Source: a virus. Taken from it: a stretch of 37,240 nucleotides of DNA. The translations under genes and the position numbers were made by a program. The stretch is from the IMG/VR virus record IMGVR_UViG_3300047174_000302, positions 1-37,240 of that record, one strand, 5' to 3'. The notes under the pieces were generated by a model. That model worked only from the letters and a program-made list of their open reading frames with translations, was not told where the DNA came from and ran no database searches. Positions 1 through 37,240 of this stretch are shown here, piece by piece (position 1 is the stretch's first letter; each line of letters begins with the position of its first letter).

Positions 1-1608
1 TCAGACCGCGCGATTGGCCGCGCCGTTCGCGGCGAAGGCCACCAGCGCCTCCTCCGTCAGCCCGGCGATCCGCTTCGGGTCCCAGTCCGCGTAGAACTCG
101 TGGATGCGCGCCTGGCATTCCTCCGCCGACGAGCTTTCGAGAATGATCCGCCGCACCGGCGCGAGGCTCCCGCGAAAGGCCTGCGCGAGGCTCGCGGCCC
201 CCTCAGCGGCCACCCGGTCCACGGACGCCTGGCCCGCGTCCGCCGAGTTGCCCCGGGCCGCCAGCGGCAGCAGCCCGGGCGCGGAAAAAGGTCGCGGCTT
301 CTCCCCGTCGGGATCGGCCATGTCGCCGCCCAGCCCCGGGAGCGCCGGCGGCGGCGCCTTGCGTTGAAAAGGTATGCCTAACTGCTCGCTCACCGTCTCG
401 ATGCCCTCATCGGTCAGCTCCAAGCCCGCGCTGGACAACTTCGACACCGTATCACCGAGCGACTCCTGCTCGTCCGGGGAAAGGCCGCCCCACACCGCCC
501 GCGGCGGCGCCCCGGTCAGGCCGTTGATCAGCAAAAAGGGCCGGAACAACTGGTCCCGCAAGGTCTCGCCCAGCATCTTGCTGTCGAATTGACGCAGATC
601 CTGCCGTACGCTCTCGTGCTGCTGGGAGACGCCGGAGCCCAGCCCCGTCGACTTCATGTTGGAGCTCGCCGTTTGCCCGACGATCAGCTTGGAAATCTCG
701 TCGTTGCACCGGTCCACGAACCGCTCGAACGCCTCGCCGGTCGAGCTAGTCGCCGCCTCCATCAGCTCCACCTCCGTCTCGTTTGAGACGACAAGGCCAA
801 AGATCTTCGTCGCCGCGTTGAACGCCTGGGTCAGGATCGCGCGGCTCGCATCGTCGCTCTGGTCGTACTTGCCGACGATGAACGGCGCACCGTACCTCTC
901 GAGGAACCGCGCCCACCAGTCGCGGCCCATCGACCGCAGCAGCCACCAAAAGAGAATGGACCGCATCGGCCCGCCCCAGAAGTCCGCCTCACTCAGCAGA
1001 TGCCCGCGGTGGATGATGTAGCGATTCGGGTCCGCGTCCTCCAGGTCGGCCGTCATGTAACCGCCCTGCTGGTCCAGCTTGCGCAGCTTCATCCAGCCGG
1101 TCGTGTAGTCGATGATGTTTGCCGGAACGATGTTCAACCCGCCCAGGTCGTAGCGCAGGCCCGGGCGCGTGCTCGGCACGTACCAGCGCTCCAGCATCGC
1201 GAGAGGGAAAAGGCAGCCATCCAGCAAGTGGCCGCAGGCAAAAGTGAAATTCGGCACCGCATCGAGCTGGTCCTTGATCGCGTCGCGCGCCGCCACGTCG
1301 TCCGCGTTCGTCTTGTCGGCCGGCTGCAGGCTCAGCGCATCGCCCAGCACCGCCAGCTTGCGCTTCAACATCTCCGACTGCACATGGCTGTCGGCCATGA
1401 TCACGTCGCGATACAGGCCAAAGAGGTCGCGCACGTTCCCCGTCTCGGCCGAGGCGATCACCTGCCGCAGCCGATCCACATCCATCAGGTTCGCGATGAA
1501 CGACGGCTCGCTCCCGCGATAGTTGTACCAGCCCTTAGTCGAGCGGCTGGGCACAAGCCACTCCAGCCAGTTCGCGATGGCGCTGCGGATGGGGTTTGGA
1601 TCAGCCAT
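1..1608 (-). CDS. Mu gp29-like portal protein (DUF935 family)
   Basis: This 535-residue protein matches the DUF935 family, the portal of Mu-like phages, which forms the dodecameric ring through which DNA enters and leaves the head. The N-terminus has the family pattern of a Trp/Pro-rich start, then a leader reading LRQVIASAETG and a helix-rich section DLFGLYRDVIMADSHVQSEM, near residues 46-80. The middle carries the RFLERYGAPFIVGKY segment, near residue 236, typical of these portals. The start ATG at 1608 overlaps the end of the large terminase gene by 8 bases, which suggests translational coupling. The gene ends with TGA at the first base of the window and is complete. It follows small and large terminase as in Mu, but the whole set is read leftward. 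The family call is firm; the ring function is known from homologues. Confidence 0.9.
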   Translation of the reverse strand: MADPNPIRSAIANWLEWLVPSRSTKGWYNYRGSEPSFIANLMDVDRLRQVIASAETGNVRDLFGLYRDVIMADSHVQSEMLKRKLAVLGDALSLQPADKTNADDVAARDAIKDQLDAVPNFTFACGHLLDGCLFPLAMLERWYVPSTRPGLRYDLGGLNIVPANIIDYTTGWMKLRKLDQQGGYMTADLEDADPNRYIIHRGHLLSEADFWGGPMRSILFWWLLRSMGRDWWARFLERYGAPFIVGKYDQSDDASRAILTQAFNAATKIFGLVVSNETEVELMEAATSSTGEAFERFVDRCNDEISKLIVGQTASSNMKSTGLGSGVSQQHESVRQDLRQFDSKMLGETLRDQLFRPFLLINGLTGAPPRAVWGGLSPDEQESLGDTVSKLSSAGLELTDEGIETVSEQLGIPFQRKAPPPALPGLGGDMADPDGEKPRPFSAPGLLPLAARGNSADAGQASVDRVAAEGAASLAQAFRGSLAPVRRIILESSSAEECQARIHEFYADWDPKRIAGLTEEALVAFAANGAANRAV

Positions 1609-3160
1609 GGTGTTTCACGCCTCCCTGGTCAAACATCTTCGCAAAGGGGTTCTTCCACTTGCCGGCCGGGGGCTTGACGCCAAAGCCGCCCACGCCGACC
1701 GCTTCCGCCTCGGCCGGGCCGCCGCGCGAGAGCAGTCCATGTACGGCCAGCGAGCCGGAGGTGAATGTGTCCGCGTGCCGCCCGCGAGAGTCGGTCTGGT
1801 TGACGAACAGCCCTTTCTCCTTCACCACCAAGCGCCGGTCCTCGCGGATGTAGCGATCCTCCGGGATGGCAATGGAGGCGTCTTCGTACTGGTCCACGTA
1901 GAGGCTGCCCAGGTAGGTCTTTTTCGTCATCGTCTCGCCGCGAAACTCGATCGATTCGCTCATCACCACGATCTCCATCACCACCTTGCCGGCCAGCTCG
2001 CGCTTCAAGTCGGTCATGAAGAACCGCTCATTCGTCCCGTCCCCCACCAGCCGGCGTGGCGGCCGCCCCGTGCGCGCGCGGACGCCGTCGATCGCGATGC
2101 GCACCATCGCCCGCGTGTGGTCAGGGTCATTGGTCTTGAACACCACCACGCACCGCTCGATCACCTTGCTCCCGATCTTTTGCGAGATGCAGATGGAGGT
2201 CGGGTTGCTCGTCTGGTTCTCCGTCGTCGCGGGATCCAGCCCGATGACGGTGGGGTGATCGGACAGCGTCTCCTCCCAGCCCTTCGGGTACTCGTCCTCT
2301 GCAAACACGCACTGGCCACTCCCCTGCGTCATGGCCACGTGCAACGCCGCGAGCGTGATCGCCGCAGTGCCGCCGGCCTTGAAGATCAGCGCGTAGTTGC
2401 GGTCCCACGCGTCGCGATCGAGCGCCTTGAGACGGTGCTCCGCCGGTGTGATCTCGTTGCGCGATTCGAGGTCGTACAGCTTCAGGCCCGCGGCCGCCGT
2501 GTCGTACACGTCGGCGCGATGCACCAGCACGTTGGCCTGGCTGCGGTACCAATGGCCCTTGGCGTTGGGCTCAAACTTCAGGCCCTCCGGCGGCACGGTC
2601 AGCTCGTAGGAGAAGTGCGCATCGTCGTTCGGCGGCGTGGTCGCCATCGTGACGGTGAAGTCGGGGTCCGCCGAGGCGATGGGCTCCATCGCCTCCCACA
2701 GGTCCTTGAAGTCCGGGATGAAGCCGATCTCATCCAGCATCACGTCGCCGGAGAAGCCGCGGGCCGTCGCCACGTTGGGCGCGATGATCAGCGTGCGCGA
2801 GCAAACGGTGCGGGAGTGCCACAGCTTGGCCTCCACGCGTCCGCGCTCGAAGAGATCGAGAAAGTCGTCCGCCGTCAGGCCGTCCGTGTTCGTCTCCACC
2901 TTCAGCGAGGCCTTGGCCGCATCGGTCTTCCAGGACTCGAACGCGGCCTGGATCACCGCGCCCTCCTTCATCAGCATTTCCCGGCCGACCAAAATGGAGG
3001 CCGAGCAGAACGTCACCAGCCGGCCGGGGCGCTTCATCATTTTCTTCAGCGCCCGCTTGGCCATGTTGGACGTCTTGCGTCCCTGCCGGCGCCAGAGCAT
3101 GAGGAAAAACGCCGCCTGCTGGCGAAAAACCTCCCGCTCGTAAAGCAGGGGCGGGCTCAT
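1601..3160 (-). CDS. Mu gp28-like terminase large subunit
   Basis: The 519-residue product is a phage DNA-packaging motor with an N-terminal ATPase and a C-terminal RNase H-like nuclease. A Walker A-like segment RRQGRKTS lies at residues 24-31, and a Walker B VMLDE lies at 140-144 just after a GFSGD loop. The nuclease half begins near residue 310 with VIGLDPATTENQ, whose Asp would bind metal, followed by LVGDGTNERFF, the second acidic cluster. An open frame continues 40 codons further upstream, but ATG at 3160 is preferred: it overlaps the small terminase stop as ATGA, and the upstream extension is an Arg/Gly-rich shadow of that gene. The next gene downstream is the portal. The P-loop is slightly divergent (GRKT instead of GKT), as in many Mu-like terminases. 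Confidence 0.9.
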   Translation of the reverse strand: MSPPLLYEREVFRQQAAFFLMLWRRQGRKTSNMAKRALKKMMKRPGRLVTFCSASILVGREMLMKEGAVIQAAFESWKTDAAKASLKVETNTDGLTADDFLDLFERGRVEAKLWHSRTVCSRTLIIAPNVATARGFSGDVMLDEIGFIPDFKDLWEAMEPIASADPDFTVTMATTPPNDDAHFSYELTVPPEGLKFEPNAKGHWYRSQANVLVHRADVYDTAAAGLKLYDLESRNEITPAEHRLKALDRDAWDRNYALIFKAGGTAAITLAALHVAMTQGSGQCVFAEDEYPKGWEETLSDHPTVIGLDPATTENQTSNPTSICISQKIGSKVIERCVVVFKTNDPDHTRAMVRIAIDGVRARTGRPPRRLVGDGTNERFFMTDLKRELAGKVVMEIVVMSESIEFRGETMTKKTYLGSLYVDQYEDASIAIPEDRYIREDRRLVVKEKGLFVNQTDSRGRHADTFTSGSLAVHGLLSRGGPAEAEAVGVGGFGVKPPAGKWKNPFAKMFDQGGVKHHG

Positions 3161-3816
3161 GCGCTCTCCTTCGGGTCGTCCCAGTCCTCGCCAAAGATGT
3201 GCTGGCCGAGCAGCTCGATCTTGTCCGCGTTCGTGGCGCGCGACTCGACGACCTCCTTGACCTTTTTGTCCGCGTACCACTTGAGGAAGAGCTCCGCGCT
3301 CTGCCGATGAAACTTCTGGCGGGTGAGGGAGATCATCTCGTCCCGCTGCGCGAGCGTCTTCTGCCGCAGGCTCATCTTCTCCCGCTCGTGGTCGCCGGAG
3401 CGGATCAGGTCAAGCGACTTCACCAGGTCCTTCAGCTCGCCGCCCTGCGCCTCCTCCAGCAGCTCCATGATCTTGCCGCCGGCGATGGCGGCGGAGCCGT
3501 CCGCGATGCTGCCGCCCGCCGCCTCGCCCAGCTTCAGCGCGTACTCACTCAGCGCCTTCAGGTTGTCCACCCGCTCGCGCCGGCGCAGGTGGTCCTGGTA
3601 GCCGCCCTGGCGCCACTCGGTCAGGTTTTGCGCGTTGATCGGCTGCTCGCCCCAGTGCTCGTCGAGCACCTTGAGCACCGCCTCCTCCGTGTTCAGCCAG
3701 GCGAGGAGCTGCGGGCCGCGCTGCCCATCGTCCAGGCGACGGTTCAGCTCCTGGCGAAGCGCCAGCGGCAGGCTGGCGATCTTCCCCTTGCGCGTGGGTT
3801 CGAGTTCATCCGGCAT
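3157..3816 (-). CDS. Mu gp27-like terminase small subunit (DUF3486)
   Basis: The 219-residue protein resembles DUF3486, the presumed DNA-recognition (small) subunit of Mu-like terminases. The N-terminal family signature GKIASLPLALRQELNRRL is at residues 11-28, and a helix-turn-helix-like piece NLTEWRQGGYQDHL follows near 83-96. The central part is Ala/Gly-rich and the C-terminal half is strongly charged and helical, suited to oligomerisation. It begins five bases after the endolysin stop and overlaps the large terminase by four bases (ATGA). The gp27-gp28-gp29 order is the canonical Mu packaging cassette. The assignment rests on the N-terminal motif plus position; which DNA sequence it recognises cannot be read here. 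Confidence 0.82.
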   Translation of the reverse strand: MPDELEPTRKGKIASLPLALRQELNRRLDDGQRGPQLLAWLNTEEAVLKVLDEHWGEQPINAQNLTEWRQGGYQDHLRRRERVDNLKALSEYALKLGEAAGGSIADGSAAIAGGKIMELLEEAQGGELKDLVKSLDLIRSGDHEREKMSLRQKTLAQRDEMISLTRQKFHRQSAELFLKWYADKKVKEVVESRATNADKIELLGQHIFGEDWDDPKESA

Positions 3817-3820
3817 GTTC

Positions 3821-4336
3821 TCACGCGATCGCTTCGCCGGCCTCGGTCATGGAGCGCAGGCGCGCCAGCTTGTCGTTTTCGCTCAGGTCCGGCCAGGGGT
3901 TGAGCTCGTAGTGCGGCTCATCGTCGATCGACTCCCAGTCGCCGCCCCACTCGAGGCCCAGCGCCTTGCCGATCGGCGCGAGCGAGCGGTAGAAGTGCGA
4001 CACCCGCGCCTCGTCCCACCCGGCCAGGCCGGCGTCCGGCAGGTCGTCGATGTAACGGCCGCTCTGGTCGAAGACGCCGAGGTCGAAGGCGATCCCAAAG
4101 TTGTGGTTGGAGAAGCCGCCCGGCGCGTTCGTCACCACCGGCCCGGGCGCGGTGCGGCCCTGGGCGTAGAGCGCATCCTGCTCCGCGTAGGTGCGTGTGC
4201 CGCAGATGATCTTCACCGCGTAGCCGGCGGGCAGCCGGTTGGACTCCGCGATGGCGGCCAGGAACTTCCTCGCTGCGGCCTGGGTGGCCGGCGTCAGCGT
4301 GGCGATGTTCGCCTCGGTGCGGGGGTCGAAGGTCAT
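3821..4336 (-). CDS. M15-family peptidase, phage endolysin
   Basis: This 171-residue protein is a zinc-dependent peptidase of the M15 (VanY / L-alanyl-D-glutamate peptidase) type, which cuts peptide stems in peptidoglycan and is a common phage lysin. Zinc ligands are visible: SNHNFGIAFD at residues 76-85 supplies His78 and Asp85, and PHYEL at 141-145 supplies His142 next to the acidic pair Asp139/Glu140. CGTRTYAEQDALYAQGR at 45-61 is the usual substrate-side loop. No signal peptide is seen, so release should depend on a holin, for which the protein at 6192-6947 is a candidate. The ATG at 4336 overlaps the upstream gene's stop (ATGA); a longer in-frame extension to 4450 lies wholly inside that gene and is rejected. 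Unusually, it sits between a glycosyltransferase-like gene and the small terminase. Confidence 0.88.
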   Translation of the reverse strand: MTFDPRTEANIATLTPATQAAARKFLAAIAESNRLPAGYAVKIICGTRTYAEQDALYAQGRTAPGPVVTNAPGGFSNHNFGIAFDLGVFDQSGRYIDDLPDAGLAGWDEARVSHFYRSLAPIGKALGLEWGGDWESIDDEPHYELNPWPDLSENDKLARLRSMTEAGEAIA

Positions 4337-5115
4337 GCGAGCCTCGGTTGCCGGCGATTCCCGTCCCAGTTTTCGCCGTAGTACGGCAGTCGCCCGACCA
4401 GGTGGTAGCACATCACGCTGGGCAGCAGCCGCCGATGAGCCAACGGCCACGATTGCGCAAAGATCACGTCATCGTGGCAGGCCGTCCCGAGCGAGTACGG
4501 GTACTCGCGTTGCCGGCTCGCATGCCAGAGCTGGAAGAAGCCGATGGGGCAGTATCCGCGCAGCGAATCGACGTACTGGGCCGAGCTGGCCGAGGGGCCG
4601 CTTTGGGGCATCTCCCCACCATGCTCGGTGGAAAGGCCGGATTGGAAGGCATGCTGCGGGTGTTGCAGCCGGGCCGCAAGGTAGCGCTGAAGGTTCTCCC
4701 GGCCCACGATGTCCCGCCGAGTGGCCCCGTAGATGCACTCGTGCTCAAGGTGCGTATGGTTGAAGAGCATCCGGCGGAAGTTGTCCGGCAGGATGATGTC
4801 CACGTCCACGTGCAACCTCCACCCGTGGTACTGGAAGCGGTCAAACCCCGCATTAATCGCCGCGCCCTTGTTGAAGCGCCGGTCGTTCTTGTTGAACAAA
4901 TCCGTCCGCACGCACATCACGCTGTGCTTCTGGCAGCAGAGCCACGTCGCCCGGTCGTTGTGGTCGGTGACCACGATCAGGTTGTCGAAGTGGGGGTGGT
5001 TCAGCCCCAGCGTCAGGTCCAACACATCGTCGAAGGAGACACAGGTCATCACCCCCTCCAGGCGGAGACACTCCCGCGCGTAGAGAGCGGGCTGCTGGGG
5101 CGCGGCGTACGTCAC
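4333..5115 (-). CDS. GT-A fold glycosyltransferase-like protein
   Basis: The 260-residue product resembles family-2-type nucleotide-sugar glycosyltransferases. A strand DNLIVVTDHND near residue 44 is followed by FNKGAAINAGF at 81-91, the usual donor-site loop, and HVDVDIILP at 102-110 carrying a DxD-like DVD for metal and nucleotide. A later CHDDVIFAQSW has the acidic pair seen near the acceptor site in this fold. I chose GTG at 5115, because AGGAG lies about nine bases upstream; the in-frame ATG at 5253 would overlap the upstream gene and adds an Arg/Ser/Pro-rich shadow. An ATG at residue 23 is an alternative. No membrane segment is visible. Substrate is unknown: it might modify host surface glycans, virion proteins or DNA. 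Its place inside the lysis/packaging operon is odd. Confidence 0.68.
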   Translation of the reverse strand: MTYAAPQQPALYARECLRLEGVMTCVSFDDVLDLTLGLNHPHFDNLIVVTDHNDRATWLCCQKHSVMCVRTDLFNKNDRRFNKGAAINAGFDRFQYHGWRLHVDVDIILPDNFRRMLFNHTHLEHECIYGATRRDIVGRENLQRYLAARLQHPQHAFQSGLSTEHGGEMPQSGPSASSAQYVDSLRGYCPIGFFQLWHASRQREYPYSLGTACHDDVIFAQSWPLAHRRLLPSVMCYHLVGRLPYYGENWDGNRRQPRLA

Positions 5116-5146
5116 AAACGGGGTTCTCCTGGTGCGGCCTGGTGCC

Positions 5147-5485
5147 CTACTCGGCGTAGGTGATGGTGAGGAACAGCTCGCCTGCCGGGCCGACTTGGGC
5201 GATGACCTTGCCGGCCGTCTTGCCCTCCGGCGCCTGGGGATCGATCGCGGCAAACAGCGCGACGGCCTGTTCCTTCGTGAACTCGATGCGGTGGATCACG
5301 GCCTGCGCGGGCGTCACGTCATGCACCGCCGGCTGTTCCTTCGTGGCGGCGACGAGCGGGCGCGGCTTCACGGCCGTGCCGCCGGCCGGCGCGGCGGTGG
5401 GGATGACGCGGGTGCTGGGGGCCGCCGGCGCGGTGGTCGCGGCGGCGGGAGCGGGAGTGGAGGCGGGAACAGGGTCGAGGGGCAT
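5147..5485 (-). CDS. Hypothetical protein with Ala/Pro-rich N-terminus
   Basis: I do not recognise this 112-residue protein. The first 45 residues are almost all Ala, Pro, Thr and Ser and look disordered. The last 55 residues appear folded, with a helix around FTKEQAVALFAAID and a terminal strand ELFLTITYAE. It lies between the Rz-like gene (six bases upstream) and the glycosyltransferase-like gene (31 bases downstream) on the same strand, so it is probably cotranscribed with the lysis genes. A Pro/Ala linker followed by a small domain would suit a periplasm-spanning or virion-attached role, but that is speculation. Confidence 0.6.
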   Translation of the reverse strand: MPLDPVPASTPAPAAATTAPAAPSTRVIPTAAPAGGTAVKPRPLVAATKEQPAVHDVTPAQAVIHRIEFTKEQAVALFAAIDPQAPEGKTAGKVIAQVGPAGELFLTITYAE

Positions 5486-5491
5486 GGGTTT

Positions 5492-5803
5492 TCAGGGGTT
5501 GAGGGTGGATTGCAAAAGGTGGATCTCGTCCGCCGCGACCTTGTTGCTCGCGTCGTAGGCGGCAAGCTCGCGCTGGATGCGGTCGAGCTCCGTGCGCTCG
5601 TCGGCGAACTCGCGGGAGAGCTGCGCGATCTCCGCGCGCTGTGCCGTGACGGGAGTTACGCGCGAAACCTTGACGCAGGCGAAGGCGATGCCGACGAGGG
5701 CCAGCGCCACGAGCACCGCCACATCCCAGTGTTCCCGCAGCCACTGAAGGATGCAGGCGAGGATCAGCCACGCGCCGATGCGCAGTTGGCGGGGAGTCAT
5801 CAC
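5492..5803 (-). CDS. Rz-like inner-membrane spanin (i-spanin) candidate
   Basis: The 103-residue protein has a hydrophobic segment VAVLVALALVGIAFACV near residues 28-44, followed by a charged coiled-coil-like region (TAQRAEIAQLSREFADERTE) to the C-terminus. This single N-terminal anchor plus periplasmic coiled coil is the layout of Rz-type i-spanins, which fuse inner and outer membranes in the last lysis step. A weaker hydrophobic stretch LRIGAWLILACILQWL precedes it, so the topology could have two segments. The GTG start at 5803 overlaps the previous stop, and an ATG follows directly at 5800, so either could initiate. It lies in a cluster with endolysin and holin-like genes. Assignment is by architecture only. 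Confidence 0.55.
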   Translation of the reverse strand: MMTPRQLRIGAWLILACILQWLREHWDVAVLVALALVGIAFACVKVSRVTPVTAQRAEIAQLSREFADERTELDRIQRELAAYDASNKVAADEIHLLQSTLNP

Positions 5804-6189
5804 TTCGCGCCTCCGCTCACCGTGCTGGCGGTGTCGATAAGGATTTCAGCTCGCTCGGCGGCAAGGTCGGCGCTGCGTCCGCGACAGTAGAGGCCGAGGA
5901 GGCCAAGGGAGGTGAGGCCGGGGGCCGTGCCTCGAAGCTGCTCACTCTCGGCGTCGGTAAGGTCGACGAGGATACCGGTGCGCAACCCGGAAAGAGCGTT
6001 GCTGCAATACTCAGCATCGCGGCGCAGCAGAGCGTCCTTGAAGTTCTTGGCATCGTCGGTGGCTTTCTGGTTGGCCGCGTCGAGGCGGCGGGTTTGCGTG
6101 GTGGAAATGACGTCGCCGGCCACCTGCACGCCGCCGGTGACCAGGTTCGCGCCGAGTTGCAGCGCCGCCGTTACAGGGTCCAGCGCCAT
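5800..6189 (-). CDS. Hypothetical protein in the lysis cluster
   Basis: This 129-residue protein is not recognised. It starts MALDPVTAALQLGANLVTGG, a small amphipathic or weakly hydrophobic helix, then a Gln/Lys/Asp-rich helix through residues 30-60, and ends in a mixed region with two Cys residues (positions about 62 and 102). No clear lipobox or signal peptide is seen. The ATG at 6189 follows the upstream stop within three bases, and its own TGA overlaps the next start, so it is a tight member of the leftward operon. The N-terminal pattern is reminiscent of small phage membrane-associated proteins, without a defined family. Confidence 0.6.
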   Translation of the reverse strand: MALDPVTAALQLGANLVTGGVQVAGDVISTTQTRRLDAANQKATDDAKNFKDALLRRDAEYCSNALSGLRTGILVDLTDAESEQLRGTAPGLTSLGLLGLYCRGRSADLAAERAEILIDTASTVSGGAK

Positions 6190-6191
6190 GG

Positions 6192-6947
6192 TCAGTTCGT
6201 GGTGGTGGTCGTCGGGTCCAGCGACACCGCGGCATCGTCGAGGCCGTTGTTGAGCGCGTTCAGCACATCGGTCGTCACCTTCGTCGGGGTGTTCTCGTTC
6301 ACGAGGGTGACGAGGTAGCCGCCGACGAGCGTGATCGCCGGCTCGATCGCGTTCGCGTACACGCCGTCGGTGTCGTTGACCTTTACCTTGGCCAGCGCGT
6401 TATCGAGGTCGGCCTGCGTCGTTGTGCCCTGGGAGAGCAGAGGCTGCAGCACGGCTTCGACCGCGCGGATGTCACTCGCGATGCGCTGCGCCGTGGTCGC
6501 CTGCTTGATCGCCTTCTGCGCCAGGATCAGCACCGAGCTCTTGGTCGCCGAGCGGATGGTGGCCAGGTTGTTCTCGCACCACGCGCCGAAGCCGGTGATC
6601 GTGACGGGCGTGCTGGCCCCCGCCGGCGTGTAGGTGTAGGTTTGGGCGCTGCACGCCACCAGGGTTACCGACGCCATCCCCGCAACCGCCGAGGCCAGGA
6701 GAAGCCGAGTTGTGGAGGATGGCGTCGGGCCCAAAGTGACGGTCTTGCGGGCGCGGAACCGGCCGATGATCGCCAGCACCACGCCGGCGATGGAGACCGT
6801 GGCGTTGACCTCCTTGCCGATCGCCTCGGTGATGGCGGGGACGAGGTCGGCAATGCTGACGCCGAAGAGATTGAGCAACTGAGCCACGCCGCTCACCAGC
6901 GCGCTGATGATCGTCATGGAAAGGTAGAAGGGCTTGTTCAGGTTCAT
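6192..6947 (-). CDS. Holin-like domain fused to a lipobox-containing domain
   Basis: The 251-residue product has two parts. Residues 1-72 look like a common phage holin type: KPFYLSMTIISALVSGVAQL forms a first membrane segment, SIAGVVLAIIGRFRARK a second, ending in the typical basic GRxRAxK tail. Residues 80-99 then form a third hydrophobic run that ends in LVAC (Cys99), which fits a lipoprotein lipobox, followed by a Thr/Gln-rich soluble domain of about 150 residues. Holins make the inner-membrane hole that frees the endolysin, and lipoproteins can act as outer-membrane spanins. Having both in one frame is unusual. An internal start ahead of the third segment could yield a separate lipoprotein, but no clear ribosome site is seen. 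It overlaps the upstream gene by four bases (ATGA). Confidence 0.62.
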   Translation of the reverse strand: MNLNKPFYLSMTIISALVSGVAQLLNLFGVSIADLVPAITEAIGKEVNATVSIAGVVLAIIGRFRARKTVTLGPTPSSTTRLLLASAVAGMASVTLVACSAQTYTYTPAGASTPVTITGFGAWCENNLATIRSATKSSVLILAQKAIKQATTAQRIASDIRAVEAVLQPLLSQGTTTQADLDNALAKVKVNDTDGVYANAIEPAITLVGGYLVTLVNENTPTKVTTDVLNALNNGLDDAAVSLDPTTTTTN

Positions 6948-7234
6948 AGAGGTCGGGGGTTGAGCGTGCCGCGTTCGTGGGCCAGGACACCGGCACTGGT
7001 GACCTGGTAGGAAAGGGTGGCGCCCAGCATGTGGGGCGTGGTGCGGATGAAGTCGCCGCCCCGCAGGAAGGCAAGTGCCTCGGAGGTCTCCTCCGCGTTC
7101 GCCTCGAAGTCGATCAGGCTCGTACGGTGGATCCCGCGGCGGATCATCTCCGCGTCAAAGGCGTTTGCCGGGCGGGCGGCCAGGTACTCCAGCACCGCCG
7201 TGCGCAGGATCTCGCGCCGTTGCTGGGGCGTCAC
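6944..7234 (-). CDS. Small hypothetical protein, possibly winged-helix
   Basis: This 96-residue protein begins MTPQQRREILRTAVLEYL and continues with helices (FDAEMIRRGIHR, EETSEALAFLRGGDFI) and a short hairpin (LSYQVTSAGVLAHER). That order resembles a small winged-helix fold, and similar uncharacterised proteins occur upstream of terminase genes in Mu-like phages. Start is a GTG at 7234 that overlaps the previous stop as GTGA; the stop overlaps the holin-like start. Function is unknown. DNA binding in packaging or late regulation is possible but not shown. Confidence 0.65.
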   Translation of the reverse strand: MTPQQRREILRTAVLEYLAARPANAFDAEMIRRGIHRTSLIDFEANAEETSEALAFLRGGDFIRTTPHMLGATLSYQVTSAGVLAHERGTLNPRPL

Positions 7235-7611
7235 TTGGGGCCTCCCTCGAGCCGGCCCAGCACGCGGTGGACCTCGCGCATGCCGAGGTCGAACGACTTC
7301 GCGATGTCGTCGATCTTGCGAAAAACCTCCTTGGAGCGCTCATCGTTGCGCTCGTCCAGCGAATCGAACTTCTTGTCGATGCGGTCGTCGCTGATCTGGA
7401 TCGTGGCCTTGACCCCGGCAATCTCGCGGTGCAGTTCCGCCTTGGTGGCAAACTCCGCCTCAACGGACGGCTTGCGCTTGGCCGCCATCACGAAGACCAG
7501 GATCGCCGCTGCGAAATTAAGCAGGAAGAGGCAAACGCTCAGGACGATGACGATCGTCACCGCGTTTTGGGGGACGATGACGGAGGTGGGCAACTCCTCG
7601 GCAAAGAGCAT
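7231..7611 (-). CDS. DUF2730-like membrane-anchored coiled-coil protein
   Basis: The 126-residue protein has one strong N-terminal membrane segment (VTIVIVLSVCLFLLNFAAAI and a few more residues, about 18-43) and then a charged coiled coil to the end (HREIAGVKATIQISDDRIDK, RSKEVFRKIDDIAKSF). This plan matches DUF2730/gp25-26-type proteins that lie between the lysis genes and gp27 in Mu-like phages; their biochemical role is not established. The ATG at 7611 starts after a 54-base gap from the accessory gene upstream, so it may be the first gene of the lysis-packaging unit proper. Its stop overlaps the next start (GTGA). Confidence 0.6.
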   Translation of the reverse strand: MLFAEELPTSVIVPQNAVTIVIVLSVCLFLLNFAAAILVFVMAAKRKPSVEAEFATKAELHREIAGVKATIQISDDRIDKKFDSLDERNDERSKEVFRKIDDIAKSFDLGMREVHRVLGRLEGGPK

Positions 7612-7665
7612 GCGCGCACCCTACGCCGTGCCCGCCTCCGCCCGCGAATCACTGAGGCCGGTTCG

Positions 7666-8076
7666 CTACGGCTTATGAATTAAAAGGGACTTCAGATACT
7701 CGCCCAGCGCATCAGATAGCTTTGAAACCACAAAAACACCGATCGTATAGAGTACGATCCATCCGCGCTTCATAAACTTGTGGATGAATTTACGGTCCAC
7801 TTCCTCCATGCGCTTGTCCACGGCTTCGCGTACCTGGTCGTTCTCCTTCATGAAGCGGCAGAACATGCTCGCGAAGACACCGTCTAGCACCCGGCTATCC
7901 TTAGATGCACCTTCGAAAAACGTTGCGAGGTCCTGCGGAGTCTTGAGCTTGCTCTCCATGCTCGTTACCCGTTCGTTGAGCTCCGAGATGCCTTTCTCGT
8001 GAGAATCGCGCGAGGCGATCAACTCCGATGCGTCAAAGTTGTCGGAGGGGTCCGACCCTTTCCTCGGAAGTGCCAT
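7666..8076 (-). CDS. Accessory protein with coiled coil and C-terminal membrane segment
   Basis: I do not recognise this 136-residue protein. Residues 25-50 form a probable coiled coil (GISELNERVTSMESKL). Residues 55-100 are helical, and a membrane segment (WIVLYTIGVFVVSKL) lies near residues 106-120, followed by a short tail. It is thus probably tail-anchored in the inner membrane with its bulk in the cytoplasm. Base composition is visibly less GC-rich than the neighbouring phage genes, as is the gene eight bases upstream, so the two appear to have been acquired together. A membrane-linked accessory pair near a repressor is a typical site for superinfection-exclusion or defence cargo; that is inference from place only. 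Confidence 0.62.
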   Translation of the reverse strand: MALPRKGSDPSDNFDASELIASRDSHEKGISELNERVTSMESKLKTPQDLATFFEGASKDSRVLDGVFASMFCRFMKENDQVREAVDKRMEEVDRKFIHKFMKRGWIVLYTIGVFVVSKLSDALGEYLKSLLIHKP

Positions 8077-8084
8077 GGCCGCGG

Positions 8085-8354
8085 TTAATGATTGGCCGGA
8101 GCGGGAGGCGCCGCGCTGTCCTTCAAAAGGGAAGGCGTCGGATTAAGCGCAACACTTTTGCCATCTTGATCAATAATGGTAAACGTCCGCGTTGCCGACT
8201 TGGAAAGAACGGCTAACGCAAACCGCAGCAAACTCTCCTCGTCTCGGAACCCAAGTTTGTCTGCGGCGATCTTGAGCGCTTGGTAATCCCCATTACTGAA
8301 CAAAAAGGGCATACCCGTGCTGTTGTCGGGTGGTGATTGACGAACGATGGCCAT
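8085..8354 (-). CDS. Small accessory protein of unknown function
   Basis: This 89-residue protein is not recognised. It has a helix-rich core (YQALKIAADKLGFRDEESLL) leading to a Ser/Ala helix, then a short beta section (TRTFTIIDQDGKSVAL) and a Pro/Ala tail. The pattern of a short sequence ending in a Lys-rich helix resembles small regulatory partners that accompany membrane effectors. It starts at ATG 8354 and is followed eight bases later by the tail-anchored membrane protein, with which it probably forms a two-gene unit. Composition is AT-richer than the phage core. A sigma-70-like promoter can be proposed about 130 bases upstream. Confidence 0.58.
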   Translation of the reverse strand: MAIVRQSPPDNSTGMPFLFSNGDYQALKIAADKLGFRDEESLLRFALAVLSKSATRTFTIIDQDGKSVALNPTPSLLKDSAAPPAPANH

Positions 8355-8484
8355 GCGGGGGGTTCCAAACTAAGGTGACAAGTCAGGGAAGCAAGCCAGT
8401 CAGGTGCCAGTCGCTAATATTTTGCATATCGGCACGGAGCGATGAGTGAATTACCTCGGAGCCACCCGGCTGACAAGAAAGCAT

Positions 8485-8512
8485 ATCATAAAATCGGCTC
8501 GACGTCCCTCAA
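8485..8512 (-). promoter_or_regulatory. Candidate sigma-70-type promoter for the leftward accessory/lysis genes
   Basis: On the minus strand TTGAGG (8507-8512) is followed after 16 bases by TATGAT (8485-8490), which is five of six to the -10 consensus. Transcription would start near 8478 and run into the accessory pair at 8354 and perhaps on into the lysis-packaging genes. It lies in the 197-base gene-free stretch 8355-8551, otherwise without clear structure. Prediction by eye only. Confidence 0.4.
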
Positions 8513-8551
8513 GGAAACTCTTGTTAGTCAGGTTTATAACGCAGGATCGGT

Positions 8552-9232
8552 TCACAGCGGACGTCCAGCCGCCACCCAATCCTCCTTCGTCAGCGACCCG
8601 GCGGGCGCGAAGATCGGCAGCCCGCTGTCCGAGACGCCAACCTTGATCAGGTCGAACGTCTGAATCTGGTCGCTAGTGAGTGGCCAAGTCAGGATGGCTT
8701 TCTCGCCGGAGAGCTTGAGGCCTGCCGGTATCGCCGTTGGGTTGCTGGTCGGGGTTCCTCCCACGACGGCATAATCCTGCACGTAAAGTTGCACCGCCGA
8801 GCCCACGCCCAAATCACGTCCGTCGGAAAGGATCGCCTCGCCGCTCTCTATCAACTTCACGGTGAGCTTGTACGTGTTCGCGTCGGCGCGAGGGAGTACC
8901 TTGCCATGGACGTAGGCATAACGCCCCGCCGCCTGCTTGAAGCTGGCGTCATCGGCCGCGTCTGCCACGGCCGCGTCAGCCCGTTGATTCTGCTCGGTCA
9001 AAGCAACTTTGGCCGCAGCCGGGTCGTAGCCGAATCGCTTCTGCAAATCCGACGGCAGCTTCTCCAGCGGCACGATGGCGCCGCCCGAGTCGCTCTCGAT
9101 CGTCACCGACGTCACCGAGTGCTTGAGGAACGTCACGTTCTTGTAGACCTTCCCGTCGGAAAGGGTCAAGTCCTCCGCCTGGGCCGCCAAGCCCAGCGCT
9201 AACATTGCTGCCAAGAAAGCCAACCGCTTCAT
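8552..9232 (-). CDS. Secreted protein, verrucomicrobial type (lysogenic cargo)
   Basis: The 226-residue protein has a clean signal peptide (MKRLAFLAAMLALGLAAQA, cut after AQA at residue 19). A short domain follows: DLTLSDGKVYKNVTFLKHSV, then a segment with IVPLEKLPSDLQKRFGYDP around residues 55-73. This domain is familiar from many secreted proteins of Verrucomicrobia, where it has no assigned function. The remainder contains Ala-rich helices and beta strands. The gene lies only three bases after the repressor stop on the same strand. Its ribosome site (AGGAGG, six bases before ATG) is formed by the repressor's last two Arg codons, so it should be made in lysogens. It could alter the host envelope or be neutral host-derived cargo. 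Confidence 0.7.
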   Translation of the reverse strand: MKRLAFLAAMLALGLAAQAEDLTLSDGKVYKNVTFLKHSVTSVTIESDSGGAIVPLEKLPSDLQKRFGYDPAAAKVALTEQNQRADAAVADAADDASFKQAAGRYAYVHGKVLPRADANTYKLTVKLIESGEAILSDGRDLGVGSAVQLYVQDYAVVGGTPTSNPTAIPAGLKLSGEKAILTWPLTSDQIQTFDLIKVGVSDSGLPIFAPAGSLTKEDWVAAGRPL

Positions 9233-9235
9233 CGT

Positions 9236-10009
9236 TTACCTCCTCACGATTTTGTTTACCGAAAGCACGGGGCGGATCCAGTGAAAATCATCCCGGTGAT
9301 AATCCATGGGGTCGTACGTGGGGTTGTACGATTTAAGGCGAATTTTCTCCGGGTCACCGCCTACCAGGAACATCAGCTTGAAAGCTGTCCCCTCCTCCTT
9401 GATGTTGGCAATGACGAGGTCTCCGTTTCGAGGAGGTGTGTTCGGCAGCACGATCGCCACGTCGCCGTCAGAGTATTTGGGTTCCATTGAGTCTCCGCGC
9501 AGTTGTACGGCGAACGCTCGATCGTCCGTAACCGCAGCGGGAATCAATTCCAGCCACTCATCAGGCATTTGCGCGAAGTCCACCGCTTGCCCGGCCTGCG
9601 CCCACGATAGGACCGGAATCATCCGGACGCCTGCCGGATAAGGTACCGCGTTGACTACGCCCTTCTGCTTGTAATCCGACGCGCTCTCCCGGAAAACGGA
9701 TAGAGCCGCCGACGGTAGATGCATGACGTCGGTGATCACCTGTTCTCCTACTCGCTGCGAGCGCTCGTTTAACTTCGGTTCCTTTCCCTCAAGCAACCAT
9801 TCCGGGCGCACACCTAACATATCAGCCAGATCGAAGAGGATGCGCGGTTGCGGCACATACCCGCGATTGAACCAGCCAGACACGGTTCCCTGAGAAATCC
9901 CGAGCCGGTTCGCGACGGAAATTTGCGTAATCCCGTACCGAACCAACTCCGCCTCAAGCCTCTTGGCAAAGCTATCGGAAGTTCGGGTCTTTGAACGCTT
10001 AGGCGGCAT
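9236..10009 (-). CDS. Phage repressor, HTH plus S24 (LexA-like) autopeptidase
   Basis: The 257-residue protein has an N-terminal Cro/C1-type helix-turn-helix (QISVANRLGISQGTVSGWF, residues 29-47) and a C-terminal S24 peptidase domain. The Ala139-Gly140 bond in SWAQAG is the expected self-cleavage site, Ser174 in RGDSMEP is the nucleophile and Lys211 in GTAFKLMF the base. Such repressors keep prophages silent until RecA-stimulated cleavage after DNA damage. This differs from Mu's own repressor, which is not of the S24 type, and suggests SOS-responsive induction. The gene faces a Cro-like gene across a 118-base control region with palindromes. A ribosome site AGAGG precedes ATG 10009. Confidence 0.92.
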   Translation of the reverse strand: MPPKRSKTRTSDSFAKRLEAELVRYGITQISVANRLGISQGTVSGWFNRGYVPQPRILFDLADMLGVRPEWLLEGKEPKLNERSQRVGEQVITDVMHLPSAALSVFRESASDYKQKGVVNAVPYPAGVRMIPVLSWAQAGQAVDFAQMPDEWLELIPAAVTDDRAFAVQLRGDSMEPKYSDGDVAIVLPNTPPRNGDLVIANIKEEGTAFKLMFLVGGDPEKIRLKSYNPTYDPMDYHRDDFHWIRPVLSVNKIVRR

Positions 10010-10054
10010 GGCGAAAATCCTCTATCTCACTATTCGAGCTAGAACACAATCTTT

Positions 10055-10068
10055 TTTACCGAGGTAAA
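10055..10068. promoter_or_regulatory. Perfect 14-bp palindrome, candidate operator
   Basis: TTTACCGAGGTAAA is a perfect inverted repeat (six-base arms, two-base centre) in the repressor-Cro intergenic region, 46 bases upstream of the repressor start. The place, symmetry and length suit a dimeric C1/Cro-type operator. The half-site TTTACCGA recurs once inside the repressor's 3' end (about 9255-9262), which may be chance. Confidence 0.5.
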
Positions 10069-10069
10069 C

Positions 10070-10093
10070 AAACGGATAATTGAATTTCCGTTT
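10070..10093. promoter_or_regulatory. Inverted repeat of AAACGGA half-sites, second operator candidate
   Basis: AAACGGA at 10070-10076 is mirrored by TCCGTTT at 10087-10093 with ten bases between. A third half-site (AACGGATA) repeats at 10107-10114 in the same orientation as the first, spaced 36 bases away. Repeated half-sites at regular spacing in a divergent control region suggest cooperative binding by the repressor or the Cro-like protein. Confidence 0.42.
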
Positions 10094-10120
10094 GACCGGT
10101 TCCGCTAACGGATATACAAC
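10092..10120 (+). promoter_or_regulatory. Candidate rightward early promoter
   Basis: TTGACC at 10092-10097 is followed by TATACA (15-base spacing) or TACAAC (17-base spacing, 10115-10120). Either would start transcription close to the Cro-like ATG at 10128 and would overlap the AACGGA half-sites, so a bound repressor would block it. The spacing ambiguity keeps confidence low. Confidence 0.32.
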
Positions 10121-10127
10121 GTCCCGT

Positions 10128-10325
10128 ATGTTCGATCACGAACGGGTGAAGCGGGAGATGAAGCAGAAGGGCTGGAGCTACCGCTCGGCTGCCGCGCATG
10201 TCGGAAAATCCTACCAGTGGATTTGTCTGGTCCTGAATGGGAAGGCAACCAGCAAGCCGGTTCTAAAGGCGATTTCCCGCCTCCCCGTTCGGTCCAAGGC
10301 GAAGCCTTCTCAGGCCTCCGTTTAA
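10128..10325 (+). CDS. Cro/Ner-like small DNA-binding protein
   Basis: The 65-residue basic protein contains a helix-turn-helix-like piece (WSYRSAAAHVGKSYQWICLV, around residues 16-35) and a Lys/Arg-rich end. It is the first gene of the rightward early operon, opposite the repressor, where Mu has ner and lambda has cro; a role in shutting down early or repressor transcription is inferred. I chose ATG 10128 (MFDHERVK); a TTG at 10080 in frame would place the operators inside the gene. No strong ribosome site precedes the ATG, and if the proposed promoter is right the message would be nearly leaderless. Confidence 0.68.
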   Translation: MFDHERVKREMKQKGWSYRSAAAHVGKSYQWICLVLNGKATSKPVLKAISRLPVRSKAKPSQASV

Positions 10326-10337
10326 CGATTTTTATTT

Positions 10338-11147
10338 ATGACCACCGACATCATCCAAGTTTCCCCCCAAAGCCTCACCCTTCACCCCGCGCTGGCGAAT
10401 TTCCCCGGCCTGTCTGACGACCAGCATGCGGCGCTGGAAAACTCGGTGAAGGTCTTCGGCATCCTCACGCCGCTGGTGGCGGATGCCGAGCGCCGGGTTT
10501 ACGACGGGCGCACCCGGCTGCGCATCGCGCAGGTGCTGGAGCTTCCGTCCATCCCCGTCGCCATCCGGCCGGAGCCGGACGTGCTGGCGGTCGCCATCGA
10601 GAGCGCCGTCGCGCGCCGCCAGCTTACCCGCTCCGGCATCGCGTTCCTACTCTTCGAGCAGCATCCGCAGTTAGTCAAGGAGCGCAACAAAGGCGGCCGG
10701 CCCAAAAAACTGGCTGGAATCCAGCCAGTTTCCGGTCAGGAGCTGGGCAGCTATCGCGATCTTGCTCTGCGTTACCGGGTTCCGCGTGAACATTTCGGCT
10801 ACCTCGCCGAGATGCACGCCGGCATGGAGGCCGAGCAATGGGCCGAGCTGCGGCGCCTGGTCCTTTTTGAGGAAGCGTCCATCCCGCGTCAGTACGCCGG
10901 GTTCCGCACGGGCCAGCCCGCCGGCGCCCAGCGCGGGGCCGTCATCTACGCCGCGCTCAACGCCCAGGGCGAGCTCGACGGCATCCTGCCGCGCGCCTTC
11001 GCCTCCCTCCGCAACGGCTGGGAGAAGTGGCGCGACGTCCCCACCGACGCCAAGGCCGCTGTGGAGAAGGAGTGGGAGCTCCTACTCGAGGATGCGCCCG
11101 AGGAACTGCTCAAGATTGCGGCACGGAAGGGGGCACGTCGTGGGTAA
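10338..11147 (+). CDS. ParB/Srx-domain protein of the early operon
   Basis: The 269-residue protein opens with a ParB-like N-terminal domain. The elements are LTLHPALANFPGLSDDQ, then a helix, then FGILTPLVA, VYDGRTRLRIAQVLEL and PVAIR, near residues 13-80. This fold binds nucleotide (CTP in true ParB proteins) and occurs in many phage regulators. A Lys/Arg-rich GGRPKK motif near residue 118, AT-hook-like, could bind DNA, and the rest is helical. It follows the Cro-like gene after 12 bases and lies before the transposase, a position where some Mu-like phages of this sort carry a ParB protein. Partner ParA is absent, so plasmid-type partitioning is unlikely. The start ATG 10338 has no clear ribosome site (AT-rich leader). 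Confidence 0.72.
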   Translation: MTTDIIQVSPQSLTLHPALANFPGLSDDQHAALENSVKVFGILTPLVADAERRVYDGRTRLRIAQVLELPSIPVAIRPEPDVLAVAIESAVARRQLTRSGIAFLLFEQHPQLVKERNKGGRPKKLAGIQPVSGQELGSYRDLALRYRVPREHFGYLAEMHAGMEAEQWAELRRLVLFEEASIPRQYAGFRTGQPAGAQRGAVIYAALNAQGELDGILPRAFASLRNGWEKWRDVPTDAKAAVEKEWELLLEDAPEELLKIAARKGARRG

Positions 11148-11352
11148 GTTTTCCCTCACCGTCGGCGAGCCGGCCATGCCGCCGATCATCGTCACCACCC
11201 AGGACGGTTCCATCGGCCTGCGGCAGGGTATGTCCGCCGTCCCTGCCGACACCGAGTACGACTACGTCTTTCTCGAGCCCGAGGTGGTCGACGACTTGAT
11301 CCTCGCGCTCATGCAGGCGCGCCGCCACATCGCGAAGGGAACGGTCAAATGA
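11140..11352 (+). CDS. Small hypothetical early protein
   Basis: A 70-residue protein read from GTG 11140, overlapping the end of the ParB-like gene; a purine run GGAAGGGGG directly upstream is a good ribosome site. An internal ATG at 11176 is an alternative. The sequence is beta-like at first (PPIIVTTQDGSIGLRQG) and ends in a helix with LEPEVVDDLILALMQARRHI. It is not recognised. Its stop overlaps the next start (ATGA), which supports it as a real operon member. Confidence 0.6.
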   Translation: MGKFSLTVGEPAMPPIIVTTQDGSIGLRQGMSAVPADTEYDYVFLEPEVVDDLILALMQARRHIAKGTVK

Positions 11353-11534
11353 CGCCGCTCGCCCGCCGGCTGCGCACCTTCGCCGACGCGTCGATCTGCG
11401 CCGTGTTCGTCACGATCGGGGCGCTTCTCGTCCTTGATCCGTTCTACCTGGTCAAGGTCTTCGGCCTCGCCGTCATCATCTTCGCCTTCCTCCTCCTTGC
11501 CGAGGAGCGCGCGGACTACCGGAGGGGTGAGTGA
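11349..11534 (+). CDS. Small two-segment membrane protein
   Basis: This 61-residue protein has two hydrophobic segments (ICAVFVTIGALLVLDPF and FGLAVIIFAFLLLAE) separated by a short turn, and charged ends. It is probably a hairpin in the inner membrane. Its function is unknown. It is coupled to its neighbours by four-base overlaps on both sides. A small membrane protein early in a phage operon could serve exclusion of other phages, but nothing in the sequence proves it. Confidence 0.6.
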   Translation: MTPLARRLRTFADASICAVFVTIGALLVLDPFYLVKVFGLAVIIFAFLLLAEERADYRRGE

Positions 11535-11929
11535 TGCGCGCCGACTGGGCCCATCTTTCCAAGTATCGCGTTCGCGTTGGCGAGTTCGGCACGGATGACG
11601 CGATCGGCCGCTACGGTGCTTTCCAGATCACTAGGGGCCGACTCGGCTTCGTTGTCATTGCGGCAAGCGCGGAGAAGGAACCAGAAATCGAGTGGGAGCA
11701 CGTCTCCGTTCGTGCTGTTGAGCTTTCGCACAAGGGCAACGAGACCGGGTCTCGAACTCCGACATGGGCGGAGATGTGCGCCATCAAGGCGCTGTTTTGG
11801 GACGAGGATGAGTGCGTGGTTCAGTTCCACCCTCCGAAGGCGGACTATGTAAATCGTCACCCGCATGTGCTGCACCTCTGGAAGCTCAAGACATCCGCAT
11901 TTCCGCGGCCACCGAAAGGGCTGGTCTAA
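11534..11929 (+). CDS. DUF7694-like phage protein
   Basis: The 131-residue protein resembles a family of small phage/prophage proteins (DUF7694). They share a GAFxI start, a Trp-Glu-His-Val-Ser motif (EWEHVSVR near residue 54), a WAEMCAIKALFWDEDE core and an ending QFHPPKADYVNRHP...LHLW. All four are present here. Function is not known. ATG 11534 is preferred to the GTG at 11531, because GGAGGGG ends six bases before the ATG. The gene ends immediately before the transposase ATG. Confidence 0.68.
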   Translation: MRADWAHLSKYRVRVGEFGTDDAIGRYGAFQITRGRLGFVVIAASAEKEPEIEWEHVSVRAVELSHKGNETGSRTPTWAEMCAIKALFWDEDECVVQFHPPKADYVNRHPHVLHLWKLKTSAFPRPPKGLV

Positions 11930-13753
11930 ATGCCCCCGCGCGATCCCACCGCCGTGGCGCAGCAGCGCGCCGAGCTGCTCACCCGCGTCGCCCAGGGCGA
12001 ATCGCTCAAGGCCGTCGGCCTTTCGCCCGCGACCTACTCGCGGTACCGCAGCGACTACGCCGCGGAGGGCCTGGAGGGCCTCAAGCCCAAGTGGGCCAAG
12101 TGCGGCCGCAAGCCCCTGGCCAGGCTGGATGACATCGAGCAGACCATGGTCAAGGGTCTCTACGTCCAGACCGGGTCCATCACCCTCGCGCTTTCGCAGC
12201 TCGCGCAGTCGCCCACCTGCAGCCAGGCCACGGCCGATGCCATCCTGCGCACGCGCCGCAGCAAGCACACGCTCACCCGCACGCTGCGGGAGCAGGTGAA
12301 GGACGTCGCCCCGGCCGTGCACGCCTTCCACCGCGGCACCAAGGCGCTCAGCCGCGGCTTCATCTGCCCGCGCACGCTCACCTACCTGGACCCCCTCGGC
12401 CACGAGCAGCCGCTCCTCGTCGGGGACCTGTCGGAACGGGACGACATGTCCAACAACTTCGTCGGCTGGGTGGATTGGCCCTGGGGTGGCGACCCGTGCA
12501 GCGACCGTTTCGGCGTCCGCGTCTTCCGCGGGCAGAACCTGCTCCAGCTCGACGTCCGGTCGCTTTACTTCCAAAGCTTCTGCTTCCTGGTGCGGCAGCG
12601 GGACAGCTACCGGGCGGACGACATCTGGCAGTGGGTCGGCCACAGCTACCGCGACACGTTCAAGCCCGCGCTCGGCGAGCGCTGGGAGCGCGGCATCTGG
12701 AAGGCGCACCAGCTCCGCGGCACGCCCATTTCGCCCGGCCACACCAGCGACGAGCGGCGCCTCGGCGGCCTGCAGGCGCTCGGCCTGCGCGTGATCGAGA
12801 GCCAATCCCCCACCACCAAGATCATCGAGAACCGGTTCCGCTACTTCCAGCGCGTCTGCCGCACCATCCCGGGCCAGATCGGCGCCACCCGCGGCGAGAT
12901 GGAGCGCGAGACCAAGCTGTGGATGGAGTGCCAGCAGGGCCGCAAGGATCCGCGCCACTACTTCCTCTCCATGGCGCAGCTCACGGACGCGATCGAGCAG
13001 AAGCTCCACTTCGTCAACAGCGAGCGGGTGGAGGGCACGCTTTACCACGACATCCCGGCCGAGCTCTACGCCGCCGGCCTGGCCGCGCGGGCGGAGCTTT
13101 TGCGCCCCCTCGGCGCGGAGGAGACCTACCTCTTCTCCCGCGACCGGCGCGAGGCCACCGCCAGCCGCGCACACGCCATGGTCCGGTACGTCAATCCCGA
13201 CGGCAAGCGCCAGGCCTGGTGGTTCCATCACCCCCAGTTGCACCGGGAGGAAGGGCAGAAAATCGCCGTTTACTTCGACCGCCAGAACGCCGGCCTCGGG
13301 GCCACGCTGGTGCCCATCCGCAGCAAGCGGCCGAGCGAGGAAGCCGTGCCCACCTACGCGGCCGAGCTGGTCGACGGCATCCCGCAATTCGCCCTGGGGC
13401 TGGAGCGCAACGACGCCATGGCCGACGCGCTGGATCGCCGCAAGGCCTTTGAGGATGCGGTGCGTGTCGAGTACCGCGCACTCGGCCTGCACGGCACGCG
13501 CCTCGCCCGCCGCAGCAGCGTGCGCGATGGCACGGGCAACAGCGCGGAGCTTTCGCAAGGCATTCCCCCCACATCGATGGGCCGCGGGCAGCGGCCTGAA
13601 CCAAGCCGGGTACCGGAACCATCCAGAGCGGGCGACTCCTGCGCGGACCGGGAAGGGACTCGTAAGTCGGCACGGACTGCCCAGCCCATTTCGTCGGATC
13701 GCCTCCGCGAGCTCGAAGACCAATTCACCGAGGAGAACCCCCTCATCACGTAG
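11930..13753 (+). CDS. Mu A-like DDE transposase
   Basis: The 607-residue protein is the transposase that would cut and join phage DNA ends during integration and replication. Residues 20-65 form an HTH-like N-terminal binding domain (SLKAVGLSPATYSRYRSDY). An RNase H-like core spans about 150-310: the first acidic residue is in ERDDMSN (Asp171/172), the last Glu is Glu300 in SPTTKIIENRFRYF, matching the MuA K-x-I-E motif. At the second catalytic position the sequence reads RWERGIW, with Glu253 where MuA has Asp. About 100 residues at the C-terminus are Pro/Arg/Ser-rich and probably disordered, where MuA contacts MuB. A Mu-beta-barrel-like domain is plausible between 440 and 490. The MuB-like partner follows after two small genes. 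Confidence 0.85.
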   Translation: MPPRDPTAVAQQRAELLTRVAQGESLKAVGLSPATYSRYRSDYAAEGLEGLKPKWAKCGRKPLARLDDIEQTMVKGLYVQTGSITLALSQLAQSPTCSQATADAILRTRRSKHTLTRTLREQVKDVAPAVHAFHRGTKALSRGFICPRTLTYLDPLGHEQPLLVGDLSERDDMSNNFVGWVDWPWGGDPCSDRFGVRVFRGQNLLQLDVRSLYFQSFCFLVRQRDSYRADDIWQWVGHSYRDTFKPALGERWERGIWKAHQLRGTPISPGHTSDERRLGGLQALGLRVIESQSPTTKIIENRFRYFQRVCRTIPGQIGATRGEMERETKLWMECQQGRKDPRHYFLSMAQLTDAIEQKLHFVNSERVEGTLYHDIPAELYAAGLAARAELLRPLGAEETYLFSRDRREATASRAHAMVRYVNPDGKRQAWWFHHPQLHREEGQKIAVYFDRQNAGLGATLVPIRSKRPSEEAVPTYAAELVDGIPQFALGLERNDAMADALDRRKAFEDAVRVEYRALGLHGTRLARRSSVRDGTGNSAELSQGIPPTSMGRGQRPEPSRVPEPSRAGDSCADREGTRKSARTAQPISSDRLRELEDQFTEENPLIT

Positions 13754-13780
13754 AAGCCAAAACACACAGGAGACCAGCCC

Positions 13781-14083
13781 ATGTCAGCAGGAGAAATCAC
13801 CCAGGCGCCACCCGGCGCCGTCATCGATCAGCTCGAGTTCCAGATCCTCGTCGGCAACCACCGCGCGTGGCCGACGCACCTCACCGACGCCCAGGTCATG
13901 CCGCGTGGGGACAAGTATGCCATCGCGTACCTGGAAGGGCACGGCCTCGCCATCGTCAGCGCCCAGAGCGGAGCGATCTACATCATCACACTGATGGACC
14001 TCATCCACCTCGCGCAGGACGCCGGCATCGAGAAGGACGCGCCCGTCATCATCGTCCCCGGAGAGGAGGCCCACCGTGGCTGA
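13781..14083 (+). CDS. Small hypothetical protein between transposase genes
   Basis: The 100-residue protein is not recognised. It is mostly beta (DQLEFQILVGNHRAWP, KYAIAYLEGHGLAIVSAQ, AIYIITLMDLIHLA) with a Pro-rich finish. The ATG at 13781 has AGGAGA eight bases upstream. It lies in the MuA-MuB interval where Mu itself has no gene, so it is an insertion relative to Mu. A regulatory or transpososome accessory role is possible but unproved. Confidence 0.62.
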   Translation: MSAGEITQAPPGAVIDQLEFQILVGNHRAWPTHLTDAQVMPRGDKYAIAYLEGHGLAIVSAQSGAIYIITLMDLIHLAQDAGIEKDAPVIIVPGEEAHRG

Positions 14084-14324
14084 GATCATGGATTTTTCGT
14101 TCACCCGACAGGCGATCTTTGGCGACGGAATCAACGGAGGGGTGTCACAGGGCGCCGCGTTCTCCCTTAACGGCCATGTCTTCGTGTCCCAGCGTCCAGG
14201 CAATCGAGCCCAAGCAGCCAGCATCAATCACCAGGTCAACAAGCTGCGGGACCGGTGCCGTCTTCCCCATCCTGTCCCTCATGTAAATCCTGTCCAACCT
14301 GCGGAGGCCCCCGATGGCGCCTGA
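14076..14324 (+). CDS. Small hypothetical protein preceding MuB
   Basis: This 82-residue protein is read from GTG 14076 (GAGAGGAGG ends seven bases upstream), overlapping the upstream gene by eight bases and the MuB-like gene by eleven. It is not recognised; the C-terminal third is Pro- and His-rich. An internal ATG at 14088 is an alternative start. The good ribosome site and the overlaps support it; its role is unknown. Confidence 0.5.
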   Translation: MAEIMDFSFTRQAIFGDGINGGVSQGAAFSLNGHVFVSQRPGNRAQAASINHQVNKLRDRCRLPHPVPHVNPVQPAEAPDGA

Positions 14325-15306
14325 ACTCCTCCGCTCGCAGGATGCCGCCGCGCTCAAGGATTGCGCCGCCCGCATCCAGGAGTGGCAGCAGGTCAAGGCC
14401 CTGTCGGACTCCGCGCTCCTGCGCAAGTTCGACGGCCTCGGCAGCACCACCACCTACAAGCGCATCCTCAAGGGCGACATCGCCGAGCTCGACCTCGAGA
14501 AGCAGCTCATCAACTACCGCTCCGTCGTCGCCCTCATCGAGGCCATGGGCGAGGAGGAGGACGCCGAGGAGCTGTACGAGGATTTCCTCGGCGCGCTCGA
14601 GCTCAAGCGCGCGTTTTTCGAGACGAACAAGACCAACTCCATCGCCCGCTTCATCCTCATCGATGGGGACACCGGCACGGGCAAGACCTCGTGCCTCAAG
14701 CTCCTGGTCAAGAAGTACGGCACCCGCTTCCTCTTCATCGAGGCGACCGACGTGTGGGGAGACCGGCCCCGCGCGCTGCTCTGCGCCATCCTCCTCGCCC
14801 TCGGCGCCAGCGACCTGCCGGAGAGCGAGTACGACTGCCTGCTCAAGGCGGTGGAAATGCTCAACCGCACGCGCAAGGGCATCCTCCTGGATGAGGGGCA
14901 CCACATGGGCCCGCGCTGCCTTAACACCCTCAAGACGATCATCAACCAGACCCCGGGCGAGGTCATCGCCGCGGCCATGCCCACGCTTTGGCGCCGGGTC
15001 GAGCGCGCCGCGTACGAGGAGTCGCGCCAGCTCACCGGCAACCGCCTGGCCGAGCGCATCGTGCTCAACCTGGTGGAGAACGACGTGCTCGGTTTCCTCG
15101 AGCGCCGGCTCCAGGGCATGCCCCGGGCGGACCTCAAGCGCGCGGTCGAGCAGCTCATGAAGGAGGCGCCGCTCCAGGGCAACCACGGGTTCGTGCGGGA
15201 GGTCTGCAAGCGCACGCTGGAGGCGACGGACAAGGGCGAGTCGCCCACGTGGGAAACCTTCCTCACCGGCCTCGCCGCGCAGAAGCAGAAACGGGGGCGC
15301 AAGTGA
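14314..15306 (+). CDS. Mu B-like transposition ATPase (AAA+)
   Basis: The 330-residue protein is the AAA+ partner of the transposase. In Mu, MuB coats target DNA in an ATP-dependent way, picks the target site and activates MuA. Walker A GDTGTGKT is at residues 118-125 and Walker B ILLDE at 190-194, followed by GHHM, a sensor-like element. The N-terminal 100 residues are helical and contain a segment SDSALLRKFDGLGSTTTYKR, an HTH like the MuB N-terminal DNA-binding domain. The C-terminus is Lys/Arg-rich (QKQKRGRK), suited to DNA contact. The stop overlaps the next start (GTGA). It follows MuA after two small genes, the normal A-B order. Confidence 0.88.
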   Translation: MAPELLRSQDAAALKDCAARIQEWQQVKALSDSALLRKFDGLGSTTTYKRILKGDIAELDLEKQLINYRSVVALIEAMGEEEDAEELYEDFLGALELKRAFFETNKTNSIARFILIDGDTGTGKTSCLKLLVKKYGTRFLFIEATDVWGDRPRALLCAILLALGASDLPESEYDCLLKAVEMLNRTRKGILLDEGHHMGPRCLNTLKTIINQTPGEVIAAAMPTLWRRVERAAYEESRQLTGNRLAERIVLNLVENDVLGFLERRLQGMPRADLKRAVEQLMKEAPLQGNHGFVREVCKRTLEATDKGESPTWETFLTGLAAQKQKRGRK

Positions 15307-15509
15307 GTGCTGCGCGCGGCAATCGTCATCGCTGCCCGGTGGGCGAATGCACCGCTCTGGTGCCGGATGCGATGTTGATGTGCGCCCCGCATTGGCGCCG
15401 CGTGACGCGGCCCACCGCGCTCCGTGTCTACGCCGAGTACCGCAAGGCCCCGCAATCCCGCGCCCATCTCGCCGCGTGTGACCAGGCGATCGAGGAGGCC
15501 GGCAAATGA
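15303..15509 (+). CDS. Small zinc-ribbon-type phage protein
   Basis: A 68-residue protein from GTG 15303, overlapping MuB by four bases. It has a probable zinc site: Cys in RCPVGECTALVP, then LMCAPHW, i.e. Cys-x4-Cys-x10-Cys-x2-His. Small proteins with this CxxxxC...LMCxxHW pattern are frequent in phage early regions, but their role is unknown; nucleic-acid or protein contacts are likely. The stop overlaps the next ATG. A longer open frame to 14988 lies inside MuB and is rejected. Confidence 0.66.
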   Translation: MSAARGNRHRCPVGECTALVPDAMLMCAPHWRRVTRPTALRVYAEYRKAPQSRAHLAACDQAIEEAGK

Positions 15510-16057
15510 GCCAGGGCCAAAGTTCCAACCGCACGCCCTCCACCGGCGTTACCGGCGTTACCCTGGCCCTGAACCACGGCTCGCCCTGCTACCTCGCCCG
15601 CTGCGGGCGCAAGGTGCGCCAGTTCAGCATCCGCCGCCTGGGCCGGGAGGTGGCCTTCCGCCGCGCGGTCAAGGCCCGGGCGGAGTACGAGCTCAAGCGC
15701 GTGCTGCCCGCCCCGGCCACGCGGGAGAAGCTGCGCGCCCGCGCCCTGCGCGGATGGGCGGACCCGGCCGAGCGCGCGCGCCGCACCGCGGCCATCCGCC
15801 AGATGACGGCGGACGATCCCACCCTGGGGCAGCGCCGCGCGGATGCCGTCGCGCCCCAGGCCCACCAGCAGGCCGGCCAGCGCCTGAGCCGCTTGTGGCA
15901 GGAGCCCGACTTTCGCGCCAAGCGCCTCGCTGCCATCCGCGCCGCTGGTGCGCGCAAGCGCGCCGCGCATTCACTTTCTCATCCGGACGTCACCAGCCGT
16001 CCGGAAACCAACACCCCATTCGCCGTACCTGGTGACGCGGCACAGGAGACAGCATGA
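15506..16057 (+). CDS. AP2-like plus NUMOD3-like DNA-binding protein
   Basis: This very basic 183-residue protein begins with a stretch (YLARCGRKVRQFSIRRLG, then EVAFRRAVKARAEYEL; residues 29-64) with the KxFSxxxxGxxxAxxxAxxxR pattern of AP2 domains found in homing endonucleases. Two later pieces, REKLRARALRGWADPAERAR near 73-92 and LSRLWQEPDFRAKRLAAIRA near 127-146, resemble NUMOD3-type repeats (Ser/Trp-x-Asp-Pro-x-x-Arg). No HNH or GIY-YIG nuclease domain is visible, so it appears to be a nuclease-free set of DNA-binding modules. It overlaps the zinc-ribbon gene and the Gam gene by four bases each, so it is an integral operon member. The role could be regulatory or an end-binding accessory. 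Domain calls are by eye only. Confidence 0.6.
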   Translation: MSQGQSSNRTPSTGVTGVTLALNHGSPCYLARCGRKVRQFSIRRLGREVAFRRAVKARAEYELKRVLPAPATREKLRARALRGWADPAERARRTAAIRQMTADDPTLGQRRADAVAPQAHQQAGQRLSRLWQEPDFRAKRLAAIRAAGARKRAAHSLSHPDVTSRPETNTPFAVPGDAAQETA

Positions 16058-16590
16058 CCACCAAACGCATCAAGACCACCCCCATCACCACCCGCGAGCA
16101 GATGGAAACCCTCGTCGGGGAGATCGCCCAGCTCCAGATCAAGCGCCAGCGCTACACCGCGGAGATGAACGACCGCGTCGCCCGCGTCCGCGCGGACTAC
16201 GAGGAGGGCAACGCCCAGATCGACAGCCAGCTCAAGGGCAAGATGGCCCTCGCCCAGGAGTGGGCGGATGCCAACCCGGCCGAGTTCGGCAAGACGCGCT
16301 CGATCGCCATGACGCACGGGGACGTCGGCTGGCGCCTGGGCAACCCCGCGCTCAAGACCATCCGCAACTGGACGTGGGACCGCGTGCTGGAGGCGCTCAC
16401 CGCCAGCTCCATGTTCAACGGCTACATCCGCATCAAGCGCGAGGTGAACAAGCAGGCCCTGCTCGACAACCGTGAGATGTACTCGGCCGACCAGCTCAAG
16501 GCTATCGGCGTCCAGGTCGTGCAGGAAGATGCCTTCTACATCGAACCCCGCATCGAAACCGTCGAGCCCAAGCTGCAGGAGGTCGCGTGA
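16054..16590 (+). CDS. Gam-like host-nuclease inhibitor
   Basis: The 178-residue protein matches the Mu Gam family, a Ku-like dimer that binds double-strand DNA ends and blocks RecBCD-type nucleases. The N-terminal half is a long coiled helix (QIKRQRYTAEMNDRVARVRA). It leads to the family core, where SIAMTHGDVGWRLGNPALK and WTWDRVLEAL lie near 88-115. A third part reads RIKREVNKQALLDNREM. Its location after A and B is where Mu keeps gam within the early region. ATG 16054 overlaps the previous stop (ATGA). Confidence 0.85.
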   Translation: MTTKRIKTTPITTREQMETLVGEIAQLQIKRQRYTAEMNDRVARVRADYEEGNAQIDSQLKGKMALAQEWADANPAEFGKTRSIAMTHGDVGWRLGNPALKTIRNWTWDRVLEALTASSMFNGYIRIKREVNKQALLDNREMYSADQLKAIGVQVVQEDAFYIEPRIETVEPKLQEVA

Positions 16591-17030
16591 GCGTGAGTAT
16601 GCCCAGCTTCGCTAAAGCGGTTGCCTGCACGTCGGCTCTGAAGGCGATTGGGCACACGTACGTCTACCTCGATCGCTCCGCTCCCGACCTTCCCTGGGAC
16701 AGCGCCCAAAAGTACGAGCCCGGCGGTCTGCATCGATTCGACTGCTGTGTCAGTGGATGGTTCTCGCTTCAAGTGGATGGCGTTCACATCCAGTGGTCGC
16801 TCGACCTGGAGAACGACGACGCCAATGGCGCGGGCAGCTTCCGCTTCAACATCGATCTCGTCCGGCGCGTCATGGCGCAGGTGAGCGGCGCTGCTCGCTC
16901 CGAGTTGATCAAACACCTGCGCGATTGCGCGAAGAAGATCCGGGCGAAGGGTGACGAATACCAGATGGCGGCAACGCGCCAGTATTTCGACGCCGCTTCG
17001 TTAGAATCCCTCACGTCGGAGGCCGCGTGA
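16587..17030 (+). CDS. Hypothetical early protein
   Basis: I do not recognise this 147-residue protein. It has a beta-rich first half (GWFSLQVDGVHIQWSLDLEN) and a helical second half (FNIDLVRRVMAQVSGAARSE, then LRDCAKKIRAKGDEYQM). It has a few Cys and Trp residues and less biased codon use than the flanking genes, hinting at a separate origin. The start could be GTG 16587, GTG 16593 or ATG 16599; AGGAGG inside the end of gam lies four bases before the first GTG. It is coupled to the short gene that follows. Confidence 0.58.
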   Translation: MSVSMPSFAKAVACTSALKAIGHTYVYLDRSAPDLPWDSAQKYEPGGLHRFDCCVSGWFSLQVDGVHIQWSLDLENDDANGAGSFRFNIDLVRRVMAQVSGAARSELIKHLRDCAKKIRAKGDEYQMAATRQYFDAASLESLTSEAA

Positions 17031-17194
17031 TCCGCCCGCTTTTCACCTCGCGGCAACAGCAGCTCTGGCACAAGCGAGCTCGGTTGCTCGCCGAGCTCGC
17101 CCGCATTCGTCACGAGATCGGCCTCATCGCACGCGAGGCCGGCGTCACCGTGCGCGAGGCCGAGGCCTTCGCGCGCGAGGAGGACGAGTCGTGA
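17027..17194 (+). CDS. Short helical protein (55 residues)
   Basis: This gene runs from GTG 17027 (overlapping the previous stop) to TGA at 17192-17194, which overlaps the next start. The product is a single charged helix region (RQQQLWHKRARLLAELARIR) followed by a short HTH-like piece (IGLIAREAGVTVREAEAFA). Only the coupled spacing on both sides and coding-like composition support it. Function is unknown. Confidence 0.5.
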   Translation: MIRPLFTSRQQQLWHKRARLLAELARIRHEIGLIAREAGVTVREAEAFAREEDES

Positions 17195-17391
17195 TCGTCT
17201 ACATCCTGCTTGTCATCTCGGCCGTCATCGCCGATGTCCACTTCCATTCGCGGGCGGTGGGCACCCTCATCGTCCTCCTCGGCGGGGTCGTGATCGAGCT
17301 GGTCCGCGAGCAGGGCGCCCGCACCCGCACCACCATCCGCGAGGCGGCCGCCGCGCTTCTGCGTGAGCTGCGCAAGGGAGGCCACCGGTGA
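17191..17391 (+). CDS. Small single- or double-span membrane protein
   Basis: The 66-residue protein starts at GTG 17191 with a hydrophobic N-terminus (IVYILLVISAVIADV), a second hydrophobic run (VGTLIVLLGGVVIELV) and a basic helical tail. It is probably a membrane hairpin with a cytoplasmic C-terminus. It is coupled on both sides by four-base overlaps. It resembles no named family that I can identify; small membrane proteins in this zone of Mu-like early operons are commonly uncharacterised. Confidence 0.55.
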   Translation: MIVYILLVISAVIADVHFHSRAVGTLIVLLGGVVIELVREQGARTRTTIREAAAALLRELRKGGHR

Positions 17392-17750
17392 TCCGCGAGC
17401 GCCAGACCATCCACCAGGTCGCGGCGGATCCCGAGCTGCAGGCGCAGCTCGCCCGTATCCCGCGTCACCGTGCCAACGCGAGCCTGCGGAAGCCCGCCGG
17501 CGACCGCACGGTCAAGGCCCATTCCATCGCGGCATTCCTCGCTCGGGAGATGCGCCGCATCCTGGATCAGGACCCGACGATGGCGGCTGTGCCGACCAGC
17601 GCCCTGCGAGCCCAGGACCGCAGCGCCTACCTGATCCGCTTCCGGGCGCGCGCCATCGCGGTCCTGCGCCCGCATTTCAGCGACGAGCAGATCGCCCGGT
17701 TCATGGGGCGCTGCCGCAGTGCCATCACGCACCTGAGGAACAAGGCATGA
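17388..17750 (+). CDS. HTH protein resembling DnaA domain IV
   Basis: The 120-residue basic protein ends in FSDEQIARFMGRCRSAITHL (residues 96-115), preceded by a helix (YLIRFRARAIAVLRPH). This is the arrangement of the DnaA C-terminal DNA-binding domain, where the signature is IGxxFGxRDHSTVxHA. The N-terminal 60 residues are helical with no obvious ATPase. It could be a regulator such as the Mor-type middle activator, or a DNA-binding accessory in replication. GTG 17388 overlaps the previous stop. The domain similarity is by eye. Confidence 0.55.
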   Translation: MIRERQTIHQVAADPELQAQLARIPRHRANASLRKPAGDRTVKAHSIAAFLAREMRRILDQDPTMAAVPTSALRAQDRSAYLIRFRARAIAVLRPHFSDEQIARFMGRCRSAITHLRNKA

Positions 17751-18298
17751 CCTACGTCGTCGCGCAGACCCGCGGCGCCGCCCTGGCCCCGCTCTCCCCG
17801 CTCCAGCGGCAGAAGCTCGCCGCCATGGCGCATTACGCTTACCACGAGATGCAGCCCGTCGGTGTGGACTTTGACACCTGGCGGCACGACCAGGTCCAAC
17901 GCCTCGTCGGCAAGCCGGGCCTCACCCATTGCGTCAATGAGGACTTCAACCCGCTCAAGGCCGCGTTCCTCGAGATGGCCGGCAAGATGCAGCCCGCGCT
18001 CGCCGCCGCGCTCAAGGGCGCGACCGAGCAGCGCGAGTGGGCCCTCTTCTCGCTCTACCGCGCCTGCACGGAGGCGAAGGACGTCCTGCCCGCCGCGATG
18101 GCCTACGCCCGCGGCTTCATCAAGAACAAGCGCGCGACGACACTGGAGGACGCCGACTCGCGCACCATCTGGCACGCCGTCTTCACCGTCCGCCGCAAGG
18201 CACAAAAGGAACGCGCCAAGCGGGGCGGCGGTGAGCCCGCCGCGGATGTGTTGGGCAAACTCCTCGCCAGCGCCAGCGGCGCGCGGAGGAAGGCGTGA
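17747..18298 (+). CDS. GemA/DUF1018-like protein candidate
   Basis: The 183-residue protein begins LSPLQRQKLAAMAHYAYHEM, near residues 16-35, then DFDTWRHDQVQRLVGKPGLT, a layout like DUF1018/GemA proteins, which modulate host gene expression in Mu. The middle (LKAAFLEMAGKMQPALAAAL) and C-terminal helices continue to a Lys/Arg-rich end. Similar proteins occur at this place, before middle/late genes, in other Mu-like phages. ATG 17747 overlaps the previous stop (ATGA); open frame continues upstream to 17363 inside the preceding gene and is rejected. The match is partial, so the name is provisional. Confidence 0.5.
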   Translation: MTYVVAQTRGAALAPLSPLQRQKLAAMAHYAYHEMQPVGVDFDTWRHDQVQRLVGKPGLTHCVNEDFNPLKAAFLEMAGKMQPALAAALKGATEQREWALFSLYRACTEAKDVLPAAMAYARGFIKNKRATTLEDADSRTIWHAVFTVRRKAQKERAKRGGGEPAADVLGKLLASASGARRKA

Positions 18299-18648
18299 GC
18301 TACCCCATTGATCTCGATTGGCCGCCGATCTACGTGAATGCCGTTCATGCCGGCGAGGCGATGCCGCTGACTGCCATTTCGTTCGACAAACCGATAAGCA
18401 GGCACGAGCACCACGTCGACACCCTCTTCAGGTTTTCCTGCATCACCTTCGAAGAACTGCACGGCGAACGCGCCGCCAACGATTTCCGCGGGTACGCGGA
18501 TAGACCAGGTGCCGCCAAGCACCCCCGCCATCATATCCATGACGCCGCGCGTGTGGCCTCCCGGGGCGGGAAAGAAAGCCGGGAGGAAGCCTTACCACGT
18601 CGGGCCCCGAGCGTGGACAACGCGCGGATCGGGGCACCCCCTTTATGA
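18295..18648 (+). CDS. Hypothetical protein
   Basis: This 117-residue protein is not recognised. The first 60 residues look folded (FSCITFEELHGERAANDFRG), while the last 45 are rich in His, Arg and Pro and look disordered. GTG 18295 overlaps the preceding stop and its own TGA overlaps the J-domain gene start, so translation coupling supports it. Composition of the 3' part is unusual for a folded protein, and an unrecognised frameshift cannot be excluded. Confidence 0.45.
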   Translation: MSYPIDLDWPPIYVNAVHAGEAMPLTAISFDKPISRHEHHVDTLFRFSCITFEELHGERAANDFRGYADRPGAAKHPRHHIHDAARVASRGGKESREEALPRRAPSVDNARIGAPPL

Positions 18649-19217
18649 AATCACCCACCGCATACCCACTGCAATGGCCGAACGGCTGGCCGAAGACCGA
18701 CCCGAAAGAGCGGGAGTCCGGCAACCAGTTCAAGGTCTCGATCGAGGGTGCACTAAAGTCCTTGAATCGGGAGGTTGAGCTTCTCGGCGGCACCACGCTT
18801 GTCCTGTCGAGCAACTACAACCTGACCGCTCGTAATCCGAAGGAACCCGGCGTCGTCGCCTACTTCACCTACGAGAACACGCAGGTCGCGATTCCGTGTG
18901 ATCGCTGGGCCCGCATCGAGGCCAACGTCCGCGCCATCGCCCTGACGATCGAAGCCATGCGCGGCATGGAGCGCTGGGGCGCCAAGCACATGATCAAGGC
19001 GATGTTTTCCGGCTTCAAGGCGTTGCCGGATCGAGTCGGCCACCGCCCGTGGCAAGTTGTCATGCAGTTAGCGGATATGTGCGCCGAAGCCGACGCACGC
19101 AAGCGTTACCGCGACCTCGCCCGAGCTCGGCATCCGGACTCCGGCGGAAATGAGGAGGCGATGTCCGAGCTCAACCAAGCGTGGGAGGAGTGCCAGAAGG
19201 AAAGGGGATGGAAGTGA
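18645..19217 (+). CDS. J-domain (DnaJ-like) phage/plasmid protein
   Basis: The 190-residue protein has a conserved N-terminal module typical of mobile-element J proteins. It includes YPLQWPNGWP at the start, LVLSSNYNLTA near 53-62, and DPGV-type and CDRW motifs; GVVAYFTY is near 69-76 and CDRWARIEANVRAIALTIEA near 85-104. A C-terminal J-like domain follows with HPD at 163-165, the motif that stimulates Hsp70 ATPase. It may recruit DnaK to phage complexes. In many plasmids and phages this gene lies in accessory blocks, as here next to an ASCH gene. The start ATG 18645 overlaps the upstream stop. Confidence 0.78.
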   Translation: MKSPTAYPLQWPNGWPKTDPKERESGNQFKVSIEGALKSLNREVELLGGTTLVLSSNYNLTARNPKEPGVVAYFTYENTQVAIPCDRWARIEANVRAIALTIEAMRGMERWGAKHMIKAMFSGFKALPDRVGHRPWQVVMQLADMCAEADARKRYRDLARARHPDSGGNEEAMSELNQAWEECQKERGWK

Positions 19218-19735
19218 GGACGCTACCCGCCATCTCCCTCTGGCAGCCGTGGGCCTCCGTGCTCTTCGTGCCGAGCCTCAAGCCCATCGAAACGCGCCAC
19301 TGGTCGACAAACTACCGCGGCCCGTTGCTGATCCACGCAGCGAAGAAGTCCAACGGCGAGCTCGTGCGCTTCTGGAACGAGCGCCGCAACGACAAACGCT
19401 TTGCCTGGGATCTCGCCGCCTCGGGATTGCACGGCTTCGCCGGCCTGCCGCTGGGAGCGATCATTGGCCGGGTTGATCTTGTCGATTGCGTCGAGACGGC
19501 GACCACCAATCCGCTGGGCATGGGCGAGCCGTTGCGGGTTGAGCAGAACCGTCTCCGTTTCGAGAAATTCTGCGTGCCGAACATGTGGCCCATCGTCGAG
19601 ATGTGGGGCGACTTCTCGCCCGGCCGCTTCGGCTGGTGTTTTGCCAACGCGCGCCGGTTGACCCGCCCGATTCCCTACCGCGGTGCCCAAGGTTTCTTCA
19701 ACGTCGAGGCCGACATCCTTCCCGACTCCATATGA
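19208..19735 (+). CDS. ASCH-domain protein
   Basis: The 175-residue protein starts RTLPAISLWQPWASVLF and continues KPIETRHWSTNYRGPLLIHA with Ala-Lys-Lys after it, the signature of ASCH domains (a PUA-like fold that contacts RNA or modified nucleotides). The middle region GAIIGRVDLVDC and the end GWCFANARRL, with PIPYRGAQGFF, complete the fold. Phage ASCH proteins may act in modified-nucleotide handling or regulation, but this one has no known substrate. ATG 19208, preceded by GGAAAGGGG, is chosen over the longer frame starting at 19181 inside the J gene. It overlaps the J gene by ten bases. Confidence 0.78.
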   Translation: MEVRTLPAISLWQPWASVLFVPSLKPIETRHWSTNYRGPLLIHAAKKSNGELVRFWNERRNDKRFAWDLAASGLHGFAGLPLGAIIGRVDLVDCVETATTNPLGMGEPLRVEQNRLRFEKFCVPNMWPIVEMWGDFSPGRFGWCFANARRLTRPIPYRGAQGFFNVEADILPDSI

Positions 19736-20103
19736 AAATCACCATCGAACGCAAAACCATCCGCCTCAAGATGCGGGACGCCTTCGGCAAGGAGGAGTTC
19801 TTCCCGGGACCGGGGTACTGCTTCGACTTTCGCGGTTACGAACTTGCCTGCTGCGGCGTGCGCCAACCCGGCGGGGAGCTCTGGTGCTTCTTCATCCTGG
19901 CCGCGACGGGCTGCGGCATCATGGACCCGGTCCAGTGCCCTGACTGCGCGGCAGCCATCTTCCACTTCTTCGAGATGTCGCCCGAGCTGCTCGACCACCT
20001 CGAGCGCGTCGCTCGCGATGGCCTCGCTGGAAAAGTGCGCGACCGCGATTTCGACCTCATCAAGGAAGACCGGGAGCGCCAGCGCCGGCGCGCCGCCAAC
20101 TGA
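19732..20103 (+). CDS. Cysteine-rich hypothetical protein
   Basis: The 123-residue protein is not recognised. It contains two CC/Cys clusters (YELACCGVRQ near 38 and DPVQCPDCAAAIFHFF near 65), so a CxxC zinc knuckle (CPDC) is likely. Residues 76-123 form charged helices. ATG 19732 overlaps the ASCH stop (ATGA). A role in nucleic-acid or protein contact is possible, but nothing more can be said. Confidence 0.6.
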   Translation: MKITIERKTIRLKMRDAFGKEEFFPGPGYCFDFRGYELACCGVRQPGGELWCFFILAATGCGIMDPVQCPDCAAAIFHFFEMSPELLDHLERVARDGLAGKVRDRDFDLIKEDRERQRRRAAN

Positions 20104-20110
20104 CCCCGCC

Positions 20111-20428
20111 ATGCAGCCCATCGATTACCGCAACGAGACGTGGGAGGACGTGCAGAAGCGCGTCGAGGGCCTGCGCCGCCAGGTCTACCACGCGCTGCAA
20201 AAGCACGGGCCCTGCACCACGCGCCAGTTGGCGGAGAAATGCGGCATCGACCTCCTTACCGTGCGCCCCCGCGTCACGGAGCTTTACCAGCTCGGACTCG
20301 CCCAGCTCGCCAACCCCGAGCCCGGCGGCGGGGAGGGCGTGTACCAGGCCGTCAACATCATCATCGCCCGGCACAACTTCGAGCGCGAGCGCGCCGCCGC
20401 CCTGGACCGGCAACTCACCCTGTTATGA
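20111..20428 (+). CDS. Winged-helix protein
   Basis: This 105-residue protein has the DNA-binding pattern of small winged helices: helix VYHALQKHGPCTTRQLAEKC, then the recognition part LLTVRPRVTELYQLGLAQL, then a wing-like hairpin GEGVYQAVN. It may regulate the rightward operon, since it lies between early and late genes. ATG 20111 begins seven bases after the preceding stop; its TGA overlaps the next ATG. A MarR/GntR-type regulator or replication protein are both possible. Confidence 0.6.
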   Translation: MQPIDYRNETWEDVQKRVEGLRRQVYHALQKHGPCTTRQLAEKCGIDLLTVRPRVTELYQLGLAQLANPEPGGGEGVYQAVNIIIARHNFERERAAALDRQLTLL

Positions 20429-20841
20429 TCCAGCGCACCTCTTCCCTGGCCAACGGCCGGCATCCGCCGCGCATGGTCGAGGTCGGCCCCGGCCAGTTCG
20501 CGCCCGCGCCCGTGCAGGGCGAACTTCCCTTCGGCGTGCCGGAGACGGTGTTTTGCGACGTGGTCGAGCTGCCCCAGGGCGGCGTCTACAAGCTCGTGCC
20601 GCGCTCGTGGGAACAGCTCGAGCGCGTCACCGTCGAGCTTTGCGCACGGCTGGGCCTGGGGCGCCAGACGCGGACGCTGCGCCGGCTCATCCGCGGCGGG
20701 TTCGTCGACGGCGGCCGGGTCAGCCCGGAGGTCTACACCGTCAACCTCGCCAGCTACTTCCAGCACCTCAAACGCTGCGCCGAGGACCCCGACTACTGGG
20801 AACGCCGCGACGTGCTCGACCAGTTCCGCGCCAACTACTGA
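20425..20841 (+). CDS. Hypothetical regulatory-type protein
   Basis: The 138-residue protein reads MIQRTSSLANGRHPPRM at the start, then VELPQGGVYKLVPRSWEQLE, then LGLGRQTRTLRRLIRGGFVD, a helix-turn-helix-like section near 78-97, and ends DYWERRDVLDQFRANY. It is the second gene of a pair with the winged-helix protein (four-base overlap), suggesting joint regulation or a complex. No named family can be assigned. Confidence 0.55.
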   Translation: MIQRTSSLANGRHPPRMVEVGPGQFAPAPVQGELPFGVPETVFCDVVELPQGGVYKLVPRSWEQLERVTVELCARLGLGRQTRTLRRLIRGGFVDGGRVSPEVYTVNLASYFQHLKRCAEDPDYWERRDVLDQFRANY

Positions 20842-20851
20842 ACCCCTTTCG

Positions 20852-20959
20852 ATGCCCGCCGATTTCCGCCCCTCAATCTCCCCCTGCGCTGTCCTCACCC
20901 ACGCCGCTCGGGAAAACGCGTCCTACCCCCTCGCGAAGCTCACCGAGCCCACGTTTTAA
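20852..20959 (+). CDS. Possible 35-residue ORF in the 132-base gap
   Basis: Between 20842 and 20973 an ATG at 20852 opens a 35-residue frame (starting MPADFRPSIS) ending in TAA. Pro-rich, with no recognised match and no strong ribosome site, it could be noncoding leader. Listed so the gap is not left blank; nothing else is seen in it. Confidence 0.2.
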   Translation: MPADFRPSISPCAVLTHAARENASYPLAKLTEPTF

Positions 20960-20973
20960 ACCAAATCAAGCCG

Positions 20974-21486
20974 ATGAATCCGACGACTCCTGCCATAGCT
21001 CGACCTCATCAAATTCTCTTTACCGAAGCCGAGCAACTCGCCGCCTACCAAGCCTGGGGTGCGAACTGCGGACCCAATGCACTCGCGGTCGCGCTCGAAA
21101 TCACGTTGGAGAAAGCGCGTGAGGTTCTCGTTGGATTCGACCTCAAGAGGTACACGAATCCCTCGATGATGGAGAACGGGCTGAATCTGCTCGGGGCTGC
21201 GTGGATTCGCCAGCGCGGATTGCACCTTCGCCACGGTCCCACGCGTGGCTTGGCGCGCCTGCAATGGGAAGGGCGATGGCTCGATCCTGGTGTCCCCAAG
21301 GTGGTCGCGTACCGCCACACGCACTGGGTCGCCAGTTCGGCTCAGCACGTTTTTTGCACTGCCAGTGGATACTTCGGTTGGATCCCGCTTCATCACTACT
21401 GCGAATACCTCGACACAAAGTTCTGCCCGCAAAACGGCTATCGCGGTTGGCACATCACCCATCACTATCACGTGGAGCAGGCATGA
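20974..21486 (+). CDS. Papain-like/C39-like cysteine-peptidase-fold phage protein
   Basis: The 170-residue protein has WGANCGPNALAVAL near residues 28-41, where Cys32 lies in the CGPxA motif of papain-like and bacteriocin C39 peptidases. RHTHWVA at 114-120 supplies a His117 followed by Trp, as in the second catalytic segment. A conserved section FDLKRYTNPSMMENGL around 55-70 and the ending GYRGWHITHHYHVE match a small phage family I have met before without a function. A role in processing phage or host proteins, or as a modifier that has lost activity, is open. ATG 20974 follows the 132-base gap. Base composition is closer to 56-58 % GC, below its neighbours, suggesting cargo. Confidence 0.62.
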   Translation: MNPTTPAIARPHQILFTEAEQLAAYQAWGANCGPNALAVALEITLEKAREVLVGFDLKRYTNPSMMENGLNLLGAAWIRQRGLHLRHGPTRGLARLQWEGRWLDPGVPKVVAYRHTHWVASSAQHVFCTASGYFGWIPLHHYCEYLDTKFCPQNGYRGWHITHHYHVEQA

Positions 21487-21689
21487 AAACCCACATTGGT
21501 CAGGTGTGGAGAGAGTTCCCGCCGGTGAAGCGCGCGCCGTTCACCTACACGCCGCTGCTTTTCCCGGCGCCGGTCAACCCGCCGCCACGCAGAAGCGGAT
21601 GCGCACCACCCGCGCCCAGCAACGGCGCAACGCTATCCAGCAAGCGCTTTCATTCACGGGCAGTCAGATCGCCCGCGAGTACGTCCTGA
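21483..21689 (+). CDS. Short gene with possible frame break
   Basis: The 68-residue frame begins MKTHIGQVWREFPPVKRAPF, plausibly coding, but its last 30 residues are Pro/Ser-rich and unlike a fold. In a second frame a 39-residue continuation (ATG 21599, MRTTRAQQRRNAIQQALSFT, ending at 21718) looks more like real protein, so a single gene may be split by a shift near 21545-21590, or the two small ORFs may overlap. The ATG at 21483 overlaps the preceding stop as ATGA, which supports the first part. Confidence 0.4.
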   Translation: MKTHIGQVWREFPPVKRAPFTYTPLLFPAPVNPPPRRSGCAPPAPSNGATLSSKRFHSRAVRSPASTS

Positions 21690-21720
21690 AACCACAACAA
21701 CCACCAAAGGGAAAATAACC

Positions 21721-22512
21721 ATGGCCGCCACGACTCAACTCCTTGCTTTCCACGGGAAGGAAGCCGTCAAAACAAAGTACCTCAAGCGCGTGCGCAAGCA
21801 CCGTGAGGCCGACCAGCTTGTCCAGGGCTACGGCTACTGGAGCGGCGGCAAAGGGTGCGCCGTCGGCTGCACGCTGCACTCGAGCGACCACGGTGCCTAC
21901 GAGACCGAGCTGGGCATTCCCATCGCCCTGGCCTACGTGGAGGACACTCTTTTTGAGCGGCTGCCGGTGGAGCAGGCGCGCGCGTGGCCGGAGCGTTTTC
22001 TTAATGCGCCCGCGGTCGGGGCCGACCTCACCCTGGTTCCGCACAAGTTCGCGCTCTGGCTGCTGACGGATCCCGACTCGATCTATCCTCAGATCGTAAA
22101 AGACCAGGAGGCGAAGAAGATCATCGCTGACGTGGCCGAGCTCTATCGCCGCTTCATCGCCGGCGACAAACCGAGCGAGGCGGAGTGGGATTCCGTCTGT
22201 CAGGTCGCTCGCGAAGCGAGCGACCGCGCGTGGGCCTCGTACCACGCCGCCCTCGCCCTCGCCCGCGCCCGCGCCCTCGCCCGCGCCCTCGCCCGCGCCC
22301 GCGCCCTCGCCCTCGCCCGCGCCCGCGCCCGCGCCCGCGCCCTCGACCTCGACCGCGCCCTCGACCTCGACCGCGCCCTCGACCTCGACCGCGCCCTCGA
22401 CCTCGACCGCGCCCTCGACCTGCCTATTTTTTTCGCACTAGCGAGCCAAAAACTTCTCCGACTCATGGAGGATGCGCCGGTCCTAAACGCGAAGGAGCCG
22501 GCCAGCGCGTGA
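21721..22512 (+). CDS. Phage/plasmid protein with Ala-Leu-Arg repeat region
   Basis: The 263-residue protein begins with a conserved module (LLAFHGKEAVKTKYLKRVRK, near 7-26, then GYGYWSGGKGCAVGC and HSSDHGAYETELGIPIALAY, near 36-72) known from phage and plasmid accessory proteins of unknown function. Relatives commonly end in an Ala-rich helical repeat. Here that tail is built of coding repeats (ALARAR and ALDLDR, 22249-22422), giving an extended helical or coiled rod of roughly 58 residues, then a hydrophobic end FFALASQKLL. The repeats keep the frame. ATG 21721 has AAAGGGA upstream. The gene sits at the end of the accessory block, just before the head genes. Confidence 0.66.
   Translation: MAATTQLLAFHGKEAVKTKYLKRVRKHREADQLVQGYGYWSGGKGCAVGCTLHSSDHGAYETELGIPIALAYVEDTLFERLPVEQARAWPERFLNAPAVGADLTLVPHKFALWLLTDPDSIYPQIVKDQEAKKIIADVAELYRRFIAGDKPSEAEWDSVCQVAREASDRAWASYHAALALARARALARALARARALALARARARARALDLDRALDLDRALDLDRALDLDRALDLPIFFALASQKLLRLMEDAPVLNAKEPASA
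22249..22422 (+). repeat. Coding minisatellite (6-bp and 18-bp units)
   Basis: From about 22249 to 22338 the DNA is a run of GCCCTC and GCCCGC hexamers (about 15 units). From 22339 to 22410 four perfect copies of an 18-base unit GCCCTCGACCTCGACCGC follow, then a partial fifth to 22422. All lengths are multiples of three, so unit gain or loss keeps the reading frame and only changes rod length. Confidence 0.9.
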
Positions 22513-23042
22513 GTCTCGTGATCCCCATCCGCTTCAATCGCTGGTTCTGGTTCGAGGCCAAGGGCGCGACTCCGCGTCGTGTGGCCGGCGCCAGGCGCCG
22601 GCAGCGTCGTCACAATGAAAAGGTATCGCTGTTTCCCGAGTGGCACGACACGGAGCCGGTGGAAGATCAAATCAAGCGGATCGACGATGCGCACATGGTC
22701 AGCCAGCAGAAGAAACGTGATGAGCTCGCGCTAACCTGGCGAGCGGCGCGGGCCATGTTGCGCGAGATACCCCAGCGGCCCCGCGATCAATTTCTTGGTT
22801 GGTGGCGCAACTGCGGCCGGCCAGGGAACGCGGACGATTTTTTCCGCAACCTCCGCGACTTCGTGGCGGGCAAGCTCAACATCGACCAGATCGTGAGCAA
22901 TCTCCGGTACATCCGGCGGGTCGGATGGGAAAAGGGGGGCTGGCGAAAGGGGGATGGACGTCAGTGGTTCGTGTACGGCGATCCGTTCACCGATGAGCCA
23001 GATCCGCGGACGCTGGACTATATTCGCGAGGGAGCCGACTGA
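22509..23042 (+). CDS. Hypothetical protein before the head genes
   Basis: The 177-residue protein is not recognised. The N-terminal 40 residues are Arg-rich (FRWxWFEAK-like start, then basic). The middle is helical (IKRIDDAHMVSQQKKRDELA) and the C-terminus Trp/Gly-rich (VGWEKGGWRKGDGRQWFVYG). GTG 22509 overlaps the repeat-gene stop. It overlaps the gpF-like gene by one base (TGATG), so it is coupled to head morphogenesis. It could be a scaffold helper or an unrelated end gene of the early operon. Confidence 0.55.
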   Translation: MSLVIPIRFNRWFWFEAKGATPRRVAGARRRQRRHNEKVSLFPEWHDTEPVEDQIKRIDDAHMVSQQKKRDELALTWRAARAMLREIPQRPRDQFLGWWRNCGRPGNADDFFRNLRDFVAGKLNIDQIVSNLRYIRRVGWEKGGWRKGDGRQWFVYGDPFTDEPDPRTLDYIREGAD

Positions 23043-24640
23043 TGGACTTCCTCTTCGCCCCGGCGCCGCACCAGGAGGCGGCTGACTTCATCGCCAGCAA
23101 GCCGGTGGTGGCCCGCGACGTCTTCGACGGCCTGCTGCCGGATCTCCGTGCGCGCGCCTTCACTATCACGGGCCTCGAGGGCCAGGCGAACGTCGCGCAG
23201 GCCATCCGCGACCGCATCGCGGAGCTCCCCGCCGGCGCGTTGTGGGACGACGTGAAGCAGGACGTCGCCGCGGACATCTCGCCCTTCCTCGTCGATCCGC
23301 ACGAGACCGACCCGGAGAAGCACGACGCGCAGATCGCCGCCGCCAACCGCCGCGCGGAGCTCCTCCTGCGCACGCACGGCTTCCAGGCCTACCAGGCCGC
23401 GCAGTTCGGCGTCATGGATCGCCAGCGCGACGTCCTGCCCTTCTGGCAATACCTCACCATGGAGGACGCCCGCGTGCGCCCGACGCACGCCGCGCTGGAC
23501 AAGATCGTGCTGCCCGCCGACTCGCCCTTCTGGGCCAACCACTTTCCGCCCTGGGATTTTGGGTGCCGCTGCCAGGCCGTGCCCATCAGCCAGGACGAGC
23601 GCGACGACCTCGCCCAGGCGGACCAGAAGCGCCCGACGGACGACCGCCTCGTCTTCGAGGGCCCGCGCGCCCAGCACCTGGTCGACGGCACGCTCGTCCG
23701 CAACGGCCGCACCTTCGACGTCCGCGCGCCACAACAGAAGTCCGACACCGGTTTTGGCTGGGATCCGCGCACGCTGCGCATGCCGCTCGATGAGCTGGAG
23801 GCGCGCTACGACAAACAGACCTGGGCCGAGTTCAAGGCCTGGGCGGAGCGCACGCCCCTGGGCGCCCACCAGCCGACCGTGTGGTCCTGGCTCGGTGGAA
23901 AGCCGGCCGCTGGCGCAACCCCGCCGCCGCACGGCCAGCCAGCCGCGCCGGCGCCGGCACCGCGTCCCACCCTCGATCAGTTCATCGCCGCTCACACCGC
24001 GCAGCCGGGGCAGATGACTCCCGCCGAGGCAACCAATCTCGTCGCCGCGCTCAAGCAGAACCACGGCGTCACGGTGCAGGACAAGGTCGCCAGCATCGGC
24101 GTGCCGCGCGGCTACTCCGCCCAGTGGAAGACGACCGTTTCCGCTGTCGTGCAGGAGTTCATCGATGTCGTGCCCAAGCCGCTCCTCGACACGTTGCCGG
24201 CCATCACCATCCGCGTGCGGAGAAAACTGCCCGGCGCGCTGGGCGAGTACGACCCAGGTAAGGATGTTCTCTCCCTCAACGGCCCCGCGCTGAGCAACGA
24301 CACGGCCGAGTTCCGCCGCGTCCTCTTTCATGAACTCGCGCATTGGCTTCACCTGCGCGGACCGAAGGCCTACCGGGACGCCATCCTGGCGCACTTCAAC
24401 GCGCGCACGGCCGGCGAGTCCGCCGCCACGCTGCCCGGGTACAACTCCTCCACCCGCGGCAAGAAGGACCAGTGGTTCCACGTCTACATGGGGCGCCAGT
24501 ATCCCGGCATCGTCGACGGCAGCGAAATCCCGACGAAGGTCTTTGAATTGCTGACTGAACCTTTTAAGTTGTCCACGTATTGGAACATCCCGCTCCACCG
24601 CGAGACGATCAAGGCGGCGCTGGCCGTCCTCTTTTTATGA
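23042..24640 (+). CDS. Mu gpF-like minor head protein fused to a zinc metallopeptidase domain
   Basis: This 532-residue protein joins two domains. The first 290 residues are a Mu gpF/SPP1 gp7-type head morphogenesis protein. It includes the family motif PFWQYLTMEDARVRPTHAAL and PWDFGCRCQAVPIS, near residues 140-185. A Pro/Ala-rich linker (about 295-320) follows. The C-terminal half has VLFHELAHWLHL with the zinc motif HELAHW at residues 430-435 (His430, Glu431, His434); a later EIPTKVFELLTEP offers a possible third ligand (Glu). Members of the gpF family often carry extra C-terminal enzymatic or toxin domains; here it may be a peptidase carried in the virion and possibly injected. In Mu gpF follows gp29; here gp29 is far away on the other strand. 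Confidence 0.82.
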   Translation: MDFLFAPAPHQEAADFIASKPVVARDVFDGLLPDLRARAFTITGLEGQANVAQAIRDRIAELPAGALWDDVKQDVAADISPFLVDPHETDPEKHDAQIAAANRRAELLLRTHGFQAYQAAQFGVMDRQRDVLPFWQYLTMEDARVRPTHAALDKIVLPADSPFWANHFPPWDFGCRCQAVPISQDERDDLAQADQKRPTDDRLVFEGPRAQHLVDGTLVRNGRTFDVRAPQQKSDTGFGWDPRTLRMPLDELEARYDKQTWAEFKAWAERTPLGAHQPTVWSWLGGKPAAGATPPPHGQPAAPAPAPRPTLDQFIAAHTAQPGQMTPAEATNLVAALKQNHGVTVQDKVASIGVPRGYSAQWKTTVSAVVQEFIDVVPKPLLDTLPAITIRVRRKLPGALGEYDPGKDVLSLNGPALSNDTAEFRRVLFHELAHWLHLRGPKAYRDAILAHFNARTAGESAATLPGYNSSTRGKKDQWFHVYMGRQYPGIVDGSEIPTKVFELLTEPFKLSTYWNIPLHRETIKAALAVLFL

Positions 24641-24933
24641 ATGCCCCCACCTCACCCCCCGGCGACGTGGACGATCGCGCCACCGTCACGCTGACATGCT
24701 CCGTCGCCTGGCCGGACGGCCGCCGGGTCACAGCCGCCCTGCGCGCCCGCGACGCTGGCCAGACCGTGCCCGTGGTGTGGACCGGCGCGGTCGACCAGCT
24801 CGAGCGGCCGCCCGATCTCGCCGACTCCGCCCTCTTGGCCGTGTACCTGCAGGACCAGGCCGAGCGCAACGGCGGTACCTTCGAACAAAAACAGGACGGC
24901 CTTTGGCCGGCCATGGATGAGGTGAAAATATGA
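24637..24933 (+). CDS. Hypothetical protein next to gpF
   Basis: This 98-residue protein is not recognised. It is acidic and Ala/Pro-rich at its start, then beta (TVTLTCSVAWPDGRRVTAAL) and helical (ALLAVYLQDQAERNGGTF). ATG 24637 overlaps the gpF stop as ATGA and its stop overlaps the next ATG. It may be an immunity or chaperone partner for the upstream metallopeptidase domain; position alone suggests this. Confidence 0.55.
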   Translation: MNAPTSPPGDVDDRATVTLTCSVAWPDGRRVTAALRARDAGQTVPVVWTGAVDQLERPPDLADSALLAVYLQDQAERNGGTFEQKQDGLWPAMDEVKI

Positions 24934-25130
24934 ATGCAGAAAATGGACAGATCATCATTGCCGCCAGGAACGCGGCTAGGATTCTCAACGAAGTAGCTGA
25001 CAAACTTGCGAAGGTGCCTCTACGACCTGCCCACTCCGGTAACATCCTGACTTCAACACTGCAGCTCCAACAGGACGCAGCCAGGTTAACGGAAAATGTC
25101 GAAAAATCTCAGGAAACGTCGCCCGCTTGA
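24930..25130 (+). CDS. Small helical protein
   Basis: A 66-residue protein with a helix IIIAARNAARILNEVADKLA and another in the C-terminal half (LQLQQDAARLTENVEKSQ). Composition is AT-richer than neighbours. It overlaps both neighbours by four bases. Possible small virion or regulatory helix bundle; function unknown. Confidence 0.52.
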   Translation: MNAENGQIIIAARNAARILNEVADKLAKVPLRPAHSGNILTSTLQLQQDAARLTENVEKSQETSPA

Positions 25131-25372
25131 AACCCACCAAATGCCGCGTGCTCGACGAGGCTGGCCAGCACGTCATCGACGGCAACTTCCACTTCGATAA
25201 AAGCGAAGGCTGGTTCTATCCCGACGTCACCGGCCCGCAGGACCTCAAGCTCGCCCGTGCCACCCTGGAAAGTCGCGACGGCCGCCGCTTCGCCATCACC
25301 GATCTTCACCGCTGGCACGCCGGCAACGTTGTTCAGTACGAGTTCAAGATCGCCCACGAAATGATGCCGTAA
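25127..25372 (+). CDS. Small beta-rich protein
   Basis: An 81-residue protein read from TTG 25127, which overlaps the previous stop (TTGA). It includes CRVLDEAGQHVIDGNFHF, FYPDVTGPQDL and VVQYEFKIAHEM. An internal repeat-like hairpin architecture is likely. The weak ribosome site and unusual start reduce confidence. Function unknown. Confidence 0.48.
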   Translation: MKPTKCRVLDEAGQHVIDGNFHFDKSEGWFYPDVTGPQDLKLARATLESRDGRRFAITDLHRWHAGNVVQYEFKIAHEMMP

Positions 25373-25411
25373 TTTGGTTCAATTTGGAAATTCCGTGAGG
25401 CCTCCCTCCAC

Positions 25412-25858
25412 ATGAGCATCGCCTACCGCAACGGCATCTCCCCCGAGCTCGCGCGCCGTGCTCGGGCTGTCGCGGACCGCCGGCCCATCCTCGAGGCCAT
25501 GGGCGCCGTGTTCGTTTCCCTGACCAAGCGCGCGTTCAGCGACGCCACGCTGCGGCCCACCCCCTGGGCGCCCAACGCGCCCTCCACGCTGCGGCGCAAG
25601 AAGGGCACACTCCTGCGCGAGAGCGGCGCACTTTACCAATCCATCGCCATCACCCAGCTCACCAACGATGCCGTCACCGTCAGCAGCGATCGCCCCTACG
25701 CCGCCATCCAGCAGCTCGGCGGCCAGGCCGGCCGCGGACGCCAGGTGACCATTCCGCCGCGCCCGTTCTTCCCTGTGCTCAACGGCCAGCTCACGCCCGA
25801 GGCCCGGCGCCGCATCGACAACGTCGCCAAGCTCAAGATCGAGTCGCTGACCAAGTAG
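25412..25858 (+). CDS. Mu gpG-like virion morphogenesis protein
   Basis: The 148-residue protein matches the phage virion morphogenesis family (PF05069, Mu gpG), thought to act in tail/neck completion. Recognisable parts are FVSLTKRAFSDATLRPTPWA, then LRRKKGTLLRESGALYQSI, then PYAAIQQLGG and IPPRPFFPVL. It precedes the gpI-like genes as in Mu (F-G-I). Its last 137 bases (from 25722) are the start of a roughly 720-base unit that is repeated downstream. Confidence 0.82.
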   Translation: MSIAYRNGISPELARRARAVADRRPILEAMGAVFVSLTKRAFSDATLRPTPWAPNAPSTLRRKKGTLLRESGALYQSIAITQLTNDAVTVSSDRPYAAIQQLGGQAGRGRQVTIPPRPFFPVLNGQLTPEARRRIDNVAKLKIESLTK

Positions 25859-25998
25859 TTTTCCTTTCTTCAATTTGGTCCATTGGGTCATTCCGTAACT
25901 TGCCTTCTTCGGCAGCAAGTCCGGTCCGCTGCGCGCGACCGCTGAGAACCGGTCTCACCGTTTCGCGACGGCATTCACTTTCCGCCACCTTCGCCGGA

Positions 25999-26439
25999 GT
26001 GCCCACCGCCGACTCGATCAACGGACGCCCTCTTTCCTTCGTCATCAGCAATGGCGCCAAGGATGCCAAGGCGCTGCCGGAACGCCTTAAGCTCCTGCGC
26101 TGGGGTAGGAACGAGACGGTCTGGGGCCCCGTCACCGTCGGGCCTCAAACGCTCAAGCGGCTTTCCGCCAACCAAAAGTCGTTCGGCTTCGATCACATCG
26201 CGCTCGATTACAATCACCAGACCGTCCCCACGTCGCCCAACCACAAGAAGGACTCGGTCGAGGTCGCCGCGTACGGCGTGCCCGAGGTGATCGAGGGCGA
26301 CGGCCTCTACCTCAACATCACGGAGTGGACCGAGTCCGGCCGGCAGCATGCCGGCAGCTACCGCGAGTTTTCCCCCATGGCGCAGCTCAACGACGACGGC
26401 GAAGTCATCTTCCTCCACTCCGTCGCGCTCTGCCGCTAG
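25999..26439 (+). pseudogene. Truncated gpI-like copy (N-terminal protease-like domain only)
   Basis: From the GTG equivalent to that of the full copy (25999), 146 residues run in the same order as gpI: DSINGRPLSFVISNGAKDAK, LSANQKSFGFDHIALDYNHQ and GDGLYLNITEWTESGRQ. It stops at TAG (26437-26439) where the full copy has CAG (27157-27159). It contains the whole domain that precedes the scaffold part, so it might still work as a stand-alone protease domain rather than being dead; an open frame upstream to 25900 also exists. Called pseudogene because of the duplication and the created stop. Confidence 0.6.
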
Positions 26440-26442
26440 GGC

Positions 26443-26579
26443 GCCAGGCCGGCCGCGGACGCCAGGTGACCATTCCGCCGCGCCCGTTCTTCCCCATCCT
26501 CAACGGCCAGCTCACGCCCGAGGCCCGGCGTCGCATCGACAACGTCGCCAAGCTCAAGATCGAGTCGCTGACCAAGTAA
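26443..26579 (+). pseudogene. Start-less 3' fragment of the gpG-like gene
   Basis: This stretch repeats the last 45 codons of gpG (QVTIPPRPFFPILNGQLTPE and on to ESLTK, then TAA) but lacks any start, being created by the tandem duplication. Three differences (VL to IL and silent changes) show it is not a recent copy. It should not make protein unless by read-through. Confidence 0.75.
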
Positions 26580-26718
26580 TTCCCTTCCGTCAATTTGGTC
26601 CATTTGGTCATTCCGTAACTTGCCTCCTTCGGCGCCAAGTCCGGTCCGCGGCGCGCGACCCCTTTGAACCGGCCTCACCGTTTCGCGCGCCGGTGCGCTT
26701 TCCGCCACCTTCGCGGGA

Positions 26719-27732
26719 GTGCCCACCGCCGACTCGATCAACGGACGCCTCATTTCCTTCGCCATCAGCAATGGCGCCAAGGATGCCAAGGCCCTGCCCG
26801 AACGCCTCAAGCTGCTGAGCTGGGGTAGGAACGAGACGGTCAAGGGCCCCGTCACGGTTGGCCCGCAGACGCTCAAGCAGCTATCGGCCAACCAAAAGTC
26901 GTTCGGCTTCGATCACATCGCGCTCGATTACAATCACCAGACCGTCCCCAGCTCGCCCAACTTCAAGAAGGACCCCGTCGAGGTCGCCGCGTACGGCGTG
27001 CCCGAGGTGATCGAGGGCGACGGCCTCTACCTCAATATCACGGAGTGGACCGAGTCCGGCCGGCAGCACGCCGGCAGCTACCGCGATCTCTCCCCCACGC
27101 CGCAGCTCAACGACGACGGCGAAGTCATCTTCCTCCACTCCGTCGCGCTCTGCCGCCAGGGCGCGGTGGACGGCCTCACTTTCTACAGCGCCAGCTTCCT
27201 CAACCCCGCCTCGCTCCAACCCCACACCGCCATGCCGACCCCCGCCCTCGATCCGAAAACCTCGCTCGTCACGCTCCTCAAGACGCTTGGCGTCACCCTG
27301 CCGGACAACCCGACCGACGCGCAGATCATCGACGCCGCCACCAACTTCAAGCCGAACATGGCCGCCACCGCGACCATGACGCCGGAGCTCAAGAAGTTCG
27401 AAGAGCGCCTCGTCTCGCTCGAGGCCGGCAACCAGAACGCCGCGCGGGCCGCCATCGTCGAGCGCGCCACGTCCGCCGGCAAGGTTATCCCGCTTTCCGT
27501 CGAGGAGATCAACCAGCTCTCGCCCGCCGTGCTCTCCTCCATGGTGGAGAAGCTGCCCGCCACGGTGCCGCTGGATTCCCGCACCAAGCCCGGCGCGACA
27601 CCGGCGGCCTCGGGCAAGGTCACCACGCTCACGGCCGAGCAGCGCGCCATCTGCAAGCGGCTCAACATCACCGAGGAGAAGTACCTCCTCACACTCCAGG
27701 CCGAGCAGCCCGCCAACCTCACCGTCGTTTAA
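26719..27732 (+). CDS. Mu gpI-like head protease/scaffold
   Basis: The 337-residue protein is like Mu gpI (PF10123), a protease with a C-terminal scaffold part used during prohead assembly. The N-terminal domain has LSANQKSFGFDHIALDYNHQ, then VAAYGVPEVIEGDGLYLNI, and then TFYSASFLNP, near residues 55-165. After a Pro/Ala linker the C-terminal half is helical, charged and Ala-rich (PELKKFEERLVSLEAGN), as a scaffold should be. GTG 26719 is chosen because an in-frame TGA at 26665 closes the frame upstream; ribosome site is poor. In Mu, capsid protease and scaffold can arise from one gene by an internal start. Decoration and capsid genes follow. Confidence 0.82.
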   Translation: MPTADSINGRLISFAISNGAKDAKALPERLKLLSWGRNETVKGPVTVGPQTLKQLSANQKSFGFDHIALDYNHQTVPSSPNFKKDPVEVAAYGVPEVIEGDGLYLNITEWTESGRQHAGSYRDLSPTPQLNDDGEVIFLHSVALCRQGAVDGLTFYSASFLNPASLQPHTAMPTPALDPKTSLVTLLKTLGVTLPDNPTDAQIIDAATNFKPNMAATATMTPELKKFEERLVSLEAGNQNAARAAIVERATSAGKVIPLSVEEINQLSPAVLSSMVEKLPATVPLDSRTKPGATPAASGKVTTLTAEQRAICKRLNITEEKYLLTLQAEQPANLTVV

Positions 27733-27778
27733 CTCCCCCGCCTCGCCACCAACCAACCCCACCGCCGCTTAACTACCT

Positions 27779-28207
27779 ATGTCCGCCGCTACCGCCTCCA
27801 TCGATGTGCCCGAGAAGTTGGGCGATTACGTCTACCTGCCGCTCGCGGCCAATGCCATCCTCTACTCCGGCGTCCTCGCCGCCGTCGATGCCAGCGGCAA
27901 CCTGAACCCGGCCAGCGACACCGCGGGCCTCGCGGTCATCGGCCGCTTTGAGGGGCCCGACACCAGCAACACTGGCGGCGCGGCCGGCGCGATGTCCGGC
28001 CGGGTCAAGCGCGGCATCTTCGGTTACCAGAACGCGGCGGGCGGCAACGCGCTCACCGCCGCCAGCATCGGCCAGGCCCTCGCCTACGTCTACGACGACC
28101 AGACGGTCGGCATCGCCGGCGGCACGGCCCACACGATCATCGCCGGCGTAGTCGTCGACATCTCCGACGGTTACGTCTGGGTCGATACCCGCCGCAAAGC
28201 TCTTTAA
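27779..28207 (+). CDS. Head decoration protein candidate
   Basis: The 142-residue beta-rich protein (VYLPLAANAILYSGVLAAVD; GLAVIGRFEGPD; IIAGVVVDISDGYVWVDTR) resembles the small capsid-stabilising proteins (HK97 family decoration, or DUF2190-like) that lie between the protease and the major capsid gene in many Mu-like phages. Its place, size and Gly/Val/Ala composition support this. ATG 27779 follows a 46-base gap. Confidence 0.68.
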   Translation: MSAATASIDVPEKLGDYVYLPLAANAILYSGVLAAVDASGNLNPASDTAGLAVIGRFEGPDTSNTGGAAGAMSGRVKRGIFGYQNAAGGNALTAASIGQALAYVYDDQTVGIAGGTAHTIIAGVVVDISDGYVWVDTRRKAL

Positions 28208-28245
28208 CCCGCCTCCCACTCCCACACCTCACCTACCTCCCCGCC

Positions 28246-29256
28246 ATGCAAATCAACGACGGCAATCTCCGCGATCTTTACCGCGGCTACCGCACCCTCT
28301 TCGACGAGGCGCTCCAGGGCGCCACGCCGGTCTCCGACCCGCTGGTCATGACCGTGCCCTCCACCAACAACGAGGAGAAGTACGTCTGGCTCGGCGCCGT
28401 GCCCGGCATGCGCAAGCTGCTCAACGAAATCGAAATTCGCAACCTGAGCGCGTCCAACTTCACGGTCGCCAACGCGGAGTTTGAGGACACCGTCGCCGTT
28501 CGCCAGGTGGACATCGAGAACGACAACTACGGGATCTACAACCCCTTCTTCTCCGCCATGGGCATGGCCGCGCGGTTTGACCAGGACGTGCGCGTCATCC
28601 CGCTGCTTCTCGGCGGTTTCAGCGCCACCAGCACGGTGGACAGCCAGGGCACGCTCAGCGGCAACGACTACACCGGCTCGCCTTACTTCTCCGCCGGCAA
28701 GATCCGCACCCCGGGCGATCCGGGTTTCTCCAACGTCCTGGTGGCCGGTGGCAACATCACGGCCAACGCCCCGCTCAACATCTACAGCTACCGCGCTGCG
28801 CGCGCCAACCTCATGTCGCGCGTCAACGCCCAGGGCCGGCCGATGAACCTCGGCCGCAAGCTCCAGCTCGTCGTGGGCGCGGGGCTCGAGCCCACCGCGC
28901 GCCAGATCCTGGTGGCCGACACGGTCATCCAGGCCAACACCGGCAACACCTCGGTCGCCGCCGTCACCAACGTGGACAAGGGCACGGCCCAGATCATCAC
29001 CAGCCCGCTGATCGACAACAGCTCCACGCCGGATGCGTGGTTCCTGCTCGAGACCGGCCTGGCGGTCAAGCCGCTTGTCTGGCAGGTGAACAAGGCGCCG
29101 GTCCTCACCTCGCTCACCGCGCCGGATTCGGACCACGTGTTCAAGAAGCACGAGTTCCTCTACCAGGCCTATGGCCGCTACGCCGCAGGGTTCCTGCTCT
29201 CCGACCTCGCCTTCGGTTCGAAGGGTACCGGCACGGCCATGACGGCTTACCCGTAA
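28246..29256 (+). CDS. Mu gpT-like major head protein
   Basis: The 336-residue protein matches Mu gpT (PF10124), the major capsid subunit. Typical pieces are LYRGYRTLFDEALQGATPVS at residues 11-30, NNEEKYVWLGAVPGMRKLL near 44-62, and VRQVDIENDNYGIYNPFF near 87-104. A late section KHEFLYQAYGRYAAGF near 304-319 contains the conserved YGRYAAGF. The order protease, decoration, capsid is the Mu order. ATG 28246. It is the best-supported structural gene of the window. Confidence 0.9.
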   Translation: MQINDGNLRDLYRGYRTLFDEALQGATPVSDPLVMTVPSTNNEEKYVWLGAVPGMRKLLNEIEIRNLSASNFTVANAEFEDTVAVRQVDIENDNYGIYNPFFSAMGMAARFDQDVRVIPLLLGGFSATSTVDSQGTLSGNDYTGSPYFSAGKIRTPGDPGFSNVLVAGGNITANAPLNIYSYRAARANLMSRVNAQGRPMNLGRKLQLVVGAGLEPTARQILVADTVIQANTGNTSVAAVTNVDKGTAQIITSPLIDNSSTPDAWFLLETGLAVKPLVWQVNKAPVLTSLTAPDSDHVFKKHEFLYQAYGRYAAGFLLSDLAFGSKGTGTAMTAYP

Positions 29257-29285
29257 ACGCCGAAGGCCTCCTGATCTGATCTCCC

Positions 29286-29735
29286 ATGCCTTATGTCGTC
29301 CAAAGTGACCTCAGTGCCGACATCCCGCCGCAGTTCTTGCTGCAGGCGCTGGATGACGATGGCGACGGCGTCCAGGACGCGGGGCTGTGGGACCTGATCT
29401 CCCAGCAGGTCAGTGACGCGATCGACGCGCACGTGGGTGTGCGCTACCGCGTCCCCCTGGTGCCGGATGAGGTGAAGTATCCGGCGACCAGCGGCTATCC
29501 GCCCATCATCGTCAACGCCGCGCGCGTCCTCGCCGCGGAGAAGATCTACGGCCGGCGCGTCGGGGATGAGAAGAACCCGTGGGTCGGTCGCGCCAACGCC
29601 GTGCGCGAGCAACTCTCGCTCATCTCCAAGGGCAAGCTGCCGCTGGATCCCGACGACCAGCGCGCCGATCCCAGCGCCTCCATCATCACGGACCGCCTGC
29701 AAACCCAGCCCTGCGGCAGCCGCCTCGCGCTCTAA
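29286..29735 (+). CDS. Mu gp36-like neck protein (DUF1320)
   Basis: The 149-residue protein matches DUF1320, the head-tail connector-type protein after the capsid gene in Mu-like phages. It includes PYVVQSDLSADIPPQFLLQA at its start, AIDAHVGVRYRVPL in the middle (the conserved RYxxPL) and YPPIIVNAARVLAAEKIY. It follows the major head gene by 30 bases. ATG 29286. Confidence 0.8.
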   Translation: MPYVVQSDLSADIPPQFLLQALDDDGDGVQDAGLWDLISQQVSDAIDAHVGVRYRVPLVPDEVKYPATSGYPPIIVNAARVLAAEKIYGRRVGDEKNPWVGRANAVREQLSLISKGKLPLDPDDQRADPSASIITDRLQTQPCGSRLAL

Positions 29736-29887
29736 TGCAACCTTTCCCTCTGAACCCACACGAAAATGTCTCGCGGTCCGGCGCCTGTGCCCCGGTCATG
29801 AACGGTGCGCTCACGATTGCAAGCGTGCGTGCGTCGGATCGCGGGACGGCATCGGTACCTCAACCTTCTCTCTTCTTCCTCCCCTAG
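29735..29887 (+). CDS. Possible 50-residue ORF in the gap before the tail-completion gene
   Basis: An ATG at 29735 overlaps the previous TAA and opens 50 residues (MQPFPLNPHENVSRSGACAP and on) to a TAG at 29885. The Ser/Ala/Pro-rich sequence is not convincing as a fold; overlap coupling is the only support. The rest of the gap 29736-29890 shows nothing else. Confidence 0.25.
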   Translation: MQPFPLNPHENVSRSGACAPVMNGALTIASVRASDRGTASVPQPSLFFLP

Positions 29888-29890
29888 GTC

Positions 29891-30400
29891 ATGGCCCTGC
29901 GCATCGATCAAATCCTGGCCATCCTCAAGGCCGCGCTCGAGGCGTTCCTCACCGGCCTCGGCCAGCCCGGTCTCGTCTCGATCGCGCGCGATCCGTTCAA
30001 CGTCTTCGAGCTGCTCAACAACGGCCCGCTCAACTACCGCGTCGTGCTCCACTGGGCCGGCGACGAGAACATCAGCGAGCTGCCCTTCGTCCCGCTCCTG
30101 CTTCACCGGCTCGAAGTCATCTTCGGCTACAACCTCGGCCTCACCGCCCGGCCGGACCTCGCGCTCATTCAGTCGGTCGGCAGCCGCCCGCCACTCTTCG
30201 AGCAGCTCGACAACCTGCGCACCACGCTGCTGGACCTCCAGTTCTCCAGCGAGCAGACGGGCGCCTATCTCGAGTACCAGCGCTGCGAGCCCATGGTCAC
30301 GCCCGACGGCGTCCCGCTCGCCGCCTACCGCATGTCCTTCGGTCTGCGCGCCGTCCCCGGCCAGGCCACCTCCACCACCACCATCCCGCCCACCAGCTAA
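29891..30400 (+). CDS. Tail-completion/neck protein candidate
   Basis: The 169-residue protein (ILAILKAALEAFLTGLGQPG, VVLHWAGDENISELPFVPLL, LALIQSVGSRPPLFEQL) is of the size and position of the Mu gp37/38-like neck proteins, or HK97 gp10-like tail-terminator proteins. A helical N-terminus then beta part is consistent. ATG 29891. No named family motif is visible, so the call is by synteny. Confidence 0.55.
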   Translation: MALRIDQILAILKAALEAFLTGLGQPGLVSIARDPFNVFELLNNGPLNYRVVLHWAGDENISELPFVPLLLHRLEVIFGYNLGLTARPDLALIQSVGSRPPLFEQLDNLRTTLLDLQFSSEQTGAYLEYQRCEPMVTPDGVPLAAYRMSFGLRAVPGQATSTTTIPPTS

Positions 30401-30406
30401 CCCGCC

Positions 30407-30769
30407 ATGCCCACGCCCGCCACGCCTCAACTCATCGGAACCGGAATTGCCAACGTCACCTGGGGTATCTCCGGGGTCGCCTACACCGGCATCTGCACGT
30501 CGATCAGCGTCAAGCGCGACGGCGAGCAGACCGTCATCTATGACGGCAACGGATTCACCATCGGCCAGATCCTCTTCGACGATCACGACGAGGCCACGAT
30601 CGAGATGGTGTTGCAGACCACCGACACCATCCCCACGCGCGGCGCCCTGGTCACCATCGCCGGCCAGACGGGCCACATCATCCAGAACATCGAGAAGATG
30701 TATTCGTGGAAGGACATGGCCAAGTGGCGTTTCACCAGCAAGCGCTTCGTCAACCTGGCCACGTCCTAA
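30407..30769 (+). CDS. Small tail protein (tube-like candidate)
   Basis: The 120-residue beta-rich protein (ITSISVKRDGEQTVIYDGNG-like middle, TIGQILFDDHDEATIEMVLQ, GALVTIAGQTGHIIQNIEK) follows the neck gene by six bases and precedes the chaperones. The position and beta pattern suit a short tail tube protein or tail-terminator, but it is shorter than usual for tubes. Confidence 0.48.
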   Translation: MPTPATPQLIGTGIANVTWGISGVAYTGICTSISVKRDGEQTVIYDGNGFTIGQILFDDHDEATIEMVLQTTDTIPTRGALVTIAGQTGHIIQNIEKMYSWKDMAKWRFTSKRFVNLATS

Positions 30770-30796
30770 CCGGCGCCGACGCCACCAGGAGAAAAC

Positions 30797-31333
30797 ATGG
30801 AAACCGAATCACCATCGGTCGAGGAAGGCGCGCCGGATGCCGAGCTGATCCAGGGCACCGACCCGGCCAAGCTGCAGGAGATGCACGAGCGGCTCGCCGC
30901 CGCCTCGAGCAAGACGCCGGCGGTCGCCCGCCACGCGCTCGCGCCGTCGGCGTTGCAAGGCCCCGGCCTGCGCCTGCACGTCTACACCGTCCAGACGCAG
31001 ATCAACCTCGAGCAGCTCTACTCGCCCTTCGTTCGCCGCGGCCAGGCGCAGAAGGAAATCAGCTTCGCCGAAGTCCGCAACGCGCTCTGGGCCATGTCCG
31101 TGCCCGACGAGCAGGTAGAGGATTTGCTCTACGCCGGCGGCGACACGTTGCGCCACGTGCTCAGCGCGTTCGGCGCCTCCATCCCCATGGGCCAGCTTGC
31201 GCCCCTGGCCGCGCTCATCAACGAGAACATCGCGCGCGCCTTCGAGCCCAGCGCGCACCTCAACCCGCCGCACAAGGAGGGCGAGACCAGCACAAATTTT
31301 ACAGCTCCGGCAACGGCGCCGGCTGGCTCCTGA
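30797..31333 (+). CDS. Tail assembly chaperone, short form (gpG-type)
   Basis: The 178-residue helical protein (ELIQGTDPAKLQEMHERLAA, LHVYTVQTQINLEQLYSPFV, ISFAEVRNALWAMSVPDEQ) sits between the tail tube candidate and the tape measure, where siphophages encode the G/GT tail chaperones. Near its end it crosses a slippery heptamer (31294-31300); zero-frame reading continues 10 more codons to stop at 31333. ATG 30797, ribosome site AGGAGA upstream. Confidence 0.75.
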   Translation: METESPSVEEGAPDAELIQGTDPAKLQEMHERLAAASSKTPAVARHALAPSALQGPGLRLHVYTVQTQINLEQLYSPFVRRGQAQKEISFAEVRNALWAMSVPDEQVEDLLYAGGDTLRHVLSAFGASIPMGQLAPLAALINENIARAFEPSAHLNPPHKEGETSTNFTAPATAPAGS

Positions 31334-31485
31334 CGCTGATCGACACGCTGGCCAACGAGTACGGCTGGCCGCGTCGCGAGATCCGCCGCACGCCGCTGGC
31401 CGAGGCCCGGGCCCTGCGCACCGCCATCGCCCTCCGCCACGGCTGGGAGTGGGGCGAGCCCAGTTACATCGAACGCGAAACTTGA
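30797..31485 (+). CDS. Tail assembly chaperone, -1 frameshift long form (GT-type)
   Basis: A -1 slip at A AAT TTT (31294-31300) joins the first 168 residues to 61 residues of the overlapping frame starting at base 31300. These read YSSGNGAGWLLTLIDTLANE then YGWPRREIRRTPLAEARALR, and the frame ends at 31485. Coordinates are join(30797..31300,31300..31485), 229 residues. The extra domain has clear protein-like helices, contrasting with the short zero-frame tail. In siphophages the long form helps load the tape measure with the tube. The tape measure starts ten bases after its stop. Confidence 0.8.
31294..31325 (+). promoter_or_regulatory. Programmed -1 frameshift site with downstream hairpin
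   Basis: AAATTTT at 31294-31300 lies exactly in frame as A AAT TTT, an ideal X-XXY-YYZ slippery heptamer. Six bases later CCGGC (31307-31311) pairs with GCCGG (31318-31322) around a six-base loop, and CAG (31302-31304) can pair with CTG (31323-31325) across a two-base bulge. Spacing and structure fit known phage tail chaperone sites. Confidence 0.82.
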
Positions 31486-31494
31486 CCAACGCAC

Positions 31495-33951
31495 ATGCCT
31501 GATCCCGTCTACGCCTCCACGATCACGTTGGATGGATCGCAGTACCTGGCGACCAACGCCAAGGTGCTCGAGGCCACGGCGAAGATCGATGCGTCGCTGG
31601 CCCGGCTGCGCGCGCAATTCGCCCAGATCCTCACCGCCCTCGCGCCGCTGCAGGCTGGCCTGGGGGCCGCTGCCGCCGCCCTGGGCGCGTTGGGCAACGA
31701 CCGGGCCACGGATAGCCTCCGTAGCGTCTCCGGCGCGCTGGCGGGCATCACCGAGCGCGCGGAGGGTGCTGCCATCGCGCTGGAGGATGTGGCCAACGAG
31801 GCTTCCGGCGCCGGCAGTGCGCTGGAAGGCGATGAAGGTCCCGGTGATGAGTCCGCGCAGCATCCGCGCAGCGATGGACCGGGCCGGCCCCACCGCGGTG
31901 CTGAGCGCGTGGAGGATTTCGCCAGCCACGTTCACACCGTCGGCGCCGGCGCGGCGGCGGTGGGCGCCCTCGATGTGCAGCAAACCGCCCTGCGCGGCGT
32001 CGAGCAGGAGGAGCGCCGGGTGGAGCAAACGACACGCGAGCTGGCCGAGGCCGTCACGCGCGAGTCCTCAGCCCATCAGGTCGCTTCCGTCTCCGCGCAC
32101 GAGCAATCCACCGCGTTGACCGAGACGGCCGCGCGCCAGGAGCACGCCGCCGCCTCCACCCATCGGCTCGCCCAGGAAACGCGCGATGCCGGCCTTGGCT
32201 TCCGTGGCCTGGGAGAGAACGCCAGAAAAGCGGGCGAACTCATCCGCGATGCACTCCTCGCCGTGCCCGAGGTCGCCGCCGTGGTTGGCGTCTTTGCCTC
32301 GCTCGAGGAGGTGACCAAGAAGATCAGCGAGAGCTTCAGCTATGGGGACCAGCTTAACGCCATGGCGCGGGAGACGGGCCAATCCGCCGAGGCCATCGCC
32401 GCGCTGCGCCGCACCTTCCAGTACTTCGATGTGGATGCCGGCAGCGTCACCACCACGCTCTTCATGATGCAGCGTGCCCTCGGCGGCGTGAGCGATGGCG
32501 GGGAGCCCACCGCCGCCGCCTTTGGCCGCATTGGCCTTTCCATCCAGCAGCTCAAGGCCATGGAGGCACCCGAGGCCTTCGCTGCCATCCAGCGCGGCCT
32601 TGCCACCCTGCCGGACCAGGCGGACCGCGCCAACGTGGCCATGAAGATCTTCGGCCGCTCCGCGCTCGAGGTGCAATCCATCCTCAACGCCAGCCCGGCC
32701 GACTTCGCCGAGTCCATGAGCGCCGCCCGGGAATACGCCAACGTCATGGGCTCCAATGCCGGCATGTTTGAGGAGATCGAGCGCAAGTTTTTCGTCCTGA
32801 ACGAGCAGGTTGAAACCGTCTTCGCCAAGATCGCCGGCGCGCTCGCTCCGGCCATTGGCCAGGTGCTCGATCTCGTCAACCAGGTCGACTTTTCCAAATG
32901 GGGCGACGGCATCGCCGGCGCGATTCGCTTCCTCACGAATGCCTTTGGCAGCGGCCAGATCACCGACCTCATCGGCACCGGCCTGCGCCTCGCCTTCGAG
33001 GAGGCGGTCAACTTTCTCGTCAATGCCCTGGCCGGCATCCCGGACCTGCTCAACGCGATCGACGATCAGATCTTCAACCCCGACAAGTGGACGGGCATCG
33101 CCCAGATGCTTAAGGGTGCGGCCGAGGCGTTCGGCGCCGGCATGATGGAGGCGGTCAAGGGCCCGATCAACGCCATCATCAGCGCGGCCAACTATCTTCC
33201 CGACAAGGCCGTCGCGCGTCAGGCGCTGGGCAGCCAGCTCAAGATTGTGGGGGACCTCCAAAAGCAGGTCGCCGCCGACGACTCCCACATTGAAGGGCTC
33301 GGCAACCAGCGCGATCAGCACAAGTGGGGTACGCCGGAGTATCAGCACTTTGACGAACTTCTCAAGGCGGCAGGGGAGCGGCGGGATCGAGATCAAAACG
33401 AGGCCAGCAAGCAGGTTGCTGCCATGCAGGACATGGCTGCAACCGCTAAGGAGTCCTTCTCCGACTACGTCGCCAGTCACCAGAACGACGACATCACCCT
33501 CGGCGGCAAGAGCCACGACCAGCTCGTCGCCGATTCCGGCACGGATATCACCGAGGGATCAGCCAAGGCCAGTGCCGATCTGGCGCCGATCGGCGACGCG
33601 ATCAAGTCCATTTTCTCCGAGGGCAAAGGCCTCCAGCTCTTCACTGACAACCCCGACCTCCGCGCGAGGCTGGCCGATCTTTACAAGATTCTCTCCGCCA
33701 TCCCCAAGGCGGACGATGTCGCCAAGCGCGCCGCGCCCGCGATCAACGAGCAGACCGGCTACAACTACAAGCTGCCCGAGGGCGATCGCCTAGCCAAGGT
33801 CGGTCTCTTCCTCGGCTCCGCCGCCGCCTCGCCCGGCTTGAGCGAACTGCGCCGCACCGCCAACGCCACCGAGGCGACGGCGAAGGCTGTCGCCCGGATC
33901 GTGAACGTTACGGGCGGCCGTCCAGGCCAGACCACCGCCGTTTACATGTAA
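31495..33951 (+). CDS. Tail tape measure protein
   Basis: The 818-residue protein is the longest of the tail region and lies just after the chaperones. It is mostly Ala-rich helical/coiled-coil, with a hydrophobic section (ELIRDALLAVPEVAAVVGVF, near residues 244-263) as in tape measures. A tail-measure-like domain (DQLNAMARETGQSAEAIAAL; FGRSALEVQSILNASPADFA) covers about 280-420. The tape measure sets tail length and helps deliver DNA. A stretch near residues 110-145 is Gly/Pro/Asp/His-rich and differs from the rest. ATG 31495. Confidence 0.82.
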   Translation: MPDPVYASTITLDGSQYLATNAKVLEATAKIDASLARLRAQFAQILTALAPLQAGLGAAAAALGALGNDRATDSLRSVSGALAGITERAEGAAIALEDVANEASGAGSALEGDEGPGDESAQHPRSDGPGRPHRGAERVEDFASHVHTVGAGAAAVGALDVQQTALRGVEQEERRVEQTTRELAEAVTRESSAHQVASVSAHEQSTALTETAARQEHAAASTHRLAQETRDAGLGFRGLGENARKAGELIRDALLAVPEVAAVVGVFASLEEVTKKISESFSYGDQLNAMARETGQSAEAIAALRRTFQYFDVDAGSVTTTLFMMQRALGGVSDGGEPTAAAFGRIGLSIQQLKAMEAPEAFAAIQRGLATLPDQADRANVAMKIFGRSALEVQSILNASPADFAESMSAAREYANVMGSNAGMFEEIERKFFVLNEQVETVFAKIAGALAPAIGQVLDLVNQVDFSKWGDGIAGAIRFLTNAFGSGQITDLIGTGLRLAFEEAVNFLVNALAGIPDLLNAIDDQIFNPDKWTGIAQMLKGAAEAFGAGMMEAVKGPINAIISAANYLPDKAVARQALGSQLKIVGDLQKQVAADDSHIEGLGNQRDQHKWGTPEYQHFDELLKAAGERRDRDQNEASKQVAAMQDMAATAKESFSDYVASHQNDDITLGGKSHDQLVADSGTDITEGSAKASADLAPIGDAIKSIFSEGKGLQLFTDNPDLRARLADLYKILSAIPKADDVAKRAAPAINEQTGYNYKLPEGDRLAKVGLFLGSAAASPGLSELRRTANATEATAKAVARIVNVTGGRPGQTTAVYM

Positions 33952-33958
33952 AATCGCC

Positions 33959-34798
33959 ATGGCCGCTCCCTCCCTCCCCAAGATCATCGGCCTCTTCGGC
34001 CTGACCGAGGCGCCCGACTCCCCGCACGAGCGGCAGGATTCCACCAAGAGCACCATCACCCGCATCTACGAGGGCACCTACGCCCAGGCCCAGGGCGGCC
34101 AGCCCGAGATCGGCGACACCTTCAGCGATCTCCCCGGCGACGTCATCGTCGTCGGCACCGACCTCCAGAAGCAGCCCGGCTACAAGGGTCGCCTCACCAT
34201 CGACCTGGAGACGCCCTACACCACCAGCTACGAGCTCGAGTGGGTGGAGATCGATGAGGCGCTCATCCAGAACCCCATGTTCTGGAGCACGGACGCCGGC
34301 AACACCACGAGCGGATCCAGCGCCCTCACGCTGCAGGACCGCTCCATGATTGACATGTGGGAGCGCGAGGATGACCCCGCCTACAAGCTCGCCTACCAGT
34401 TCAAGGTCCTGCAGGGCGCCGCCTCCACCGCGATCGGCACGGCCACGGCCACGAGCACCAACGTCGCCATCACCGGCTACACCGGCACGTTCAACATTTA
34501 CACGCTTTCCACCAATGGCCAGGTCTACGCCAAGAAGCGACTGCGCGGGGAGGAGGCCTACCGCATCTGGGCGCCCGTCATCCGCGAGACGAGCGAGACG
34601 CTGGACGCCCCGCCCGCCACCAAGTGCGGCGTGCTGGAGAACCCGCCCAGCGAGGCCGGCGACCTCATCCCCGCCGGCTACGTCTGGCAAAGAAGTGCGG
34701 ACCGCTCCACCCGCACCGGCCTCTACGGCAAGTATCGCCGCCAGCGCGAGTGGCAGGGCGCGCTCTTCATCGACACGGACCTCTACCCCTCCAGCTAA
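33959..34798 (+). CDS. Tail-associated protein of unknown function
   Basis: The 279-residue protein is not in a family I can name. It reads LPKIIGLFGLTEAPDSPHER at the start, has a repetitive beta section rich in Thr/Ser/Gly (ATATSTNVAITGYTGTFNIY) and ends WQGALFIDTDLYPSS. Located directly after the tape measure on the same strand, it should be a distal-tail or tip protein. Similar uncharacterised genes occur at this place in verrucomicrobial prophages. ATG 33959. Confidence 0.6.
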   Translation: MAAPSLPKIIGLFGLTEAPDSPHERQDSTKSTITRIYEGTYAQAQGGQPEIGDTFSDLPGDVIVVGTDLQKQPGYKGRLTIDLETPYTTSYELEWVEIDEALIQNPMFWSTDAGNTTSGSSALTLQDRSMIDMWEREDDPAYKLAYQFKVLQGAASTAIGTATATSTNVAITGYTGTFNIYTLSTNGQVYAKKRLRGEEAYRIWAPVIRETSETLDAPPATKCGVLENPPSEAGDLIPAGYVWQRSADRSTRTGLYGKYRRQREWQGALFIDTDLYPSS

Positions 34799-34804
34799 GG
34801 AAAC

Positions 34805-35422
34805 ATGCTCGGCCTGCCCAACGAACCGCAACCCGGCCAGCCCATCATTGCGGCGGACATCTACCGCGCGGTGCGCTACGTCAAGAACACCACGCCGCGC
34901 CAGGCGTCCGGCATCCTGCGCCGCGGCGGCTCCGGCGGCAACACCCTGCGCCCCATCACGAGGCTCCCTGTCCGCCAGTGGCCGACAGGGGGCGTAGCCT
35001 CGTGGACCTTCAAGCTCTACAATACGAGCCAGGGAGCCACCGGCCAGATCCAGGTTAACGGCAACGACAACCTTGTCGCCCAGCTCAACGGCGTCATCGC
35101 CAAGGTCAACAGCACGGCTAACAACATTAAAACTGGGGGCGCCTATCCGCAGCTCTCCATCACCGGCAACGGGTATGTCTACGCCTACTGCACCCTATCG
35201 ACCTCCAGCGGTAGCACATCCATCTCCGAAATCGACATCTACTACCAGGGCAGCCAGCCGTCGCCGCTCACCGACGCGATGACCTATGCGTGGGTCTTGC
35301 TCGGCACGATCAGTGACTACAGCTCGGGCTCTGATGGTAATGTGACCTTTACTTTGGCCAACGCGCAAACCACCGGTTACTCGCAATTCATGGTCTGCGG
35401 AACCAATGCCTATGCGTGGTGA
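34805..35422 (+). CDS. Tail protein, Gly/Ser/Thr-rich
   Basis: The 205-residue protein (NEPQPGQPIIAADIYRAVRY, GSGGNTLRPITRLPVR, then beta-rich GNGYVYAYCTLSTSSGS) is probably a distal-tail or fibre-base protein, by its beta-rich repetitive nature and location. It starts six bases after the preceding stop. No enzymatic motif is visible. Confidence 0.58.
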   Translation: MLGLPNEPQPGQPIIAADIYRAVRYVKNTTPRQASGILRRGGSGGNTLRPITRLPVRQWPTGGVASWTFKLYNTSQGATGQIQVNGNDNLVAQLNGVIAKVNSTANNIKTGGAYPQLSITGNGYVYAYCTLSTSSGSTSISEIDIYYQGSQPSPLTDAMTYAWVLLGTISDYSSGSDGNVTFTLANAQTTGYSQFMVCGTNAYAW

Positions 35423-35425
35423 TCC

Positions 35426-36001
35426 GTGAGCAATTTCCCCGGTCCTTGTTTGGACTCCATACTGTCGGTAAGTTCTCCGTCCCACGCCAGAATATCGGCG
35501 ACGTTTAACGGCGTGAATGCTACTTCGAGTGCCTATACCTGTACTGCTCCGTATTCGGTTGGAACGGTGACTATAACGGAAACCGTCAATGGAGAGACGA
35601 GCGGAGAAGCCTTCAACCCACCGGCGTCAGGACAGGATGGATTTTCGGTCTCGAAGAATGGATGCTGCGGATGCAAAGAGATTAGCCCCGTGGGCACGCT
35701 CCCCGCCAACGGCACGATAACGTACACCTGCGCAACTACCTGTCCGGATGGCAGACAAGGGTGCGGCGCGGGTTATCCAGAGATCCTTCCGGCGGACATG
35801 TACTTAGAAGTTAGTATCGAATCTAGCGTGGGAGAAGACGGGCAGTGTACTTATAAGATCGGAGTGTACTGCGGGATTCTAGGCATAGATTGTAGTACGA
35901 GCGTTTCAGGCCTTACGTGGGACGACCTGATTTCAAGTCACACGATAACAAAAACCTCTGGTTATATAACCGCCGTGATAACCGTCGAGTTCGACGCATG
36001 A
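35426..36001 (+). CDS. Cys-rich, AT-richer tail protein
   Basis: The 191-residue protein contains 11 Cys residues, including a GCCGC cluster near residues 78-82 and CATTCPDGRQGC near 101-112. It otherwise has a Ser/Thr-rich beta pattern (TVTITETVNGETSGEAF). Its GC content is near 50 % by eye against about 65 % for its neighbours, and codon use differs, so it is probably a later acquisition. It may be a disulphide- or metal-bound adhesin of the tail. GTG 35426. Confidence 0.58.
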   Translation: MSNFPGPCLDSILSVSSPSHARISATFNGVNATSSAYTCTAPYSVGTVTITETVNGETSGEAFNPPASGQDGFSVSKNGCCGCKEISPVGTLPANGTITYTCATTCPDGRQGCGAGYPEILPADMYLEVSIESSVGEDGQCTYKIGVYCGILGIDCSTSVSGLTWDDLISSHTITKTSGYITAVITVEFDA

Positions 36002-36414
36002 GCTACACGCGCAGGAAAAACGGCGTGGTCGTTTTCCATAGCGACGCGGATTACCCGCCGTCGCCACGGCTCCTCAAAAGAATCTCAGAGCAAGGGGCGA
36101 CATCGGCCACGCCTCCGCCTCTTCAAGACAAGGATGAGCAGGGCCGCGCGGCGTGGGCATGGCTGCACGCGGAGGCCGCCAAGGGACACCTCACCGCCGC
36201 GCGCCTGCAAACGGAGTTCCGGCCCATGATCCCCGCCTACGGCTGCGCCTGCCTGCGCGAATGGGATGCCGTGCTCGCCAGCATCCCCTTCCGCGCGGCC
36301 GATCAATTTGCCTGGTCGGTCGAAGTTCATAACGCCGTGAGTGCGCGCATCCCCGGCAAGCCGCAGTTCACTGTGGATCAGGCCCGCGCCGTGCTGCTGA
36401 TCCGGCCTCAGTGA
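35998..36414 (+). CDS. Small tail-region protein with CxC and HN-x-V...GKP motif
   Basis: The 138-residue protein has a helical core (EQGRAAWAWLHAEAAKGHLT) and a conserved ending: IPAYGCACLREWDAVLASIP with Cys83-x-Cys85, then FAWSVEVHNAVSARIPGKPQ at residues 105-123. The HNxVxxxxGKP piece resembles one seen in Erv1/ALR sulfhydryl oxidases, though the flavin-binding CxxC layout is not clearly present. It overlaps the Cys-rich gene (ATGA), suggesting they work together, possibly in disulphide or assembly chemistry. It is followed by a 40-base gap. Confidence 0.55.
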   Translation: MSYTRRKNGVVVFHSDADYPPSPRLLKRISEQGATSATPPPLQDKDEQGRAAWAWLHAEAAKGHLTAARLQTEFRPMIPAYGCACLREWDAVLASIPFRAADQFAWSVEVHNAVSARIPGKPQFTVDQARAVLLIRPQ

Positions 36415-36454
36415 TTCGCGCTTAGCCGCTCCGCGATGACATCGTTCCGTCACC

Positions 36455-37240
36455 ATGGCGGAAGGCGTCGCGAACCTCTACTTCGACTTCGGCGCCTACG
36501 CCGCGCCCAGCCGCTGCATCCTCAGCGGCCTCACCTCCAGCACCCCGCAGACGGACTGGGGCTTCGTCGCGGGGGACCAGCTCCAGCTCGTCCTCTGGCC
36601 GCGCAACATCCCCGCCGCCATCGGCGGCGCCACCACCACCCAGCGCCTCAACCTCGGCTCCATCATCGTCACCGGCAAGCCCACCACCAACCTTGCCGCC
36701 ACCACGCTCTTCTTCGAGGCCATCAACTTCGTCGAGGCCAACACGGAGGAGGACGACAGCGGCGACTGGTCTTACACCGGCTACCTCAACCTCAACACCA
36801 CCGAGCTCATCGCCGCCGTCGGCAGTGAGGAAAGCACGCCCTTCCTCCTCGTCATCGACGTCATCGACTCCACCGGCAAGCCCCAGCGCTGGCTCGCCGA
36901 GATCACCGTCTACAACCCCGTCTACACCGGCAGCGAGGGCAGCCCCACGCCTGCCACCCCCGCGTTCTGGACCGCCGCGCAGACCCAGCTCAACTGCCTC
37001 AACAACTGGAATTTCATCACCGACACAGGCGGCGGCACGGCCACCAGCCTTAACGCCCAGCCCACCGCCGGCGCCATCGCGCTCGGCACCCAGGTCGCCC
37101 TGCGCGGGATCTCGACTGTGAACAGCGGCGGCTACTCGATCTGGGAGTACAGCACCAGCGCGCCGGCGGGCGCGGCCACCGTGCAGCCGCTCGACTACAA
37201 CGCCTCCACCAACCCCGGCAAGTGGGTCCAAGTTCTATGA
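36455..37240 (+). CDS. Terminal tail-fibre-like protein
   Basis: The 261-residue protein is beta-rich (VANLYFDFGAYAAPSRCIL; QLQLVLWPRNIPAAIGGATT; RWLAEITVYNPVYTGSEG) and ends in Gly/Ser/Thr-rich blocks (GYSIWEYSTSAPAGAATVQP). It is probably a fibre or tip protein. The gene ends exactly at the last base of the window with TGA, so it is complete, but further fibre genes, the phage's right end and its attachment site lie beyond view. Confidence 0.6.
   Translation: MAEGVANLYFDFGAYAAPSRCILSGLTSSTPQTDWGFVAGDQLQLVLWPRNIPAAIGGATTTQRLNLGSIIVTGKPTTNLAATTLFFEAINFVEANTEEDDSGDWSYTGYLNLNTTELIAAVGSEESTPFLLVIDVIDSTGKPQRWLAEITVYNPVYTGSEGSPTPATPAFWTAAQTQLNCLNNWNFITDTGGGTATSLNAQPTAGAIALGTQVALRGISTVNSGGYSIWEYSTSAPAGAATVQPLDYNASTNPGKWVQVL

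Follow-up and report, generated by a model that had tools for sequence, protein, structure and literature searches.

The stretch of DNA analyzed here (the window, 37,240 nt of an IMG/VR record) carries part of the head operon of a Mu-like phage, in which two neighboring genes are each present as one intact copy and one piece (Table 1). The intact upstream gene resembles Mu G and matches PF05069 (62.5 bits, E 5e-17) and phrog_26 (E 2e-20) in profile searches. The intact downstream gene resembles the protease/scaffold gene I of Mu; its product scores 92.2 bits against PF10123 (E 6e-26), above the curated cut-off of 25.2 over both the protease and the scaffold parts, and matches the head maturation protease family phrog_328 over residues 22-329 (E 3e-30). 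It is followed by a gene of the virion structural family phrog_1731 and then by a gene for a Mu gpT-like capsid protein (PF10124). Between the intact genes lie a truncated copy of I, here called gpI', and a fragment of G, here called G'. The PF10123 match of gpI' (35.7 bits against the same cut-off) covers positions 21-121 of the 330 in the profile, which is the protease part only; the frame ends after codon 146 and lacks the C-terminal scaffold part. These matches bear out the names gpG and gpI that a sequence-only reading of the locus had given to the two genes.

Table 1. Coordinates of the genes, gene pieces, and repeat features at the duplicated locus
Feature	Position	Strand	Evidence
Intact Mu G-like gene (phage virion morphogenesis/tail completion), 148 aa	25412..25858	+	PF05069, phrog_26
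Copy 1 of the duplication (G 3' end, 5' non-coding stretch, I codons 1-146)	25722..26442 (alignment end 26442/44)	+	Repeat search, alignment, junction
gpI', truncated I copy, GTG start, 146 codons + TAG	25999..26439	+	PF10123, alignment
Codons 25-56 of gpI', block with 11 of 13 synonymous codon differences, probable conversion/recombination tract	26071..26166	+	Synonymous clustering
Junction of the duplication, where the I codon region meets G (overlap of 2 nt, GC)	26443..26444	+	Junction analysis
Copy 2 of the duplication	26443..27164	+	Repeat search, alignment
G' fragment, last ~45 G codons open to TAA, without its own full-length G start	26443..26579	+	Alignment
Intact Mu I-like protease/scaffold gene, 337 aa, GTG start position conserved in relatives	26719..27732	+	PF10123, phrog_328

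Repeat search and local alignment define a 721-bp tandem duplication whose unit comprises the 3' end of the G-like gene, a 5' non-coding stretch, and codons 1 to 146 of the I-like gene. The sequence-only reading had described a unit of about 720 bp, spanning the end of gpG and the first half of gpI, repeated with about 8% divergence, and the alignment confirms this: 675 of 730 aligned bases are identical (7.5% mismatch), with small indels in addition. Mismatches amount to 7 of 141 positions (5%) in the G tail, 12% plus small indels in the 5' non-coding stretch, and 32 of 438 positions (7.3%) in the I part. A 1-bp indel at the G stop codon shifts the offset between the copies, which is 721 bp across the G part and 720 bp across the I part. 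At the junction, the sequence to the left follows the I gene and the sequence to the right follows the G gene, and the two overlap by 2 nt. The window holds no other gene-scale repeat, and a literature search found no report of such a duplication.

Judged by its position in relatives, the start of I is most likely the GTG at 25999 in copy 1 and at 26719 in copy 2; in the two closest relatives first found (L002 and L005) a GTG occupies the same place relative to an INGxLISF motif. A longer frame of copy 1, opening with TTG at 25900, was considered as the true start and rejected: the matching part of copy 2 is interrupted by a TGA, and the positional conservation of the GTG in both relatives disfavors the TTG further. 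Read from the GTG, gpI' comprises exactly 146 codons and closes with a TAG at 26437-26439, as had been noticed from the letters; copy 2 has CAG at this codon. The further claim, that this TAG splits the protease from the scaffold, survives in part. Without the TAG, the copy-1 frame meets a TGA about nine codons on, inside the G piece, so that the truncation is due to the junction and the TAG is rejected as the cause of the split. As a separate observation, the I genes of the window and of relatives L002 to L007 lack both a good ATG and a clear Shine-Dalgarno sequence at the usual spacing, and in most of them GTG is the likely start.

What does stand of that claim is where the cut falls. An AlphaFold model built from eight sequences was poor, and one built from 42 reached a pLDDT of 80.6, with values of about 90 or more over most of residues 30-140. 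Its last core strand spans residues 135-145, confidence is low from about 150, and the core ends near 145-150; the cut of gpI' at residue 146 is, by this model, at the edge of the core and at the border between protease and scaffold. H73, S125, and H140 form a putative catalytic triad, proposed from their invariance only. The truncated copy retains all three together with the modelled core, a point against regarding it as a decaying gene. Fold searches with both AlphaFold models returned no solved (PDB) structure at E 0.001, including any herpesvirus-assemblin-like capsid protease, and a sequence-profile search likewise gave no match to a solved structure. Because no solved structure matched by either route, the protease assignment here follows Pfam and PHROG naming.

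Relatives of the I gene were collected from viral and bacterial contigs, with 2 + 1 + 4 loci from single-sequence queries and 45 from an alignment query, about 44 distinct contigs in total. On every one of these contigs there is just one I gene, whose protease and scaffold share a reading frame; a contig end truncates one of these genes, and in all the others the frame runs to full length. G is likewise single wherever it is recognisable, and among the roughly 44 contigs there is no duplicated or split I gene and no free-standing protease domain. The closest relative of the I protein is 61% identical. None of the viral contigs shares the duplication's DNA word or its junction, or is a near relative by DNA; the phage records gave no match by DNA and none with full gpI, and among phage proteins gpI' had one weak match, at 31%. 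Since every related contig has a single I and no contig has the word or the junction, the duplication appears, as far as the collections searched show, to be private to this lineage.

The divergence between the copies is a mosaic. Purely synonymous codon differences are concentrated in codons 25-56, which hold 11 of the 13; none of 20,000 random placings was as clustered. This block has a synonymous divergence (dS) of 0.61 and a dN/dS of 0.10; the corresponding values are 0.06 and 0.99 for codons 1-24, and 0.08 and 0.54 for codons 57-146. The copies also share identical runs of 56, 59, and 64 nt, three stretches that are too long for evenly scattered differences (P 0.0005). From the synonymous clustering and the long identical runs it follows that the copies share no single clock. 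The block is probably a conversion or recombination tract, and the natural reading of the mosaic is either that conversion or a related phage supplied an older, selected tract or that its flanks were homogenised. The sequence-only reading had taken the divergence to suggest long retention or recombination with a related phage. Its recombination component draws support from this strong clustering; its argument for long retention falls, because divergence so patchily distributed no longer measures retention time.

The same mosaic governs how selection on gpI' is to be read. Over the I part, the pairwise dN is 0.048, dS is 0.176, and dN/dS is 0.27, which at face value suggests constraint and is a point against decay. 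The comparison of dN/dS between the copies had been proposed from the sequence alone as a check on function, and its outcome is divided: the overall ratio seems constrained because most of the synonymous change comes from the one synonymous-rich block, but outside that block the ratio lies between 0.54 and 0.99. Polarisation points the other way. All 13 polarisable amino acid differences (with L002, L005, and L011 as references) fall on copy 1 and none on copy 2, one more being ambiguous, whereas synonymous differences polarised by L002 are divided about 4:3 between copy 1 and copy 2.

An alignment of 42 intact I proteins was used to ask where these changes fall. It has 13 invariant positions, of which gpI' keeps 10, the putative triad included; the exceptions are P86S, D123E, and the absent G148. 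The changed sites of gpI', 11 in this test, have a mean conservation of 0.65 against 0.60 over all sites (P 0.74) and are thus random with respect to conservation. In all 13 control pairs of intact proteins, the changed sites are the more variable ones (mean conservation 0.38-0.52, P at most 0.003), and 11-site samples drawn from these pairs reached the gpI' value in 0.05% of draws. A simulation without selection, starting from copy 2, fits that value (P 0.77); it predicts about 1.4 changes among the 15 most conserved sites, where 2 were observed. The truncated copy is without the site-specific purifying selection seen in working homologues, and its substitution pattern resembles that of a copy no longer under selection. 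The argument that led from divergence to possible function fares badly here, with amino acid changes all on copy 1 and at conserved and variable sites alike, including the family-invariant P86 and D123. The size of the site-conservation test, 11 sites, is a point against decay. That gpI' has no internal stop or net frameshift over 438 nt is another, and about 55% of the no-selection simulations, in which indels were left out, were likewise stop-free. Branch-specific codon maximum likelihood on five sequences did not separate a relaxed from a constrained copy 1 (lnL differences below 1, outgroups saturated).

We consider it probable, at roughly three chances in four, that an illegitimate tandem duplication produced a truncated protease copy that has since been decaying, with patchy recombination, while the intact I gene works. 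Illegitimate joining at a 2-nt microhomology would have duplicated 721 bp of this Mu-like phage's head operon and left an intact G upstream and an intact I downstream, with a 5'-truncated G' and a gpI' lacking its scaffold half as remnants. The intact I gene would supply protease and scaffold, as in Mu, and selection on the amino acid sequence of the redundant gpI' would since have been weak or absent. Exchange with the other copy or a related phage, by recombination or conversion, would have patched part of the divergence. Most likely, gpI' is a leftover rather than a new free enzyme.

The clustered synonymous differences and the three long identical runs would also be expected if unequal recombination between two related co-infecting phages had joined alleles that were already diverged, so that the divergence is older than the duplication. 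Two functional alleles, however, should both have changed at variable sites, whereas the observed split is 13:0 at random sites, and no second related phage with the copy-1 allele was found among the viral contigs; we think this origin unlikely. An assembly or library chimera that joined two strains is the least probable explanation, even though the record is an uncultivated-virus-type contig and 7 to 8% is a possible distance between strains: the junction is unique and overlaps by only 2 nt, unlike the long shared word of a k-mer misjoin, and the one-sided, selection-free change of copy 1 is unlike a second functional strain.

Several properties of gpI' invite a functional interpretation, namely its open frame of 146 codons behind a conserved GTG start, its PF10123 score above the cut-off, the retained H73, S125, and H140, and a cut that falls where the modelled core ends. 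They would fit a free protease domain, uncoupled from its own scaffold tail and acting in trans on the scaffold and head proteins. We nonetheless hold such an enzyme to be quite improbable, given the loss of site-specific constraint, the two changed family-invariant residues, the missing invariant G148, the want of a free-standing protease domain in any relative, and the intact protease/scaffold gene just downstream. It is harder still to credit that gpI' is made and, scaffold-free, either cleaves in trans or partners full-length gpI, with substitutions that are adaptive rather than decay. If gpI' did work as a free protease, it would illustrate how the protease and scaffold parts, which are joined in every complete relative examined, can come apart. 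As it stands, the locus offers a small but clear case of a duplicate decaying among phage head genes. It also carries a caution: where the synonymous changes come mainly from one mosaic block, pairwise divergence and a pairwise dN/dS of 0.27 can mimic retention.

Truncated tandem duplicates that arise by illegitimate recombination are known in phage genomes, and the present case resembles them in its short junction homology, its one intact copy of each gene, and the remnants between. It differs in its mosaic divergence, with the synonymous-rich block at codons 25-56, which indicates that the duplication is not fresh. In Mu-like phages the extra product is a free scaffold made from an internal start (Mu gpZ); the extra frame here would be the reverse, a free protease half generated by duplication. 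The intact copy is alike to Mu gpI/gpZ in matching PF10123 and phrog_328 over both halves, and, as in Mu-like phages, it lies between the G-like and the gpT-like capsid genes. According to the KS10 paper (PMC2628397), the scaffold gene of Mu-like phages sits in frame inside the gene for the protease. In the window, a Mu-like portal gene (PF06074, 5e-65) lies at the left end (1-1608, - strand), apart from the F, G, I, and capsid genes (23042-29256, + strand), a divided head module that resembles the one described for KS10 (PMC2628397).

A motif containing AATTTGG and followed by ATTCCGT occurs at 25371-25400, 25871-25898, and 26591-26618, once ahead of G and once in each copy of the stretch that precedes I, and may be a regulatory element; a wider repeat family was considered and rejected, since within the window the motif is found at these places only. 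Elsewhere, positions 22248-22421, inside an open reading frame at 21721-22512, hold about 29 imperfect hexamers (CGCCCT/CGCCCG, then CGACCT/CGACCG) with a period of 18, which encode an Ala-Leu/Ala-Arg run followed by a Leu-Asp-Arg-Ala run.

Follow-up and report, generated by a model that had tools for sequence, protein, structure and literature searches.

A Mu-like phage with a very probable programmed −1 ribosomal frameshift in its presumed tail assembly chaperone gene

The 37,240-base virus record IMGVR_UViG_3300047174_000302, analyzed over its whole length (positions 1–37,240, hereafter the window), carries the slippery heptamer A_AAT_TTT at 31294–31300 on the plus strand. The record is that of a Mu-like phage, probably of Verrucomicrobiota, and we conclude with high confidence that the heptamer serves as a signal for programmed −1 ribosomal frameshifting within its tail assembly chaperone gene. 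The heptamer is in phase with a 178-aa ORF (30797–31333, plus strand), where its zero-frame codons are AAT TTT, and the zero-frame stop, TGA, follows at 31331–31333. The −1 frame is open from the heptamer through a stop at 31483–31485 and encodes a T-like extension of 61 residues after the shared Phe (31301–31485 with the stop, plus strand). A shift at the site has the −1 relation and would join 168 zero-frame residues to these 61 in a fusion of 229 aa. The initial annotation had described just such a heptamer with a short zero-frame tail and a 61-residue −1 extension, and direct reading of the sequence bears this out.

The letters AAATTTT are not significant by themselves, because the window holds a single copy, both strands counted, where 0.9 would be expected by chance. 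Shuffling the codons of the window gene produced an in-phase heptamer of the form X_XXY_YYZ among its final 75 nt in 0.5% of trials.

Comparison with relatives carries most of the argument. A search of viral contigs with the 178-aa protein alone found no close relatives, and these were reached instead through the major head protein and through the extension. The four relatives reached through the head protein contain homologues of the extension at 36–72% identity (tblastn), each in the −1 frame of the upstream ORF and each with its own in-phase X_XXY_YYZ. A profile of the extension then returned 32 viral loci and 7 genome loci. Six of these seven are titled Verrucomicrobiota, namely Geminisphaera colitermitum TAV2 (two), Verrucomicrobia bacterium LW23 (two), an Opitutaceae MAG and a groundwater MAG. 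The seventh, L044 from a Bacteroidaceae MAG, lacks the two-frame arrangement and was taken as a chance match. Among the 44 records examined before duplicates were removed, 40 have the −1 arrangement with a heptamer, one (L016) has a −2/+1 relation, and three (L018, L025 and L044) have neither. Among the 40, some contigs are present more than once, and 17 are freshwater contigs that all have G_GGA_AAG and were left out of later counts as a distant group. A further search of 387 genomes of the phylum Verrucomicrobiota gave matches in 12, from which 13 loci were examined (L045, a repeat of L040, is not among them). Eight of these are new loci with a −1 heptamer, L057 repeats L005, three (L050, L054 and L055) are single-frame, and L056 shows neither arrangement. 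Together with the 15 loci obtained before, the eight from Verrucomicrobiota genomes make up 23 distinct two-ORF loci.

Every one of the 23 distinct loci with a homologous second-frame extension has an in-phase X_XXY_YYZ no more than 76 nt before the first stop, and the frame relation is −1 in 22 of them. At 15/15 loci a heptamer occurs among the final 75 nt of the zero-frame ORF, compared with 3 of 129 control genes from the same 15 records and 2.6% of 75-nt control windows; the preceding 405 nt of the same 15 zero-frame genes contain two heptamers in all. In the eight further loci, 7 to 76 nt separate the heptamer from the stop. Conservation of the heptamer had been proposed as a check on the site, and what is kept in all 23 loci is its kind and place, while its exact letters vary (A_AAA_AAR, C_CCT_TTR, G_GGA_AAA and A_AAT_TTT). 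This conservation, together with the position before the tape measure gene, strongly supports the earlier proposal of a programmed −1 frameshift in the tail chaperone genes.

Some relatives depart from this pattern. The one exception in frame, L016, has a run of 8 A around position 5960 where most relatives have 9, and its −2/+1 relation means either that it shifts by −2, as Mu does, or that the homopolymer run contains an error. The two closest relatives of the window have C_CCT_TTG, in which A-site re-pairing is imperfect (UUG to UUU). By the rule given in PMC4066793 this is a weaker slip type, which counts against the frameshift reading. Nor is the shift universal among more distant relatives, because the T-like stretch lies within one long open frame in L018, L050, L054 and L055 and forms a separate ORF in L025. 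The four single-frame loci are perhaps natural in-frame fusions made without a shift, and the apparent single frame of L050 is what one would expect were the fusion itself an important product.

The extension itself is under selection in the −1 frame, as judged from substitutions between the window and its two nearest relatives, L002 and L007. In the stretch read only in the −1 frame, mismatches at −1 codon positions 1, 2 and 3 number 12/50, 11/51 and 24/51 against L002 and 13/50, 14/51 and 26/51 against L007. Upstream of the site, zero-frame position 2 is the most conserved in the same comparisons. Ten residues of the extension are invariant across 15 loci.

How this selected block is translated can be explained in more than one way. 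It could be a separate overlapping gene that uses its own start by reinitiation or coupling and needs no frameshift, a reading that draws on the separate ORF of L025 and on possible ATG, GTG or TTG codons that stand just ahead of the conserved block, in its −1 frame, in L015, L031, L034 and L043. The window, however, has none of these codons in the −1 frame from 30724 to the conserved block, nor inside the block up to 31345, and 13 of 22 records have none at all from the opening of the −1 frame to the match. L004 and L008 have no start codon there either: their −1 frame opens only at the A-run or immediately ahead of it, and reading the block in them therefore needs the upstream ORF. A separate gene would also leave the in-phase heptamer in 23/23 loci unexplained, and we consider this explanation very improbable. 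Slippage by the polymerase on a homopolymer run, rather than by the ribosome, would likewise yield a fusion and is plausible for the many relatives in which 7 to 9 A stand in a row. No such long run exists in the window, whose site is AAATTTT, or in L002, L007, L009, L047 and L048, which have CCCTTTR, so transcriptional slippage strikes us as still less probable than a separate gene.

The two ORFs might, finally, be one in truth, split by a sequencing or assembly frameshift or by decay of the gene. The single long frames of L018, L050, L054 and L055 would fit such an error, yet records assembled independently, and carrying different heptamers, are split at this very point, and on each side of the site the substitutions obey the frame read there. 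This reading, which conservation already contradicts, is the least credible of the three alternatives.

We next consider which elements could stimulate the shift. A hairpin six bases downstream of the heptamer had been part of the initial annotation, and such a structure can form at 31303–31328 on the plus strand. Its 5-bp inner stem (31307–31311 with 31318–31322) starts six bases after the heptamer and has a predicted −8.5 kcal/mol alone, or −12.3 kcal/mol with the outer stem at 31303–31328. It does not rise above background: the region downstream of the heptamer folds no better than its shuffles (z +0.74) and is not clearly more stable than the window's remaining coding RNA (z −0.57), and a consensus fold of the three closest sequences (window, L002 and L007) contains no compensatory change or covariation. 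Taken over 15 loci, the first 50 nt past the heptamer do show somewhat greater stability than control coding RNA (mean z −0.96), an effect hardly seen in the window. The rule that a hairpin should start 4–10 nt downstream (PMC4066793) describes 16 of the 23 loci, including the window, but also a fraction of 0.505 of 200 control positions. Of the structures in the 23 loci that conform to this rule, the most stable belongs to L049 (reverse strand), where a long hairpin of 36 nt follows G_GGA_AAA at an offset of 6 with −25.5 kcal/mol.

Upstream of the heptamer, the window has a Shine-Dalgarno-like AAGGAGG (31274–31280, plus strand; 13 nt from the heptamer), an element absent from the initial annotation. 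Its duplex with the anti-Shine-Dalgarno sequence has −11.2 kcal/mol, a strength reached at 0.2% of in-phase positions in the genes of the window, and its AGGA, GGAG and GAGG at spacings of 16, 15 and 14 fall within the published spacing rule for such elements (PMC4066793). The same rule describes 11 of 23 loci, compared with a fraction of 0.179 of 2784 control positions. AAGGAGG is probably the better candidate stimulator of the two, with an effect predicted from its pairing and spacing.

The element may also vary with the heptamer. It conforms to the spacing rule at 6/6 loci with T-containing heptamers (A_AAT_TTT and C_CCT_TTR) and at 5/17 with A_AAA_AAR or G_GGA_AAA, an exploratory comparison in which the grouping was chosen after looking and two of the six are sisters; a protein reading of Lys-Glu-Gly or Glu-Gly-Gly could alone favor Shine-Dalgarno-like letters. 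The corresponding comparison by energy gives a one-sided p of 0.004, again chosen after looking and with the kinship of related loci ignored. One lineage might have rebuilt its signal repeatedly, offsetting a weaker heptamer with an internal Shine-Dalgarno element, an idea that we put forward tentatively and think rather doubtful. If it is true, the family would be a natural series for the trade-off between slipperiness and rRNA pairing at a constant product ratio. Heptamers of the R_RR.U_UU.Y class, to which A_AAT_TTT of the window belongs, are shiftier in E. coli than the general rule for mixed motifs predicts (Sharma et al., 2014, PMC4066793).

The genomic setting is that of a Mu-like phage. 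Its head genes include Mu F at 23042, a virion morphogenesis protein at 25412, the Mu-like protease at 26719, the gpT major head protein at 28246 and gp36 at 29286, all on the plus strand. On the same strand there follow a 169-aa protein, a probable tail tube protein of 120 aa (30407–30769), the 178-aa ORF and, at 31495–33951, an 818-aa tape measure protein that matches PHROG tape-measure profiles (best E 1.2e-13). The 120-aa protein has no profile match; it is conserved in relatives and was assigned by place and size. With the Mu-type portal, the window thus holds the portal, F, protease, gpT and gp36 proteins that define a Mu-like phage. The hosts of relatives, where named, are Verrucomicrobiota, and this is probably the host group of the window phage as well.

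Several further features of the record were seen. The Mu-type portal and presumed terminase genes lie at 1–3816 on the minus strand, far from Mu F, a placement that differs from the gene order of Mu; in the relative L004 both lie on the strand of the tape measure gene and come after it. The record begins and ends (1–3 and 37238–37240) with stop codons of ORFs, that of the portal and that of a 261-aa ORF respectively. The record looks like a provirus trimmed at gene borders, and genes past the ends may be missing. A repeat of about 450 bases (25711–26159 and 26432–26879; spacing 720–721, 87–94% identical) duplicates the last part of the virion morphogenesis gene together with the beginning of the Mu-like protease gene, leaving one truncated copy of each between the intact genes. 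Within the ORF at 21721–22512, a tandem array of 9.7 copies of the 18-base unit CGCCCTCGCCCTCGCCCG (22248–22421) encodes Ala/Leu/Arg and Leu-Asp-Arg-Ala-like protein repeats.

Taken as a whole, the earlier interpretation is supported in part. Place and architecture fit a tail assembly chaperone: the gene lies after the tube gene, itself assigned by place and size, and directly before the tape measure gene. We base the chaperone name on these two features because neither the 178-aa protein nor the fusion is recognized by a chaperone profile in PHROGs or Pfam and no significant fold match was obtained. A weak Pfam NBD_C match to the 178-aa ORF (E 0.0052; 17.7 bits, below the cut-off of 28.3) was dismissed as chance, and the fusion had no match at E 0.1 in a tblastn search of 50,697 phage records. 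An AlphaFold2 model (pLDDT 76.7, pTM 0.61) gave 0 matches at E ≤ 0.001 in BFVD, and 5 of the best 50 rows, all above E 0.001, are named as tail assembly (chaperone) proteins. At rank 3 (E 0.26) stands a 190-aa protein of phage RcapNL, equated by length alone with a CDS that is flanked by the major tail protein and the tail/tape genes, and therefore a hint only. Fold searches of the PDB returned nothing at E ≤ 0.001, with a best Z of 3.3 that is not interpretable.

The frameshift had also been offered as support for a long non-contractile tail, a use that it does not bear. Phage Mu has a contractile tail with a sheath. The frameshift says nothing on tail type, because contractile-tailed Mu also frameshifts here. 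A non-contractile tail is favored instead by the missing sheath gene, a judgment from gene content: Phage_sheath_1 (PF04984) was found in none of four records including the window, which may be cut at their ends, while control genomes were positive, and no sheath-sized ORF lies between gp36 and the tape measure gene.

Most ribosomes, as we infer the process and its efficiency, would terminate at 31331–31333 and release the 178-aa, G-like chaperone. A minority would pause as AAGGAGG (31274–31280) pairs with the 3' end of 16S rRNA, the hairpin perhaps helping, and would slip back one base on A_AAT_TTT to produce the 229-aa G-T fusion. If the products work as they do in lambda, the common domain would coat the tape measure protein, the extension would recruit tail tube subunits, and the ratio of the 178-aa to the 229-aa product would set assembly.

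Frameshifted tail chaperones are a well-known trick of tailed phages, and the window offers a well supported but ordinary case that leaves the general picture of frameshifting in these phages unchanged. In the open-access literature on Verrucomicrobia Mu-like or transposable phages, prophages and tail-assembly frameshifts, we found no report of this site. It does give functional names to two proteins that otherwise lack matches, in a group of Mu-like phages of Verrucomicrobiota. It also teaches that such a gene should be annotated as a short product plus a fusion rather than as a single short ORF, and it provides a series of related sites in which four kinds of heptamer occur.

The heptamer of phage lambda is G_GGA_AAG and thus differs from that of the window, whose proteins also have no detectable similarity to catalogued chaperone profiles. 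The architecture is the same: lambda makes a short zero-frame product, gpG, and a −1 fusion, gpGT, near the 3' end of the gene, which work with the tape measure protein (PMC5009743), and the window gene likewise combines a common domain with a frameshifted extension directly before the tape measure gene. Among Mu-like phages, the flexible-tailed Pseudomonas siphophages of the D3112/PaMx73 group have a proposed −1 shift on T_TTT_TTC between tail assembly ORFs 35 and 36 (PMC4378225); they share with the window a −1 shift proposed at this place in a Mu-like genome but have another heptamer, and their proteins are not detectably related. Mu itself shares the head module (Portal_Mu, Mu F, Mu-like protease, gpT and gp36) and a frameshifted chaperone, whereas its shift is −2 (PMC5009743), that of the window is −1, and the window has no sheath match. 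Bacterial −1 signals are described as a heptamer with an upstream Shine-Dalgarno-like element and an optional downstream hairpin (PMC4066793), and E. coli dnaX is a signal of this type (PMC5600365). The window differs from dnaX in its gene, in its heptamer and in a Shine-Dalgarno-like element placed 13 nt from the heptamer, and resembles it in combining that upstream element with a slippery heptamer and a possible downstream hairpin.
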